Of a stretch of DNA of 64,000 nt, positions 1 to 64,000 are shown in pieces. How positions within the stretch are numbered: the first letter of the stretch is position 1; the number at the start of each line of letters is the position of its first letter. Made by a program: the position numbers and the translations under genes. The stretch comes from Snodgrassella gandavensis (GTDB taxonomy: Bacteria > Pseudomonadota > Gammaproteobacteria > Burkholderiales > Neisseriaceae): positions 62,001 through 126,000 of the forward strand of contig NZ_CAJZCE010000004.1 in the NCBI RefSeq assembly GCF_914768025.1, written 5' to 3'. The notes under the pieces are model-generated. The model was not told the DNA's origin, did no database searches, and saw nothing but the letters and a program-made list of their open reading frames with translations.

Positions 1-1128
1 CGCGGAGAAACAGACGTCGCCTTTTTGCGCAAACGCTTTGCCGCCTTGCAGCAATACCGCCTGTTTCAGGACATGCTCTATACCGAAGACAAAGACCAGA
101 TTAGCCAATGGGTACCCCTCATGATGCAGGGACGTGACAGCAGCGAACCCATTGCCGCTACCTGGTCAGACCTTGGTACCGACGTCAACTATGGCGCCTT
201 AAGCCGAATCCTCATCAACAACCTTATAAACGACGGCTGCAAGCTGCACCTGCAACACGAAGTTGTCGACCTCAGACAGCACAATGGCCGTTGGCATCTC
301 GACATCAAAAACCTCATCAACGGCACACATCAGCAGGTATCAGCCCGTTTTGTCTTTATCGGTGCCGGCGGTGGCTCCCTGCACCTATTACAAAAAAGCC
401 GTATCGAAGTTGGCAAAGGCTATGGCGGTTTCCCCGTATCCGGCCAGTGGCTCGTATGTAAAAATCCCGACGTCGTCGAGCAGCATAATGCCAAAGTCTA
501 TGGCAAAGCCTCCGTGGGCGCACCGCCCATGAGCGTGCCCCATCTCGACAAACGCGTCATCAACGGCGAAGACGCCTTACTCTTCGGCCCCTTTGCCGGC
601 TTTACCACCAAATTCCTCAAACGCGGATCCTTTCAAGACTTATTCAAAACCCTCAATTTCGCCAACATCCGCCCCATGCTCACCGTAGGCATACACAACT
701 ACGCCCTCGAACACTACCTCATTCAGCAGGTGCGATTAAGCTTTGCCGACCGCATGCAGGAATTACGTACCTTCTACCCCGAGGCACGCGATGAAGACTG
801 GCATCTGGCTATTGCAGGCAATCGCGTACAAGTAATCAAAAAAGATCCGCAAAAAGGTGGCGTCCTGCAATTTGGTACCGAGCTGGTAAAATCCACAGAC
901 GGCTCACTGGCTGCCTTATTAGGCGCCTCCCCAGGTGCCTCTACCTCAGTATCCATCATGCTCGAACTGCTCGAACACTGCTTCCCCGGCAAAGTCAGCA
1001 ACGAATGGGCACCAATACTGCACAAATGGATACCCAGCTATGGCCAGAAACTCGAACACAACCCCGCACTCGTGCAGCAAGTGCGCGACTGGACAAGCAA
1101 ATCCCTCGGTTTACACAGTTCAAAATAG
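1..1128 (+). CDS. mqo: Malate:quinone oxidoreductase, C-terminal part (5' end outside window)
   Basis: The frame is open from base 1, and the first codons (RGETDVAF...) already lie inside the Mqo protein, so the N-terminal FAD-binding part is outside the window. What remains is about 375 residues ending in TAG. Visible hallmarks are the second-half flavoprotein segment with the GAGGGSL turn, the FPVSGQWL stretch and the GASPGAST segment near the C-terminus, all typical of Mqo. The family is a peripheral membrane FAD enzyme that oxidises malate to oxaloacetate and passes electrons to quinone in the TCA cycle. A clear intrinsic terminator follows 40 bases after the stop, so transcription ends here. 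Third codon positions are C-rich, unlike the + strand genes further right. Confidence 0.93.
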   Translation, partial: RGETDVAFLRKRFAALQQYRLFQDMLYTEDKDQISQWVPLMMQGRDSSEPIAATWSDLGTDVNYGALSRILINNLINDGCKLHLQHEVVDLRQHNGRWHLDIKNLINGTHQQVSARFVFIGAGGGSLHLLQKSRIEVGKGYGGFPVSGQWLVCKNPDVVEQHNAKVYGKASVGAPPMSVPHLDKRVINGEDALLFGPFAGFTTKFLKRGSFQDLFKTLNFANIRPMLTVGIHNYALEHYLIQQVRLSFADRMQELRTFYPEARDEDWHLAIAGNRVQVIKKDPQKGGVLQFGTELVKSTDGSLAALLGASPGASTSVSIMLELLEHCFPGKVSNEWAPILHKWIPSYGQKLEHNPALVQQVRDWTSKSLGLHSSK

Positions 1129-1167
1129 CAAACACATAACATCAACTACCATAGCCATCACAGCCTT

Positions 1168-1197
1168 ACCAAATTCATACCGAATTTGGTTTTTTTT
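1168..1197 (+). terminator. Intrinsic terminator of mqo
   Basis: A perfect 9-bp stem (ACCAAATTC / GAATTTGGT) with a 5-base loop is followed by an uninterrupted run of eight Ts. It lies 39 bases after the mqo stop codon. Confidence 0.9.
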
Positions 1198-1865
1198 ATC
1201 CCAGCCAGAAATGGCCACCTAAACCAGCCGCAAACACCATCCACATATCAATCATCACAACCTACTGTCGTAATCATCCAACACAAAACACTGATAAAAA
1301 CCACAACAAAAGCCTAAAATATAAAAAAACTTGCTATATTTAGTAAACTTATTTAATATAAAGATAAATAACATAGACTTACAAATGCAATAATTGATAC
1401 CTATAATCCGTAGCAATTGACGCCGCTGCCATCTTAACGATGTCACGGCGTTATTTTTATCAACACACCGGTTCCATAGCATCACCGCACCAACAATCCT
1501 GCCCCCATAGCAAATTAACCGCATCATCCAGCTACAACTTAACCAAAATAATTCCCCATCCGCCTTATAGTATCAATACCTTAACCCCACAATCATCGCC
1601 CATTAGCCAAAACATCCCCGCATACTACAAATTAAACCCAAAATCAGCCAAAACACCCACCACCCACAGCATCAGCATTAATACCATCTAAACATATAAA
1701 ACCATTATCTTTCCCAGCAACAATCCAATAAACACCAACATATTAATAATTCACACCAAGCCCGGCTGGCAAACCAAAAGTACCCAATCAACCACACAAA
1801 AAAGCATCAGCAATAAAAACATTAATTCACAATAGTGAAGAAAACACATAATAGAAAATAGATAA
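1198..1865. other. Intergenic stretch with no recognisable gene
   Basis: About 670 bases that are strongly A/C-rich on the + strand. The open frames here are short, lack a ribosome binding site and encode low-complexity S/T/P/I-rich peptides. I see no gene, RNA or repeat. Confidence 0.6.
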
Positions 1866-2110
1866 CCCTAGCAACCAACAGCACCAAAACAGACAGCAAA
1901 GCTAGCCATACGATTATTATCAGCCCCAGCCCTAAGCTCATAGCTTGGCCTAACCGCCGGCAACAACAAATCCCGTATCGCCCCAGTCGAAGACAACAAT
2001 GAAAATATAGCCGGCAGTCCGATTAAAAGAGGCTGTATTCCCAGTACTAACAACATCAATCATGACAAAGAGACTAAAACCCCACTGGCGGCAGTATCTG
2101 CCAGCCAAAA
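1866..2110 (+). pseudogene. Decayed remnant of a DUF3304-like (Tli1-type) immunity lipoprotein gene
   Basis: This stretch aligns base by base with the 5' third of the intact lipoprotein genes nearby. The segment around 1943-2050 keeps recognisable pieces of the coding sequence for the SCS lipobox region, SGKNKS, APVE, the ENI motif and GGCIP. It has no start codon, several indels and stops, and then an internal deletion jumping to the segment equivalent to YLPAK (near 2095-2105). Immediately afterwards comes the same 178-base leader that precedes the next intact copies, so this was once the first unit of the upstream cluster. It is a dead copy showing gene loss in the array. Confidence is high for homology, lower for exact ends. 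Confidence 0.75.
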
Positions 2111-2114
2111 TCAA

Positions 2115-2292
2115 GAAACTGTACCCCCGCTTATAATCGGATAAAATATTGATATATAATTAACATCAAGAAAATAGTTAGCACCTGAAACTAGCAAGCG
2201 GTAGCGTCACTACAGAGCGATACAATAAATTAATCAGCAAACAGCACCCATAAAAATAAGCCCAATATCACCCCCGCGTAAAGGAGCAACCC
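2115..2292 (+). promoter_or_regulatory. Repeated leader/promoter region of an immunity gene (copy 1)
   Basis: This 178-base segment ends directly at the start codon and is repeated almost identically (about two differences) at 3419-3596. It contains an AT-rich core with TATAAT at 2132-2137 and again at 2155-2160, which would suit a -10 element, but I see no convincing -35. It ends with a strong ribosome binding site, AAGGAG, eight bases before the ATG. A shorter related core with the same TAAAATATTGATATATAAT string precedes most other copies of the family. Confidence 0.6.
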
Positions 2293-3075
2293 ATGTCTGA
2301 ACCATCCCCGGCAACCATACCGAAACTAGTAAAGCTAACCAGCTTATTGCTGGCCGTCACTGCCCTCAGCTCATGTAGCGGCGGCTTTGAGCCATTTATT
2401 GGCGTAACCTCCGGCAAAAACAAATCCTATGCCGCCCCAGTTGAAGCACTCGTATACAACTATGAAAATATCTCTGGTGGTTCGATAAATGGCGGCTGTA
2501 TTCCGAATACACCGGGCGTGGATGATTATGAAGTGGGTAAAAAACGCTATGGCGGCGGCTCTACCTGTGGCGCTGCCTATCTGCCGGCCAAATGGAAACC
2601 GGGCATGACTGCGCGGATTTATTGGCGGGTGTTACCTTATCCTGGTTGGCATGCGAGGGGATTAAATTTACCAGGGGTTAATGTTGATGAGAATGAGCGA
2701 GCAATTATTCAGCAATATAGCGAGAATCATTCCGCAGTGATACCTTTACCCCCCCCTCCAGCATTTGCTGGCGATGATTTTGGCAAGGTAAGAAATATTA
2801 CTGTTCATTTTCTGGCGTGTAATCAGATTTTTATTGATTATGGTACCAGACAGGAAAATGCCCCTGAAGTAGTAAAAAAACAGTTTGAACTGTTTGCCAA
2901 AAGCCAGAAACTCTGTACCCCGCGCCCATCGATTAAATCCATGGCCGATTATCGGCGCAATAAAGCCAAGCTGGATGCAATAAAGAAAGAACGCGAAAAT
3001 ATTCCACAAGTAATCCTGCCTGAATATATTCAGGAGTTGCAGCAGCAGGGCAAATTCCCCGTACCCAGCAAATAA
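2293..3075 (+). CDS. DUF3304-like lipoprotein, putative Tli1-type T6SS immunity protein (copy A)
   Basis: A 260-residue exported lipoprotein with an N-terminal hydrophobic stretch and lipobox LSSC, so the lipidated Cys is residue 28. The +2 residue is Ser, which favours outer-membrane retention facing the periplasm. Conserved family features are SGKNKSYAAPVE, GGCIPN, GGGSTCGAAYLP, KWKPGMTARIYW, a proline linker PLPPPP, GDDFGKV, FLACNQ and a charged C-terminal helix beginning KSMADYRRNKAK. Four further Cys are conserved. The family, as I recognise it, is DUF3304, known as the periplasmic partner of DUF2235/Tle1 phospholipase effectors; neutralising the effector encoded at 5816 is inferred. The 3' variable patch is of the RQEN type. 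A run of eight C lies inside the gene at 2749-2756. Confidence 0.8.
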   Translation: MSEPSPATIPKLVKLTSLLLAVTALSSCSGGFEPFIGVTSGKNKSYAAPVEALVYNYENISGGSINGGCIPNTPGVDDYEVGKKRYGGGSTCGAAYLPAKWKPGMTARIYWRVLPYPGWHARGLNLPGVNVDENERAIIQQYSENHSAVIPLPPPPAFAGDDFGKVRNITVHFLACNQIFIDYGTRQENAPEVVKKQFELFAKSQKLCTPRPSIKSMADYRRNKAKLDAIKKERENIPQVILPEYIQELQQQGKFPVPSK

Positions 3076-3159
3076 GCTATTTCTCTTTTTACCGTAGCCA
3101 TACTGCCCATATTGCGGGCACGGCTGTTATTGCTGCGCTATCGCGTATCTTTTACCAAT

Positions 3160-3371
3160 ATCTGCCGGCGATGCTTTTAGCAAAGTCGGATATCACCGTC
3201 CATTTTCTGGCCTGCAATCAGCTCTACATTACTTATGGCACAGTAGAAGAGGGTAGAAATATCCACATACATTACAAGCAGGCTGCCAAAGGCCAATTGT
3301 TCCGTCCCAAACCAATTTCAGGCCTCAATACGCCATATCGTAGTGCAAACCAGCCAAGATACACAGCATAA
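3160..3371 (+). pseudogene. 3' fragment of an immunity gene fused to array spacer sequence
   Basis: Starting around 3160 the sequence matches the second half of the lipoprotein genes (equivalent of GDDFGKV, then TVHFLACNQLYITYGTVEEG). After the HYK segment it switches directly into DNA that elsewhere lies in the spacer between downstream copies (the block at about 11300-11385, with CCAATTGTTCCG and the run ending CAGCATAATACC). There is no signal peptide and no ribosome binding site, so it is a truncated copy made by deletion between a gene and a spacer. Its patch type is VEEG, like the next intact copy. Confidence 0.75.
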
Positions 3372-3418
3372 TACCCACGTCCGCCTATTGGCCTAAATAG
3401 CATATACGCATCAGTCAG

Positions 3419-3596
3419 GAAACTGTACCCCCGCTTATAATCGGATAAAATATTGATATATAATTAACATCAAGAAAATAGTTAGCAACTGAAACTAGCA
3501 AGCGGTAGCGTCACTACAGAGCGATACAATAAATTAACCAGCAAACAGCACCCATAAAAATAAGCCCAATATCACCCCCGCGTAAAGGAGCAACCC
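3419..3596 (+). repeat. Second copy of the 178-base immunity-gene leader
   Basis: Nearly identical to 2115-2292 (for example AGCACCTGAA there, AGCAACTGAA here) and, like it, abuts the ATG of an immunity gene. It contains the TATAAT-bearing AT-rich core (3459-3464) and the AAGGAG ribosome binding site. The near identity in a non-coding stretch points to recent duplication or gene conversion. Confidence 0.8.
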
Positions 3597-4373
3597 ATGT
3601 CTGAACTATCCTCGGCAACCATACCGAAACTAGTAAAGCTAACCAGCTTATTGCTGGCCACCACCGCCCTCAGCGCATGTAGTGGCGGCTTTGAGCCATT
3701 TGTTGGCGTTACCTCCGGCAAAAACAAATCCTATGCCGCCCCAGTAGAAGCGCTCGAATACAATTATGAAAATATGTCGGGTGGTTCGATAAATGGCGGC
3801 TGTATTCCCAAAACACCGGGCGTGGATGATTATGAAGTGGGTAAAAAACGCTATGGCGGCGGTTCCACCTGTGGCGCCGCCTATCTGCCGGCCAAATGGA
3901 AACCGGGCATGACTGCGCGGATTTATTGGCGGGTGTTACCTTATCCTGGTTGGCATGCCAGAGGCTTAAATGTTCCCGGTATGGTCAGAGATCGTAATGA
4001 ATTGGCTATTATCGATCAATATGATGAAAATTATTCCGCAGTCATCCCTTTACCTCCACCCCCTCCATCGGCTGGTGATGATTTTGGCAAGGTAAGAAAT
4101 ATTACCGTCCATTTTCTGGCCTGCAATCAGCTCTACATTACCTATGGCATGGTAGAAGAGGGCAGAAATACCCCCATGCATTACAAGCTGTTTGCCAAAA
4201 GCCAGAAACTCTGTACCCCGCGCCCATCGATTAAATCCATGGCCGATTATCGGCGCAATAAAGCCAAGTTGGATGCAATAAAGAAAGAACGCGAAAATAT
4301 TCCGCAGGTAATCCTGCCCGAATATATTCAGGAATTACAGCAGCAGGGCAAATTACCTGTGTCTACTAAATAA
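3597..4373 (+). CDS. DUF3304-like lipoprotein, putative Tli1-type immunity protein (copy B)
   Basis: A 258-residue paralogue of copy A with lipobox LSAC (Cys28) and the same conserved skeleton (SGKNKSYAAPVE, GGCIPK, GGGSTCGAAYLP, GDDFGKV, FLACNQ, KLCTPRP). It differs mainly in the middle (GMVRDRNELAIIDQY) and in the 3' patch, which is of the VEEG/MHYK type. Its proline linker is PPPPPS and the poly-C run is interrupted by synonymous Ts and an A, unlike copy A. The N-terminal half and the PGWHARGLN segment are shared with copies A and C only, which marks the upstream sub-cluster. The role as periplasmic immunity lipoprotein is inferred from family and from the adjacent effector. Confidence 0.8.
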   Translation: MSELSSATIPKLVKLTSLLLATTALSACSGGFEPFVGVTSGKNKSYAAPVEALEYNYENMSGGSINGGCIPKTPGVDDYEVGKKRYGGGSTCGAAYLPAKWKPGMTARIYWRVLPYPGWHARGLNVPGMVRDRNELAIIDQYDENYSAVIPLPPPPPSAGDDFGKVRNITVHFLACNQLYITYGMVEEGRNTPMHYKLFAKSQKLCTPRPSIKSMADYRRNKAKLDAIKKERENIPQVILPEYIQELQQQGKLPVSTK

Positions 4374-4715
4374 GCTTTTATTGCGTTTTTTGTGGCCGCC
4401 ACCAGCACCAATACAACGACTTTTACCACACACCAGCAAAATAGAATAATCGCTCACCACACAGTAGCCATCATACATCGCTCAAGCCCTAAGTACACCA
4501 CGCTGGCCATAAATAGCCGCAATCCCTGAAAAATATTCTGCACAAACGCTTAAAATTGAGTAAAATATTGAAATATAAATAAAAGTAAGGAAGAGGCTAT
4601 AAACTGAAAATATAAAAAAGCAATAGCATCACAACCGAACATTAAAAAATAAAGTACACCAGTAAATAACATCATAAAAATAATCAACTTATCACCCTGA
4701 ATGAAAGAGATATCT
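4374..4715 (+). other. Diverged leader of immunity copy C
   Basis: No gene. A diverged form of the common AT-rich core (GAGTAAAATATTGAAATATAAAT near 4558) is present, but the rest does not match the 178-base leader and the strong AAGGAG is replaced by a weaker AAAGAGA just before the start. Copy C may therefore be expressed at a different level. Confidence 0.5.
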
Positions 4716-5498
4716 ATGCCTGCACAATCCCCGGCAACCATACCGAAACTAGTAAAGCTAACCAGCTTATTGCTGGCCACCACCGCCCTCAGCTCATGTA
4801 GCGGCGGCTTTGAGCCATTTGTTGGCGTAACCTCCGGCAAAAACAAATCCTATGCCGCCCCGGTAGAAGCGCTCGAATACAATTATGAAAATATGGCTGG
4901 CGGTTCGATTAATGGCGGCTGTATTCCCAAAACACCGGGCGTGGATGATTATGAAGTGGGTAAAAAACGCTATGGTGGCGGCTCCACCTGTGGCGCTGCC
5001 TATCTGCCCGCCAAATGGAAACCGGGCATGACTGCACGGATTTATTGGAAGGTCTATCCTTATCCCGGCTGGCGTGCGCGAGGATTGAATTTGCCGGGAG
5101 TTGTTGTAGATCGTAAAGAATCAGCTATTATCGACCAATATGATGAAAATTATTCCGCAGTCGTACCTTTACCCCCCCCTCCACCGTCGATGGGGGATGA
5201 TTTTGGCAAGGTAAGTAATATTACCGTCCATTTTCTGGCCTGCAATCAGATATATATTGATTATGGCACTTTGGAAGATGATTCACGCGAATCAGTAAAA
5301 AAACAGTTTGCCCTATATGCTAAAAGCCAGAAACTCTGTACCCCGCGCCCTTCCATTAAATCCATGGCCGATTATCGGCGCAATAAAGCCAAGCTGGATG
5401 CAATAAAGAAAGAACGCGAAAATATTCCGCAGGTAATCCTGCCCGAATATATTCAGGAATTGCAGCAGCAGGGCAAATTCCCCGTACCCAGCAAATAA
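4716..5498 (+). CDS. DUF3304-like lipoprotein, putative Tli1-type immunity protein (copy C)
   Basis: I place the start at the ATG at 4716 (MPAQSPATIPK), which aligns with the other copies; an in-frame ATG at 4701 would add five residues. The lipobox is LSSC and the conserved skeleton is intact. The central segment resembles copies A and B (PGWRARGLN), while the 3' patch is of the LEDDSRESVKK type with SMGDDFGKVSN before it, a combination seen again only in copy F at 12850. A run of eight C occurs at 5172-5179 in the proline linker. This is the last immunity gene before the effector, 317 bases upstream of its start. Confidence 0.8.
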   Translation: MPAQSPATIPKLVKLTSLLLATTALSSCSGGFEPFVGVTSGKNKSYAAPVEALEYNYENMAGGSINGGCIPKTPGVDDYEVGKKRYGGGSTCGAAYLPAKWKPGMTARIYWKVYPYPGWRARGLNLPGVVVDRKESAIIDQYDENYSAVVPLPPPPPSMGDDFGKVSNITVHFLACNQIYIDYGTLEDDSRESVKKQFALYAKSQKLCTPRPSIKSMADYRRNKAKLDAIKKERENIPQVILPEYIQELQQQGKFPVPSK

Positions 5499-5559
5499 GC
5501 TATTTCTCTTTTTACAGCGGCCGTACCGCTATATTGCAGGCACGGCTGTTATAGCTGCG

Positions 5560-5584
5560 CTATCGGCTATCGGCTATCGGCTAT
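5560..5584 (+). repeat. Short tandem repeat of the 7-mer CTATCGG
   Basis: Three full copies and a partial fourth of CTATCGG in the region between immunity copy C and the effector. The unit occurs about once at the equivalent place after copy A (near 3136), so it has expanded here. A 7-base unit upstream of a promoter could change spacing by slippage. Confidence 0.75.
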
Positions 5585-5765
5585 ACATATGTAAGCAAAA
5601 ATACAAATTTGTATAAAATATGTTAATATACCCTGATGACAACTGTATCTAAAGCATTGGCTTAGCAGCCATATCTGGCTGAAATTCCACGGGCAGGCGG
5701 GCACTGTGCGCAACTGGCTATGCCGGCAAAACACCGTTATTACCTGCCTGCTTGTAGTGCCGCTC

Positions 5766-5787
5766 GCCGGCTGCCCGGCTTTTTTTG
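5766..5787 (+). terminator. Intrinsic terminator-like hairpin just upstream of the effector gene
   Basis: The stem GCCGG / CCGGC with a 4-base loop is followed by seven or eight Ts. It ends only about 28 bases before the effector ATG. It would stop read-through from the immunity genes, or attenuate the effector transcript. TATAAA at 5788-5793 immediately after the T run could be a -10 element for a short leader, but no good -35 is visible. Confidence 0.65.
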
Positions 5788-5815
5788 TATAAATGAGTGA
5801 AAGAGGAAGCTCGCC

Positions 5816-8800
5816 ATGGCTGAACAAGACGATAATAACAAACCAGTACCGCCGGCTGCGGCCGATAAACCGGCAGCGGATACCAAGCCGGGCGCTCCCG
5901 CCGGCAAACCGGCAGCCGGGCTCAAGTCCTCGCCCAATAATCCGCATAACCACACCATCAGCCTTGATGGCATTACTGCCGGCCATAAAGTAGAGCAGAA
6001 TGATTATGGCATTTATGATAATGCCCAGGCCGCCGATGCTGCCAATCGCCCCCCCGCCGCCAGCCCCAAAAAACCAGACTCGGCCAAAAAAAAGCCGGCG
6101 CCCCCCGCTGGCCAGCAGCCGGGTAAAAACACGCCGCCAACCATACCCGATTTGCCTGCCGCGCCACCAATAGCAACTTTGGAAACAAAGTTTAAAGAGC
6201 TGGCTGCGCCATATATGCCGGCCATCAAGCCAGTTGAATTTCAATGGCCGGGCATACTCAAGCCGGATGAATTTCCCACCGCTGCCGGTGGCCGCCTGCC
6301 GGCATCCATCAATAGCATTCACGACAATCGCAAAGACAACCATTTTATCGACCGCACCAAGGCTAAGCCTTGCCAGAAAATACTCAAAATCAGCTTCTTC
6401 TTTGATGGTACCAACAACCACGAAAAAGCCGATAGCGTGGTCTCCGGTGCCACTCCGCCTACTGCCGAGCAGCTTGATCCGCTCCAGCACGCCGCCGCTC
6501 AGCAGGCCAAGCTGATACCGGCCTACACCTATCCGCGTACCACCAATGTGGCGCGCCTCTATCATGCCTGCATGGGTGCTGGTGGCCGGCCGGGCGATAA
6601 TAATCGTGACGAGGTAATGATTGAAAACGGCTGGTTTAAACATTATATTCAGGGCGTCGGTACCCGCTTTGAGGAAATCGGCGATGATAATCCAAAAATG
6701 CTTGGCGAAGCGTTGGCTAAATATGGTCAGGCGCGTATTAACTGGGCTTTAACCCGCATCTGCGATAGCTTGGGTATTTGCAAACTATTTAATGAGAAAG
6801 ATTTATCTTTAGCTGCCGCGCAGAAAATGGTCAAAGGCATGGATTGCCGTATCGGGCGTAAAGTGCAGTTGGATAGCTTTCTTAATACCTTGCAGCGCCC
6901 CAGCTCCGCTCCCTTGCCCATAGCCATCAAGCTGTATGTGGTTGGTTTTTCCCGTGGCGCCGCCGAAGCGCGTACCTTTATCAACTGGCTGCTTGATTAC
7001 CTGCTCGACCGCGACGAAAATGCCGCCGCCCGCGCTCAATTAGAGCAGTTACAGGCGCAGCAGGCGCAGGCGCGCATCAATCAGCGGCAGGACAATCGTG
7101 CTGTGGCCGCCGCCGCTGCTGAAGCCGCAGCAGAGGCCAAGCAGGATGCAGCAGATAACGACAAACAGCCAGCCGCTGCTGCGCCTGCCAGCCCGGTAAA
7201 CAGTGCTGCCGATAAGGCCGCCATCCAGCGTGTACAGGCGCAGGCGGCCGCCATGCGTTCTGCCGCCCCCAAAACAGCGCCCCAAGATAAAGCCGCTACT
7301 GCCCCCGATGGCGAGCAGCCTTATCAGGGTATTGAGCTTAAACTGCTTGGTATTCCCATCTATATCGAAATGTGTGGCCTGTTTGATACCGTGGCCACTG
7401 TAGGTATGTCGCCGCTGGTGGCCATGGTTACCGGCCACTGCTCCTGGGCTCACCGTACCATGTCCCTACAGCGCGCTGGCAGCGCCGGTTTTGTTAAAAA
7501 CTGCTACCAGTTTGTTTCTGCCCATGAGCAGCGCAAAAGCTTTTCCGTTGACAGCATCTGCGTCGATGGCGGCTATCCCAAGGGCAATTTTAAGGAATAT
7601 GTCTATCCAGGCGTGCACTCCGATATCGGTGGCGGCTATCCGCCCGGCGAGCAGTTTAAAAGCAACTACGGTATGGGATATGTACTGGCACAGATTACCC
7701 TGCATGATATGTATGCACGTTGCTGGCAGCATGGCATGCCTTTGCAAGTTTTACCTGACCATCCAAAATTAGCAAAGGATATAAAAAAGCAATCACGTTT
7801 TAAATTACAACAATATGAAATAATGGATCAGGTTACTGCGAGAGAATTTGACGTACAATCTGAAATGGTTGAACTTTTCAATGGCTGGCTGAAAACGCTG
7901 GAAACCAGTAATATCAGTACCGCGCTGCAAAAACAGATTCACCATTTCACCGCCTACCGCATTTTGCGCTGGGTACGCTCCGGTATTGCTGGCTATGCGA
8001 GCTATCTAGGCTTGCCGCTTACTGCGGATGGCAGTGTGGGCGAAAAAGAAAATAAAGACACCAAAAAAAGCCGCACCAAGCTGATTGGGCAGGGGCGCAA
8101 AGAGGCCAACGAAGCCGGTAAGGGCAATCTGCCGGATACCCGCGTGGTGGATAATGATGAGCTGTGGCAACAGGCCGGGCTTGACAGCATCTCCAAAGCC
8201 GAGCGCAGCAAATTTCTCGACGGCATCATCAATAAAAATTATGTAGCCGGCAACGATGGCTGGGATTTAATCGAAGGCGCCAAGGAATTCAAGGCCGATT
8301 ATCTGCATGAATTCCATCTGGAAAACATCCTGTCGGCCGGCTTTCTGGTTTCCACCACATTTGCCGGCAGCATGTATATGCTCAATAACGACGACGAAGC
8401 CGCCGAATATCAGGATATCCACAATAATGGCGATACCCTGTATTTCGGCACTGATCCTGCCAAGCTCAAAACGCCGGAGCCACCAGCCAATCCGCTGCCC
8501 ATTCCGCCACTGGCTCACACCTTTGTGGAGCAGCGGCATCCGGCCGGCGCGGCGGGCGACAAAGAGCGTAGCCAGCCGTGGGAATTTTCATCATATGAAA
8601 TCAGAGATATGTGGGCGAATGCCGATAAAGGCTCCCTGATTAGTGGTGCAATGCTCAACATACTGCGCCAGCGCTATCAGCACATGCTCGGTGCCGATCT
8701 GCTAGCCAACACCGCCAAAGACATCTGGCGGCGCCTTCAGCAGGCTGATATGCGCGACAGAGTGGTCTTGCAGCAACGCCTGAAAATCCATGCAGAAAAA

Positions 8801-10012
8801 TATTCCGCCACCTATCCGCATATGGTGCAGATTTTTGACAACCAGATTCACGACTCGCGTGCCTGGTTTATGCATGATTCTGCCCTCAGCAGCCGCGAGC
8901 CCTTTACCAGCTATTTTGCCCACCGCCTTGTATTTAGCGGCGGCTTTTCCAATAAGCCGCTGTCACCGGTATTGCTGGCCGAGCGCGTCGTTGGCATTGC
9001 CGGTATTGCCCGCAGCGCTTATATGGGCGTGAAATACGGCAACCCTGCCTACATCCTGATTGGCCTCAACAACCCCGAGCTGTTTGTTACCGAAACGGAT
9101 AAAGCTGCCTGGACCATGCTTACCAAAGACTACGAAGCACTGGCCATCGACCCCGATACCGGCAAAATTCTGCCCAACAGCAAAAATCTGGAAAAGCTGC
9201 GCCAGTTTAGCAAAGACATGCAAACCGCACTCGAACAGATTAAGAACGAATACGCCCAGCAGCCACGCTGGACAGACAAAGACTTTGCCGATAAAACCTT
9301 AGATCAGATTATTCAGAATAGCGATGAAACCATCAAAAATCTGAATGAAATCCGCGAGCTATTGCTTGAGCAGCAAAGAAAACTCGACCAATTGGCCTCA
9401 GCCAGCCCGCAAGTGCAGCAGCAGGCACAGCAGCTCAGTAAAATGCTGGATAAGGTAAGCAGCAATCAGCAGCAATTGCAAGCTGCTGTACAGCAGGCCA
9501 AGGCCGGCAGCATCGATAAACCGCAGCTCCAGACAGCACTCCAGCAGGGCATGAAGGTATATACCGACCCACTGGCCGATATGCCGCAAACCAGCCTGAT
9601 GCAGCCGCCCGGCTTGGAAAACATCAGCAAAGAGAGTCTGGCCGCGCATCTGCGCCAGCAGCTTAGCCAGTACCAGCAAAACCTCAGCCGCAGCAGCCAA
9701 ACCAGCGCCACCCTGCTTGAAAGCGGCGCGCAGGAACCACAAGCTCTGGCACAGGCCTTTTACCACAACGGCAGCGGCGATATCTATGATCAGGCGGTGG
9801 AACAGATAAGCCAGTCAGCCCTAAACCGGCTCGGCCTTGGCCAGTTGGAAATCAATCAGTATCTGCCGGAAAACATCGCCAGTCGCAGCCAGCCGGAAAT
9901 CAGCCGCCTGCTGCAACAGTTGCAATCAGGTGACATTCCGCCACAACTACAGACAATTTCGCCACAAAAGCTTGAATTAATAAAAAAAGTCTTGCAAAGT
10001 TGGCTGGTTTAG
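5816..10012 (+). CDS. Very large Tle1-type (DUF2235) T6SS phospholipase effector
   Basis: A 1398-residue protein starting at ATG after a GAGGA ribosome binding site; no signal peptide. Residues 1-180 are Pro/Ala/Lys-rich and low in complexity. The DUF2235 hydrolase fold follows: FFFDGTNN at about 194-201, the nucleophile elbow GFSRG with Ser379, FDTVA with Asp524 and PGVHSDIGGGY with His601, matching the Ser-Asp-His lay-out of Tle1 phospholipases. An Ala/Gln-rich insertion (about 400-498) separates Ser and Asp. A long Gln-rich, coiled-coil-like region covers about 1150-1300 before a helical C-terminus. Known relatives I recall are much shorter (about 600-900 aa), so the tails may be a secretion or spike-loading module (inference). 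It is flanked by eight immunity-type lipoprotein genes; toxicity to periplasmic-face membranes is expected from the family. Confidence 0.85.
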   Translation: MAEQDDNNKPVPPAAADKPAADTKPGAPAGKPAAGLKSSPNNPHNHTISLDGITAGHKVEQNDYGIYDNAQAADAANRPPAASPKKPDSAKKKPAPPAGQQPGKNTPPTIPDLPAAPPIATLETKFKELAAPYMPAIKPVEFQWPGILKPDEFPTAAGGRLPASINSIHDNRKDNHFIDRTKAKPCQKILKISFFFDGTNNHEKADSVVSGATPPTAEQLDPLQHAAAQQAKLIPAYTYPRTTNVARLYHACMGAGGRPGDNNRDEVMIENGWFKHYIQGVGTRFEEIGDDNPKMLGEALAKYGQARINWALTRICDSLGICKLFNEKDLSLAAAQKMVKGMDCRIGRKVQLDSFLNTLQRPSSAPLPIAIKLYVVGFSRGAAEARTFINWLLDYLLDRDENAAARAQLEQLQAQQAQARINQRQDNRAVAAAAAEAAAEAKQDAADNDKQPAAAAPASPVNSAADKAAIQRVQAQAAAMRSAAPKTAPQDKAATAPDGEQPYQGIELKLLGIPIYIEMCGLFDTVATVGMSPLVAMVTGHCSWAHRTMSLQRAGSAGFVKNCYQFVSAHEQRKSFSVDSICVDGGYPKGNFKEYVYPGVHSDIGGGYPPGEQFKSNYGMGYVLAQITLHDMYARCWQHGMPLQVLPDHPKLAKDIKKQSRFKLQQYEIMDQVTAREFDVQSEMVELFNGWLKTLETSNISTALQKQIHHFTAYRILRWVRSGIAGYASYLGLPLTADGSVGEKENKDTKKSRTKLIGQGRKEANEAGKGNLPDTRVVDNDELWQQAGLDSISKAERSKFLDGIINKNYVAGNDGWDLIEGAKEFKADYLHEFHLENILSAGFLVSTTFAGSMYMLNNDDEAAEYQDIHNNGDTLYFGTDPAKLKTPEPPANPLPIPPLAHTFVEQRHPAGAAGDKERSQPWEFSSYEIRDMWANADKGSLISGAMLNILRQRYQHMLGADLLANTAKDIWRRLQQADMRDRVVLQQRLKIHAEKYSATYPHMVQIFDNQIHDSRAWFMHDSALSSREPFTSYFAHRLVFSGGFSNKPLSPVLLAERVVGIAGIARSAYMGVKYGNPAYILIGLNNPELFVTETDKAAWTMLTKDYEALAIDPDTGKILPNSKNLEKLRQFSKDMQTALEQIKNEYAQQPRWTDKDFADKTLDQIIQNSDETIKNLNEIRELLLEQQRKLDQLASASPQVQQQAQQLSKMLDKVSSNQQQLQAAVQQAKAGSIDKPQLQTALQQGMKVYTDPLADMPQTSLMQPPGLENISKESLAAHLRQQLSQYQQNLSRSSQTSATLLESGAQEPQALAQAFYHNGSGDIYDQAVEQISQSALNRLGLGQLEINQYLPENIASRSQPEISRLLQQLQSGDIPPQLQTISPQKLELIKKVLQSWLV

Positions 10013-10055
10013 CAGTAATCTAAACCCCGCGTATCATTAACGCCGACTTCGTATC

Positions 10056-10095
10056 AACGCCATTGTATCCATACCGGTGCAATGGCGTTTTATTT
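10056..10095 (+). terminator. Intrinsic terminator of the effector gene
   Basis: A 10-bp perfect stem (AACGCCATTG / CAATGGCGTT) with a 14-base loop, followed by TTATTTT. It lies about 45 bases after the effector stop, so the downstream immunity array is transcribed separately. Confidence 0.88.
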
Positions 10096-10331
10096 TAGCT
10101 GGCCGCTATGGGTATACCGCAGCCGGCGCGGCAGGCACAACAAAACGTGCACTATCCGGCATAACAGTTTATAATTAAGTAAATTATTGATATTTAATTA
10201 GAAGATAAAGCTGTAAGCTGAAACTACAAATACAGCGGTACATTACTACTGAACATTAAAATGGTTAAGTTAAGCAGTAAATAGCCCAGTAAAAAATAAT
10301 CTAATGATAACCCAGAGTCAAGGAGCAACCA
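10096..10331 (+). promoter_or_regulatory. Leader of immunity copy D
   Basis: No gene. It holds a diverged form of the family's AT-rich core (TAAATTATTGATATTTAATT near 10177) and a strong AAGGAGCAACC ribosome binding site before the ATG at 10332. Confidence 0.45.
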
Positions 10332-11114
10332 ATGCCTGAATCATCCTCGGCAACTATCCCTAAACTGCTTAAGCTAGCCTGTTTATTACTCGCCACTACT
10401 GCTATCAGCTCATGCAGTGGCGGCTTTGAGCCATTTGTTGGCGTAACCTCTGGCAAAAACAAATCCTATGCCGCGCCGGTTGAGGCACTAAACTATACTT
10501 TTGAAAATATTCATGGTGGCAGTATTAATGGTGGCTGTATACCTAATACATCGGCTATTAACTTTGAAGATGTAGGTAAAAAACGTTATGGCGGTGGTTC
10601 TACCTGCGGTGCCGCCTATCTACCGGCTAAATGGAAGCCGGGTATGACCGCACGGATTTATTGGACAGATTTACCTTATCCTGATTGGCGACCAAAAGTA
10701 TTGAATAAGCCAGGATTGGTTTTTGATGAGAATGAATATCAAACCATAATGCAGTATACTGAGAACCACTCAGCAGTCATACCTTTACCCCCCCCTCCAG
10801 CATTTGCTGGCGATGATTTTGGCAAGGTAAGAAATATTACTGTCCATTTTCTGGCTTGTAATCAGATATTTATTGATTATGGTACCAGACAGGAAAATGC
10901 GCCTGAGATAGTAAAAAAACAGTTTGAACTATATGCCAAAAGCCAGAAACTCTGTACCCCACGGCCTATCATTAAATCCATGGCCGATTATCGGCGCAAT
11001 AAAGCCAAGCTCGATGCGATAAAGAAAGAACGCGAAAATATTCCGCAGGTAATTCTGCCCGAATATATTCAGGAATTGCAGCAGCAGGGCAAATTCCCCG
11101 TATCAAGCAAGTAA
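10332..11114 (+). CDS. DUF3304-like lipoprotein, putative Tli1-type immunity protein (copy D)
   Basis: First of the five downstream copies, 260 residues, lipobox ISSC. N-terminal half is of the downstream type (KLLKLACLLLATTAISSC). The central region is its own (DWRPKVLNKPGLVFDENEY), but its 3' patch is of the RQENAPEIVKKQ type, preceded by AFAGDDFGKVRN, otherwise seen only in copy A, which is likewise the first intact copy of its cluster. A run of eight C is at 10788-10795. It lies 237 bases after the effector terminator. Role inferred as for the other copies. Confidence 0.8.
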   Translation: MPESSSATIPKLLKLACLLLATTAISSCSGGFEPFVGVTSGKNKSYAAPVEALNYTFENIHGGSINGGCIPNTSAINFEDVGKKRYGGGSTCGAAYLPAKWKPGMTARIYWTDLPYPDWRPKVLNKPGLVFDENEYQTIMQYTENHSAVIPLPPPPAFAGDDFGKVRNITVHFLACNQIFIDYGTRQENAPEIVKKQFELYAKSQKLCTPRPIIKSMADYRRNKAKLDAIKKERENIPQVILPEYIQELQQQGKFPVSSK

Positions 11115-11592
11115 ATCCTGCATACCTAGCAACGCCGGCCGTCTGTATTTTCGCAGCGGCCGCTTTGTCTATTTCCGTCACTAGGCATTCTGTAATCTTG
11201 CGCCTCTGGTCTGGCACTGTGCCCGCCACGCCCGTCTGCCGGGCTGCTTTTGTGCCCGCTTCACTTCTTCCCTAGCCAGCCATAGTCGCCTGCCCACAGC
11301 CAATTGTTCCGCACCAAAGCTGATTTTAGGCCTGAATACACAATAGTATGGCGCAAACCAGCCAAAATACGCAGCATCATACCGGTATCTAGCTGCTTAG
11401 CTATAAGGTATATGCGTATAAACAACCCTTCTGTACATAGTTTATAACTGAGTAAAATATTGATATATAATTAACATCAAAAGAGATGAGCAACTGACAA
11501 TAGCCAGCGCTAGCGATTAAAAAATTTAATCTAAGCAACAAACAACATAGTAAGAAATAATTCCAATATCAGCCAGAGTCAAGGAGCAACCT
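11115..11592 (+). repeat. Array spacer 1 (about 478 bases) with hairpin and promoter-like core
   Basis: First of four near-identical spacers in the downstream array. It begins with a GC-rich hairpin (CGGCCG-T-CTG pairing with CAG-CGGCCG) just after the stop codon, without a long T run. It ends with the AT-rich core TAAAATATTGATATATAATTAACATC and an AAGGAG ribosome binding site, so each gene probably has its own promoter. The spacer is non-coding. Confidence 0.75.
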
Positions 11593-12369
11593 ATGTCTGA
11601 ATCATCCTCGACAACCATCCCTAAGCTGCTTAAGCTAACCTGTTTATTGCTTGCCACTACTGCTATCAGCTCATGTAGCGGCGGCTTTGAGCCATTTGTT
11701 GGCGTTACCTCCGGTAAAAACAAATCCTATGCCGCGCCGGTAGAAGCTTTAAATTACACAGGTGATAATATTGGTGGCGGTAGTGCAAATGGCGGTTGTA
11801 TACCTAATACAGCAGGGGTAGAAGATAATGAAGTAGGTAAAAAACGCTTTGGTGGTGGTTCTACCTGTGGTGCCGCCTATTTGCCGGCTAAATGGAAGCC
11901 GGGTATGACTGCACGGATTTATTGGACGGTTTTACCTTATCCTGCTTGGCAGCCTAAAGTTTTGAATTTACCAGGGGTTAATTTTGATGAAAATGAAAGA
12001 AGTACTATTAGGCAATATAGAGAAAACCACTCAGCAGTCATACCTTTACCTCCCCCTCCAGCATTTGTTGGCGATGATTTTGGCAAGGTAGCGAATATTA
12101 CCGTCCATTTTTTGGCCTGTAATCAGCTTTACATTACTTATGGTACGGTAGAAGAGGACAAAGATACTCCCATGCATTACAAGCTGTTTGCCAAAAGCCA
12201 GAAACTCTGTACCCCGCGCCCATCGATTAAATCCATGGCCGATTACCGGCGCAATAAAGCCAAGCTGGATGCAATAAAGAAAGAACGTGAAAATATTCCG
12301 CAGGTAATCCTGCCCGAATATATTCAGGAATTGCAGCAGCAAGGCAAATTCCCCGTATCAAGCAAGTAA
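11593..12369 (+). CDS. DUF3304-like lipoprotein, putative Tli1-type immunity protein (copy E)
   Basis: A 258-residue copy with lipobox ISSC. Distinct in the first variable patch (NYTGDNIGGGSANGGCIPNTAG, where copies A-D have HGGSINGG or similar) and in the middle (AWQPKVLNLPGVNFDENERS). The 3' patch is of the VEEDKDTPMHYK type, matching the second position of the upstream cluster (copy B). The proline linker uses CCT codons, so there is no long C run. The C-terminal 60 residues are practically invariant across all copies. Confidence 0.8.
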   Translation: MSESSSTTIPKLLKLTCLLLATTAISSCSGGFEPFVGVTSGKNKSYAAPVEALNYTGDNIGGGSANGGCIPNTAGVEDNEVGKKRFGGGSTCGAAYLPAKWKPGMTARIYWTVLPYPAWQPKVLNLPGVNFDENERSTIRQYRENHSAVIPLPPPPAFVGDDFGKVANITVHFLACNQLYITYGTVEEDKDTPMHYKLFAKSQKLCTPRPSIKSMADYRRNKAKLDAIKKERENIPQVILPEYIQELQQQGKFPVSSK

Positions 12370-12849
12370 ATCCCACATACCTAGCAACGGCCGGCCGTCT
12401 GTATTTTCGCAGCGGCCGCTTTGCCTATTTCTGCCATTAGGCACATTCTGTATTCTTGCGCCTCTGGTCTGGCACTGTGCCCGCCACGCCCGTCTGCCGG
12501 GCTGCTTTTGTGCCGGCTTCACTTCTTCCCTAGCCAGCCATAGCCGCCAGTCCACAGCCAATTGTTCCGCACCAAAGCTGATTTTAGGCCTCAATACACA
12601 ATAGTATGGCGCAAACCAGCCAAAATACGCAGCATCATACCGTATTCACCTGCTTAGCTATAAGGTATATGCGTATAAACAACCCTTCTGTACACAGTTT
12701 ATAACTGAGTAAAATATTGATATATAATTAATATCAAAAGAGATGAGCAACTGACAATAGCCAGCGCTAGCAATTAAAAAATTTAATCTAAGCAACAAAC
12801 AGCATAGTAAGAAATAATTCCAATATCAGCCAGAGTCAAGGAGCAACCA
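12370..12849 (+). repeat. Array spacer 2
   Basis: Near-identical to spacer 1, about 480 bases, with the same GC-rich hairpin at its start, the AT-rich promoter-like core (near 12710-12735) and AAGGAG before the next gene. No coding content on either strand that does not belong to an adjacent gene's mirror image. Confidence 0.75.
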
Positions 12850-13638
12850 ATGCCTGAATCATCCCCGGCAACTATCCCTAAACTGCTTAAGCTAGCCTGT
12901 TTATTGCTTGCCACCACCGCCATCAGCTCATGTAGCGGCGGCTTTGAGCCATTTGTTGGCGTAACCTCCGGCAAAAACAAATCCTATGCTGCACCAGTAG
13001 AAGCATTGAACTATACAATTGAAACTGTTCATGGTGGCAGTATTAATGGTGGCTGTATACCTAATACATCGGGGGTAGAAGATAATGAAATAGGTAAACA
13101 CCGTTTTGGTGGTGGTTCTACCTGTGGTGCCGCCTACTTACCGGCTAAATGGAAGCCGGGTATGACCGCACGGATTTATTGGACAGTTTTACCTTACCCT
13201 GATTGGCAACCCAAGGGATTAAATTTACCCGGTGTCAATGTTGATGAAAGTGAGTATCGAACTATTGTTAAATATGCTGAAAACCGCTCAGCAGTTATAC
13301 CTTTGCCTCCCCCTCCCCCTCCATCATCAATGGGCGATGATTTTGGCAAGGTAAGTAATATTACTGTCCATTTTCTGGCCTGCAATCAGATATATATTGA
13401 TTATGGTACTTTGGATGATGATTCACGCGAATCAGTAAAAAAACAGTTTGCTCTATATGCCAAAAGCCAGAAACTCTGTACCCCACGCCCATCGATTAAA
13501 TCCATGGCCGATTATCGGCGCAACAAAGCCAAGCTGGATGCAATAAAGAAAGAACGCGAAAATATTCCGCAGGTAATCCTGCCCGAATATATTCAGGAGT
13601 TGCAGCAGCAGGGCAAATTCCCTGTATCAAGCAAGTAA
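12850..13638 (+). CDS. DUF3304-like lipoprotein, putative Tli1-type immunity protein (copy F)
   Basis: The longest copy at 262 residues because the proline linker is expanded (PLPPPPPPSSMGDD). Lipobox ISSC. It has KHRFGGG where most copies have KKRYGGG. The 3' patch is LDDDSRESVKKQFALYAK preceded by SMGDDFGKVSN, the same type as copy C, which is third in the upstream cluster just as F is third here. The coding C-tract is broken up by Ts. Inferred immunity role as for other members. Confidence 0.8.
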   Translation: MPESSPATIPKLLKLACLLLATTAISSCSGGFEPFVGVTSGKNKSYAAPVEALNYTIETVHGGSINGGCIPNTSGVEDNEIGKHRFGGGSTCGAAYLPAKWKPGMTARIYWTVLPYPDWQPKGLNLPGVNVDESEYRTIVKYAENRSAVIPLPPPPPPSSMGDDFGKVSNITVHFLACNQIYIDYGTLDDDSRESVKKQFALYAKSQKLCTPRPSIKSMADYRRNKAKLDAIKKERENIPQVILPEYIQELQQQGKFPVSSK

Positions 13639-14117
13639 ATCCCGCATACCTAGCAACGGCCGGCCGTCTGTATTTTCGCAGCGACCGCTTTGTCTATTTC
13701 CGTCACTAGGCATTCTGTAATCTTGCACCTCTGGTCTGGCACTGTGCGCACCACGCCCGTCTGCCTGGCTGCTTTTGTGCCGGCTTCACTTCTTCCCTAG
13801 CCAGCCATAGCCGCCAGTCCACAGCCAATTGTTCCGCACCAAAGCTGATTTTAGGCCTCAATACACAATAGTATGGCGCAAACCAGCCAAAATACGCAGC
13901 ATCATACCGTATTCACCTGCTTAGCTATAAGGTATATGCGCATAAACAACGTTTCTGCACCCAGCTTATAACTGGGTAAAATATTGATATATAATTAACA
14001 TCAAAAAGAGATGAGCAACTGACAATAGCCAGCGCTAGCGATTAAAAAATTTAATCTAAGCAACAAATAGCATAGTAAGAAATAATTCCAATATCAGCCA
14101 GAGTCAAGGAGCAACCA
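13639..14117 (+). repeat. Array spacer 3
   Basis: About 479 bases, near-identical to the other three spacers, with small substitutions (for example CAGCGACCGC in the first hairpin, which weakens its stem). It carries the same AT-rich core and ribosome binding site. Confidence 0.75.
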
Positions 14118-14894
14118 ATGTCTGAATCATCCCCGGCAACTATCCCTAAACTGCTTAAGCTAGCCTGTTTATTGCTTGCCACCACCGCCATCAGCTCATG
14201 TAGCGGCGGCTTTGAGCCATTTGTTGGCGTAACCTCCGGCAAAAACAAATCCTATGCCGCGCCAGTTGAAGCACTTGAATACAACTATGAAAATGTGCAT
14301 GGTGGCAGCATTAATGGTGGCTGTATTCCTAATACTTCAGGCGTTAATAGTGACCAAGTTGGAAAAAAGCGTTATGGTGGCGGTTCTACCTGTGGTGCTG
14401 CCTATTTGCCGGCTAAATGGAAACCGGGTATGACCGCACGGATTTATTGGACAGTTTTACCTTATCCAGAGTGGTTACCTAGAATGTTAAATCTACCAGG
14501 GGTTAATTTTGATCAGAAAGAATCAGCAGCTATAGACCAATATGAAGAGCATCATTCCGCAGTCATACCTTTACCCCCCCCTCCAGCATTTGCCGGCGAT
14601 GATTTTGGCAAGGTAGCGAATATTACCGTCCATTTTCTGGCCTGTAATCAGCTTTACATTACTTATGGTACGGTAGAAGAGGGTAAAGATACTCCCATGC
14701 ATTACAAGCTGTTTGCCAAAAGCCAGAAACTCTGTACCCCACGGCCTATCATTAAATCCATGGCCGATTATCGGCGCAATAAAGCCAAGCTGGATGCGAT
14801 AAAGAAAGAACGTGAAAATATTCCGCAGGTAATTCTGCCCGAATATATTCAGGAATTGCAGCAGCAGGGCAAACTCCCTGTATCAAGCAAGTAA
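14118..14894 (+). CDS. DUF3304-like lipoprotein, putative Tli1-type immunity protein (copy G)
   Basis: A 258-residue copy with lipobox ISSC. The first variable patch (LEYNYENVHGGSINGG) combines the upstream-type YNYEN with the downstream-type VHGG, a mosaic. The middle is EWLPRMLNLPGVNFDQKES and the 3' patch is VEEGKDTPMHYK. A run of eight C is at 14574-14581. Conserved skeleton and C-terminal helix are intact, so it is likely functional. Confidence 0.8.
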   Translation: MSESSPATIPKLLKLACLLLATTAISSCSGGFEPFVGVTSGKNKSYAAPVEALEYNYENVHGGSINGGCIPNTSGVNSDQVGKKRYGGGSTCGAAYLPAKWKPGMTARIYWTVLPYPEWLPRMLNLPGVNFDQKESAAIDQYEEHHSAVIPLPPPPAFAGDDFGKVANITVHFLACNQLYITYGTVEEGKDTPMHYKLFAKSQKLCTPRPIIKSMADYRRNKAKLDAIKKERENIPQVILPEYIQELQQQGKLPVSSK

Positions 14895-15372
14895 ATCCCG
14901 CATACCTAGCAACGCCGGCCGTCTGTATTTTCGCAGCGGCCGCTTTGTCTATTTCCGTCACTAGGCATTCTGTAATCTTGCGCCTCTGGTCTGACACCGT
15001 GCCCGCCACGCCCGTCTGCTGGGCTGCTTTTGTGCCGGCTTCACTTCTTCCCTAGCCAGCCATAGCCGCCTATCCAAAGCCAATTGTTCCGCACCAAAGC
15101 TGATTTTAGGCCTCAATACACAATAGTATGGCGCAAACCAGCCAAAATACGCAGCATCATACCGGTATCTAGCTGCTTAGCTATAAGGTATATGCGCATA
15201 AACAACGTTTCTGCACACAGCTTATAACTGGGTAAAATATTGATATATAATTAACATCAAAAGAGATGAGCAACTGACAATAGCCAGCGCTAGCGATTAA
15301 AAAATTTAATCTAAGCAACAAACAGCATAGTAAGAAATAATTCCAATATCAGCCAGAGTAAAGGAGCAACCA
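14895..15372 (+). repeat. Array spacer 4
   Basis: About 478 bases, near-identical to spacers 1-3, again with the GC-rich hairpin after the stop, the AT-rich promoter-like core and AAGGAG before the next start. Confidence 0.75.
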
Positions 15373-16149
15373 ATGCCTGAATCATCCCCGGCAACCATCC
15401 CTAAACTGCTTAAGCTAGCCTGTTTATTGCTTGCCACCACCGCCATCAGCTCATGTAGTGGTGGTTTTGAGCCATTTGTTGGTGTAACCTCCGGCAAAAA
15501 CAAATCCTATGCCGCGCCGGTAGAAGCTTTAAATTATGATTTTGTTGATATTGGTGGCGGTAGTGCAAATGGCGGTTGTATACCTAATACATCGCCAATT
15601 AACCCTGAAGATATTGGAAAAAAACGTTATGGTGGTGGCTCCACCTGTGGCGCTGCTTATCTACCAGCCAAATGGAAGCCAGGGATGACAATTAGAGTAT
15701 CTTGGAAAGTATTACCTTATCCCGATTGGCGACCAAAAGTATTAAATATGCCTGGGCTGGTTTTTAATGAAGAGCAATCGCGGATAATCAGTCAATATAA
15801 TGAATATCATTCAGCAACTATTCCTTTACCTCCCCCTCCAGCATTTGCCGGCGATGATTTTGGCAAGGTAGCAAATATCACCGTCCATTTTCTGGCCTGC
15901 AATCAGCTTTACATTACTTATGGTACGGTAGAAGAGGGCAAAGATACTCCCATGCATTACAAGCTGTTTGCCAAAAGCCAGAAACTTTGTACCCCACGCC
16001 CATCAATTAAATCTATGGCCGATTATCGGCGCAATAAAGCCAAGCTGGATGCGATAAAGAAAGAACGTGAAAATATTCCGCAGGTAATCCTGCCCGAATA
16101 TATTCAGGAATTGCAGCAGCAGGGCAAATTCCCCGTATCAAGCAAGTAA
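15373..16149 (+). CDS. DUF3304-like lipoprotein, putative Tli1-type immunity protein (copy H)
   Basis: Last copy, 258 residues, lipobox ISSC. It is the most distinct in the centre: LNYDFVDIGGGSANGG in the first patch, MTIRVSWKV where all others have MTARIYW, and NEEQSRIISQYNEYHSATIP in the middle. The 3' patch equals that of copy G (VEEGKDTPMHYK). After its stop the spacer homology ends completely, so this is the right-hand edge of the array and of the island. Confidence 0.8.
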   Translation: MPESSPATIPKLLKLACLLLATTAISSCSGGFEPFVGVTSGKNKSYAAPVEALNYDFVDIGGGSANGGCIPNTSPINPEDIGKKRYGGGSTCGAAYLPAKWKPGMTIRVSWKVLPYPDWRPKVLNMPGLVFNEEQSRIISQYNEYHSATIPLPPPPAFAGDDFGKVANITVHFLACNQLYITYGTVEEGKDTPMHYKLFAKSQKLCTPRPSIKSMADYRRNKAKLDAIKKERENIPQVILPEYIQELQQQGKFPVSSK

Positions 16150-17760
16150 ACTTTAAACGCTATTATAAGCAAGCCTGCTGGCGGAAAGTGCTGGCTGGCT
16201 ACTTGTCTATTGGTGTGGATTATATGTTGCGAGGCTCAGATGTGGTTAATGTTGGTATATTGTCTGTTTTTAGTGGTTTTTATCTGGATTTTTAATTTTA
16301 TATCAATTAGCTAGGGTTTTCGGGCTGAAAATTTTGGTTGGTCAAAGATACGGTTTATGCTGAGCGATTTTCTGGCATGGCAGATTTGTGTGTAACAAAT
16401 GTTATTATTATATTAATATAATGATTTTATTGGTTAATTTGCGTTTTTTGCTAATTTTTATGTAGCCGGTAGCTATGCATAATATTGCTTTGAGTGGGGT
16501 AGCCAGTTTGTTTATGGGGTGGCGGGCTATTAATTCTTTTGATTGGAAAGTGGTGTTTTTTAGCTGATGTTGTTCACTGCGACAAGGATAATTCAGGCGA
16601 TAAGGGTAATAATGTATATTGGGCTGCTATGGCAGTGTGGTTATGCCGTTTTTTTGTTGCAGCTTTCGATATTGGGTGTTTTGGCTTGGCTGCTTTTGGT
16701 ATGGCTATTTTATCAGTGCGGAAAGTCTGCTGCTGATATGTGTTGGCCGCTTCTTTCTGCTGGTTTTTTCTGTTTACGCTAATTCTGTTGCTCCTTTGGT
16801 TTACGGTGTTGGCTGACAGAATATTCTGTACTATTCAGGCCTGAATGATGTAATGATTGATAATCTGTAGTAGGACTAGTGTGTAGTGCGGTGTTTATGC
16901 GGATGATATCAGCCGGATGGTGATTATTGCTGGCTAAAGTATCACTTGCTCCCTTGGATCGCTGAACGATAGTCTGATACGGGCTAACAATTTTGTTGTA
17001 ATAGGTAAATAAGCCTTTTCGGACGGATGCTTGCGCAATCTTTGCTATATTATTTATTGTATGGATAGGAGGTTATCGGCCGGTAGTATCGGGATGCTGT
17101 ACTCATTGAGTATGCCCAGTAATTATTAAATATAGCATTGTCAATGATGCGTCTGCTATGCTTATCTGTGTATTAGTAGCAGCGATTGAGGTCTTTGAGG
17201 TTTGGTACATTCGGAATGTTTTAATGGCAGTATGATTTACTTCAATGAAAAAGCCAGTATAGCTGGTTTGCTGTAGTCTAAAAATCGGTTAATAAATCTA
17301 GGGCGCAATTCTTTTATTGGCACATTTAATCTTGAATTGCAGCGCTCTCTATGTAATAAAATCTTCAATTTTAGGGACGTTTTAAATAAAAAACACTTTG
17401 TTGATAAACAACGATTGGTGCAAATTTTTCTTTCTTAAATTGAGATTCTTCAACTAGATATATTTTCTGGCACGAGACTAGGCTGGTTTGATATATGATT
17501 ATGGAGTATTGGGTGATAACTTTTGTATTCTATATATTGTTTTCTTTAATACTTACAACAATGGAAGCAACATTTTTTAAAGCTTCAGCGATCAATGTTT
17601 TATTTGCATTCGAAATAGCACTTTTCGCTATAGCTTTCTATCCACGGGTATCTCCTGAAAAAATTCGCTATAGCTGTAATTAATTTATGTTTATGGCATA
17701 ATTGTGCATAATTTTTGTATGTTTATCATATTGATTAGAAGTGATAAGCATGGAGCACAA
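16150..17760. other. Long gene-poor stretch after the island
   Basis: T/G-rich on the + strand from about 16200. Open + frames at 16539-16816 and 17495-17683 give hydrophobic peptides, as expected of T-rich DNA, without ribosome binding sites. On the minus strand an uninterrupted frame of about 95 codons (16779-17066) lacks any usual start codon and I do not recognise its product; it may be a decayed gene. I see no RNA or repeat. Confidence 0.5.
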
Positions 17761-18252
17761 TTATATTGATGCTCTTTTATTTGCGATATTTTGTGGATGT
17801 ATATCTTTGGTTATATCTGCACGAATAGTTAGTCCGATAAATGTTCCTTTACAATCAAAGATAGTTTCTCTTTTATCTGGAGAAAAAGACTTAGTTTCAC
17901 TTTGGTGTAGATGTATTTTGCTATGTTGTGTGATAGTTGTATAAGGATGAATAGTAAATAGACCGTTTTTTGTGTCAGCAATCTCATTGAGTATAGGTAC
18001 ACCTATGATAATATTTATTTTATATTTATCTGATAAGTTTTGAAATACAGGTAATCTTTTATCTTTTCTAGTAAGTCAAAGATTTTTCGATAAATATAGT
18101 TTATGTCCAGTTAAAGATAATTTAGGAAGAATAATAACATCAATACGTTTGTTTATAGCTAGTTTTATAAGTGCTATATGTTTCTTTCCATATTTCTGTT
18201 AACCGGACTAAACTGTGCTACTGCAATTTTAATATCATTGTTGATGTTCCTA
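17761..18252 (-). pseudogene. Decayed carbon-nitrogen hydrolase (nitrilase family) gene
   Basis: Read on the minus strand, pieces of a nitrilase-family protein follow each other in three frame segments: IKIAVAQFSPVN, then ALIKLAINKRIDVIILPKLSLTGHK, then FQNLSDKYKINIIIGVPI..., SKIHLH and FIGLTIRADI. The family order (VAQ, PELSLTGYE, LS..Y.I.IIIGVPI, K.HLH, GLAICAD) is kept. All active-site surroundings are damaged: the Glu of PELSLTG is Lys, the catalytic Cys of LAICAD is Arg, and there are at least two frame changes and stops. It therefore cannot encode an active enzyme. No start codon is evident and ends are approximate. Confidence 0.7.
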
Positions 18253-18390
18253 TCCAATATTATTTTCAGACTATACTTTCAATAAAAAGTCAGATAAAAA
18301 TCTTTGCTACAAATGATGGCAATATCTAATAAGCTTGATAATTCAAGATGTTTATTTATTAGTGTGGTTGATTGTGTGACGCAAGCAAGA

Positions 18391-19332
18391 TTAAATTTTG
18401 TATCCTTGAAGCTCTTTAATCTTGGCTTTTGCCAGTTTTGTTATGCAGGTATGTCGGTTGATATCTGTCTGCACTTGGGTATCAGCCGGCTGTGCTGTAT
18501 TGCATTCTTTGTTGGCACTCTCAGTCCAGTTTTTGAAGTTTGAATTTAACTGGTCTTTAATGGGTTCTGGTATGGTATCCCATGTTGTATGTAGTGTTTC
18601 TAATGAATCTTTTGCTTCTTGTTTTACTTTCTGTAGTTGCGCTTCTTTTATTTCTGTGTAAATCTGGTTTTTCTGAGCTTGAAGTTCGAGAATGCGTGTG
18701 CGCGTTATGTTTGTCTCACAGTTTAAATAAGCTATTTGGTTTTGCTCAGGTGTTGAGTATTCGTTGGCTTGGCACTGTTTTTTCTTTTCATGGTTCCATG
18801 TGAGCTGCTGAGGCTTTAAGTAATTGCGCACGTCGGCATCCATGTCTGTCCATACGGTATTGATTTCGTTATTTGCTGCGGTGTTCTCTTGTAGTGCGCT
18901 TTGTAATAAAGCCTGTATGTTTTCCTGTGCAGTCTTCTGATTATCTGTGTTGGCGATATTCTGAGCTGGTTCTGGTGCAGGGGTGTTTGGTGTTGTCTTT
19001 TCGTTGCCAGAGCATGTTTGCAGAAGTACGGCAATAATAACTAAAAAACCAAGTGCCGCTAAGGTGGTTTTCACGCAGCCTCCATTTTTAGCTATGACTG
19101 CTGCGCTAGATGATGCTGCCGCTGAGGTACTTTGGTTGATGATGATTTGCGGCTTTTCTTCTGCTGGTTTGGGTTGAGCGGGATTGCTGTATTCGTCGTT
19201 AGGAAAGGAAGTAGCACGGGCTTGGCTTAACAGTAAAGCTTTGTGCTCTTCGTATTCTTCTTTTGTTATTGCTCCTTTTTCCAACAATTCATACAGGCGA
19301 GTAAGTTCATTTGTTAGAGATGGCTTAGACAT
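18391..19332 (-). CDS. SHOCT-domain membrane-anchored protein with two LprI/DUF1311-like modules
   Basis: A 313-residue protein. Residues 8-33 (LTRLYELLEKGAITKEEYEEH) form a SHOCT motif expected in the cytoplasm. A low-complexity Ser/Ala linker precedes one transmembrane helix (about 90-107). The periplasmic part has two repeats of a pattern W...K..C...C..T..R...L, about 175-225 and 265-305, resembling the lysozyme-inhibitor LprI/DUF1311 module. Each module keeps two Cys that could form a disulfide. A role in binding or inhibiting a cell-wall enzyme is possible from the family but is inference. It is followed on the same strand by two further small exported proteins, 19376 and 20327. Confidence 0.7.
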   Translation of the reverse strand: MSKPSLTNELTRLYELLEKGAITKEEYEEHKALLLSQARATSFPNDEYSNPAQPKPAEEKPQIIINQSTSAAASSSAAVIAKNGGCVKTTLAALGFLVIIAVLLQTCSGNEKTTPNTPAPEPAQNIANTDNQKTAQENIQALLQSALQENTAANNEINTVWTDMDADVRNYLKPQQLTWNHEKKKQCQANEYSTPEQNQIAYLNCETNITRTRILELQAQKNQIYTEIKEAQLQKVKQEAKDSLETLHTTWDTIPEPIKDQLNSNFKNWTESANKECNTAQPADTQVQTDINRHTCITKLAKAKIKELQGYKI

Positions 19333-19375
19333 ATAGACTCCTTATGTAATATCTAAGTTGCTACGAAGATTGGCA

Positions 19376-19861
19376 TTAGTGCTTTTTGATATAACGACGA
19401 TAAAAATCATTGGTACATTTTGTCGTTTTTTTCGTAAAAGGTTTGCCGTGCTCAAATATTTCAGTAATTTGACAATTATTGTCTGGTTTGCATTGAACCT
19501 GATAAGCAACTGTGTGTTTTTTTGATCCTGTTGTTGTGCCTATGTTTACTTTAATCTTTGCTGCATTTGGTTGTGTGAATGTTAGTTTGGCTTTAGGGTT
19601 GAAATCGTTGCTCTGCCATAATATATCATGGTCTATGCAAGCGGTACGCTCGGTGATTTCACTGTACTTTTTATCTCTGGCATATATTTGCCTTAGGTTT
19701 CTATCAAGGTATTTTAGATAGTAATCTGGGCTATTATTGGTTTCACGGCTTTTGAGTTTTACGCTTTTTTGATACATTGATTTTATGTACTGCAATTGTG
19801 GACTTTTTGCGCAAACATAGGAGCTGATGCATAAGCTGAAAAGAGTTAGTGGTTTTTTCAT
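19376..19861 (-). CDS. Small secreted protein of unknown function
   Basis: I choose the ATG at 19861 (MKKPLTLF) because it follows a GGAAAG ribosome binding site and starts a good signal peptide ending at VCA-KSP; the frame is open further upstream to 19993 but that part is Lys/His-rich and unlike a leader. The mature protein of about 140 residues is basic, with Cys pairs (TACIDHD; QCKPDNNC; KCTND) fitting a periplasmic disulfide-bonded fold. The layout recalls DUF3828-type proteins but I cannot confirm it. It lies 43 bases upstream of the SHOCT/LprI gene and may share its transcript. Confidence 0.6.
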   Translation of the reverse strand: MKKPLTLFSLCISSYVCAKSPQLQYIKSMYQKSVKLKSRETNNSPDYYLKYLDRNLRQIYARDKKYSEITERTACIDHDILWQSNDFNPKAKLTFTQPNAAKIKVNIGTTTGSKKHTVAYQVQCKPDNNCQITEIFEHGKPFTKKTTKCTNDFYRRYIKKH

Positions 19862-20326
19862 TTGCTTTCCCAATTTAAATCTATTTTCCAAACTGTGCGC
19901 TACTAATGGTGCATAGTGCTTTTGTTGTATGGCGTGTCTTAAAAAGGTTAAATAAATCAAAAAAGTGAGTGATAACTGTTTCTTTATTTGCAAGCGTTAA
20001 CTGATTATATAGCTTATTTTATTTCTCAGCAGAAAGTTGTATAAAGTTAACATTTTTTCTGTTTTGGTTGTTTTGTTTTCAGGACTGGCTTTTATGTTGA
20101 TCGTGGGATATTAAGGCGCATTGCTGGCTACTTTTCGCCTTTAAATGTTGGATTGGAAGCGGTATTTTTGCGATGATAATTTTGCCTTTATGTGTTGCTG
20201 GTTTGTGATAAGTTTGCGAGTTGGCAGCAGCAGAAAATCTGGCGTTTTGCGCGATGAAAACTAGGGCAGTTGATGTGATTGAGGCTCTGAGTAGGTAAGG
20301 TAAAATTGGGGGTGCTGGTTGATTAG
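19862..20326. other. Intergenic, nothing recognised
   Basis: T-rich, non-coding by appearance. No hairpin with a T run, no homology noticed. Confidence 0.5.
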
Positions 20327-20701
20327 TTATTTGATTGTGTATTTTTCAATCTGGTCTGGTTGATCTCCCCAGCCTGCCCAAATATTTTTGACTGTGGCTT
20401 TATTTTTCTTTATTGATTTAAATTGCATGACCATAACTTGAGGAGCATTTGCTGCGGTTTTATTCCTCTCTACTAGCATGACGGTATTGTTATTTAGCCA
20501 TTTAACGCGTAAAGATAAATTAGGTAAACACTTGGCGCTTTGTTCTGCATAGATAAATGCATATGATCCATTTTTTGAAAAAGCTACTCCTGCGCAATTT
20601 TGGTCTTTATAGGTTAGTTTTTTACCAGTTATGATTGTTTTATAATCTTTTGCTATTGCTAAAGAGGGTAGAAGTAAAAGAGTTATCAATAGTTTTTGCA
20701 T
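20327..20701 (-). CDS. Small secreted protein of unknown function
   Basis: Start taken at the ATG at 20701 (MQKLLITLLLLPSLAIA-KDYK), a textbook signal peptide with AIA cleavage; a TTG five codons upstream is also open. The mature protein is about 107 residues, basic, with two Cys (QNCAGVAF and AKCLPNL) likely disulfide-bonded, and a beta-rich pattern. The gene stands alone between two AT-rich gaps on the same strand as the two preceding exported-protein genes. Product not recognised. Confidence 0.6.
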   Translation of the reverse strand: MQKLLITLLLLPSLAIAKDYKTIITGKKLTYKDQNCAGVAFSKNGSYAFIYAEQSAKCLPNLSLRVKWLNNNTVMLVERNKTAANAPQVMVMQFKSIKKNKATVKNIWAGWGDQPDQIEKYTIK

Positions 20702-22129
20702 GTCGTTGATTCTCAAGCTGGTTAAATATGTAGTTTTGTGTTTCTTTTATTGCGGCTATGGTATGGCACATTTATTGTGCTTGATGATGTTTTAACGTCA
20801 AGATTTTGTCTATTAATATTAACATGTTTGCTATTGTTAGTATGGGTTACAGATTAACTAAATTTTTGTTGATTGTTGGCTACATGTGTTGGGCTTTTGC
20901 TGCTCCGTTGGCTATGCCAATTGCGCGCGTATGATTTTTTATTTTATTTGCGCTATTCATGGGTATGAGTAGCATGATTTTATCTGCTGTATAACTCGTC
21001 TTTTGTTTTGTAGGATGTACTTTAGTATATATATATATATTTTGTTGATGAAATTTAATCTGTTCTTGAGCTAAATTATCTTTGGAATAGACTCTGTAAT
21101 CAGCCTAATTTCCAGTTCTTTTGTCTAAAATTTTGTTTTTGCTCCTTGTCTGTATTTATCGGTCTTATGGTGTTTGAGTTGTATTCAGTGACGGGGGGAT
21201 ATGTTGCCCCTGTGCGGTTTCTTGCGCTCATTAAGTTAAGATGTTTTGTGGAGAAATCGCCCAGTTAACTCTGTTAAATCTCGGCAGCTACGCTGTTATG
21301 TTTTTTACTGAGTTTTTTTTAGCTGACGGCTGTTTTTCGATTATATGCACGTTGCCGGTAGTGCTATTACACATAGCTTTGTTTGTTGTGACGGAGACGT
21401 TGGATTTAAGCGGCCTCGTTATGCTGTTCTGCTTGGAATAATCGTTACCACTATGTGTTGCTCTGTTCTGTGGTTGGTTACGCTATGAAGTAAGTTTGGG
21501 GATTTGGCTGTTATGTTGTGATTGGTTACCGGTACAAGCAGAGCAGGCTTTGGTGTTTGATGCGGAGATAGTCGGTGATTTGCGGTGAATGCCGGTAATG
21601 GTCTAGACAGTATTCTGGTGGTAATGTTTGTTTACAGGATGGTTGAATGTTGCTGAACACCGGTAATCCGAATAGTGGTATCTGGAGGCAGGGTAATGTG
21701 TTGTATAAATTTTGTCCTACAGCTATTTGTAGCCAAAAAATTTTATCGCTGAATAAGGTGAGTTTCTGAATAGTTGGCCATTGTTGCCGGGAAATATTTG
21801 CTGCTCAGATTCAAGGATGAAGCAATATAATTGTTAATTATGATTGTTTTGTAGCTATTCGTTTCTTATTTTATTCGTTTCCTGCAAGGCGGATTGAATT
21901 GAGTGTGTTGCCGGGTTTTTATTAAATTTTAGTAATTGGTAAATTTTTTTTATGTTTTACTTGATTTAGTTTGGTATTTACTTAACTATTGCTAAATCAT
22001 TTAATACTTTTTTTGTTTAGTATAATTGTATATTTCTTATATAAGTTGGGTATATAATTATAACCTTTTAGTTGGTGTTTTCTGGAGTTTCAATTCTGAA
22101 AAACGCCTTTGCACACATTCAGAATAACT
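20702..22129. other. 1.4-kb gene-free stretch before glnS
   Basis: T/G-rich on the + strand. A (TA)n run lies at 21026-21040. The + frame at 21241-21441 is a hydrophobic peptide from T-rich DNA without a ribosome binding site and is not credible. A minus frame ending in a Gln/Lys-rich peptide (about 21110-21237) is not recognisable. A good -10 (TATAAT at 22021-22026) precedes glnS, with only a weak -35. The stretch is probably a graveyard of decayed genes. Confidence 0.5.
22021..22026 (+). promoter_or_regulatory. Candidate -10 element for glnS
   Basis: Consensus TATAAT about 104 bases before the glnS start. The region 16-18 bases upstream (CATTTA) is a poor -35, so the call is tentative. Confidence 0.35.
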
Positions 22130-23821
22130 ATGCTTAATAAAGATCAGTTTGCCGATAATCATTTTATACGTTCTATTATTGAGGATGACCTGCAAAGCGG
22201 GAAATGTCAGCGGGTGATGACTCGTTTTCCTCCTGAACCAAATGGATATCTGCATATTGGCCATGCTAAATCTATCTGTCTGAACTTTGGTTTGGCCTAT
22301 ATTTATGATGGTTTGTGTAATCTGCGCTTTGATGATACGAATCCTGAGAAGGAATCGGATGAGTATGTGCGCTCGATTAAGGAAGATGTGCAGTGGCTGG
22401 GGTTCCAGTGGAATGAAGAGCGTTTTGCTTCGGATTATTTCGAGCGTCTGTATGAGTATGCGTTGGAGCTGATTAAGGCTGGTAAGGCGTATGTGGACGA
22501 TTTGGATGCGGAGGAAATGCGCCAGTATCGTGGTACGCTTACGGAGCCGGGTAAAAATAGTCCGTATCGTGAGCGTACGGTTGAGGAAAATCTGGATTTG
22601 TTTGCGCGTATGCGTAATGGTGAGTTTCCGGATGGCAGTAAAACGCTGCGGCTGAAAATTGATATGGCGGCGGGCAATGTTAATCTGCGTGACCCGGTGA
22701 TTTACCGTATTCGCCGTGTACATCATCATCGTACCGGCGATAAATGGGTAATTTATCCGATGTATGATTATACGCATGCGATTTCAGATGCGATTGAAAA
22801 TATTACGCATTCGCTGTGTACGCTGGAGTTTGAAGCACACCGGCCGTTGTACGATTGGGTGGTGGAAAATATTGAAATTGCGCATCATCCGCATCAGTAT
22901 GAGTTTTCCCGGCTGGAACTGTTGTATTCGATTACTTCGAAGCGTAAGCTCAATCAGTTGGTGGTGCAGGATCATGTGTCTGGCTGGGACGACCCGCGCA
23001 TGCCTACGATTTCGGGGATGCGCCGCCGTGGCTATACGCCGGAGGGGCTGCGCCTGTTTGCCAAACGGGTGGGTATTTCCAAGAGTGAAAATGTGGTGGA
23101 CATGAGTGTGCTGGAAGGCGCGATTCGTGAAGACTTGGAAAGTGTGGCACCACGGATGATTGCGGTGCTCAATCCGATTAAGGTGGAGCTGATTAATTTT
23201 GATGAGGCGTTAACGCAAAGCCGTGAGGCGCCGTTTCATCCGCATCATCCGGAAATGGGTGAGCGCCTGATGCCGCTGACGGAAACGATTTATATTGAAG
23301 CAGATGATTTTGCGCTTGATCCTCCTAAAGGCTGGCAGCGCCTGACTCTGGGTGGTGAGGTACGCCTGCGCTATAGTTATGTGATTAAGTGTGAGGAAGT
23401 GGTGCAGGATGCATCTGGCCGGGTGGTATCGCTGAAATGTTCGATAGACCACGATACGCTTGCGTCTAAGCCGCAGGGGCGTAAGGTGAAAGGGGTTATT
23501 CACTGGCTGTCTACTGAGCATGCTGTATCGGCTAAAGTGCGTTTATACGACCGGTTGTTTACGGTTGAACGCCCTGATGCAGTGCGTGGTGATGATGGGC
23601 AGTATCGTGATTTTGTTGAGTTTCTGAATCCGGCATCGGTAACGGAAATTGATGCGCTGGTGGAACCAGTAGCGAATACGCTGGCACCGGAAACGCGCTA
23701 TCAGTTTGAGCGTCTGGGCTATTTTGTGACTGACCGCTATGACCACAGTGCGGAAAATCCGGTATTTAACCGCACGGTAACTTTGCGTGATACGTGGCAG
23801 GCACAGGCAGAGAAGAAGTAA
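22130..23821 (+). CDS. glnS: Glutaminyl-tRNA synthetase
   Basis: Start at ATG 22130 ([14 protein letters not shown]), giving 563 residues, close to the usual 550-560; an in-frame TTG seven codons upstream is less likely. Class I synthetase motifs are clear: [15 protein letters not shown] (HIGH signature near residue 43) and [10 protein letters not shown] near 268-277, the form of the KMSKS loop used by GlnRS (MSKRK in E. coli, Met replaced by Thr here). The C-terminal anticodon-binding beta barrels follow. The enzyme charges tRNA-Gln with glutamine in the cytoplasm. A strong terminator lies directly after the gene, so it is probably monocistronic. Confidence 0.97.
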
Positions 23822-23842
23822 TGGTGCTTGTGTTTGTGCAGA

Positions 23843-23870
23843 AAGCCGGCCTTTTATGGCCGGCTTTTTT
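23843..23870 (+). terminator. Intrinsic terminator of glnS
   Basis: A 9-bp perfect GC-rich stem (AAGCCGGCC / GGCCGGCTT), loop TTTTAT, ending in six Ts. It begins 22 bases after the stop. Confidence 0.92.
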
Positions 23871-23950
23871 ACGTTAAATATTTGGCTGGGTAATTCGCTG
23901 GCTTGTTAAAATGAATTGAATGGTATTTTCTGGTGATTAGAGGCGGTGTG

Positions 23951-26083
23951 ATGCGAGTAATTCCGGTGCGTGCTGGTTATCTGGCTAATTTACCGATGCT
24001 GCTGAGTATGGTGTTGGCAGCATGGTGGGTATGGTATACGGGCAATACGGCAGAGAGTACGGCGCTGTTTCTGGGGATTATTGCTGGCGGGCTGGTGGAT
24101 TTGGATGATGGTTTCACCGGCCGTTTGCGCAATCTGTTTTTTACACTGGTGCATTTTTCGCTTGCAGCTACGGCGGTGCAGTGGACATTCGGGCATCCGC
24201 TGGGGTTTTCGTTGCTGATGGTGTGGGCGGCATTCAGTATGACGATGATGGGTGCAATTGATGTGCGTTACCGGACGATTGCCTTTGGTACGCTGCTGGT
24301 GATGCTGTATACGGTGCTGACTTATTTGCCGCATTTGCCGTGGTATACCAATCCGCTGATGCTGGTTTGTGGTACGTGTCTGTTTAGTATATGTACGCTG
24401 GTGCTGCATCTGTTGTTTCCAAACCGGCCGGTACAGGACAATTTGGCTGGTGCTTTTGCCAGATTGGCAGACTATATGCTGGTGAAAGCACAGTTTTTTG
24501 ACCCCGATGAGGCCGATTTGCTCTCGGAAAGGGAGCTGGCGCTGGCAATGAAGAATACGGCCGTGATTGATGGGTTTAACCGCTGCCGTGCGGCGCTGTT
24601 TTATCGCTTGCGCCGGCAGCACCGTCAGCGTGGTATCGGGACGTTGCTGCAATATTATCTGACAGCACAGAATATCCATGAGCGAATTAGTTCGCGCCAT
24701 GTGGATTATGTGACGCTGGCGCATAGGCTGGCGCACTCGGATTTGATTTACCGGATTCAGCGTCTGATTGTGTTGCAGGCGCAGGCTTGCCAGCAGATGA
24801 GTGAGTGTCTGCATGAGGATAAGCCCTATGTGTTTAATATAGTGCTTCAGCGTGCTGGTGAAGGGGTGCAGCAGGCGGTGGCACGTTATTGTGCTGAATA
24901 TGGTACGGATGAGGATACGCCGGGTTTGCAGCAGCTAATTGCAAATATTCTAACGATTAATGAGCAATTACTCTGGCTGGAGCAGGTAAAGGCTGCCGGT
25001 GCTAAACAGGAGGCTGGCGATATGCAGATTGCCGGGCAGGATGTTGAACGGATACGCGATATTCTGCCGGCGTTAAAGACGCATTTTACTTTGCAGTCGA
25101 ATGTGATGCGTCATGCAATCCGGCTGGCGATTCTAACGGCTGTGATTTGTGTGGTGGTTGAAAGCGGCCAGTTGAAGATGGGCTACTGGATTTTGCTCAC
25201 GGGTGTGATTGTGTGCCAGCCGAACTATTCGGCAACTACTACTCGCTTGAAGCAGCGGATAATGGGTACGCTGCTTGGTGTGCTGGTGGGTTCGGTATTA
25301 CCGTATTTTGTGCCTACGCTGGCTGGCCGGCTGGTTGTGGTGGTGGTGAGTACGGTGCTGTTTTTCGCATTCAGGCTACGCCGTTACAGTTTTTCTACCT
25401 TTTTTATTACGGTGCAGGTACTGGTGGGCTTTGCGATTATTGGTATGGATACGCAGTCGGCAATGCTGTCGCGTTTTGTGGATACGATTCTGGGCTCGGT
25501 GCTGGCGTGGTGTGCGGTATCGTGCCTGTGGCCGGACTGGCGCTATTTGACGCTGGGGCGGATTGCCAGACGTGCTTTATGCAGTGATGCTGTTTATCTG
25601 CGGCAGGTGGCACAACAGTTTCAGAACGGGCACTGTGATGATGTGGTTTATCGTGCTGCGCGGCGCAATGCGCATGAGCTGGCCGCTATGTTGAGTAATA
25701 CTGTGGCGGATATGTCGCTGGAACCAAGGCGTTACGGGCAGCATCTGGTTGAGGGTAAAACTTTGTTGCAACTGAATTATGTGCTGCTTAGCTGTATTTC
25801 TGCACTGGGTGCGATTCGGATACAGGTAGACCGTGTGCAGCCGCTGTTGACGCCGGAGCGGGTACAGCACTGGTGTACGATTGCTGGTAGTCTGGCAGAG
25901 CTGATGACGCAAAACGCTGGTTATTCTGTGTTTCAGGCTGAATGGGAGGCCGTTGGCGAGCTGTTAAAGGTGCACAAGCCACAGCCGGATGATGATGTGG
26001 TGGAAAAGGTGTTATGGCGGCAATTGCAGCGGATTCATGTGCAGTTACCGTTGTATCGGCAGGCTCTACCGGCCGATACCTGA
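23951..26083 (+). CDS. yccS: YccS/YhfK-type FUSC-family inner-membrane protein
   Basis: Start at ATG 23951 (MRVIPVRAGYLANL), 710 residues, preceded by AGAGGCGG; GTG 23933 is also in frame. Two blocks of about five to six transmembrane helices (roughly residues 15-150 and 380-500) surround a large cytoplasmic region, the standard FUSC lay-out. Family signatures include the LVDLDDGFTGRLRNL segment after the second helix and RYRTIAFGTLL, close to YccS. The function in the family is unproven; it is related to aromatic-acid efflux proteins (AaeB) but lacks an obvious AaeA/AaeX partner here. Confidence 0.85.
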   Translation: MRVIPVRAGYLANLPMLLSMVLAAWWVWYTGNTAESTALFLGIIAGGLVDLDDGFTGRLRNLFFTLVHFSLAATAVQWTFGHPLGFSLLMVWAAFSMTMMGAIDVRYRTIAFGTLLVMLYTVLTYLPHLPWYTNPLMLVCGTCLFSICTLVLHLLFPNRPVQDNLAGAFARLADYMLVKAQFFDPDEADLLSERELALAMKNTAVIDGFNRCRAALFYRLRRQHRQRGIGTLLQYYLTAQNIHERISSRHVDYVTLAHRLAHSDLIYRIQRLIVLQAQACQQMSECLHEDKPYVFNIVLQRAGEGVQQAVARYCAEYGTDEDTPGLQQLIANILTINEQLLWLEQVKAAGAKQEAGDMQIAGQDVERIRDILPALKTHFTLQSNVMRHAIRLAILTAVICVVVESGQLKMGYWILLTGVIVCQPNYSATTTRLKQRIMGTLLGVLVGSVLPYFVPTLAGRLVVVVVSTVLFFAFRLRRYSFSTFFITVQVLVGFAIIGMDTQSAMLSRFVDTILGSVLAWCAVSCLWPDWRYLTLGRIARRALCSDAVYLRQVAQQFQNGHCDDVVYRAARRNAHELAAMLSNTVADMSLEPRRYGQHLVEGKTLLQLNYVLLSCISALGAIRIQVDRVQPLLTPERVQHWCTIAGSLAELMTQNAGYSVFQAEWEAVGELLKVHKPQPDDDVVEKVLWRQLQRIHVQLPLYRQALPADT

Positions 26084-26281
26084 ACCTACAGGCTAATGGC
26101 ACTATGACTTGTAGAGTGGGCGGTTTAAAAGTCTGTCTAAAATAAAATAATTGTAGCGCATTTAACCCTTTTTCGATTATGCTGTTGGTAGTTTTCTTTA
26201 AAATTCAAGTATAAAGCACCTTTGTGGCTGCATGTTATAATCTTAAAGAATCATTTCAATGTTAATAATGAAAGGGTTACC
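26084..26281 (+). other. Intergenic before the ProP-type gene
   Basis: About 200 bases, AT-rich, with GAAAGGG just before the ATG at 26282. A -10-like TATAAA at 26211-26216 is followed by TTATAATC at 26235; either could serve the transporter gene. Confidence 0.35.
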
Positions 26282-27847
26282 ATGACAGCACCGAATGAAC
26301 AGAATGAGGGTTCTTCTCATGTACCGCCATTGATTCCTACCCAGAATGGAACACTGGAGTTACACGACATTACGATTATTGACCAGACTAAGCTTAGAAA
26401 GGCGATTTCTGCCGCTGCGCTGGGTAATGCCATGGAATGGTTTGACTTTGGCGTGTATGGTTTTGTGGCTTATGCGCTGGGGCAGGTGTTTTTTCCGTCT
26501 GCTTCTCCCAGTGTGCAGATGATTGCAGCATTGGGTACGTTTTCTGTACCGTTTCTGGTGCGCCCGTTGGGCGGGGTGTTTTTTGGTATTCTTGGTGACC
26601 GTTTTGGCCGGCAAAAGGTATTGTCGACCACGATTATTATTATGGCACTCAGTACTTTCTGTATTGGGCTGATACCATCGTATAACAGTATTGGCATCTG
26701 GGCACCGGTATTGTTGCTGCTGTGCAAGCTGGCGCAGGGATTTTCGGTGGGTGGTGAATATACTGGTGCAGCGATTTTTGTGGCGGAATATTCGCCCGAC
26801 CGCCAGCGTGGTTTTCTGGGCAGTTTTCTGGATTTTGGTTCGATATGTGGCTTTGTGCTGGGCGCAGGGATAGTGGTTTTGCTGGAAAATATCATGGGTT
26901 CGGGGCATTTTCTCTCATGGGGCTGGCGCATTCCGTTTTTTCTGGCCGCACCTTTGGGTTTGCTCGGCTTGTATCTGCGTCATGCTGCTGAGGAAACACC
27001 GGCATTCCAGAAACATCTGGATATGATGGAAAAAGAAGAACAGGAAGAGGTGAGCAGTCGTCCGCGGGTTTCGTTTACGGAAATTGTGCGGCGCTTCTGG
27101 CGTACGCTGCTGGTAAGTGTGGGGCTGGTATTAACTACTAATATTACTTATTATATGCTGCTGACCTATATGCCCAGCTATCTGTCGCACAATATGCATT
27201 ATGGTGAAGACCGCGGTGTGCTGATTATTATTGCGATTATGATTGGCATGATGTTTATGCAGCCGATTATCGGTTTTATGAGTGACAAAATCGGGCGCAA
27301 GCCGTTTGTTATCGGTGGTTCTGTTGCGCTGCTGGTTCTGGCCATTCCTTGCTTTCAATTGATTACCAGTGGCAAGGTAGGGCTGATTTTTCTTGGCCTG
27401 TTTATTCTGGCACTGATTCTGAATTGCTTTACTGGGGTGATGGCATCAACTTTACCGGCGCTGTTTCCTACGCGTATCCGCTACAGTGCGCTGGCCAGTG
27501 CTTTTAATATTGCGATTATTGTTGCTGGTTTAACGCCGACTATCGCCGCGGCACTGGTGGATGCCACTAATAATCTGTTTATTCCCGCCTATTATCTGAT
27601 GGTGGTAGGGGGTATCGGGATTGTTACCGGTATTTATCTGAAAGAAACAGCTAACCGTCCATTACGTGGCGTCTCTCCTTCGGCTTCGAATAAAAAGGAA
27701 GCACGCGAGTTGCTGGCTGAGACGTATGAGCATATTGAGCAAAGTGTGGATGATATTGATGCAGCCATCGCCAACCTGCAGGAGCAGATACAGGCGCTGG
27801 AAAAACGCAAACAGCAGTATGTTGATTTGCATCCGAAAATGGAGTAA
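26282..27847 (+). CDS. proP: ProP-like MFS osmolyte/H+ symporter with C-terminal coiled coil
   Basis: Start at ATG 26282 (MTAPNEQNEG) with an AAAGGG ribosome binding site, 521 residues. Twelve transmembrane helices with metabolite:H+ symporter signatures: GNAMEWFDFGVYG in helix 1, the loop GDRFGRQKVL and GFSVGGEYTGAAIFVAEYSP. The last 45 residues (EARELLAETYEHIEQSV...ALEKRKQQYVDL) are a charged heptad-like coiled coil, the feature that in E. coli ProP tunes osmotic activation. Import of proline, betaine or related osmolytes is inferred from family; dicarboxylate transport by a close paralogue family is an alternative. Confidence 0.85.
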   Translation: MTAPNEQNEGSSHVPPLIPTQNGTLELHDITIIDQTKLRKAISAAALGNAMEWFDFGVYGFVAYALGQVFFPSASPSVQMIAALGTFSVPFLVRPLGGVFFGILGDRFGRQKVLSTTIIIMALSTFCIGLIPSYNSIGIWAPVLLLLCKLAQGFSVGGEYTGAAIFVAEYSPDRQRGFLGSFLDFGSICGFVLGAGIVVLLENIMGSGHFLSWGWRIPFFLAAPLGLLGLYLRHAAEETPAFQKHLDMMEKEEQEEVSSRPRVSFTEIVRRFWRTLLVSVGLVLTTNITYYMLLTYMPSYLSHNMHYGEDRGVLIIIAIMIGMMFMQPIIGFMSDKIGRKPFVIGGSVALLVLAIPCFQLITSGKVGLIFLGLFILALILNCFTGVMASTLPALFPTRIRYSALASAFNIAIIVAGLTPTIAAALVDATNNLFIPAYYLMVVGGIGIVTGIYLKETANRPLRGVSPSASNKKEARELLAETYEHIEQSVDDIDAAIANLQEQIQALEKRKQQYVDLHPKME

Positions 27848-27877
27848 TTAGTTCGGTATCCCTAGCTGAAATTTTAG

Positions 27878-27920
27878 CCACTAATGTTAGCCTGTTTGGG
27901 TTAATATTAGTGGTTTTTTT
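27878..27920 (+). terminator. Intrinsic terminator of the ProP-type gene
   Basis: A long imperfect stem (CCACTAATGTTAGCC pairing with GGTTAATATTAGTGG) followed by seven Ts. Confidence 0.9.
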
Positions 27921-27956
27921 ACATTCTGGTTTGCAATTTTATAGGAGGAAGAAAAT

Positions 27957-28835
27957 ATGGATAATCTGGAGTCAGGATTCAAAATCACCAAAGAATTTTT
28001 TGGGTTATCAGGGCTTATAAGCAATGTCATTGGTACAGCTATTGTAATATTCTATTGTTGTACAATAAGATTTTTTCCAGCAGGGTTGTCGGTAGGAGAT
28101 GTATTATTTTGTTTATGCATATTTGCCATATTTGGAACTTTGTATATTTTTTTAGCTGGTACATTGCATATTGCTGGTAAATCAATTTTAATTTTATTGG
28201 AAAAGCAAATAGATACAAGATTTAAAGTTGTTATTTCCTATAATGATCGAAGCATGTCTCTTTTCTATGGTGTGATTGCACACATTCTGATTTTCTTTAT
28301 TGCTTGTTGTATATCGATTCAATTATATAATTTAATTTCAGGTATAATTTTTTGGTTTACAAGCTATATAACAATTTTTATAATGTGTTTTATGGAAGTT
28401 ATAATTCTTAAACCTGAAAAGAAAAGAATAAAAAATGAAGATGATAGTACATTTTATCTTCATATTTGGAAAATAAAAATTTCTATAAAGGTAGTTTTGA
28501 GAATAATAATATTTTTTATGCCTATGGCATTTGTTTTTGGTTGTTCGGTTTATCTAGTTAATATGAGTTTTTCTTTAATTGGCGTAAGACAATCTGATGT
28601 TACGATCTATTTGGATAAAAATTATCAAGATATATTTGATAATTATGAAAAAAAAGACCATTTTGATAAGATGAATTGTTCATCTGTATGTCAATTAGAC
28701 CATATAAATATTTTGATGACCAATATTGGTACGAAAACTAAATTCCAAATTCCGGCTAAATCAGTTCATAATAAAACTAATAGTCCGATAGAATTCGAAG
28801 TGCCTAATGAGGCAATTAAAGGCGTTAGGAGCTAA
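27957..28835 (+). CDS. Four-helix membrane protein of unknown function
   Basis: A 292-residue protein with an excellent ribosome binding site (AGGAGGAAG) before ATG. Hydrophobic helices lie at about 16-36, 47-75, 100-125 plus 126-148, and 180-205; the last 80 residues are soluble and contain a CSSVC pair. The gene is much more AT-rich than its neighbours and uses A/T-ending codons throughout, which suggests horizontal acquisition. It follows the proP terminator and stands alone. I do not recognise the family and assign no function. Confidence 0.65.
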   Translation: MDNLESGFKITKEFFGLSGLISNVIGTAIVIFYCCTIRFFPAGLSVGDVLFCLCIFAIFGTLYIFLAGTLHIAGKSILILLEKQIDTRFKVVISYNDRSMSLFYGVIAHILIFFIACCISIQLYNLISGIIFWFTSYITIFIMCFMEVIILKPEKKRIKNEDDSTFYLHIWKIKISIKVVLRIIIFFMPMAFVFGCSVYLVNMSFSLIGVRQSDVTIYLDKNYQDIFDNYEKKDHFDKMNCSSVCQLDHINILMTNIGTKTKFQIPAKSVHNKTNSPIEFEVPNEAIKGVRS

Positions 28836-29308
28836 TAGAATTTTTATAATAATCAATTTTAAGTAGCAAATTATAAAATTCATAATCTAAATTAAAGTAG
28901 GAAATGAATCTGGCAGAGTTGATGAAACTGTGAAAAGAATATACCCGGCTCGTGGGATTAGCAGGTGCAGCAAGGGGTATGCTGGCGGTATTCGGTGGTT
29001 ATGGTTTGTCTACGGAGTAGGGCCAGCATATTGATTAGATATGCCGGTACTATTTATTTGTCAGGGTTGTGATTTGGGCTTCCACTATGTTTAATGCAAA
29101 ATATTTAATATTTTAGGGATAAATGAAAATGTCTTATCTGCTGTAATGCTACTTAAACATGAGGGTGGTTTTCGGCTTGATAGCTGTTTCTGTATGATGG
29201 GTAAATCAGGCATTGCCGGTATGGTTACGATTTTTCCTTGCTGATGTGGATAGGCTGTCTGGTATGGATATTTTTATGTGAATTTTTAAGAGTTGGTTGG
29301 TCTGGACA
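28836..29308. other. Intergenic with possible gene remnant
   Basis: No intact gene. A short frame around 28938-29020 reads like part of a protein (RLVGLAGAARGMLAVFGGYG) but is stop-bounded on both sides and has no homologue I can name. Confidence 0.4.
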
Positions 29309-29635
29309 ATGGAATTGGTTTTATCGGCATCTATTCTGGCTGCATTGCCCCCTTTGCCACAGGCAGATGCTGGCTGGGCAGTTTATTTGCTGTATTGTGC
29401 TAATGGTGCATTTTATTGCGGGATTACTAACCGGCCGGCACAACGCTGGCAGGCACACTGTTCGGGGAGTGGCGCCCGGTATACGCGTATGTATCCGCCA
29501 CTTCAGATGCGTCTGGTTTGTGAGGGTATAACTAAAGCCGCAGCAGCACGATGTGAATATCGGCTAAAGCGGCTTAAGACAGCAGACAAGGCTGTTTTAT
29601 GGCAATCGCTGGAGGATTTTTTACCCCAGACTTAA
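29309..29635 (+). CDS. GIY-YIG domain protein (YhbQ/UPF0213 type)
   Basis: Start at ATG 29309 (MELVLSASIL), 108 residues; a TTG four codons upstream is possible. The GIY-YIG core is visible as WAVYLLYCANGAFYCGIT (the two motif halves VYLL and YCGIT), followed by the RW..H..GSGARYTR helix, RL..E and a Glu at CEYRLKRL, the conserved order of single-domain GIY-YIG proteins. The leading 25 residues are a short extra N-terminus. Such proteins are small nucleases or nuclease-like proteins of uncertain role. It converges with the L,D-transpeptidase gene, 36 bases away. Confidence 0.8.
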   Translation: MELVLSASILAALPPLPQADAGWAVYLLYCANGAFYCGITNRPAQRWQAHCSGSGARYTRMYPPLQMRLVCEGITKAAAARCEYRLKRLKTADKAVLWQSLEDFLPQT

Positions 29636-29671
29636 TTTTTTGAACCAATTAAACAGCCAGATGGTATTGGC

Positions 29672-30673
29672 TTACATCAGTGCATCAAAATCTGAATCGG
29701 CAGAGGCTGGCGCAGTGGTAGCTGGAGCAGACCGTTTGGGATTAGCTGGTGTGGTGGTTGAGTGTGGCGGGGTGATGTTTTGTTTGGGTGCTTGATCTGC
29801 GTCTTCATCAACCTCAATACTATTACTTTCAGGGGCAATTTCCTGTTTTGGTTTGTTGTCTGTTATATCGATATACTTCAATTCAACAATTTCACCGATG
29901 CCGTTGGTCCATTGCAGTGAGCTCAGATTACCGCTAACTTTGGTTTTGCCGCCACTACAGGTTAGGCAGATTAAGGTGCTGGCCGGTTTGCTCAGGGCAT
30001 TGTTCAAGCGTTTGTGGTTTACTTGTAGCTGATGTTGCTCTGCCCATGAGCTAATACTTTGGTTTAATAGTTTTTTGTTCAGGGTGCGCTTGTTATAGGG
30101 GTCTCGGTAAACGGCAATCCAGATGTCGTTTTGTGCATCGGTGTTTACTGAAGCCTGTTGGTAAATTACGGCGGCATCGGCACCGCTTTGTACGGCAGCG
30201 GCAAAATCCAGTGCATTCGGGCTGCGTAAACGGATACAGCCATGACTACGTACGCCGGGTACGCTGCTGGGTACGTTGGTGCCATGGATGCCCAAACCCA
30301 GACGAGGGGCACCAAGGCGGACAAATACGGGGCCAAGCGGGTTGTCGGGGCCGGGCGGTACAGATTTTTGTACGGTTTTACCGCTTGCTGCCATTTCTTT
30401 CTGGATGCTGAGCGGTATGTTCCAAGTAGGATTGGTGATTTTGGCACCAATCTTGTATTCACCCAGCGGTGTTTGTGTACTGGCTTTGCCTACTGTTATC
30501 GGGTAGGTTTTGATTAGTTTCCCATCCTGAAATAAAAATAGCCGCAGTTGTGGAATATTCAGGATGACCTGCTGCCCTTGACTGGGTACGGCATAGTCTG
30601 GCATTGGGATGGCAGCATATGCACTTGTCGATATGATGGTGGTAGTGAGTGCATAAAGTATTGGTTTCAACAT
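29672..30673 (-). CDS. Exported L,D-transpeptidase (YkuD domain)
   Basis: I place the start at ATG 30673 (MLKPILYALTTTIISTSAYA), which begins a clean signal peptide; an upstream ATG at 30769 would add a second hydrophobic segment. The YkuD catalytic region follows: LRLFLFQDGKLIKTYPI, HGTN and the active-site motif SHGCIRL with Cys146. The enzyme class makes 3-3 peptidoglycan cross-links or anchors proteins to the wall. The C-terminal 130 residues are unusual: a CLTC pair, then an acidic and Pro/Thr/Ala-rich disordered tail. It is divergent from rlmD with a short shared promoter region. Confidence 0.88.
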   Translation of the reverse strand: MLKPILYALTTTIISTSAYAAIPMPDYAVPSQGQQVILNIPQLRLFLFQDGKLIKTYPITVGKASTQTPLGEYKIGAKITNPTWNIPLSIQKEMAASGKTVQKSVPPGPDNPLGPVFVRLGAPRLGLGIHGTNVPSSVPGVRSHGCIRLRSPNALDFAAAVQSGADAAVIYQQASVNTDAQNDIWIAVYRDPYNKRTLNKKLLNQSISSWAEQHQLQVNHKRLNNALSKPASTLICLTCSGGKTKVSGNLSSLQWTNGIGEIVELKYIDITDNKPKQEIAPESNSIEVDEDADQAPKQNITPPHSTTTPANPKRSAPATTAPASADSDFDALM

Positions 30674-30791
30674 TATTCTGAAAATCCGGTATGGCAATAT
30701 GAATATAATCATAACGTAATTTGTCTGCAATGTGAGAAAATAAACGTAGTTAAGTTTATTTACGGCCATTTATCTGGCTTGAGGTTACGAT

Positions 30792-32111
30792 TTGAAACAA
30801 CGGTTTATAGCACAGGTTATTGACTGGAATCAGGAAGGGCGCGGTGTTGCCCGGGTAGACGGTAAAGCAGTTTTTATTGATGATGCTTTACCGGGTGAGG
30901 TGGTGGAGTGGCAGCCAGTGCGGGTGAAAAAATCCTATACTGAAGGCAGAATGAGCCGGGTGCTGATGCCTAGTAATGCGCGTGTACAACCGCCCTGTGA
31001 ATATTATGAGCGTTGCGGTGGCTGTAATAGTCAGCATATTGAATTTACCACGCAGGTGGCGCTGAAACAGCGTGCCTGGCTGAATCAGATGCGCCGTTTG
31101 GGCAAGGTACAGCCAGATGAGCTGATGCCACCAATTTATGGGTTGCCCTGGCGTTATCGTGAACGGGTGCGTTTGCGCGCTGTGTATGAAGATGGCCAGT
31201 TAAAGCTGGGTTTTCAGGCCAGACAGACGCATGCGATTGTGGATATTGATGGTTGTCTGGTGTTGCCGGTGGTGCTGTCTGAGGCTTTGAAGCCGATTAA
31301 AGCTTTATTGCAAAGCTGGCCTGTAGGCAGTGTGGAAGGCATGATGCTGCATCAGGGTAATGCGGTTATTGCGCTTACTTTGCAGGTTTGCGGCGGGATA
31401 AGCCAGAAAATGCGGATGCAGGTGGATGGCTTACTGGCGCAGCTACAACGGCAAAGTGGTTGTGTATGGCAGTGGTGGTTACAGGTTGGCCGGACAACTA
31501 CTTTGCAGTCGGCATCGGCGACACCGGTACTGGCTTATGGTTTATCTGAATATCAGCTTGAGATTCCGTATCAGCCAGAAGATTTTACGCAGGTTAATCA
31601 GGCTACTAATGAGCTGATGGTACAGCGTGCCATGCAGTGGTTGCAGCCGCAGGCTGGCGAGCGGATTATCGACTGGTTTTGCGGGTTGGGTAATTTTAGT
31701 TTGCCGATTGCACGGATGCAGGCAGATGTGGTTGGTGTGGAAGGTATGGCGGCTATGTGTCAGCGTGCCGGTAGTAATGCGCAACGCAATGGGCTAGCAC
31801 AGTTGGCTCGTTTTCAGCAGGCTGATCTTTTTGCTATGAATGGGCAGCGTCTGCGCCGGTTTGGTTATGCGCACAAATGGCTGCTCGACCCGCCAAGAGC
31901 GGGTGCTCAGGCTTTAATATTGGCTTTAAATGAACTGGAAGACCGGCAACTGCCGAGCAGGATTGTATATGTTTCCTGTGACCCGGCAACACTGGCACGT
32001 GACGCTGGCTTGCTGGTTAAGCGTGGCTATCTGTATCGTGCCGGCGGTATTATGAATCTGTTTGCACAAACTGCGCATGTTGAATCTATGGCAGTATTTG
32101 ACTGGCGATAA
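30792..32111 (+). CDS. rlmD: 23S rRNA (uracil-C5)-methyltransferase RlmD
   Basis: The start appears to be TTG at 30792, eight bases after a GAGG, giving 439 residues. The N-terminal TRAM domain (residues 1-60) precedes the 4Fe-4S cysteines (CEYYERCGGC near 76-85 and DGCLVL near 157). The SAM-binding motif DWFCGLGNFSLPIA and the catalytic signature SCDPATLARD near the C-terminus are intact. RlmD methylates U1939 of 23S rRNA. The gene is divergent from the L,D-transpeptidase. Confidence 0.93.
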   Translation: MKQRFIAQVIDWNQEGRGVARVDGKAVFIDDALPGEVVEWQPVRVKKSYTEGRMSRVLMPSNARVQPPCEYYERCGGCNSQHIEFTTQVALKQRAWLNQMRRLGKVQPDELMPPIYGLPWRYRERVRLRAVYEDGQLKLGFQARQTHAIVDIDGCLVLPVVLSEALKPIKALLQSWPVGSVEGMMLHQGNAVIALTLQVCGGISQKMRMQVDGLLAQLQRQSGCVWQWWLQVGRTTTLQSASATPVLAYGLSEYQLEIPYQPEDFTQVNQATNELMVQRAMQWLQPQAGERIIDWFCGLGNFSLPIARMQADVVGVEGMAAMCQRAGSNAQRNGLAQLARFQQADLFAMNGQRLRRFGYAHKWLLDPPRAGAQALILALNELEDRQLPSRIVYVSCDPATLARDAGLLVKRGYLYRAGGIMNLFAQTAHVESMAVFDWR

Positions 32112-32286
32112 AAGGTATTGGTTGGTTGCCAGTTAGATAAGCAGGATTATCTGGTTAAAAATATACGTGAATCTGCGAATATTGTTTCTTCTGAGGCAAT
32201 AATATTTTTACTCTGCGGAATTTTGCTGTTTTGGTATTCACGTTAATATAGTTGCCATTAGATAAATGTTTTAGAGGAGTTTATTC

Positions 32287-32862
32287 ATGAACAGATTAGC
32301 CGGTATTTTGATGGCAACTTTGCTGGGCATCGCTGTTCCAGCTATGGCTGCGAATTATAAAATTGAGCCATTGCATACCAATGCGCGCTTTACGCTCGAC
32401 CATTTTGCCACTTCTAGTAATGTGGGTGGTTTTTATAATCTTAATGGTGAGCTACAATATGATGCAGGTGCGAAAACCGGTGCTGTAGATATTACTATTC
32501 CGCTCAGTACTTTGGATACTGGTCGCAGTGAGTTCACTAAGCATCTGCAAAGTAAGCCCTTTTTTAATGTTGCTCAATATCCGATTATGCATTTTGTATC
32601 TCATAACTGGAGTTTTGATAAAGAGGGTAAGGTTAGAGCCTTACGTGGCCAGTTAACTATGGTTGGACAAACACATCCGGTTACTTTACGAGCCACCAAA
32701 TTTAATTGTTATAAAAGCCCGATGAATCAGTCTCAGGTTTGTGGTGGTGATTTTGAGGCTGTGATTGACCGCTCACAGTGGGGAATTAATGAATATCTGA
32801 CAGCTATGCCAGCCAGTCGATATGTTAAGTTGAATATTCAGATTGAGGCGATTAAACAATAA
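32287..32862 (+). CDS. YceI-family periplasmic protein
   Basis: A 191-residue protein with AGAGGAG before ATG and a signal peptide ending AMA-ANYK. The YceI lipocalin-like barrel is recognisable from the opening YKIEPLHTNARFTLDHF, the STLDTG.SEFTKHLQS segment and the closing GINEYL...VKLNI. The family binds polyisoprenoid-type lipids in the periplasm and is often linked to acid or osmotic stress; no cytochrome b561 partner gene lies next to it here. A terminator follows. Confidence 0.9.
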   Translation: MNRLAGILMATLLGIAVPAMAANYKIEPLHTNARFTLDHFATSSNVGGFYNLNGELQYDAGAKTGAVDITIPLSTLDTGRSEFTKHLQSKPFFNVAQYPIMHFVSHNWSFDKEGKVRALRGQLTMVGQTHPVTLRATKFNCYKSPMNQSQVCGGDFEAVIDRSQWGINEYLTAMPASRYVKLNIQIEAIKQ

Positions 32863-32881
32863 AATTAATTGTTTTTTTTAC

Positions 32882-32917
32882 ACGGATTATCTGTTTCGTT
32901 AGCAGATAATCCGTTTT
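32882..32917 (+). terminator. Intrinsic terminator of the YceI gene
   Basis: A perfect 12-bp stem (ACGGATTATCTG / CAGATAATCCGT), 9-base loop, then TTTT. It begins 20 bases after the stop codon. Confidence 0.88.
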
Positions 32918-33154
32918 GCTGTTCAGTATGATCATTTTTGGGTTGAAATTTCGGTATGATGCTGATAGTAGACATTAAAGATGATGAATAGCTTTGCTGG
33001 ATATAATGTTCTCAATTTAGTTATTTTTGCAGATATTGTGGTATTGTTCGTATATGGATCCGAATGTTTTTCATTAATGTATTTCGAATATTATGGCTAG
33101 GGTCGTGCCTGAGTAATCAATTTTGTACCGTTAATAGGGAGAGTGGAGGGGCTT

Positions 33155-33589
33155 ATGTGGTGCATCAGAAAATTTAATGAACTTTCGTCACGTGATTTTT
33201 ATAGTATTGCGCGCTTGCGTATTGATACTTTTATGGTAGAGCAACAGCGGATTTACCATGAGCTGGATGAGTGGGATTTACTGGCCAAGCATGTTTATTA
33301 CCAGCGTGATGGGCAGATACTGGCCTATGCGCGTATGTTTCTGGCCGGCACTTACTTTACTTTTAGCCGGTTTGTGATGCATCCGTGTGTTCGTAGTACT
33401 GGGCTGGGGGATCTGTTGATTAAGTTAATCGTGCATAATGCGCAGAAGAATTATGCTGAATATCCAATCAAAATAGAGGCAAATCGTCAGGTACTTAAAT
33501 TTTATCAGCGCCATGGTTTTCAAATACAGGGAGCGCCGTATATCTCCGACGGGATACCCTATGTGCAGATGTTGTATCAGCCACAGTAA
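33155..33589 (+). CDS. elaA: ElaA-type GNAT acetyltransferase
   Basis: Start at ATG 33155 (MWCIRKFNEL) with GTGGAGGGG just upstream; an in-frame GTG four codons earlier is possible. The 144-residue protein shows the ElaA pattern: LY/FYSIARLRIDTFMVEQ, Y.E.DEWD, then YARMF, the acetyl-CoA-binding loop RFVMHPCVRSTGLGDLLI, and KFYQRHGF. Substrate unknown in the family. It is convergent with the PPIase-like gene, sharing a bidirectional terminator. Confidence 0.88.
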   Translation: MWCIRKFNELSSRDFYSIARLRIDTFMVEQQRIYHELDEWDLLAKHVYYQRDGQILAYARMFLAGTYFTFSRFVMHPCVRSTGLGDLLIKLIVHNAQKNYAEYPIKIEANRQVLKFYQRHGFQIQGAPYISDGIPYVQMLYQPQ

Positions 33590-33680
33590 TAGAACGATAC
33601 AGAGTATATCGGGTTAATGCGGGCTGAATGTGGTATTAGTAGCTTGTTGGCAGGATGATTTATATATGATAAATAAATAA

Positions 33681-33705
33681 AAACCGGTACGTTTGTACCG
33701 GTTTT
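33681..33705. terminator. Bidirectional terminator between elaA and the PPIase-like gene
   Basis: The stem AAACCGGTAC / GTACCGGTTT with loop GTTT, flanked by A-rich DNA on the left and T-rich DNA on the right, so it can act in both directions. Confidence 0.88.
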
Positions 33706-33720
33706 GTTTGGGCGCAAATT

Positions 33721-34479
33721 TTATTCGTTCAGATTAATGCCATTTTTTTGCAATAACTGATTGATTTGCTCTTGTACTTTTTGCTGTTTGGCCTGTTCAC
33801 GCAACTGGTCTTTAATCTGATCAAAAGCGGGTGCGTTAGGTGCCTGACGCATACCGGCCAGTTTCAGCAGAATGTGATGCTCGTTAATGGTGATAACGTT
33901 AGGTGAAATCTGCCCGTTTTTTAATTGTGAAGCTAACTGGGCAAAATCAGGTGGCAATTGTTGCGGGAGTATCCAATTGCTGGCTGGTGCTTCTGGGTTA
34001 ACCTGTTTGAGCAATGTTTCATAAGGCAAACCTTTTCTCAGCTTGGTTAAACCTTCTTCAGCAGCTTCTTTGTTTGGGAAAACAATAGGCAGTAAATTGA
34101 TTTCCTGACTAACCTGCTCGTATTGCCGGCGCAAATCTCTGTCATTTACTTCAATGCTGGCCGCCAGATGCTCTACATATTGAGCCGCGTAGAATTGTGC
34201 CTGTACATTTTGCCACGCTGCCTGAGTATCAGGCTGTTTATCCAGCCCGGCCTTAATGGCTTCGGCTTTTAATATTTCAGCCGTTTGCAGGCGCACGGTA
34301 ATTTCTTTCTGAATCTCGGCTTTATTCGGTGCAGGAGCACCCGGCTGGGCTTGCATCTGACGCTCAAACTGCTTGAGCATGACGTTAATACGCTGGTTGT
34401 CAATTTTGGGTGCGTCGGCAAAAGCGAGCCCGGCGGACATGATACTTAAGCTGGCCAGCCAGGTAATGCTTTTTTTCAT
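33721..34479 (-). CDS. Exported SurA/PpiC-like peptidylprolyl isomerase-related chaperone (second copy)
   Basis: A 252-residue protein with signal peptide (MKKSITWLASLSIMSAGLAFA). It has the SurA-type N-terminal helical region (QKEITVRLQTAEILKAEAIKAGL) and a reduced parvulin-like domain (INLLPIVFPNKEAAEEGLTKL...VITINEHHILLKL). Compared with its neighbour 34532-35398 the parvulin core is degenerate and lacks the usual GG motif, so a chaperone role without isomerase activity is plausible. It lies downstream of that paralogue, 52 bases away, likely co-transcribed. Confidence 0.78.
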   Translation of the reverse strand: MKKSITWLASLSIMSAGLAFADAPKIDNQRINVMLKQFERQMQAQPGAPAPNKAEIQKEITVRLQTAEILKAEAIKAGLDKQPDTQAAWQNVQAQFYAAQYVEHLAASIEVNDRDLRRQYEQVSQEINLLPIVFPNKEAAEEGLTKLRKGLPYETLLKQVNPEAPASNWILPQQLPPDFAQLASQLKNGQISPNVITINEHHILLKLAGMRQAPNAPAFDQIKDQLREQAKQQKVQEQINQLLQKNGINLNE

Positions 34480-34531
34480 GTTGAGTATTCCTTATTTTCT
34501 GTCGTGATTAATAATCGTCAGAATAAAGTTA

Positions 34532-35398
34532 TTATTTAATGCTGGCGCTTTTGTAAAGCTGGTCAATGGCACGAGCCATTGCAGCGCTTTGCATGCGGCG
34601 TGACAGGATAGGTTCCATTTCTTTTTGGGTTGGCAGTTTAACGTTGCGCTTGTCGTTTATGTAGAACACAGCGTAAATATTGCCGTTACCTTGCACCGGT
34701 GTTGTGGTGTACTGGCCTTTTTTCAGGTCTTTAATTGCGTTGAAAACCGGAGGAGCACTTTCCTGTAGGTCTTTGATGGCAACATAGCCTTTAGGGATGC
34801 CGCCATTTTCACGACCAGCCGGGTCAATGGTGTACTCTTTAGCTACTGTGGCAAAGCTTTTTTTCGCCTGTAATTGAGCAATTGCTTTCTTGGCTGTGTC
34901 GGCGTCGCGGGTGAGGATTTCACCTAATTGTATTTCCTGAGTACCGCTGTAGTATTTCACCATGTCATTGTAGGCACTGCGTACATCTTCAGGTTTTACC
35001 GGATTGTTTTTAACCACGTTGGCCAGATAGGCTTGTGTCAGTAAATTGTCTTTGAAGAAAGCCCATTCTTCTTTGAAACCGGGTTTTTTATCATCACCCA
35101 GACGTTTGGCTTCCGCTTCCGCTTGGCTCAGGGCATTCAAATATTCAGGGTCATTGTTCAGATTCTGTTTTTTTGCGGCCTGAATCAGCAAAGCACGGGT
35201 TATGAGACGGCTAGTGATGCTTTTACGCAACTCGGGCGAGTCCTGAATCTGATTCTGGCTTTCCTGAACCAGTATAGCTACCTGATTATCAACTTCTTTA
35301 CTGTCAATTTTGGTTCCATTAACAGTAGCTACAGTCTGGGCAGCGGCAATGCCGGTTAATCCGAGCGTGATTGCAGCAGCAATTAGTTGTTTTTTCAT
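34532..35398 (-). CDS. Exported parvulin-type peptidylprolyl isomerase
   Basis: A 288-residue protein with signal peptide ending AAA-QTVATVNG. SurA/PrsA-like N-terminal helices (LRKSITSRLITRALLIQAAK) are followed by a parvulin domain: QEIQLGEILTRD, AKKAIAQLQAKKSFATVAKEY, the GGIPKGYV motif and FNAIKDLKKGQYT. The last helices resemble those of the Neisseria PpiC-like periplasmic chaperones. It probably assists folding of outer-membrane or secreted proteins. It follows bolA by 32 bases on the same strand. Confidence 0.88.
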   Translation of the reverse strand: MKKQLIAAAITLGLTGIAAAQTVATVNGTKIDSKEVDNQVAILVQESQNQIQDSPELRKSITSRLITRALLIQAAKKQNLNNDPEYLNALSQAEAEAKRLGDDKKPGFKEEWAFFKDNLLTQAYLANVVKNNPVKPEDVRSAYNDMVKYYSGTQEIQLGEILTRDADTAKKAIAQLQAKKSFATVAKEYTIDPAGRENGGIPKGYVAIKDLQESAPPVFNAIKDLKKGQYTTTPVQGNGNIYAVFYINDKRNVKLPTQKEMEPILSRRMQSAAMARAIDQLYKSASIK

Positions 35399-35430
35399 AG
35401 TTATCTCTCTTTAGAGTGGATAGGAATGGA

Positions 35431-35706
35431 TTATTGCATTACATATTCGCTGTTGGTACATGCCTTGATGCTTAAGGCATGAATGGTATTTGCCTTGAAT
35501 AAATCTTCAAGTAGCTGATGAACTTTACGCTGCCGAGCCAGGCGTGATAGGCCGGTAAAGGCATCGCTGACAATCAGCAGGCGATAATGTCCGCCGCCGC
35601 GATGGCCTTTATGCCCAGCATGCAAATGGCTGTCGTCTATCAGTTCCAGCTGCAGTGGTGCCAGCGGTTGCAGGCGTGTGCGAATGGCAGTCTGAATATC
35701 AGTCAT
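35431..35706 (-). CDS. bolA: BolA-family protein
   Basis: A 91-residue BolA homologue: the LELIDDSHLHAGH segment, GGGHYRLLIVSDAFTGLSRLARQRKVHQLL and HALSIKACT fit the family from end to end, including the conserved His residues used for Fe-S cluster ligation with a monothiol glutaredoxin. It overlaps the end of yciI by 8 bases, so the two are translationally coupled. BolA proteins act in Fe-S trafficking and envelope stress; the neighbouring exported chaperones agree with an envelope-maintenance operon. Confidence 0.93.
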   Translation of the reverse strand: MTDIQTAIRTRLQPLAPLQLELIDDSHLHAGHKGHRGGGHYRLLIVSDAFTGLSRLARQRKVHQLLEDLFKANTIHALSIKACTNSEYVMQ

Positions 35707-35992
35707 TAGGTAAGACTTTTTTAAAGGGACGAATCAAGATTTCTTCATAAACCCCGGCATCCACATAAGGATCTTGTTCTGCCCATGCCTGTGCTTCATC
35801 CAGCGAGTCGAAGTCTGCAATCACCAGACTGCCGGAAAAATGACTGTCATCATCAGGCAGCGGATTTGGGCCGGCCAGAATCAAACGATTTTGTGCCTGT
35901 AATTCCTGTAAACGTGCCAGATGTCTGGGTCGTGCTTTGATACGTGCTTCATGACTGTTATCGGCGTCAGTAGCCATTAACATAAACAGCAT
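35699..35992 (-). CDS. yciI: YciI-like protein
   Basis: A 97-residue ferredoxin-like YciI protein: the start MLFMLMATDAD, R..HLARLQEL...RLILAGPNPL, and the SLVIADFDSLDEAQAWAEQDPYVDAGVYEEI segment are classical. The conserved His of the family (RPRHLARL) and Asp (DPY) are present. It shares one base with the stop codon of yciB (TAATG), a typical coupled operon arrangement yciB-yciI-bolA. Confidence 0.93.
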   Translation of the reverse strand: MLFMLMATDADNSHEARIKARPRHLARLQELQAQNRLILAGPNPLPDDDSHFSGSLVIADFDSLDEAQAWAEQDPYVDAGVYEEILIRPFKKVLPND

Positions 35993-36540
35993 TACAACTT
36001 ATCCTTTTTAAGATTGGTTTTAATATATGGGCTGATGTAAATAGATTGTGCTATGGTAAAAAGAACAATTATTGTCATACTGCCAAAGAGTTTGTAGTTT
36101 ACCCAAACTTGCTCAGAGAAGTTTAAGAATACCCACAAATTAAGTGCACCCAGACCCAGCAGAAAAATAACCCAAGCATAGGTAAGTTTTCGCCAGACAG
36201 TTTCCGGTAGCGTAATTTCCTTACCAATCGTGCTTTTCAGTGCATTTTTATTGCACATATGCGAACCCAGCAAGCCAACAGCCATAACCCAGAATAGTAT
36301 TGTAGGTTTCCATTTAATAAAGCGTGGATCTTTGAAAAAGATAGTTGCACCGCCCATTACCACAACCAGTAACAGGCTGACCCATTGCATGGTTTGCAGG
36401 CGACGATATTTAAACAGGCACCACGCAGCCTGAATAATGCCGGCAACAATAGCCACTTCAGTGGCAAGGATAATATTTTTGGTTAAAACGTAGGTAGCAA
36501 AGAAAAGAATAACTACCAAGAATTCAAATACTGCTTTCAT
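35992..36540 (-). CDS. yciB: YciB (septation protein A / IspZ family)
   Basis: A 182-residue protein with five hydrophobic segments. MKAVFEFLVVILFFATYVLTKNI, ATEVAIVAG, the GGATIFFKDPRFIKWKPTI motif and NLWVFLNFSEQVWVNYKLFG are diagnostic. The inner-membrane protein affects septation and envelope synthesis. It is first in the minus-strand operon yciB-yciI-bolA-ppiC-like genes, whose promoter must lie in 36541-36760, back to back with that of fimV. Confidence 0.94.
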   Translation of the reverse strand: MKAVFEFLVVILFFATYVLTKNIILATEVAIVAGIIQAAWCLFKYRRLQTMQWVSLLLVVVMGGATIFFKDPRFIKWKPTILFWVMAVGLLGSHMCNKNALKSTIGKEITLPETVWRKLTYAWVIFLLGLGALNLWVFLNFSEQVWVNYKLFGSMTIIVLFTIAQSIYISPYIKTNLKKDKL

Positions 36541-36918
36541 TATTAGGACTGGATATCTGTTTTTCTAGTTTGGGTTAATAAAAGATGTGAGATAGTTGCC
36601 ATGATACCCTGAGTTTTTACAATTGGCACCTGTTAAAGCAATGTGTTAAACAAAATTTAACTTTTGTTGTATATTGTTTTCCGGCTTTTCTAGCATTGAT
36701 GCGTCTGAAAATATCCACAGTTATGGGTACTTTGAAAGCAAAACATGTAAAGGTAACTTGGCATTAAAGTGTCGCAAAAGCTATTATAGCGTGAGATAAT
36801 ATAAAAACAGGTTTAGTAAACGTTAAACACCAGTTGATTTTAGAGTACTTGTAGAAATTATCATATTGAATTGGCACGCGCCTGTTGGCAATGGTGCATT
36901 ACCGGTGAGGGTACGGGA
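36541..36918. other. Divergent intergenic region between yciB and fimV
   Basis: 378 bases, no gene. The fimV-side promoter candidate is listed separately. A TATCCACA string (DnaA-box-like) sits alone at about 36716 and is probably chance. Confidence 0.5.
36758..36787 (+). promoter_or_regulatory. Candidate sigma70 promoter of fimV
   Basis: TTGGCA (36758-36763), an 18-base spacer and TATTAT (36782-36787). It would give a leader of about 125 bases to the TTG start of fimV. Confidence 0.45.
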
Positions 36919-39291
36919 TTGAAGAACGCAAATAATTTAAAAATCATCGCACTGTCTTTATGTATGTTAGCCAGTGCACCTGCATGGGCAGGGCTGGGCA
37001 GCTTACAGGTTAATTCGGCCTTGGGTGAGCCGTTTTCAGGAAGTGTGGTTGTGACGGGTGATGAAGCCAGAGCTGCATTACAGCGTCGGCCAGCAGTTTC
37101 AGGAGCACCATTACAGGTACGTGTAACAGCGCAAGGGCAAAATGCTGTGATTCATTTGCGTTCCAGTAAGCCTGTTCGTGATCCAATGCTATCTTTCAGT
37201 CTTATGGCTGGCAGTCAGGGGCGGCAATATACCGCGTTACTTGACCCGCGAGAATCCCACCATAACTCAGCAGGTGTTGGCAAAACAGCAAGCAAACACC
37301 GTAAGCCAGTTCGGTCTGCAAAAGATAAATCAGCCGCTCGGGCTACTGCTGCGCTGCAAAATGGGCTCGCTTCTGATAAGGCAGTGGTGAAATATCATGT
37401 AGACAATAATGAAACACTGATGGATGTGGCACGTAAGGTACGGCCGCAGGGGTTGAGTATAGAGCAAACCATGCATGCTCTGATGGTTGCTAATCCGCAT
37501 GCTTTCCGCAATGGCAATCCGGATTTTATGTACCGTGATATCAGCCTGAATATTCCATCTACTTCACAGCTGCATAAATTATCCAAAATAAAAATTGCAG
37601 CTCAAAAACCGGCAGATGCTGCACAGAGCACTGCGTCGGTATCAGCAGCAGCGGGAACAGCGGAAAATGCTGCGCCACAAAAATCAGTTAAGGCGGATGC
37701 AGGTGCGAGCAAATCTGCAAATACGGTAGTTTCTGAAAGCGGTAATGCAGCCTCAGCTCCAACCAAGGATAAGAAAGCTAAAACAGAAACTGTACCTGTA
37801 TCTGTGCCAGCTCAGGCTTCAGCGCCAGCTCAGGCTTCAGCACCTGTAGCAACTGCAGCATCTGTGGTAAGAGCTGAACCAGTACAACCTAAAGTTAATC
37901 AGGTAGCGCAGCCGGCGCAATCTGTTGAAGAACCAGCAGAAGAATCCATGCTGCCTGCATGGTGGCCATATGCATTGGCTGGTGTGGCAGGGGTACTGTT
38001 AATTGCTGCTTTACTCTGGCAAAGACGTAAAAAAAGCAATAATGCAGAAGATGATGACGATTATGCATCTGATGAAGATGATGTGGTGTTTGATGCTGTA
38101 CCACCTAAAATTAAACAATCTGTATCTGCTTCGGCCACATCAGCTAAAGCAGCACCAACTGCGGCAGCTACGGCTACAGCGGCTACTACGGCTACTACGG
38201 CTACAGCGGCAGCAGCAGTTGCTAGCAGTACAGATGAAGACGATAGCGACTGGTCATGGTTAAATGACGCTGCAACAGACACGCCAGTTAAAGCTGATGC
38301 ACCGGCTGGAAATGTGAATCAAGTGGCTGCAACACCACATCGTGCTGATACAGTACCAGTTGCTGACAAGCAGGAAGATGATACTGACTGGCTGAATTTT
38401 AATTTCAAGGATGATGCTCCTGCTGCTACGGCGGTTCCGTCAACTACTGAGCTGGATAATGCTGACGATTTATCTTGGCTGGATCAGATTGATGAAACCG
38501 AGCAGCCAGAAGTTTTGACTTCACACAAACCGGTTGTTGCTGCACCTCATGAAGAAATGGCAGACAACACAGATTTTGAGTGGGTTGTGGCTGATGAATC
38601 GCAACGGGATGAACCTAAAGCAGGAGCGCATCAAGATGCTATTCAGGCTGCACAGCAGCCTAAACCAGCAACATCAGAAGATGAGGCGCTAAATACTCTG
38701 GATGATTTGCAGTGGGATGAAGACTTCAAGTTTGATCATGAGTCCAAGCAGGATACTACACCTGCTGCTGAGGAAGTGCCATCCATTATAGAACCGGCTC
38801 TGACTCCACATGAGCAGCCTGCATTTGTGGCAGAAGACGATACGATTTCAATGGATATTAACTGGGAAACTTTGGGCGTAAGTGATGATAATTCACCAGC
38901 TCAACCAGCTAGCTCAGTACCTGCATTTGTTGCTGAGTCTACCCCGGCAACAGAAGCTGATGGCCTGGATATTCCATCCATGGACTTTGTGTTGGATGAT
39001 GATAAGTCTGAATATGCTGCTTCAATTGCTACTATACCGGCTTCTTCATTTGCTACCGGAAGTGGTGCACAGGACTGGCTGGAACGATCAGCCGAATCTG
39101 GACCTGCTGATCAACCTCTGTCACCTGAGCAGCAGGCTGTTCCGCTACAGGCTAAACTGGAACTGGCAAAAATGTATTTGGAAATGGATGATGCAGTTAC
39201 TGCGCGCCAGACCTTGCGTGAGCTGGTTGATGAGGCCAATGGTTCAATACTGGCCGAAGCTCAAAATCTGTTGCAGCAGTTAGGTGGTTAG
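36919..39291 (+). CDS. fimV: FimV-type peptidoglycan-binding polar/pilus assembly protein
   Basis: I choose TTG 36919 because GAGGG lies upstream and a signal peptide follows at once (KNANNLKIIALSLCML...AWA-GLG); no ATG is available. The protein is 790 residues. Order: the FimV N-terminal domain (GLGSLQVNSALGEPFSG), a LysM-like peptidoglycan-binding region (about 157-215), an Ala/Gln-rich linker, one transmembrane helix (about 347-367), a very acidic Ala/Thr/Asp-rich cytoplasmic region with repeated DWLN/DDLSWL-type motifs, and the FimV C-terminal TPR-like helix (LELAKMYLEMDDAVTARQTL). FimV acts in type IV pilus assembly and polar organisation. A strong terminator follows. Confidence 0.93.
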   Translation: MKNANNLKIIALSLCMLASAPAWAGLGSLQVNSALGEPFSGSVVVTGDEARAALQRRPAVSGAPLQVRVTAQGQNAVIHLRSSKPVRDPMLSFSLMAGSQGRQYTALLDPRESHHNSAGVGKTASKHRKPVRSAKDKSAARATAALQNGLASDKAVVKYHVDNNETLMDVARKVRPQGLSIEQTMHALMVANPHAFRNGNPDFMYRDISLNIPSTSQLHKLSKIKIAAQKPADAAQSTASVSAAAGTAENAAPQKSVKADAGASKSANTVVSESGNAASAPTKDKKAKTETVPVSVPAQASAPAQASAPVATAASVVRAEPVQPKVNQVAQPAQSVEEPAEESMLPAWWPYALAGVAGVLLIAALLWQRRKKSNNAEDDDDYASDEDDVVFDAVPPKIKQSVSASATSAKAAPTAAATATAATTATTATAAAAVASSTDEDDSDWSWLNDAATDTPVKADAPAGNVNQVAATPHRADTVPVADKQEDDTDWLNFNFKDDAPAATAVPSTTELDNADDLSWLDQIDETEQPEVLTSHKPVVAAPHEEMADNTDFEWVVADESQRDEPKAGAHQDAIQAAQQPKPATSEDEALNTLDDLQWDEDFKFDHESKQDTTPAAEEVPSIIEPALTPHEQPAFVAEDDTISMDINWETLGVSDDNSPAQPASSVPAFVAESTPATEADGLDIPSMDFVLDDDKSEYAASIATIPASSFATGSGAQDWLERSAESGPADQPLSPEQQAVPLQAKLELAKMYLEMDDAVTARQTLRELVDEANGSILAEAQNLLQQLGG

Positions 39292-39344
39292 TTTTGCATT
39301 GATTGTGCTTTAGTTACCAGACGTGAGATTTTTTACTTCTGGTT

Positions 39345-39379
39345 AAGACTGAATCCTGTATCAGGATTCAGTCTTTTTA
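39345..39379 (+). terminator. Intrinsic terminator of fimV
   Basis: A perfect 14-bp stem (AAGACTGAATCCTG / CAGGATTCAGTCTT) with a 3-base loop, followed by a T run. Confidence 0.93.
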
Positions 39380-40003
39380 TTTGCCCTGAATCTGTATATC
39401 TTATTTAAATTTTATTATCTGGCAAAAGTTGTTTTGTTTAATATTCTCCTGACGGTGATTAAGTTTGGTTTTATGAACTGCATTGGCGTATGAATCAGTC
39501 TGACCAGATTTGCCAATATATTTCAATTGTGGGGGAGGGAAACAGCAATGACCGCTACAAATTAAACAAAGAGGGGATAAGGATCGCGAACTGAAATATT
39601 TGGCAGAGGCAGAAAATGTGTGGCAATTTTAGCTTGCGATGATATTTTTTTAATATTGTAGAAAGATATATTGTAAGTTTGTTGCATAAATATAATCTTG
39701 AAGATTAATTAAATTTTGTATAAATAATTGATTAATAATGAAGTTGGAAAGATTTATTATGCTATTTTCACTATTATTCAGTACGGTTGTGTGAGGTAGT
39801 TAGCTACTTAGTGGTTTTTTATCATTCATCTGACAGAATAAAGATGAAATTTCAGTGTGTTGATGCTGAAAATCAAAGCAGTATTAGTGATTAAATATTA
39901 GCTATAAACAGCACAGTTTTTGATTTTTCCTGTATTATAATTATTAATATAAGTTAATAGCGTCTGAAATATTTACATTTTGTACTGAATATGGGGATGG
40001 TAT
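39380..40003. other. AT-rich intergenic before the lipoprotein gene
   Basis: No gene, repeat or RNA recognised. TATAAT at 39936-39941 and nearby AT-rich tracts may hold the lipoprotein promoter. Confidence 0.45.
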
Positions 40004-41212
40004 ATGCGAGTGGTAACTGGTAAAAAAATGCTGTGGCTGGGGATAGCACTGGTGTTGTCAGCATGTAGTACGGTGGGTAACAAAACACCGGATGAATTGG
40101 TTCGGCAGGGAGTACAGCGTAATTTGCTTCATGATAATCAGTTTAATTTTACTGGTCAGATTCGATTGTTGGCTGATCAGGATGAGGTGAAAAAATCTTC
40201 GGATAAGGTAGCTGATCAAGCTTTAGATCATAAGACACAGGCAACAGATTCTGCATCTTCTTCTGAATCTGTTCGAAAAAAACAGGCGACAAAAATAAGT
40301 GCTAAGGCAAATAAAGAGTCATCTTGTGTGTATGATAATTCGGCAGAGGATTGTGATAAAAAAAATGAGCCGTTAAATGGGGCTTTAAGTTTTATTGCAC
40401 AAAATACGACAATTCCATTTAGCGGAGCGGTAGATATACCACGTGGAAAATTTGAATTTGTTCCTGAAATGCGTTACGAAGCATCAAATATATTATTTTC
40501 GATCAAGATGCCTATACAGATGGATCTTAAAAAGAAAATGTTGATTGCGGATATAAGGGCGATTAAACCTTTTTTTAATGTTTTCAGCAGTACAATAGGT
40601 AGATCAAGCAAAATTCTTGATAAACCATATATTGCTAAAAAATTTCCTGAACGTGCAAATAAGCTGCCATTGAAAGAGTTAATGCTTGCAGCGCCAAAGG
40701 CAATTGATGATGGTTATGCCAGTTATGATAAAAAAGCTTTTGCACATTTATCTATAGATGAAGCTGGAAAAAAAATAGGAGCTCATTATCGAATTCGGCT
40801 CAACTCCACTGATGAGCAAGATCGGGTAATGCTAGCTGCTATTTTTGATAGCTTGAGTGAGCAATTAAAGCAATCAGAAATACGAGAAACAAGTTCAAAT
40901 GCTCGAGCTGATCAGTCACAGCAAAAAAACTATGCTGCTGTGCAAAAATTATTGACTGAAAAACGTGAGCAAGTACTGAATGATAAGCTGGATAAACTTA
41001 AATATGACTCTGCAATAACGGATTTCTATTTAGATGACCGGGGGCGTTTGCTTGCAATGCATGAAATGTATAGATTTATCTTTGATAATTCAAGAATTAG
41101 TCGAAATAAAACAATCAATACTTCGTTGTGGATTGAATTTGATTATACGTCTCATCCTAAATTTACGCTCAATCAAACTCCGGAAAATACGGCTTATCGC
41201 CATAATAAATAA
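40004..41212 (+). CDS. Large lipoprotein of unknown function
   Basis: A 402-residue protein with a lipoprotein signal (MRVVTGKKMLWLGIALVLSAC, lipidated Cys21, +2 Ser). A first domain (FNFTGQIRLL) is interrupted by a Lys/Ser/Asp-rich disordered insertion (about 60-115) with two Cys (SSCVYDNSAEDC). The second part is lysine-rich and alternates beta-strands with long helices (e.g. LLTEKREQVLNDKLDKL), ending in a beta-rich segment (TSLWIEFDYTSHPKFTLNQTP). The pattern resembles large Neisseriaceae surface or periplasmic lipoproteins but I do not recognise the family. It sits alone between the fimV terminator and its own terminator. Confidence 0.75.
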   Translation: MRVVTGKKMLWLGIALVLSACSTVGNKTPDELVRQGVQRNLLHDNQFNFTGQIRLLADQDEVKKSSDKVADQALDHKTQATDSASSSESVRKKQATKISAKANKESSCVYDNSAEDCDKKNEPLNGALSFIAQNTTIPFSGAVDIPRGKFEFVPEMRYEASNILFSIKMPIQMDLKKKMLIADIRAIKPFFNVFSSTIGRSSKILDKPYIAKKFPERANKLPLKELMLAAPKAIDDGYASYDKKAFAHLSIDEAGKKIGAHYRIRLNSTDEQDRVMLAAIFDSLSEQLKQSEIRETSSNARADQSQQKNYAAVQKLLTEKREQVLNDKLDKLKYDSAITDFYLDDRGRLLAMHEMYRFIFDNSRISRNKTINTSLWIEFDYTSHPKFTLNQTPENTAYRHNK

Positions 41213-41271
41213 TATCAATTTATTAAAATTTGGTTTTTAGATACTTTTTAATTGAATAGATTTGTGTTTTG

Positions 41272-41300
41272 AAAATGCCAGTGCTGTTATGCGCTGGCAT
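41272..41300 (+). terminator. Intrinsic terminator of the lipoprotein gene
   Basis: AAAATGCCAG pairs with CTGGCATTTT across a short loop; six Ts follow. It starts about 60 bases after the stop codon. Confidence 0.87.
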
Positions 41301-41344
41301 TTTTTATCGATATGACCTTTGGTCATGTGAATGATTTTGTTATT

Positions 41345-42010
41345 CGTTTGTTGGTAATAATGGATATAAATTTGGATTATGCTGCTATCCGTTCAGCGCC
41401 GTGATATACCCAGATAAGTAGCAAATATGTGATGCATTCCGTGCAGATTTAAAATGGTGAATACCTGTTTTTTAACATATTTGCTTACAATCATCCATTG
41501 CTAGCTGGTAAGTTATGGCACATTTTGTGGGCTGACGAGTACAGCACTGTAGGCGCAACCTGCGGTAGGATTGGGCTGGATTGGTTAAGGCAATACTGCA
41601 ACCAGTCTATGGCTTTTCACCAAGGGGTACTATTTTTTGTTTGTTATCTTTAATGATGGTGCTTGATAAACCGTTTTATTGGTCAATTTTGTTTATATGT
41701 ACAGGTTTACGGCTTTGCTGATACGCAAGCCTGTTGTATACATGACTTCAAGTAATATGTTGTTGCGCACGCCATAAGCAGTATCAGTATCTGGAATCGA
41801 CAATAAGCCTTTTATTTGCGTTTCGGAGGTGATATCGGGTAAACACAGGTCTTTTTTAGGTATTTGGCGTTGTTTGATAGACGCATCTATGCTGCGAGTG
41901 TATTCCTGTAGCCAGCGGAATAGTTTTTACAGGCCGAAAATGCGCTGGCTTGTAAGAAGATTTTTTCTTCTCTGTTCAATATTGCGTAAGCTAGGGAAAA
42001 TGAGTCGATA
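41345..42010 (-). pseudogene. Decayed XerC/XerD-type tyrosine recombinase gene
   Basis: Reading the minus strand from about 42010, recognisable recombinase segments occur in family order: RNIEQRRKNLL...KLFRWLQEYTRSID, then LPDITSETQIKGLLSIPDTDTAYG, RNNILLEVMYTTGLRISKAVNL (contains the first catalytic Arg), NKQKIVPLGEK, IDWLQYCLNQS, HGMHHIFATYL (normally HxLRH, so the second Arg is His) and finally IIQIYIHYYQ around the catalytic Tyr. Several in-frame stops and frameshifts and an internal deletion before the last segment make it non-functional. It is complete enough to be a whole lost gene, not a short fragment. It sits in front of truA inside the conserved fimV-truA block. Confidence 0.8.
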
Positions 42011-42131
42011 TTAAGCCAGTATAGCGTCAGTTTACCCAGTAGACGAGTTAGTTATCGGTGTGAAAGCAGTTAATGGCTATGCGATAATAATGCATTCTGT
42101 TGGCGTAAATTAGTGTGGATTAGGAAGAGCA

Positions 42132-42983
42132 ATGGCTGCTAATGTAGTAGAACAACCGGCGATGATGGCTGATGACAATCAACCCGTGCAGCGTTGGGCA
42201 TTAACACTGGCTTATGATGGTGGTGCATTTCATGGCTGGCAAAAGCAGCCGGATGGTTTGTATACCATTCAGTCGGTACTGGAAGCAGCCTTAAGCGCTA
42301 TTGCGGCAGAACCGATTAATGTTGTGGTAGCTGGCCGCACGGATGCCGGTGTTCATGCTACAGGGCAGATTGTACATTTTGATACCCATGCACAGCGTAG
42401 TGCCGAAGCCTGGCTGCGCGGGACGAATACGGCAATGGATAAGAATATCCGTATTGTGAAAGCGCAGCCGGTAGCTGCTGAATTTCATGCCCGCTTTGAT
42501 GCGTATGGACGTCGCTACCGCTATATGCTGGAGTCCAGTCGGGTACGTATGCCGCAATTACGTGGGCGGGTTGGCTGGACTCACTATCCGCTGAACATGG
42601 GATTGATGCGTGAAGCCGCGGCGATGCTGATTGGTGAACACGATTTTTCCAGTTTCCGCTCCAGTGACTGTCAGGCTAAGTCACCGGTAAAAACCTTATA
42701 TGAGCTAAGCCTTGCTGGCAGCCCTGAGTTGATGGCGATTGATTTTCATGGCAGTGCCTTTGTGCACAATATGGTACGCAATATTGTGGGCGCACTGGTG
42801 TATGTAGGCGCCGGTAAGCTGAGTGTGGCCGGTTTTGCTCAATTGGTGGCCGCGAAAAGCCGCCGTCTGGCACCGCCAACGTTTATGCCCGATGGGCTGT
42901 ATCTTACTGGTGTAGATTACCCGCAACAATGGGGGGTGGCTACGGCAACTCTGCCGGTGTGGCTATGGCCGTATCTGAGTTAA
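42132..42983 (+). CDS. truA: tRNA pseudouridine(38-40) synthase TruA
   Basis: A 283-residue protein; ATG 42132 follows TAGGAAGAG, though Met 11 would also fit. Core signatures are [17 protein letters not shown], the catalytic Asp71 in [14 protein letters not shown], and the second-half [14 protein letters not shown] and [13 protein letters not shown]. The enzyme modifies U38-U40 in tRNA anticodon stems. It lies 38 bases upstream of trpF, the order found in many Beta- and Gammaproteobacteria. Confidence 0.96.
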
Positions 42984-43021
42984 TACGGCTTGTGGCCGGC
43001 AGATTTTAAAAAGGGCTGGAT

Positions 43022-43654
43022 ATGAAAATTCGGAGCAAGATTTGCGGGATGACGCGGGTGGAAGATGCACTGCTGGCTGCACGGCTGGGCGTGGATGCCA
43101 TCGGATTGATTTTTTTTGCCGGCAGCAAACGGCATGTCACTCTGCAACAGGCACAGGCAATTGTGCGTGCTGTACCGCCGTTTGTCACGGTAGTTGGTTT
43201 GTTTGTTAATGCCAGTGCGGTCGAGGTACAGGAAGTATTGGCGCATGTGCCATTGGATGTATTGCAATTTCATGGTGATGAGGGTGCTGAATTCTGTCGC
43301 CAGTTTCAACGTCCGTATATTAAGGCAATAAGGGTGTGCAATACGGGTGATATTGAAGCTGCTATTGCCACGTATACGGATGCGCGCGCGTTATTGTTTG
43401 ATGCTGCTGTCGCTGGCCAGTATGGTGGTACGGGGCAGACATTTGATTGGCAGATATTGCCGCGGCAGCTAAATCGGCCGTGGATTCTTTCTGGCGGGCT
43501 GAAGCCGGAAAATATTGCTTCTGCGATTAGGCAAAGTCATGCGCAGGCTGTGGATGTGTCCAGTGGTGTGGAAATCACAGCCGGAATTAAGGACGGGCAA
43601 AAGATGCAGGCATTAATGGCTGCAATTAATAGTTTTGGGCTGTCTGTGGACTAA
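43022..43654 (+). CDS. trpF: Phosphoribosylanthranilate isomerase
   Basis: A 210-residue TIM barrel with KICGMTR (catalytic Cys8), GADAIGLIF-like GVDAIGLIFFAGSKRHV, LDVLQFHGDE, LLFDAA (catalytic Asp), ILSGGLKPENI and AVDVSSGVE. It converts phosphoribosyl anthranilate to CdRP in tryptophan synthesis. The ribosome binding site is AAGGGCTGG ending six bases before ATG. It forms a likely operon with truA; the next trp gene, trpB, is separated by a 1.8-kb insertion. Confidence 0.96.
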   Translation: MKIRSKICGMTRVEDALLAARLGVDAIGLIFFAGSKRHVTLQQAQAIVRAVPPFVTVVGLFVNASAVEVQEVLAHVPLDVLQFHGDEGAEFCRQFQRPYIKAIRVCNTGDIEAAIATYTDARALLFDAAVAGQYGGTGQTFDWQILPRQLNRPWILSGGLKPENIASAIRQSHAQAVDVSSGVEITAGIKDGQKMQALMAAINSFGLSVD

Positions 43655-43959
43655 TATTTGTACTGTAGCTCCAGAAAATATTTATTATCTTATTGGGATT
43701 ATTTATGCTGTTTCTTAACGCTCTTGTTCAGAATAAATTTAATTAATCGATTTAAAATGCACACCGATTTTATATTTTCTTGTTGGTAAATATTTTAATT
43801 ATGCTGCTTGTTTTATCCTCTGCTCAGCTTGTTGCTGTACTGATATGAGTGTTATGCTATAAGAGTTATGTATTAATAACAGTTGTGTACATTTTAATTG
43901 TTGGTTAGTTAAATTTCACAGTTTTGTTATGGGTAGAATGTCAAAAAATAAGGGGAAGA
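43655..43959. other. AT-rich intergenic after trpF
   Basis: About 305 bases, no gene or terminator recognised; AAGGGGAAG precedes the next start at very short spacing. Confidence 0.5.
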
Positions 43960-44568
43960 ATGAATCTTTCAGAGCATAAAGTTTTTTTACAGATGAAAGC
44001 AGATGTGCAGTCAGAAAAGCCGATAATTGAGTGGCAATCTTGTCCGGTAAGATTTTCTAAATTATTTAAATGGACAGGCCAGTATTTTAGTATTTGGAAT
44101 GTAATTATATTTAGTTTGTATTTTATCGCTGAGCTACTTTTTATTTATAGTCTTTCGATTGTAGTATTGTTTATTTCAATCATTATTTATGCGATATGGA
44201 TGCATAATAATAAGAAAACCTGTGCTATAAAGGAGTCTCATTTAGTCAGCCTAGATCGTAAAAATAGAACGATCACAGTAAGCAATGAGCAATATGCGAT
44301 CAGGCAGCACCAGCTTACCGATAATTATTTTATCCGAGTTGAGTGTGCTTTACCTTATGGGCGTAAAGTTTCATCATATAAACCACCACTTTGGCGCAGA
44401 GGCAGGCTAGTAATCAAGGATGAAAATCTGAAAACTGCTGAGATCCTGTTTGAATATTTCTTCTGTGACGTTGACGCTTTGAAGCAATTGATTGAGGTGG
44501 CAGATATTCTTGCTAAAGAATTGAATATTATCCGTGCACAGGATTATGTTATCAATAAAATATATTGA
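43960..44568 (+). CDS. Two-helix membrane protein of unknown function
   Basis: Start at ATG 43960 (MNLSEHKVFLQMK), about 202 residues; a later ATG at 43993 is possible because the ribosome binding site lies close to the first. Two adjacent transmembrane helices (about 50-90: WNVIIFSLYFIAELLFIYSL and SIVVLFISIIIYAIWM) form a hairpin; the following C-terminal domain (LVSLDRKNRTITVSN... LKTAEILFEYFF...LIEVADILAKEL) has a PH-like alternation of strands and a final helix. A damaged paralogue follows at once (44610-45238), so this is a duplicated pair inserted between trpF and trpB. Function unknown. Confidence 0.6.
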   Translation: MNLSEHKVFLQMKADVQSEKPIIEWQSCPVRFSKLFKWTGQYFSIWNVIIFSLYFIAELLFIYSLSIVVLFISIIIYAIWMHNNKKTCAIKESHLVSLDRKNRTITVSNEQYAIRQHQLTDNYFIRVECALPYGRKVSSYKPPLWRRGRLVIKDENLKTAEILFEYFFCDVDALKQLIEVADILAKELNIIRAQDYVINKIY

Positions 44569-44609
44569 GTATTAGTGGTGTTTGGCTACGCAGGCTTCGG
44601 CCAAGGGAG

Positions 44610-45238
44610 ATGATAATAATACGCAGAGTACAACAAGTGCTCAGAACTATCAGGGAAGAACCGGAGCATGGACAAATAATACTGCAATGGCAAGGATACG
44701 CTGATTTACAAGGAAAAGATAATCTGTTTGAGAGTGAATTAAGGTACGGCTGTTTGTTGGCTGCAATGCTTGTTATAAATTACTGTATTTGTAAATACTT
44801 TTTATTTGATACCTTTATTGCAGCAACTATGTTGAATGCGGTTTTTGTATTGTTTATGTGGCTTATTCGGTGCGTAAAACGTAGCTGTTCAAAACAGCTC
44901 GGCGGATTATATTGGATCGGGCGGATAGGACATTAGCGGTAATGACGCCAAGTGGGCGTAAAATGGAATACCAGCCAGAGTGAAGCTGGGGCTTGTAGGT
45001 TGTCCGCAGCAACTGGGGCTGGAATGAAAAGTTGTTTTTTAAGTACTCAGAAAAAACAAAGATTCTGTTACTTGAATATCCCAGAGCATTAACCGTTCAT
45101 GAGAAACAGGTGGGTGCATTTGCTCAGAAACTGGCAGAAAATTTTGATATTCATTATTTTAATTGCTGTGCCAAAGAGGTAATCAGTCAGATTGATACTA
45201 GATTAAAAATTTATGGTGAGTGTATTCAGGCTGTTTAA
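44610..45238 (+). pseudogene. Frameshifted paralogue of the preceding membrane-protein gene
   Basis: Segments correspond in order to the gene at 43960: IILQWQGY (cf. IIEWQS), two hydrophobic helices (YGCLLAAMLVINYCI..., TMLNAVFVLFMWLI), then, after a frame change near 44915, LDRADRTLAVMTPSG (cf. LDRKNRTITVSN), a stop at about 44982, and, in the original phase again, KTKILLLEYP...VGAFAQKLAENFDI (cf. KTAEILFEYF...EVADILAKELNI). At least one frameshift and two stops separate the parts. It is therefore a pseudogene and not two small genes. Confidence 0.7.
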
Positions 45239-45300
45239 CTGGTGGATATACAGGCTGATAGTGAGCAGGATTAGTCTTCTCTTTTGAGTCAGATACTGGT

Positions 45301-45358
45301 AAATCCCCGTTGTCAGTCAACTGCTAGGTTGGCGGTAACTGGGATTTTGTTGTTATTT
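45301..45358 (+). terminator. Candidate terminator or leader hairpin before trpB
   Basis: AAATCCC and GGGATTT close a long stem with an extra GTT/AAC pairing and a nested CAAC/GTTG hairpin; TTGTTGTTATTT follows. It may end transcription from upstream or act as an attenuator for trpB, but no Trp-rich leader peptide is visible. Confidence 0.5.
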
Positions 45359-45483
45359 GGCAGGGTGAAATGGTTTTATTTATTCTGAATTAAGTATGGA
45401 TAACAGGATAATGAATTTAAAAAATGTTAATATGGCTGAATAGTTTTACTTTGCGGGTAAATTGTTGCTCAATGGAATGAAAT

Positions 45484-46686
45484 ATGGAAAATTATCACTA
45501 TCCAGATGAACAGGGTTTTTTTGGTGAGCATGGTGGGCTGTTTGTGTCGGAGACGCTGATTACAGCTTTAACTGAATTAAAACAGGCTTATTATGCAGCG
45601 AAGGCTGATCCGGCGTTCTGGGCGCAGTACTATGAGGATTTAAAATATTATGTGGGTCGTCCCAGCCCGGTTTACTATGCCCGTCGCCTGTCTGCCTATC
45701 TGGGTGGGGCACAGGTTTATCTGAAGCGGGAAGATTTGAATCATACTGGTGCACATAAGATTAATAATACGATTGGTCAGGCTTTGCTGGCGCAGCGAAT
45801 GGGTAAGAAGCGGGTGATTGCTGAAACCGGTGCCGGTCAGCATGGTGTGGCTTCGGCTACGGTAGCGGCGCGCTTTGGTATGCAATGCACGGTGTTTATG
45901 GGCACGGAAGATATCCAGCGTCAGGCGCCGAATGTATACCGGATGAAGCTGCTGGGTGCACAGGTGGTAGGGGTGAGTTCTGGTTCGTGTACCCTGAAAG
46001 ACGCTATGAATGAGGCTTTGCGTGAGTGGGTGGCGCGGGTAGATGATACCTATTATATTATTGGTACGTCGGCAGGCCCGATGCCATACCCGGAGATGGT
46101 GCGCGATTTTCAGTGTGTCATTGGCAATGAAGCGAAAGAGCAGATGCAGGAAGCTATCGGCCGCCAGCCGGATGTGGCTGTGGCCTGTGTCGGTGGCGGT
46201 TCAAATGCCATAGGTCTATTTTATCCTTATATTAATGTACCCGAAACGCGGCTGGTTGGGGTTGAGGCTGGTGGTTTGGGTTTATCCGGTCATCAGCATG
46301 CAGCACCTATCAGCTCACGCAGTCCGATGGGCGTATTGCATGGTTTTCGCAGCTATCTGATGCAGGATGAGTATGGGCAGGTTGTTTCCACTCATTCTGT
46401 GTCTGCTGGTCTGGATTATCCGGGTATTGGCCCGGAACACAGTCTGCTGCATGATATTGGCCGGGTGCAGTATGAAGCAATGGGTGATGAGGCAGCCATG
46501 GAAGCTTTTCATTTGCTGTGTCATCAGGAAGGTATTATTCCGGCACTGGAATCCAGCCATGCGCTGGCTTGGGCGGTGGCTAATGCGCCGAAGATGAGCA
46601 AGGATGAGGTAATTCTGGTGAATCTGTCTGGCCGCGGCGATAAGGATATCAATACGGTAGCCCGGCTGGATGGAATTAATCTGTGA
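45484..46686 (+). CDS. trpB: Tryptophan synthase beta chain
   Basis: A full-length 400-residue TrpB. The PLP lysine is Lys92 in HTGAHKINN; the phosphate-binding GGGSNAIG and the [12 protein letters not shown] segment are intact. It condenses indole with serine to tryptophan and pairs with TrpA, encoded at 49810. Start ATG 45484 follows a weak GGAATGAAAT. In many relatives trpB directly precedes trpA; here 3.1 kb with three other genes lies between. Confidence 0.97.
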
Positions 46687-46741
46687 TTATTCGGGTTGCT
46701 GCGCTATGCTGGAGGCCAGATAATAATTATTTGTTGTGTGT

Positions 46742-47920
46742 ATGAGTAAGTGTATTAAGCTGTCTTCTGTGCAGATTTTTCTGATGGCTCTGGCCATCGG
46801 TCTGGCGGTGGCCAGTAATTATTTTGTGTTTCCGCTGATTGAGGTAATGGCACGCTATTTTGGTCTGGATGTGGCCAGTAGCGGGATGCTGATTACGCTG
46901 ACGCAGCTGGCTTATGCGCTCGGGCTGATTTTTCTGGTGCCGCTGGGTGATTTGCTGGATAACAAAAAGCTGATTGTGTCGTTGTATGCGGTGGTGAGTA
47001 TCAGTGCACTGCTGATTGCGCTGGCACCGAGCTTGTGGCTGTTTGTTGCTGGCTTGCTGTTGGTTGGGGCTTTTTGTACGGTGGCGCAGATACTGATGCC
47101 GCTGGCGGCCAGTCTGACGGCTCCGGAGCAGCGCGGACGGGTGATTGGTACGCTGATGAGTGGACTGTTGCTTGGCATTCTGCTGTCACGTACTTTTTCT
47201 GGTCTGGTTGCTCACTGGTGGGGCTGGCGCATGGTCTATGTGCTGGGTGCGGCGATGCTGTTGCTAATGACTTTGATTTTGCAATGGAAGTTGCCTCATG
47301 TGCAGCGCGAGCGCAGTGCGCTGGGCTACTGGCAGACGCTGGTATCGGTATGGTCGTTGCTGTGGCGTACGCCGTTATTGCGTCAGCGTGGGGTACTGGG
47401 GGCGCTGGATTTCTGTCTGTTTTCGGTGTTGTGGACACCGCTGACGCTCTTGTTAAGCCATGCTCCTTATCATTTCAGTTTAAGTACGATTGGCCTGTTT
47501 GGCTTATTTGGTGCGCTGGGGATATTTGGTTCGAATGTGGGCGGCTGGGCGGCTGATAAAGGCCATACTTATGCGATGACGGTGGTGTGTGCACTGTTGT
47601 TTCTGCTTAGCTGGGTGCTGTTATATGCTGGTGGAGTGCATTTATGGGCGTTGATTGGCGGTGTGATACTGCTGGATTTTGCCATTCAGGCTTTGCATAT
47701 TTGTAATCAGTCGCTGATTTATCGCTCAGATCCGGCACTGAAAGGCCGGATTGCTTCTGGCTATATGAGTATGTATTTTATTGGCGGGGTACTCGGCTCG
47801 CTTGCTTCTGCTATGGCTTATGCACATTATGGCTGGAGTGGGGTGGCACTGCTGGGTGGCGCGATTGCGCTGCTGATTTTGCTGTGTGCGCTGTTATTTA
47901 AATGTGAACATATGTCTTAG
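46742..47920 (+). CDS. MFS transporter (DHA1 type)
   Basis: A 392-residue transporter starting at ATG 46742 (MSKCIKLSSVQIF). Twelve hydrophobic helices are visible. The MFS loop 2-3 signature appears as GDLLDNKKLI and the helix 5 region as MSGLLLGILLSRTFSGLVAHWWGWRMVY, close to the YgaY/AraJ-like DHA1 efflux transporters. The central loop (LPHVQRERSALGYW) joins the two halves. The substrate cannot be predicted. It is separated by 55 bases from trpB and may be read from the same transcript. Confidence 0.85.
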   Translation: MSKCIKLSSVQIFLMALAIGLAVASNYFVFPLIEVMARYFGLDVASSGMLITLTQLAYALGLIFLVPLGDLLDNKKLIVSLYAVVSISALLIALAPSLWLFVAGLLLVGAFCTVAQILMPLAASLTAPEQRGRVIGTLMSGLLLGILLSRTFSGLVAHWWGWRMVYVLGAAMLLLMTLILQWKLPHVQRERSALGYWQTLVSVWSLLWRTPLLRQRGVLGALDFCLFSVLWTPLTLLLSHAPYHFSLSTIGLFGLFGALGIFGSNVGGWAADKGHTYAMTVVCALLFLLSWVLLYAGGVHLWALIGGVILLDFAIQALHICNQSLIYRSDPALKGRIASGYMSMYFIGGVLGSLASAMAYAHYGWSGVALLGGAIALLILLCALLFKCEHMS

Positions 47921-48008
47921 GTCTGTACGGCCGGTTTGGTGCTGGCTGGGCAAGTGGTTTGTATGACCTGCTCTGATTTGTAATTATTATTGTGAATAGG
48001 ATTGTTTT

Positions 48009-48284
48009 ATGTCTAATCATGCTGTGATGACTGTGATTGGTAAAGATCGTATTGGTATTGTTGCTGAGGTGGCTACGCTGCTGGCAGAACATCAGGTTAG
48101 TATTATGAATATCAGCCAGCAGTTAATGGATGATTATTTCACTATGATTATTTTGCTGGATACGGAACGCTGTACTTTGCCGCGTTTGCAGTTCAGTGAG
48201 TTTCTGGATAGTGAGGGTGAAAAACGGGGTTTGCACATCCGTGTGCAGGATGAGGCTTTATTTAATGCTATGCACCGGATTTAG
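48009..48284 (+). CDS. ACT-domain protein (UPF0237 type)
   Basis: A 91-residue single ACT domain: MTVIGKDRIGIVAEVATLLAEH, INISQQ-like IMNISQQLMDDYFTMIILLD. It is the constant partner of the UPF0210 gene that follows only nine bases later, a gene pair found in many bacteria and archaea. ACT domains bind amino acids or similar small ligands, so it may regulate the partner (inference). Confidence 0.92.
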   Translation: MSNHAVMTVIGKDRIGIVAEVATLLAEHQVSIMNISQQLMDDYFTMIILLDTERCTLPRLQFSEFLDSEGEKRGLHIRVQDEALFNAMHRI

Positions 48285-48293
48285 GAGTTGTTT

Positions 48294-49655
48294 ATGTCGT
48301 TTTCTATTCAGAATAATGAAATTCTGGAGACTGTACGCATGGTCTCTGATCAGCATTTCGATGTCCGTACGATAACTATTGGCATTGATTTGCATGACTG
48401 TATTGATACGGATATTAATCGTTTGAATGAGAAGATTTTTGCCAAGATTACTCGGGTTGGTAAAAATCTGGTGCAGACGGCAACTGAGTTGTCTGCCAGA
48501 TATGGTGTGCCGATTGTGAATCAGCGCATTGCGGTAACGCCGATTGCGCAGATTGGTGCGGCTACTGGTGCAGATTCTTATGTTTCGATTGCGCAGACGC
48601 TGGATAAGGCAGCAAAGGCTATTGGTATTTCGTTTATCGGTGGTTTTTCTGCATTGGTACATAAAGGTATGAGTGCAGCGGATGAGGTGTTGATTCGTTC
48701 GATTCCTGAGGCTATGGCCTGTACTGATGTGGTATGCAGCTCGGTAAATATCGGTTCTACCCGTGCCGGTATCAATATGGATGCAGTCCGGCTGATGGGT
48801 GAAACCATCCGGCAGACGGCAGCAATAACGCCGGAAGGCTTTGGTTGTGCCAAGCTGGTGGTGTTTTGTAATGCTGTAGAAGATAATCCGTTTATGGCCG
48901 GTGCTTTTCATGGTGCGGGTGAGGCGGATTGTGTGATTAATGTCGGGGTATCAGGCCCGGGTGTGGTGTGCGCTGCGTTGCAGAATACGCAAGGCCTGTC
49001 TTTGACTGAAGTTGCCGAGCTGGTGAAGAAAACTGCTTTCAAGATTACCCGTGTGGGGGAACTGATTGGGCATGAAGCCAGTAAGATGCTGGGTATTCCG
49101 TTTGGTATTCTGGATTTGTCACTGGCGCCAACGCCAGCAGTGGGTGATAGTGTCGCCCGGATTCTGGAGGCAATGGGACTAAGTGTCTGCGGAACACATG
49201 GGACAACGGCGGCGCTGGCATTGCTGAACGATGCGGTAAAAAAAGGCGGTATGATGGCTTCCAGTGCGGTCGGGGGGCTGAGTGGCGCGTTTATTCCGGT
49301 ATCGGAAGATGAAGGTATGATAGCGGCGGTAGAAGCCGGTGTGTTGACGCTGGACAAGCTGGAAGCGATGACTGCGGTGTGTTCGGTAGGATTGGATATG
49401 ATTGCTGTGCCGGGGGATACACCAGCCAGTACGCTGGCAGGCATTATTGCTGATGAAGCGGCTATCGGCCTGATTAACAGTAAAACTACGGCAGTGCGGG
49501 TTATTCCGGTAACCGGTAAGGATGTGGGCGATTATGTTGAGTTTGGTGGTCTGCTTGGTCGGGCACCAGTCATGCCTGTGAAATCTGGTTCCTGTGAGGT
49601 ATTTATTAATCGTGGCGGACGTGTGCCAGCGCCGGTGCAGGCAATGAAAAATTAA
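48294..49655 (+). CDS. UPF0210 (DUF711) protein
   Basis: Start at ATG 48294 ([16 protein letters not shown]) after TAGGAG; 453 residues. It matches the UPF0210 family from beginning to end: [101 protein letters not shown], and the C-terminal NRGGRVPAP. The fold is related to glycyl radical enzymes (PFL-like) but lacks the glycyl radical motif, and the activity is unknown. Co-transcribed with the ACT partner and apparently inserted between trpB and trpA. Confidence 0.93.
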
Positions 49656-49809
49656 AGGTTGTGCCGCTACTGCATGTTATGATGCAGGCTATGACAATCA
49701 GCACTGGTGGTGTTGCAGGCAGTCAATATCCGGCTGCTTGCAAGGGGCGACAGCATGGTAGTTGTCTGGAAACACCACTGATGTGTTCGGGAATGAATAG
49801 AGAACGAAA

Positions 49810-50595
49810 ATGAGTAGAATTCAACAGACCTTTGAGCGGCTGCATGGTCGCACTGCTCTGGTGTCGTACATCACTTGTGGTGATCCGAACCTGGCCACAA
49901 CACTACAATTGATGCAGACGCTGGTTGCCAGTGGTACAGATATTATTGAGCTGGGCGTGCCCTTTTCTGACCCGATGGCGGATGGGCCGGTTATTCAGGC
50001 GGCAACTGAACGTGCTTTGCGCAATCATGTGTCTTTAGCAGATGTATTGCAGGTGGTAGCTCAGTTCAGGCAGGAAAATCAGACTACGCCGGTGGTTCTC
50101 ATGGGCTATCTGAATCCGGTTTATCATATGGGCTATGAGCGCTTTGCACAGGCTGCTGCACGGGCTGGTGTGGACGGGGTGCTGACAGTGGATTGCCCGG
50201 CAGAGGCGATTGATGATTTGTATGTACAGTTACAGAAAAATGGGCTGGACTGTATTTTTCTGATTGCACCAACTACAACAGATGAGCGGATTAAGCTAAT
50301 TGGCAGCAGAGCCAGTGGTTTTGTTTATTATGTGTCTCTTAAGGGTGTGACTGGTTCATCACAGTTGGATACGGCTGAAGTTTCGCGTAAAATTGATCAT
50401 TTACGCCAGTTTATTCAGGTGCCTGTTGGTGTCGGTTTTGGTATTCGTGATGCTGACAGTGCCCGTCGTATCGGGGCGATAGCAGATGCGGTAATCGTTG
50501 GCAGTCGCTTTGTGCAGACGATAGCTGAGCATGCTGGTCGTGAGGCTGAGGCTCTGGCATCTGTTGTTGCCGAGCTCAGGCAGGCGCTGGAATAA
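49810..50595 (+). CDS. trpA: Tryptophan synthase alpha chain
   Basis: A 261-residue TrpA with the catalytic Glu in DIIELGVPFSDPMADGP, MGYLNPVYHMG, the second catalytic Asp in GVLTVDCPAE, FLIAPTTTDERI, and YYVSLKGVTG with GVGFGIRD. It cleaves indole-3-glycerol phosphate and channels indole to TrpB. It lies 69 bases upstream of accD. Confidence 0.97.
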   Translation: MSRIQQTFERLHGRTALVSYITCGDPNLATTLQLMQTLVASGTDIIELGVPFSDPMADGPVIQAATERALRNHVSLADVLQVVAQFRQENQTTPVVLMGYLNPVYHMGYERFAQAAARAGVDGVLTVDCPAEAIDDLYVQLQKNGLDCIFLIAPTTTDERIKLIGSRASGFVYYVSLKGVTGSSQLDTAEVSRKIDHLRQFIQVPVGVGFGIRDADSARRIGAIADAVIVGSRFVQTIAEHAGREAEALASVVAELRQALE

Positions 50596-50664
50596 TCTGT
50601 GCAGAGTCCTAATTCTGCATGGTAGCCTGTTACAGGCTGCCGGCAAATAACCGGGAATGAAAAA

Positions 50665-51537
50665 ATGAGTTGGTTAGATAAAATCCTGCCACCTAAGATT
50701 AAAAAAGATCCTGTGGCCAAATCCGCAGGTATCCCTGAAGGATTGTGGCAGAAGTGCCCGTCTTGTGCGGCAACTTTATATGCCACGGATTTAAAGAAAA
50801 ACATGGAAGTGTGCCCAAAATGCGGGCATCATAATCCGGTTTCGGCGCGTGAACGTATCCAGATGATGCTGGATGAGACTAAACAGTATGAAATTGGTGC
50901 TGATATTAGGCCGATTGATATTCTGAAGTTCCGTGACAGTAAGAAATATACTGATCGCCTGAGTACAGCACGCAAGCTGACACAGGAAGATGATGCGCTG
51001 GTGGTGGTACGAGGTACCATGGATGGTGTACCGGTGGTTGTGGCGGCGTTTGAATTCAATTTTATCGGTGGTTCAATGGGTTCGGTTGTAGGTGAACGTT
51101 TTGTGCGCGGTGTGCGTGAGGCGGTGAAGCATAACTGTACCTTTATCTGTGTGGCTGCTTCTGGCGGTGCACGGATGCAGGAGGGCTTGAATTCGTTGAT
51201 GCAGATGGCCAAAACCTGTGCTGCATTACATCTGCTTACTGAAAAATCGCTGCCGTTTATTTCTGTTTTAACTAATCCGACTATGGGTGGGGTATCAGCC
51301 AGTTTTGCCTTTATTGGTGATGTGGTGCTGGCCGAACCGAATGCGCTGATTGGTTTTGCTGGCCCACGGGTGATTGAGCAGACGGTACGCGAGACTTTGC
51401 CTGAAGGTTTCCAGCGTGCGGAATTTTTGCTGGATAAAGGGGCAGTCGATCAAATTGTTGACCGGCGTGAATTGAAAGAGCGCATTGTGCGCCTGATTGG
51501 TTTGCTACGTTCACAAGCTAGTGACGATGCAGCCTGA
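50665..51537 (+). CDS. accD: Acetyl-CoA carboxylase carboxyltransferase subunit beta
   Basis: A 290-residue AccD. The N-terminal zinc ribbon is CPSC...CPKC (about residues 31-54). The crotonase-like carboxyltransferase core has [35 protein letters not shown] and [11 protein letters not shown]. It forms the carboxyltransferase with AccA, which is not in this window, for malonyl-CoA synthesis. The trpA-accD order is ancestral in Beta/Gammaproteobacteria. A terminator follows. Confidence 0.97.
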
Positions 51538-51575
51538 TGGGTATTTTTTGTTGAACTGAATGATTAACCTATAGC

Positions 51576-51609
51576 CGCCCTGAAATGTTGTTTCAGGGCG
51601 CTTTTGTTT
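51576..51609 (+). terminator. Intrinsic terminator of accD
   Basis: A 10-bp perfect stem (CGCCCTGAAA / TTTCAGGGCG), 5-base loop, then CTTTTGTTT. Confidence 0.9.
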
Positions 51610-51751
51610 GTCTGGCAGGCGGAAACATGTGCGAAGTTGGCAAAACTGTAAACTGAAGTGTGTTCGTTCGGATTAATATTGCCAGACATTCTTTATCAAA
51701 TAGTGATAACCGGCTTTTTGCGGATTGGGAAGAGTGGTACAAACTTTTGCT

Positions 51752-52099
51752 TTATGCCTGTAATTGCGCCAGTAATACAGGTACATGGCTGTGGGCAATG
51801 TCTTTAGCTGCGGTTAGTAGCCATAATTGCTGGTGTTGCTGATGCAGTTGTTGCAGTGTTTGTAATGCCTGCTGCTGTTGCGGCTGACACAGTTCCTGCT
51901 GATAAAGCTGGCAGAATTCGCTGTAGCGACTGGCCGGATTTTGATGCAGCCATTGTCGTAACTGGTTTGAAGGCGCAATAGTCTTAATCCATTCTACTGT
52001 GCTTAGTCGGGCTTTGCTGATGCCACGTGGCCACAGGCGGTCAATTAATACGGCTGGTTGCTGGTGCTGGTAGATGTAAACACGCTGAATGCTATACAT
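51752..52099 (-). CDS. DUF488 (YeaO-like) protein
   Basis: A 115-residue protein: VLIDRLWPRGISKARL, W.K.IAPSNQLRQWLH, YSEFCQLYQQEL and LLTAAKD match the DUF488/YeaO family. The central part is very rich in Gln (LQQLHQQHQQLW). Function in the family is unknown. It stands alone, convergent with accD. Confidence 0.87.
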   Translation of the reverse strand: MYSIQRVYIYQHQQPAVLIDRLWPRGISKARLSTVEWIKTIAPSNQLRQWLHQNPASRYSEFCQLYQQELCQPQQQQALQTLQQLHQQHQQLWLLTAAKDIAHSHVPVLLAQLQA

Positions 52100-52284
52100 G
52101 GCTATTGAGCTGAATTTTAGAAATGATTAATCATAATTTCTGAAATTCGTTGCGGCAACTGTTATGACGGCAATGACAGTTGAGAATATATTCAGATGCT
52201 GTGAATGGGTTGGTTAATGCTGATGTTGATAAATGCTATGGCTATGAGCAATATGCAGGCCGTACTGGATTATGGATAGAATAA

Positions 52285-52312
52285 AAAAAGCAGCCACAAC
52301 TGGCTGCTTTTT
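52285..52312 (-). terminator. Terminator of dsbC (readable in both directions)
   Basis: AAAAAGCAGCCA pairs perfectly with TGGCTGCTTTTT across a CAAC loop, with A- and T-runs on either side. It lies 15 bases beyond the dsbC stop on the minus strand. Confidence 0.9.
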
Positions 52313-52326
52313 GCTATAGATGCTGG

Positions 52327-53175
52327 TTATTTCTGGTTGTCGTTCAATTCCTGCTCTAAATCGTTTTTACGCATCAGGCCGGAAATAGTCTTACCATTCG
52401 GGAATATCATGGTAGGGGTACCATTAAAGCCGAATTTGTCCCCCAGTTTCATGGTTTCAGCTACTGGATTGTTACAATCGGCTACGCTAGCAGGCTCTTT
52501 GCCATGACGCATCCAGGCAGTCCAGGCTGTGGTGCGATCTTTCTGACACCATATCTGTACTGATTTTTTCTGTGCTTTCGGGTGCAGTTCGGGTACGGGC
52601 ATGAGAAAAGTATAGACAGTAACGTTATCAATCTGGGCGATTTCTTCTTCAAGCTTTTTACAGAACGGGCAATCAGGGTCAGAAAATACGGCCATAATAC
52701 GCTGTCCGTTACCACGAACTTCCTTGATGGCTTTATCCAGTGGCAGTTGGTCAAAGTCTACTTTGGATAATTCACTTAAACGCTGTTCGGTCAGATTCTG
52801 ATGGCGTTGTAGGTCAAGTAGGTTGCCCAGCATGATGTAATCGGCATTTTCGTCGGTGTAGATAATCTGATTACCGGTAATTACAACTTCATAAATACCT
52901 TTAAATGGGGTGGTATAGATATTCTGTATGTTTAATTCCTGTCCTTTGAATGCTTTTTGCATTTTTTTTATCAGGTTTTCGCTAAGCTTTTTACTGGTGT
53001 TGGCATCAACAGTCTGGCCGATTTCAGTTGTTGCGTTACTGGAAGCGGATGCGCTGATGCCAGAAGCGGCACTGGCTGCTGAACCGGTATTGTGTACTGG
53101 TGTACCGTCGCAGGACGCGATTAAGGGTATGGTGAGCAGGGGGGCAAGCCAATGCCATAAGCAGGATTTTTTCAT
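52327..53175 (-). CDS. dsbC: DsbC-type disulfide isomerase, predicted lipoprotein
   Basis: A 282-residue protein. The thioredoxin active site is CPFC (Cys169, Cys172) in SDPDCPFCKKLEEE, and cis-Pro appears in GFNGTPTMIFPNG. The N-terminal dimerisation region (IQNIYTTPFKGIYEVVITGNQIIYTD) is typical DsbC/G. The signal sequence ends IASC, a lipobox with Cys22, and is followed by a Ser/Ala-rich linker of about 30 residues, so the mature protein is probably tethered to a membrane, unlike soluble E. coli DsbC. It isomerises wrong disulfides in the periplasm, useful here because many exported proteins in this window have several Cys. Confidence 0.92.
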   Translation of the reverse strand: MKKSCLWHWLAPLLTIPLIASCDGTPVHNTGSAASAASGISASASSNATTEIGQTVDANTSKKLSENLIKKMQKAFKGQELNIQNIYTTPFKGIYEVVITGNQIIYTDENADYIMLGNLLDLQRHQNLTEQRLSELSKVDFDQLPLDKAIKEVRGNGQRIMAVFSDPDCPFCKKLEEEIAQIDNVTVYTFLMPVPELHPKAQKKSVQIWCQKDRTTAWTAWMRHGKEPASVADCNNPVAETMKLGDKFGFNGTPTMIFPNGKTISGLMRKNDLEQELNDNQK

Positions 53176-53498
53176 ATTGAAAGGCTTTTACTTTTAGTTA
53201 ATGGTTAATGAATGATTTGAAATTATATGCTGCTATTATGCACAAGCGGTGGATTGCATGAAAAGATTTGTGTGAAAACTGTCGCTATTTTGCTGCTGGC
53301 CATTTCTGAAATCAAACGGGCTGCAATCTGTTGTGTGATAGCTGCACTGAGTGTCTATAGTTGTATAGTCTGCTTGTTAGTTGTTAAGTATAAGGCAATC
53401 AAGCTGGGTATGTAATGTTGTTTTGCTTGTGAAACGGTTGGCGTGGCAACCGGCTTCATGCCACAATACTTGTTTGTTAACTAATGTGAATACATGCC
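53176..53498. other. Intergenic between dsbC and the exonuclease gene
   Basis: 323 bases of divergent promoter region. A + frame at 53227-53415 encodes a Cys-rich hydrophobic peptide but has no ribosome binding site and is not credible. The start of the exonuclease gene has only a weak ribosome binding site. Confidence 0.5.
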
Positions 53499-54299
53499 AT
53501 GACTCCGATTTTGGCTTTCGATATTGAAACCGTTCCAGACGTAGCCGGTATTCGTGTGCTGAATCATTTGCCGGCAGAAGTAAGTGATGCAGAGGTGGTG
53601 GAATTTGCCTTGCAGCAGCGACGTGCTAAAACTGGTGGTAATGATTTTATGCAGCTGCATTTGCAGCAGGTGGTGGCCATATCATGCTGTATGCGTTGGG
53701 GTGCGGATAAAATCCATATTGGTAGTATCGGCACACCTGAAGACAGTGAAGAAACACTGATTGCGCGCTTTTTTGAGTTGATAGAAACTCATACGCCACA
53801 GCTGGTAAGCTGGAATGGTGGTGGTTTTGATTTGCCGGTATTGCATTATCGTGCTCTGATTTATGGTATCAGTGCTGCGCGTTACTGGGATATGGGGGAG
53901 GGGGATTTTGGCGACAGCCGCGATTTTAAATGGAATAATTATATCAGTCGCTATCATGCGCGCCATTGTGATTTGATGGATTTACTCTCCTTATATCAGG
54001 CACGTGCCTGTGTGCCACTGGATGACATGGCCAAGCTGTGTGGTTTCCCGGGGAAGCTGGGTATGGATGGCAGTAAGGTATGGGCGGCCTATCAGCAGGG
54101 TGAGTTGGCGCAGATTCGGCACTATTGTGAAACCGATGCTGCCAATACTTATTTAATGTATCTGCGCTTTAATCTGTTGCGCGGATTTCTGAATGCGGAT
54201 GAGTACGAGCAGGAAATCCGTTGCCTGAAAGCTTATCTGAACGGGCAACAGGCACCACACTGGCAGGAATTTCTGGCTGCATGGGGAAGCTCAAGTTGA
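53499..54299 (+). CDS. PolB-like 3'-5' exonuclease (DEDDy family)
   Basis: A 266-residue protein. Exo motif I is LAFDIETVPD (Asp8, Glu10), motif II SWNGGGFDLPVLHYRA, then HCDLMDLLS, and motif III YCETDAANTYLMY, whose Tyr four residues before Asp fits the DEDDy class. It corresponds to the stand-alone 'predicted PolB-like 3'-5' exonuclease' family. Likely a DNA or RNA processing nuclease; exact role unknown. It precedes tyrA by 58 bases on the same strand. Confidence 0.88.
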   Translation: MTPILAFDIETVPDVAGIRVLNHLPAEVSDAEVVEFALQQRRAKTGGNDFMQLHLQQVVAISCCMRWGADKIHIGSIGTPEDSEETLIARFFELIETHTPQLVSWNGGGFDLPVLHYRALIYGISAARYWDMGEGDFGDSRDFKWNNYISRYHARHCDLMDLLSLYQARACVPLDDMAKLCGFPGKLGMDGSKVWAAYQQGELAQIRHYCETDAANTYLMYLRFNLLRGFLNADEYEQEIRCLKAYLNGQQAPHWQEFLAAWGSSS

Positions 54300-54357
54300 C
54301 TATCAATGTGAAAGAACCGGGTGCCGGGATGATGGTTTGTGTGGGGTATTTGCTGAT

Positions 54358-55221
54358 ATGAGTATGCACAGGCTGGTGCTGATTGGGGTAGGCCTGATTG
54401 GTGGTTCGCTGGCACTGGATTTAAAACGTGCCGGATTGGTAGACAAGGTAGCCGGTATTGACATTGATGCAGATAATCTGACCCGGGCTGTGGAACGACA
54501 CGTAATTGACTATGCCTATACACGGATTGATGCTGAGAGTGTGGCTGATGCTGATATGGTGTTGATTGCCACGCCGGTTAATACATTACCGCTAGTCTGT
54601 CGCGAGCTGGCGCCATATCTGCCTGAACAGTGTATTGTTACCGATGTGGGCAGTACGAAGCAGCTGGCACTACAGGCTTTTGCGTCTGAGCTACCGCATC
54701 ACTATCCGCGCTGTGTTGCAGCTCATCCGATTGCCGGTTCTGACCGGCATGGTGCACTGGCGGCGCAGTTTGGCCTGTTTGTGCAGAAAAAATGCATTAT
54801 CTGTGCGCATGAACATCAGGATGAAACAGCATTGCAGGCAGTAGTGGCGATGTGGCAGGCAGTACAGGCGCAGATTTATCATCTAGATGTGGCCAGACAC
54901 GATGCGATTTTTGCAGCAGTGAGTCATTTGCCACATATGCTGGCTTATGCGTATGTTCACCAGTTGGCAGAAGCAGCGAATGCAGATGAGCTGTTGCAGT
55001 TTGCCGGTAGTGGTTTCCGTGATTTTACGCGGATTGCCGCTAGTCATCCGCAGATATGGACGGATATCTGTCTGGCCAACCGTAAGGTGCTGGCTGGTTT
55101 GTTACAGCAGCAACAGCAGGAGCTGGTGTATTTGCAGCAATGTTTGCAACAGGGTGATGCGCAGAAATTGACTGCTTTTTTTGCCAAAGCACAGAAAATA
55201 CGCGAAGGCTGGCAGAATTAG
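54358..55221 (+). CDS. tyrA: Prephenate dehydrogenase
   Basis: Start at ATG 54358 (MSMHRLVLIGVGLIGGSLAL); upstream TTG 54337 is in frame but lacks support. 287 residues. The Rossmann motif GVGLIGGS, DVGSTK, CVAAHPIAGSDRHG and the C-terminal helical dimerisation domain with ISHLPH-like VSHLPHMLA and GFRDFTRIAASHPQIWTDI are standard for bacterial TyrA. It makes 4-hydroxyphenylpyruvate for tyrosine synthesis. No ACT or chorismate mutase domain is fused. Confidence 0.95.
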   Translation: MSMHRLVLIGVGLIGGSLALDLKRAGLVDKVAGIDIDADNLTRAVERHVIDYAYTRIDAESVADADMVLIATPVNTLPLVCRELAPYLPEQCIVTDVGSTKQLALQAFASELPHHYPRCVAAHPIAGSDRHGALAAQFGLFVQKKCIICAHEHQDETALQAVVAMWQAVQAQIYHLDVARHDAIFAAVSHLPHMLAYAYVHQLAEAANADELLQFAGSGFRDFTRIAASHPQIWTDICLANRKVLAGLLQQQQQELVYLQQCLQQGDAQKLTAFFAKAQKIREGWQN

Positions 55222-55397
55222 AAAAAAAAGCACTGTAAGGGGTAATTGTGGCAGATAAAGACATTATTCTAGCTAAGTTGTGGTTGAATAAAGTATTTTT
55301 TGGTGTTTTTGACTGCGCCAGATAGATGCAGTTAATCAAATTTGCGGCATTTTTAATTAAAATGACTCTATTTTATCGAATTAATACAAAATATGAC

Positions 55398-55426
55398 TTG
55401 CCATGCATGCGTATTTGATGCATAAT
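55398..55426 (+). promoter_or_regulatory. Sigma70 promoter of a candidate small RNA
   Basis: TTGCCA (55398-55403), exactly 17 bases of spacer, CATAAT (55421-55426). The expected start, seven or eight bases on, coincides with the first base of a 10-bp hairpin (55434). Confidence 0.7.
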
Positions 55427-55433
55427 TCGCTTC

Positions 55434-55522
55434 GTTAAATCAGCTCCTAGTTGGTTTAACAGTTTCTCCTCTATTTCTCCTTTGTAGACTTGGCGCACAC
55501 TTAACCGTGTGCGCATTTTTTT
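55434..55522 (+). ncRNA. Candidate trans-acting small RNA with CUCC anti-Shine-Dalgarno motifs
   Basis: About 89 bases between tyrA and an ACT-domain gene. The 5' hairpin pairs GTTAAATCAG (55434-55443) with TTGGTTTAAC (55451-55460), with loop CTCCTAG. A single-stranded pyrimidine-rich stretch follows (55461-55492) with TTTCTCCTC and TTTCTCCTT. The 3' end is a perfect 8-bp terminator, GCGCACAC / GTGTGCGC (55493-55514), plus seven Ts. It has its own promoter and no start codon. The architecture recalls Hfq-dependent Neisseria sibling RNAs with C/U-rich seeds; the relationship is inference. Confidence 0.7.
55493..55522 (+). terminator. Intrinsic terminator of the candidate small RNA
   Basis: A perfect 8-bp GC-rich stem (GCGCACAC / GTGTGCGC), loop TTAACC, then ATTTTTTT. 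It lies 270 bases beyond tyrA and has no other gene to terminate. Confidence 0.9.
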
Positions 55523-55744
55523 ATCTATTTTTCTTTATGCTTATGGAATATATGACTGGTTATGCCCGATTGCAGTATCTCTGCCTATATATGTGTCATC
55601 TGAAAATGTTGCTTTAGCTGATTGTTGCTCATGTGTATCAGAATATTTGTCACTTTGTCGATGCGGTGACTGGTTGGATAGTGCTATTGTCTGAACATAA
55701 ATACTGCTAGGATAAATGTTTTATATTTTGAACAGGAAATGACG

Positions 55745-56137
55745 ATGTCTGGTGAACAGAATCTGCGAATTCTGCTGCAATCAGCTGCGCCGCAGCATAA
55801 TCCGGGGAAATATGTGTTCTGTACTGTGCAGCAGCCTGAACCGGCATTGTTGACTGCTGCTGTGGCTACTATGCAGGAGAGTGAGGGCACTACGCTGATT
55901 CTGCCACAGGCTGTGGCTGATGCACAGCAACTGGGCTATGAATATATTGCTGGCTGGATTACTTTGAAAGTGCATTCTTCTCTGGCGGCAGTAGGGTTAA
56001 CCGCAGCGTTTTCGCGTGCACTGGCGCAGCAGAATATTAGCTGTAATGTGGTAGCTGGCTATTATCATGACCATATTTTTGTGGCTGATAATGATGTGCC
56101 GCAGGCTTTGCTCATTCTGAACAGTTTGGGTGAATAA
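55745..56137 (+). CDS. ACT-domain protein (COG3602/DUF2241 type)
   Basis: I choose ATG 55745 because AGGA lies eight bases upstream; ATG 55739 is too close to it. About 130 residues. The C-terminal half (WITLKVHSSLAAVGLTAAFSRALAQQNISCNVVAGYYHDHIFV) is the typical ACT-like domain of this family, with the conserved YHDH turn; the N-terminal half (GKYVFCTVQQPE) belongs to the same family. Likely an amino-acid-binding regulator; ligand unknown. Monocistronic by appearance. Confidence 0.82.
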   Translation: MSGEQNLRILLQSAAPQHNPGKYVFCTVQQPEPALLTAAVATMQESEGTTLILPQAVADAQQLGYEYIAGWITLKVHSSLAAVGLTAAFSRALAQQNISCNVVAGYYHDHIFVADNDVPQALLILNSLGE

Positions 56138-56519
56138 TTGTGGTCGGATAATGGGAATTTGGCTGGCTGATAGTAAAGCTGAATAATTGGCGGAAATGAT
56201 GAATGTACAAATGTACAGATGATGCAATATCAAACTCCCTATACAAAAGAGATTGGTGATTTATTGCATGTTGTAGTTCATGTCATTGATGCTGATATTT
56301 ACATGTAAGGCTAGCAGGAAGTATGGTGCTCTACATCTGCTAATCACCAATATGTAGCTGAATGATTGCACTGCATAAATCAGTGGATGGTTATGTTAAA
56401 TGGCAGTTTGACAGGGTTTATCAAACCGATTTTAAAGCACTGAAAAATTGTTCCTGTGTCCTTATGTTTATTATTAAGTCAGACGTTGAGATGATGCAGC
56501 AAGGTAAGTTATTGCCGGA

Positions 56520-56779
56520 AGTAAATTAGGTTGCTGTTGTGCGGTACTCATACTGGTTGCTGGCATGACCGGCATTGCATGGTTAGGATGTGCTTAGGCG
56601 TTATCCACTGATTGAAACTGCTAGCTATAAACAGCAGCAGTTGTCTTTCCAATAGATTACTGTAGCCGAAAACAGGGCATTCACCACAGTTGATACAGTT
56701 AATCAGGGTGCGGGCTTACGGCTGGTTGCCAGAAGAGTAGATTCAGGCTCAATTGACCAGTACTTAATACAGCCGGCAT
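56520..56779 (+). pseudogene. Remnant of an unidentified membrane/exported protein gene
   Basis: Stop-interrupted pieces in consistent order: a transmembrane helix (AVLILVAGMTGIAWLGCA) near 56538-56590, then RYPLIETASYKQQQLSFQ and, after a stop, TVAENRAFTTVDTVNQGAGLR and further open sequence running up to the lrp gene. The pieces look like real protein but contain at least two stops and a frame change, and no start. I do not recognise the family. The preceding 56138-56519 shows nothing. Confidence 0.4.
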
Positions 56780-57244
56780 TTATTCCAGATGTAACATCTG
56801 TTCTTCTTTTACTTCTTCCATAACAACATAACTGCGGCTTTCGGCTGCGGCTGGTAGTTGCAACAGGATATTGCCTAGCAGGTTGCGATATGCATGCATA
56901 TTGGGCAGGCGTACTTTAATTAGGTAATCGTATTCGCCGGAAATCAGGTGACATTCCAGTACTTGCGGAATGGTCAGTACTTCACGGCGGAAATCTTCAA
57001 AAATATTGCCGGATTTGGAACGCAGTTTGATTTCCACAAACACCAGCAAGCTCTGGTTTAAGGCGCGTGGGTTCAGGCGTGCGTGGTAGCCGGTAATGAT
57101 GTTTTCTCGTTCCAGTCGCCGTACGCGTTCGGTGACGGGAGTAGTGGACAACCCTACCTTGTCAGCCAGTTCGGTCATGGTGGTACGGGCGTTTTTTTGT
57201 AGTAAGGACAATATCTTCATGTCCACTTTGTCAATATGGTGCAT
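56780..57244 (-). CDS. lrp: Lrp/AsnC-family regulator, probable regulator of dadA
   Basis: A 154-residue Lrp protein: DKVDMKILSLLQKNARTTMTELADKVGLSTTPVTERVRRLERENIITGY is the winged helix-turn-helix, followed by the RAM ligand-binding domain (VFVEIKL, VLECHLISGEYDYLIKVRLPNM). It is divergent from dadA with a 178-base shared region containing the palindrome GTGAAATTCAC. In many Proteobacteria Lrp-type proteins control dadAX in response to alanine or leucine, so local control of dadA-orf-alr is the likely role. Confidence 0.93.
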   Translation of the reverse strand: MHHIDKVDMKILSLLQKNARTTMTELADKVGLSTTPVTERVRRLERENIITGYHARLNPRALNQSLLVFVEIKLRSKSGNIFEDFRREVLTIPQVLECHLISGEYDYLIKVRLPNMHAYRNLLGNILLQLPAAAESRSYVVMEEVKEEQMLHLE

Positions 57245-57307
57245 GGTTTATCTATGATATAAATGTGATAATTTGTCAAAATACTCCTTTTTTTGGTTTA
57301 AATAAAG

Positions 57308-57318
57308 TGAAATTCACT
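57308..57318. promoter_or_regulatory. Palindrome in the lrp-dadA intergenic region, candidate Lrp operator
   Basis: GTGAAATTCAC is a perfect 11-base inverted repeat within AT-rich DNA 104 bases before the dadA start; its arms and flanks resemble the loose palindromic Lrp consensus. Single-site prediction only. Confidence 0.4.
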
Positions 57319-57422
57319 ATCATTCTTTGTTTACACTATGAAAAGTAACTAAATGGGCTGTTTGAGGATTATACAATTGAACGGCTGAGCTTATTCCGTT
57401 TGATTACTAAGGAGACGAGGGA

Positions 57423-58679
57423 ATGAAAGTATTGATTATGGGGGCAGGTATTGTTGGGGTGAGTACTGCCTGGTATCTGGCTAAAGCCGGACATGAAGTT
57501 ACTGTGCTGGAGCGTGCTGATCAGGCCGCGATGGAAACCAGTTTTGCCAATGCCGGCCAGTTATCCTATGGCTATACCACCCCATGGGCAGCACCGAATA
57601 TACCGGCTAAGGTATGGAAATGGCTGTTCAGGGAGCATTCTCCTTTACTGATTCGCCCTGATGGCAGCCTTTCTCAATTGCAATGGCTGTGGCAGATGTA
57701 TCGCAATTGTAATGCACAGAGCTATGCAACTAATAAAGAACGCATGGTACGTATTTCTGAGTATAGCCGTGAGATGTTGCAGCAGCTGGAGGCAGAAGAA
57801 AATATTCAGTATGAAGGGCGCAGGCAGGGTACTTTGCAGATTTTCCGCACGGAAAAAGAGGTGATCGACTCCCGTTCTGATATAGCTGTTTTGCAGGAAT
57901 TCGGGGTGCCGTTGCAGGTACTCAATAGTGTTGCTGAATGTACGCAGTATGAACCGGCGCTGGCGCATATGGCCGGAAAGCTGGCCGGTGCATTGTATTT
58001 GCCTCAGGATGGTACGGGCGACTGTCATTTATTTACTACTCAGTTGGCCGAAAAATGTGCGGCTTTGGGCGTGAAATTTTTATACCGGCATGCTATTTCG
58101 GCCATCCATCAGGATAAATGCTCGATTAAAGGCGTGCAGGCTAATGGCCAGTGGTTTACTGCCGACCATTATGTCTGTGCGTTAGGTAGTTTCAGCCGCA
58201 ATATGCTGAGCAAGCTGGGGATTAATCTGCCGGTTTATCCGGTGAAGGGATATTCACTGACTATCCCGATAATTGATCAGGATAAAGCACCGGTTTCTAC
58301 GATTATTGATGAAACTTATAAGGTGGCGATAACACGTTTTGATGAACGCATCCGAGCTGGTGGCATGGCTGAACTGTCTGGTTATCGTATTCACCTGAAC
58401 CCGAAACGCAAGGCGACGCTGGACTTAGTGGTTAATGATCTGTTTCCGGGCAGTTGCCATACTTCTGAGGCTTTTTTCTGGAGTGGTCTGCGCCCGATGA
58501 CACCGGACAGTACGCCGATTATTGGTGCCAGCCGTTTTGTGAACCTGTCGTTGAATACTGGCCACGGTACGCTGGGCTGGACGATGGGGCTGGGTTCGGG
58601 AAAAATTCTGGCAGATTTAATTAGTGGGGTTAAGCCGGAAATTGAAACCAGTGATTTATCGTTGGCGCGTTATGTTTAA
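57423..58679 (+). CDS. dadA: D-amino acid dehydrogenase small subunit
   Basis: A 418-residue FAD enzyme with AAGGAG before ATG. N-terminal [25 protein letters not shown] is the dinucleotide-binding motif; [14 protein letters not shown] and the C-terminal [15 protein letters not shown] and [16 protein letters not shown] are DadA hallmarks. It oxidises D-alanine to pyruvate and ammonia at the inner membrane. With alr downstream it completes L-alanine catabolism via racemisation, under likely Lrp control from the divergent gene. Confidence 0.95.
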
Positions 58680-58915
58680 GCAAACAGTATCGTTTGAATA
58701 AATGTATTTGTCTGTGTGGTACTGGTGCCAGAAAATGCAGTTTTTTAAAGATATACAAGAGCTGTAAGAGCTTTATTATGTTTAATATGTTATTGATTTG
58801 TCCTGTTTGTGGATAAGGTATATATACGGCCAATGATAAAGTTCTGTTACGGGAAGTTGCTCCTGTTGGCCGGATTATAGAATTTGATACGCTAACGGCT
58901 ACGCACCGAACACAG

Positions 58916-59284
58916 GTGAATGAACTGCATGATTTTCATGATGGTATGGCTGTTGACCGACACCTCCAGCGGCTGTTTTATTCGAGCATGGGACGGATAA
59001 AGGAACCGGAGTCACTTGAATTTTTTCAGGCTGATGGCATGATTGCAGAAGTTTTGCTGGATGAGGCTCATCGGCATGAGCTGGTGGGCAATGGTTTGTT
59101 TATCACTGGTAAACAGGTAGTGTTTGATGAACAAGAACAGCAGATTTACTGGTGTGGCCGTTCGGGACTGCGTGTCTGCTGTTATGATGTGGTAAACGGT
59201 AGAATAGAGGTACTGGTACAGACTGGTTTGTATCCGCGTGATGCGCATCAGTTCTGTGATCTATATTACAGATCTGGGCGGTAA
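58916..59284 (+). CDS. Conserved-looking protein of unknown function between dadA and alr
   Basis: The frame is read from GTG 58916 (122 residues), but it is open without stop from 58817, and the upstream 33 codons (NDKVLLREVAPVGRIIEFDTLTA part) read like real protein. No ATG, GTG or TTG occurs in that part; only ATA 58820 after GGATAAGG stands where a start would be expected. Either a rare start is used, the start was lost, or translation begins at the GTG. The protein is soluble, has a WCGRSGLRVCCYD segment and no signal peptide. Its position between dadA and alr suggests a part in alanine metabolism, but I do not know the family. Confidence 0.6.
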   Translation: MNELHDFHDGMAVDRHLQRLFYSSMGRIKEPESLEFFQADGMIAEVLLDEAHRHELVGNGLFITGKQVVFDEQEQQIYWCGRSGLRVCCYDVVNGRIEVLVQTGLYPRDAHQFCDLYYRSGR

Positions 59285-59407
59285 TCTGTGGCGGTATGAT
59301 ATACAGCAGCGCAGATCATTGCGTAAATTGGCATAATTTGGTTCGTTTACAGGGATTGCTTTGCTTAAACAATAAAATTTGGTAACCATGATAACAGGGG
59401 AGTCATT

Positions 59408-60466
59408 ATGCGTCCGTTAGTTGCGCATATTCGTGTAAATCACTTACGTGATAATTTTCTGGCTTTAAAACAGATGCATGGCGGTGGAAAAATGCTGGCA
59501 GTGGTGAAAGCCAATGCTTACGGACATGGTGCAGTGCGTTGCGCTCAAGCGCTGGCCGATATGGCCGATGGTTTTGCGGTAGCTTGTATCAGTGAAGCGG
59601 TGCAATTGCGGGAAGCGGGCATACAATTGCCGATTGTGATGCTGGAAGGTGTTTTTGCCGCTGAAGAATATGCGTTGGTAGATCGTTACCAGTTATGGCC
59701 GGTTGTGGGTAATTTGTGGCAGTTGGAAACTCTGCTTGCTTATGACTGGCAAAAACCAGTAACGGTATGGCTGAAAATGGACTCGGGCATGCACCGTACC
59801 GGCTTTTTTCCACATGATTATGCACCAGCCTATCAGGCGCTGGCACAAAGTGACAAGGTAGCCGATGTGGTGAAAATGACCCATTTTGCCTGTGCCGATG
59901 AGCCCATGAAGACGATGACTGCTGAGCAGATTCACACTTTTGAGATGGTATGTGCCAATTTGCCCGGAGACGTGAGTCTGGCCAATTCAGCAGCGATAAT
60001 GGCCTATCCGCAAACCCAGTGTGGCTGGGGACGAACCGGACTAGCACTGTATGGAGTTTCACCCATGGGTGGTGCGGATAGCCGCTTTAAGCCGGTGATG
60101 CGGCTGGTAAGCAAGGTATTTGGTGAGCGGGTGTTGCAGATGGGCGAACCGATTGGCTACGGTGCCAGTTTTGTTACTAATCGTTCAACCCGGGTAGGGC
60201 TGGTGGCCTGTGGTTATGCCGATGGCTATCCGCGCCGTGCTGCGACAGGCACGCCGGTAGCCATTGATGGCGTACGCAGTAGGGTTCTGGGGCGGGTTTC
60301 CATGGACATGATGACGATACAGCTGGATGACCATCGGCAGTCATTGGGTAGTGAGGTGGAATTATGGGGCGATGTTGTCAATGTGAACGAGGTGGCCGCT
60401 GCTGCCGGAACCATTGCCTATGAATTACTGTGTAATGTCAAACGGGCAGACATGGTATATGAATAA
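59408..60466 (+). CDS. alr: Alanine racemase
   Basis: A 352-residue enzyme with the PLP lysine Lys34 in AVVKANAYGHG, KMDSGMHRTGF, SLANSAAI...WGRTGLALYG, GYGASF with the catalytic Tyr, and MDMMTIQLD. It interconverts L- and D-alanine. Placement after dadA and the orf makes it a catabolic (DadX-type) enzyme as well as a possible supplier of D-Ala for peptidoglycan, since no second racemase is in the window. Ribosome binding site GGGGAGT before ATG. A terminator follows. Confidence 0.95.
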   Translation: MRPLVAHIRVNHLRDNFLALKQMHGGGKMLAVVKANAYGHGAVRCAQALADMADGFAVACISEAVQLREAGIQLPIVMLEGVFAAEEYALVDRYQLWPVVGNLWQLETLLAYDWQKPVTVWLKMDSGMHRTGFFPHDYAPAYQALAQSDKVADVVKMTHFACADEPMKTMTAEQIHTFEMVCANLPGDVSLANSAAIMAYPQTQCGWGRTGLALYGVSPMGGADSRFKPVMRLVSKVFGERVLQMGEPIGYGASFVTNRSTRVGLVACGYADGYPRRAATGTPVAIDGVRSRVLGRVSMDMMTIQLDDHRQSLGSEVELWGDVVNVNEVAAAAGTIAYELLCNVKRADMVYE

Positions 60467-60535
60467 ATTGCCATGGATTGTCAATTATTGGGTAAATGTT
60501 TGGCAAGACAGAAAAATTGGTTTATAAAGATGTAA

Positions 60536-61744
<1,209 letters not shown>

Positions 61745-61754
61745 GGAGAAAATA

Positions 61755-62753
61755 ATGAGTCTTGTAAGCCAGAAACATTTTTTAAAGCTGCTGGACTATA
61801 CACCAACAGAAATCCAGACGTTGCTGGATTTAGCCGCCAGACTGAAAACCGAGAAGAAAACCGGTGCAGAGCAGCCACGTCTGACGGGTAAAAATATTGC
61901 TCTTATTTTTGAAAAAACTTCTACTCGTACCCGTTGTGCCTTTGAAGTGGCCGCACATGATCAGGGTGCGCATGTAACTTATCTGGATAGCAGTGGCAGC
62001 CAGATAGGCCATAAGGAAAGTATTCGCGATACCGCAAGGGTTCTCGGACGCATGTATGACGCCATTGAGTATCGTGGTTTTGGTCAGGAGATTGTTGAGC
62101 AACTGGCCGAATATGCGGGAGTTCCGGTAATTAATGGGTTAACCAATGAATACCATCCTACGCAAATGCTGGCTGATTTGCTTACTATGAAGGAAAACAG
62201 CAGGAAACCTTTAAACCGGATTACCTATGCTTATGTAGGCGATGCCCGCTACAACATGGGTAATTCTTTGCTGGTGGCCGGTGCTCAAATGGGTATGGAT
62301 GTACGTATTAGTGCCCCACGCGCTTTTTGGCCGGATGATAATCTGGTGGCACAGTGTCGCGAGATTGCGGCGCAGACAGGTGCGCGGATTACCTTAACAG
62401 AAGATGCAGCCGCCGCAGTTAATGAAGCTGATTTTATCCATACCGATGTCTGGGTATCGATGGGAGAGGCGAAAGAAATCTGGAAAGAACGTATTGAGCA
62501 GCTCACACCGTATCGGGTCGATGCCCGGCTGCTTGCAGCCAGCCACAATCCTGAGGTGAAATTCATGCACTGCCTGCCAGCGATTCATAATCGTGATACT
62601 CAGCTAGGGCAATGGCTGTTCGATGAATTTGCTCTGGATGGTGCGGAAGTGAGTGATGATGTATTTGAAAGTACCGCTTCTATAGTATTTGAGCAGGCGG
62701 AAAACCGGATGCATACGATTAAAGCCGTACTGGTGGCGTTACTAAACACCTGA
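61755..62753 (+). CDS. argF: Ornithine carbamoyltransferase
   Basis: ATG 61755 follows AAGGAG and gives 332 residues (an upstream in-frame start at 61692 would overlap dapE). Carbamoyl phosphate binding [13 protein letters not shown], the HPTQMLADL motif, and ornithine-binding HCLPAIHN are all present, with [13 protein letters not shown] typical of OTC. It makes citrulline for arginine synthesis. It is the second gene of dapE-argF, 35 bases ahead of a drug-exporter gene. Confidence 0.96.
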
Positions 62754-62788
62754 ACGGATTTAGCCTGTTGTTAATGGAGAAAATGGTT

Positions 62789-64000
62789 ATGCAAGCTTCC
62801 CCCAATCAGTTACTGATTAATCCGCACTATCTGGCATTGCTGCTGGCGGTGATGGTGGCCATTATGCCATTTTCCACGGATATCTATCTGTCTTCTGTGC
62901 CAGAAATGGCTACTTCCTTACATGCACCGATTTATCAGGTTGAACGCAGTTTATCCAGTTTTATGTTTGGAGTAGCGCTTGGACAATTGCTTGGGGGAGC
63001 ACTATCGGATATAAAAGGGCGCAAAGTTATTGCCATGATTGGCCTGAGTATTTATCTGCTTTCAGCCATTGCCATTGTCTTCATTGATTCAGCCGGCGAA
63101 CTGCTGTTCTGGCGCTGGATTCAGGCTCTGGGTGGTGGCATGGCAACTGTCACTGTAGGCGCTACGGTACGTGATTTTTTTCAGGGCAATGAAGCGGCCA
63201 GAATGTTCGCTACCATAGGCATTATCACTCTGGCGGCACCGCTGGCTGCTCCGATGCTGGGTACAGCACTGGCCGCGCTGGGTGGCTGGCGTATTATCTT
63301 TATTTTTCTGCTCGTATATGCTCTGATCGTGCTGATGTGTGTGTGGCGGTTTATGCCACAGGTTAAAATGGACTTTCAGCCATTAGACAGTCAAATTTTT
63401 CATAAAATAAAACAGAATTTTTCTGTGGTTTTTCATGAGCGCGAAGCGCTTGGCTTCATGTTTTTACAGACTGCTGCTTTTGCGGCCATGTTTGTCTTTT
63501 TGACTGAATCTTCATTTATTTACATGAATATCTATGGCCTGAGTGCACATCAGTATTCTTGGGCTTTTGCCGCCAATATAATTACCATGATGCTGTTTAA
63601 CCGGGTCACTGCCTATCGTTTGCGTACCACGCCGGCGCGAAATATTTTACTTAGTGGTGTGCTCCTGCAACTGGGCTGTAATTTATTATTAACCATGGTG
63701 GTGTGGAGTATGGATCGGCCACCGTTTTTCCTGCTACTGGCGCTAATCATGTTTTCCATTGGTTCGCAGGGGCTGATTGGTTCCAATACGCAGGCGTGTT
63801 TCATGAGCTATTTTCGTAAAATAGGCGGCAGTGCCAACGCCGTGCTGGGTACCATGCAGTTTCTGATTGCCGCTATAGTGGGCTGGCTGACTACATTGCT
63901 GCATAATGGTTCGACACATGTGATGCCGACGATGATGCTGATTTCCACCAGTTGTGGTGCCATTTTGCTATGTGTTTTGTCACGTAGTGCATGGCAGAAA
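62789..64000 (+). CDS. Bcr/CflA-type multidrug MFS exporter, 3' end outside window
   Basis: Start chosen at ATG 62789 (MQASPNQLLINPHYLALLL), eight bases after GGAGA; in-frame ATGs at 62774 and 62783 exist. 404 residues are visible without a stop. The first helix with the ST DIYL motif (MPFSTDIYLSSVPEMA), the loop GALSDIKGRKVI and helix 5 APLAAPMLGTALA, typical of Bcr/CflA 12-helix exporters, are present. The substrate is unknown; family members export bicyclomycin, chloramphenicol or sulfonamides, some export Cys or arabinose. It may be read with dapE-argF. Confidence 0.88.
   Translation, partial: MQASPNQLLINPHYLALLLAVMVAIMPFSTDIYLSSVPEMATSLHAPIYQVERSLSSFMFGVALGQLLGGALSDIKGRKVIAMIGLSIYLLSAIAIVFIDSAGELLFWRWIQALGGGMATVTVGATVRDFFQGNEAARMFATIGIITLAAPLAAPMLGTALAALGGWRIIFIFLLVYALIVLMCVWRFMPQVKMDFQPLDSQIFHKIKQNFSVVFHEREALGFMFLQTAAFAAMFVFLTESSFIYMNIYGLSAHQYSWAFAANIITMMLFNRVTAYRLRTTPARNILLSGVLLQLGCNLLLTMVVWSMDRPPFFLLLALIMFSIGSQGLIGSNTQACFMSYFRKIGGSANAVLGTMQFLIAAIVGWLTTLLHNGSTHVMPTMMLISTSCGAILLCVLSRSAWQK

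Follow-up and report, generated by a model that had tools for sequence, protein, structure and literature searches.

A single-copy NmsRb-family small RNA gene in Snodgrassella gandavensis

The locus and the predicted RNA

Snodgrassella is a bee-gut genus. We analysed a stretch of 64,000 nucleotides of Snodgrassella gandavensis (contig NZ_CAJZCE010000004.1, positions 62,001 to 126,000 of the forward strand), here called the window, from a genome of 2.5 Mb in 45 contigs. An NmsRb-family sRNA lies on the plus strand at 55432..55522, where positions 55432-55520 matched Rfam RF02877 over the full length of the model (1-91 of 91) with 87.6 bits at a gathering score of 52. This was the sole Rfam match above threshold in the window, and RF02877 was found once in the genome. 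Upstream of the sRNA are exo, for a PolB-type exonuclease, and tyrA, for prephenate dehydrogenase (54337..55221, plus strand), which precedes the sRNA in all 12 genus stretches examined. Downstream follow an ACT-domain ORF, the lrp/asnC-type regulator gene lrp on the opposite strand (56780..57244, minus strand) and dadA. According to PMC5362039, lrp is a neighbour of NmsR in Neisseria too. In the genus stretches of about 4 kb, lrp was reached in 6 of 12 and dadA in 3 of 12. The ACT-domain ORF (55739-56137), which separates the sRNA from lrp here, varies within the genus; it was not seen in G003, G010, G011 and G012.

The putative promoter consists of a -35 hexamer TTGCCA (55398..55403, plus strand) and a -10 hexamer CATAAT (55421..55426, plus strand), as the preliminary description of the locus had read it. 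Among the 11 single-copy genus genomes, the window genome included, the distance between the two was always 17 nt and the -10 hexamer was always CATAAT, and the -35 hexamer was TTGCCA in 7, TTGCTA in 3 and TTGGCA in 1. The -10 box was followed by TCGCTTCGT in 11/11, with nine identical bases past the box. In a promoter scan of positions 53000-58000, TTGCCA-17-CATAAT (55398-55426) scored 10 of 12 and ranked top of 11 promoter-like sites. Since shuffles of this region yielded 10.7 such sites, the motif alone is no evidence and the scan was discarded as such; it is the conservation in the 11 single-copy genomes that supports the predicted promoter.

The RNA is predicted to span 55434-55522, with ends that we infer. 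Folding of these 89 nt gave -29.3 kcal/mol with a z of -6.96, and none of 200 shuffles was equally stable. The predicted plan is a stem-loop 1, an open anti-Shine-Dalgarno stretch, a stem-loop 2 with the second motif in its loop, and a terminator. Stem-loop 1 (55434..55460, plus strand) has 12 pairs, which are kept by compensatory changes. A 5' hairpin had been proposed earlier with 10 bp; the hairpin is predicted here too, and because its 12 pairs leave a loop of only 3 nt (CCU), most of the supposedly exposed CTCCTAG is base-paired in the fold model. The putative anti-Shine-Dalgarno 1, TTTCTCCT, lies between stem-loops 1 and 2 (55463..55470, plus strand) and is assigned by homology to alpha-SD1 of NmsRA. 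Stem-loop 2 (55470..55488, plus strand) was folded with 5 pairs and a 9-nt loop that holds most of the putative anti-Shine-Dalgarno 2 (TTTCTCCTT, 55474-55482), the homologue of alpha-SD2. This second motif had been taken for a plain single strand, and the stem-loop that carries it had been overlooked. Stem-loop 3 (55493..55522, plus strand) is an intrinsic terminator with a U tail, as judged from the fold and from covariation; its stem has 8 pairs and runs into one A and seven T. A terminator had already been noted in the preliminary description.

The full name of RF02877 is 'Neisseria metabolic switch regulator b (RcoF1/NgncR163)'. The NmsR family consists of sRNAs that occlude the ribosome-binding sites of metabolic genes in Neisseria and so turn these genes down. 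The window RNA scores above the gathering score of NmsRb and has three stem-loops with a short stem-loop 2 and two anti-Shine-Dalgarno motifs, whose position and spacing match the description given in PMC5362039. The likeness to Hfq-dependent sibling RNAs of Neisseria, which had been noted before, is therefore literal, since the locus belongs to this family. Contrary to the earlier claim, the sRNA is not new in kind: the family is in Rfam, and work on it has been done in N. meningitidis (PMC5362039) and N. gonorrhoeae (PMC9973317). Matches to a ylbH leader (minus strand) and to suhB/mmgR were rejected with scores far under their gathering scores. With a probability of about 0.9, we take the locus to be a single-copy NmsRb-family sRNA gene with its own sigma-70-type promoter and terminator, giving an RNA of about 89 nt that represses by pairing to Shine-Dalgarno regions.

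Conservation and copy number

The preliminary description had made its case partly dependent on conservation in relatives; the -10 box, the anti-Shine-Dalgarno core and stem-loop 2 are unchanged in the 11 single-copy genomes of the genus. The distribution was surveyed in 199 genomes (own, genus, family and order) and 14 control genomes. With filters that can lose weak matches, RF02877 was found at E<=1e-3 in 92 of the 199 genomes, 77 above the cut-off, and in none of the 14 controls. The covariance search that had been proposed earlier gave, besides the 87.6 bits in the window, matches at the same E-value in 74 of the 83 genomes of family f1 and in 13 of the 14 of the genus, both counted by hand. 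The genus genome that had no match, G007, is 60% complete.

A core of 22 nt was present in 53 of 53 fetched copies and a core of 26 nt in 49 of them. A search of the named genome collection gave the exact 22-nt core in 92 stretches, with the taxa Neisseria, Snodgrassella, Eikenella, Alysiella, Stenoxybacter, Conchiformibius, Chromobacterium, Vogesella, Aquitalea, Paludibacterium, Pseudogulbenkiania, Crenobacter, Craterilacuibacter, Laribacter, Aquaspirillum and 'Neisseriaceae bacterium', and with two further titles, Xenophilus sp. AP218F and Beta proteobacterium L13. The core thus extends far beyond Neisseria. Two of the three CUCC motifs that had been proposed as seeds lie inside the 22-nt core and are present in all 53 copies. 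The CUCC of hairpin 1 is not conserved and was dropped as a third seed: 3 of the 11 single-copy genomes do not have it, and neither does any of the 4 copies in G011 and G012.

Stems 1 and 3 vary in sequence with their pairs kept, and 13 of 22 pairs were changed on both sides in the alignment of 49 copies (A2). On the 43 distinct aligned copies, standard pairs made up 92.4% of the pair cells, compared with 25.5-49.9% for slid structures, and 101 pair cells were changed on both sides, where shuffles gave 34 on average. Because stem 2 is invariant, covariation says nothing about it.

The family is typically found as two siblings, a trait that does not define NmsRb. Only one copy was found in the window genome, so the RNA is not a sibling here. 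A decayed second copy was sought with the 22-nt core at <=3 mismatches; none was found in the window and none in the genome, and this candidate was rejected. A single copy was present in 11 of 14 genus genomes, and two copies only in G011 and G012, both with the order tyrA-NmsR-NmsR-lrp. The next gene in G012 is dadA; in G011 dadA was not seen beside lrp. A genome that presumably belongs to Eikenella (G025) has the order exo-tyrA-NmsR-NmsR. In genus g10, Neisseria by its titles, at least two matches were counted by hand in 36 of 44 matching genomes and one in 8, and two further genomes had none. The protein tree of exo and tyrA, midpoint-rooted for drawing only, set G012, G025 and G015 apart from the rest, which formed an unresolved three-way fork of G011, the group of G001, G004 and G005, and a core of eight genomes. 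The simplest reading is an ancestral tandem pair whose lrp-side copy was lost once or twice, where the side is judged by position only. One of two ancestral tandem siblings would then have been lost in the lineage of the window genome.

The siblings themselves were compared in 39 pairs from 33 genomes (e.g. L041, L042, L045/L046 and L052). Some genomes share the terminator half between siblings that differ in stem-loop 1. This half was identical in 8 of the 39 pairs, in G015 even at a distance of about 11 kb, whereas many pairs of Neisseria differ in both halves. The mean distance of the 3' part was 0.39 within a genome versus 0.50 between genomes, a value that none of 2000 label shuffles reached, and that of the 5' part was 0.97 within versus 0.86 between. 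The pattern may reflect gene conversion affecting the 3' half, or repeated duplication in which the 5' half was replaced.

Family membership, the predicted fold, covariation, the conservation of the core, of the promoter and of the upstream gene order, the finding of one copy and an hfq gene encoded in the window genome are directly supported.

Targets in Snodgrassella

Targets were evaluated by the pairing energy of start regions, ranked against a background and ignoring mRNA folding. The classical targets covered were gltA, prpC, sucC and sdhC. For a control, the Neisseria genes were ranked against 73 start regions, many of them from orthologous loci; prpC was in the best 3% in 3 of 3 cases and gltA in the best 3-11% in 6 of 6 genomes of g10, and a seventh gltA, from genus g6, was at 29%.

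In the genus, citrate synthase was matched in 10 of 14 genomes and the Sdh cytochrome genes in the same 10. Neither citrate synthase (gltA) nor the Sdh cytochrome genes were found in G001, G004 and G005, which are 94, 86 and 96% complete and keep the RNA core; this branch may therefore have lost the TCA cycle. The sucC gene was above the cut-off in one of 14 genomes, G012, and G011 had a single weak match that stayed under it. An intact prpC was not observed in any of the 14 genomes. A second citrate synthase, perhaps prpC, was observed only in G012 (C1:11632-12650); it is split over two reading frames, which may reflect either a broken gene or an error in the sequence.

The Snodgrassella genes were ranked against the 49 ORFs of the window, whose starts were set automatically and are certainly wrong in some cases. 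On this scale gltA ranked at 0.16-0.57, which is background level, in all 10 genus genomes that have it, and was rejected as a conserved target. The rank of sdhC was 0.39-0.63 in 8 of 10 genomes and 0.04 in G012; the starts scored for G006 (L183) did not include the true one. With sucC not found in most of the genus, no intact prpC observed, and gltA and in most genomes sdhC ranking no better than the background, the regulon has probably shifted away from gltA, sucC and prpC, and the function described in Neisseria is not simply transferable to Snodgrassella.

These same losses would fit a decaying relic of the sibling pair, a functionless transcript or a mere terminator after tyrA, and one sibling is indeed missing. 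Against this, the core, stem-loop 2 and the -10 box were invariant in 11 of 11 single-copy genomes, G001, G004 and G005 included, whereas the spacer of the promoter and the loops drift. This points to selection on the part that pairs with mRNA and makes a relic very unlikely.

It had been suggested that the RNA masks AAGGAG leaders, and AAGGAG is indeed present before dadA, argF and the immunity-like genes. For argF and dadA, masking by the sRNA is plausible; the immunity-like genes paired at background. The proposed target prediction on such leaders placed argF, for ornithine carbamoyltransferase (61755..62753, plus strand), first, with the strongest predicted pairing of the 49 window genes, yet not beyond chance: its value was reached by 4 of 1000 seeds with shuffled flanks, and as the best of 49 genes by 48 of 200 trials. 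In the core genomes argF ranked at 0.00-0.06 in 7 of 8, the start in G013 lying outside the count. Elsewhere the rank was 0.04 in G011, 0.08 in G005, 0.29 in G004 and 0.65 in G012; in G001 the best match, at 65% identity perhaps another gene copy, ranked at 0.82. Part of the conservation of the argF leader is coding, since it overlaps the end of the upstream dapE.

The candidate dadA, for D-amino acid dehydrogenase (57423..58679, plus strand), has an ortholog that PMC9973317 reports as validated in the gonococcus. It ranked at 0.08 in the window and, over 12 genomes, at 0.06-0.08 in four, 0.18-0.29 in seven and 0.69 in G004, leaving out G011 with a match of only 38%. A third candidate is scpC, for succinyl-CoA:acetate CoA-transferase (TIGR03458, NF053853), present in 13 of 14 genus genomes, partially in G007. 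It was not found in G012, the sole genus genome with sucC above the cut-off. The observation that sucC and succinyl-CoA:acetate CoA-transferase replace each other was made across genus g1. The Shine-Dalgarno region of scpC is AAGGAGAAA in 8 of 8 core Snodgrassella, a nine-base complement to the stem-loop 2 motif; despite this match its pairing energy ranked only at 0.16-0.29 in the core genomes. Genome-wide, AAGGAGAAA had 24 sites, one of them the sRNA itself, and the reversed control 17, so it is not strikingly enriched. We regard argF, dadA and scpC as candidate targets only.

Several repeated ORFs of about 258-262 amino acids (2293-3075, 11593-12369 and similar ones up to 16149 in the window) have a common AAGGAGCAACC leader. 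The two that were scanned resemble the Tli1a immunity family with E-values of 1.6e-13 and 1e-16, both under the curated cut-off.

Related systems and proposed mechanism

The window RNA resembles NmsRB/NmsRA of N. meningitidis and NgncR_163/NgncR_162 of N. gonorrhoeae in the whole-length covariance match, the three stem-loops, the two anti-Shine-Dalgarno motifs 11 nt apart, the sigma-70-type promoter and the nearby lrp. It differs from them in the sequence of stem-loop 1 and in being found as one copy instead of two tandem siblings. Its setting is the interval between tyrA and lrp, and theirs is that between dsbB and lrp. A further difference is that the window genome has no detected sucC or second citrate synthase (prpC), and pairing to gltA and sdhC is at background.

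CU-rich stretches, repeated CUCC motifs and a strong terminator are also features of the Burkholderia double-hairpin RNAs, the Betaproteobacteria toxic small RNA family RF02278, to which the sRNA might instead be assigned. A permissive search of 55300-55700 gave an RF02278 match at 55463-55522 with 39.7 bits, and PMC5688073 notes a structural likeness of these RNAs to the NmsRs. The name of RF02278 refers to an inhibition of growth in E. coli, and plasmids with both nmsR genes or nmsRB alone could not be introduced into E. coli according to PMC5362039. The score, however, is below the gathering score of 50 of that family, compared with 87.6 bits for NmsRb. The match leaves out stem-loop 1, and three pairs of the first hairpin of RF02278 are unformed. 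PMC5688073 describes dispersed copies in Burkholderia, in contrast to the single window RNA. Membership in RF02278 is thus extremely improbable. That the RNA is a cis-acting leader or attenuator of the ACT-domain ORF, which starts 217 nt downstream on the same strand, is scarcely credible, since a strong terminator ends the RNA and the sRNA is kept in G003, G010, G011 and G012, in which the interval from NmsR to lrp showed no ACT ORF.

For the NmsRb-family RNA, we infer transcription, Hfq binding, translational repression and stringent-response control from Neisseria. The RNA would be made from its own sigma-70-type promoter, end at its own terminator after about 89 nt and most likely bind Hfq, as the siblings of N. 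gonorrhoeae are reported to do (PMC9973317). Two segments would do the pairing, UUUCUCCU in the open stretch past stem-loop 1 and UUUCUCCUU, which covers the loop of stem-loop 2 and bases next to it. Their partners would be the Shine-Dalgarno regions of several mRNAs, where ribosome entry would be blocked. Leaders with AGGAGAAA would be the expected responders, through the two UCC motifs of the RNA. These motifs are 11 nt apart, like the NmsRA motifs at 32-34 and 43-45 that were mutated in PMC5362039. In that work on N. meningitidis, mutating either alpha-SD abolished target repression, and GltA depended on alpha-SD2 only. In N. gonorrhoeae, NgncR_162 lowered dadA-gfp by 60% (PMC9973317).

The identity of the RNA is in itself unsurprising; what makes it modestly interesting is that one copy stands alone and that its set of targets has probably changed. 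In the literature found, the NmsR pair has so far been studied only in the two pathogenic Neisseria; among the matches listed in searches that covered Snodgrassella and Chromobacterium, none dealt by title or abstract with NmsR outside Neisseria. The single Snodgrassella NmsR may have been re-wired, with the seed fixed and the targets changed, scpC standing in for sucC, and argF and dadA for gltA and prpC; we consider this speculative and rather unlikely. If true, the three genomes that keep the RNA core with no detectable gltA and sdhC would present an sRNA that outlives its classical regulon. In conclusion, this harmless symbiont of the bee gut, with its lone ortholog and its reduced TCA cycle, would make it possible to study the function of the conserved seed apart from sibling redundancy and from the classical targets.
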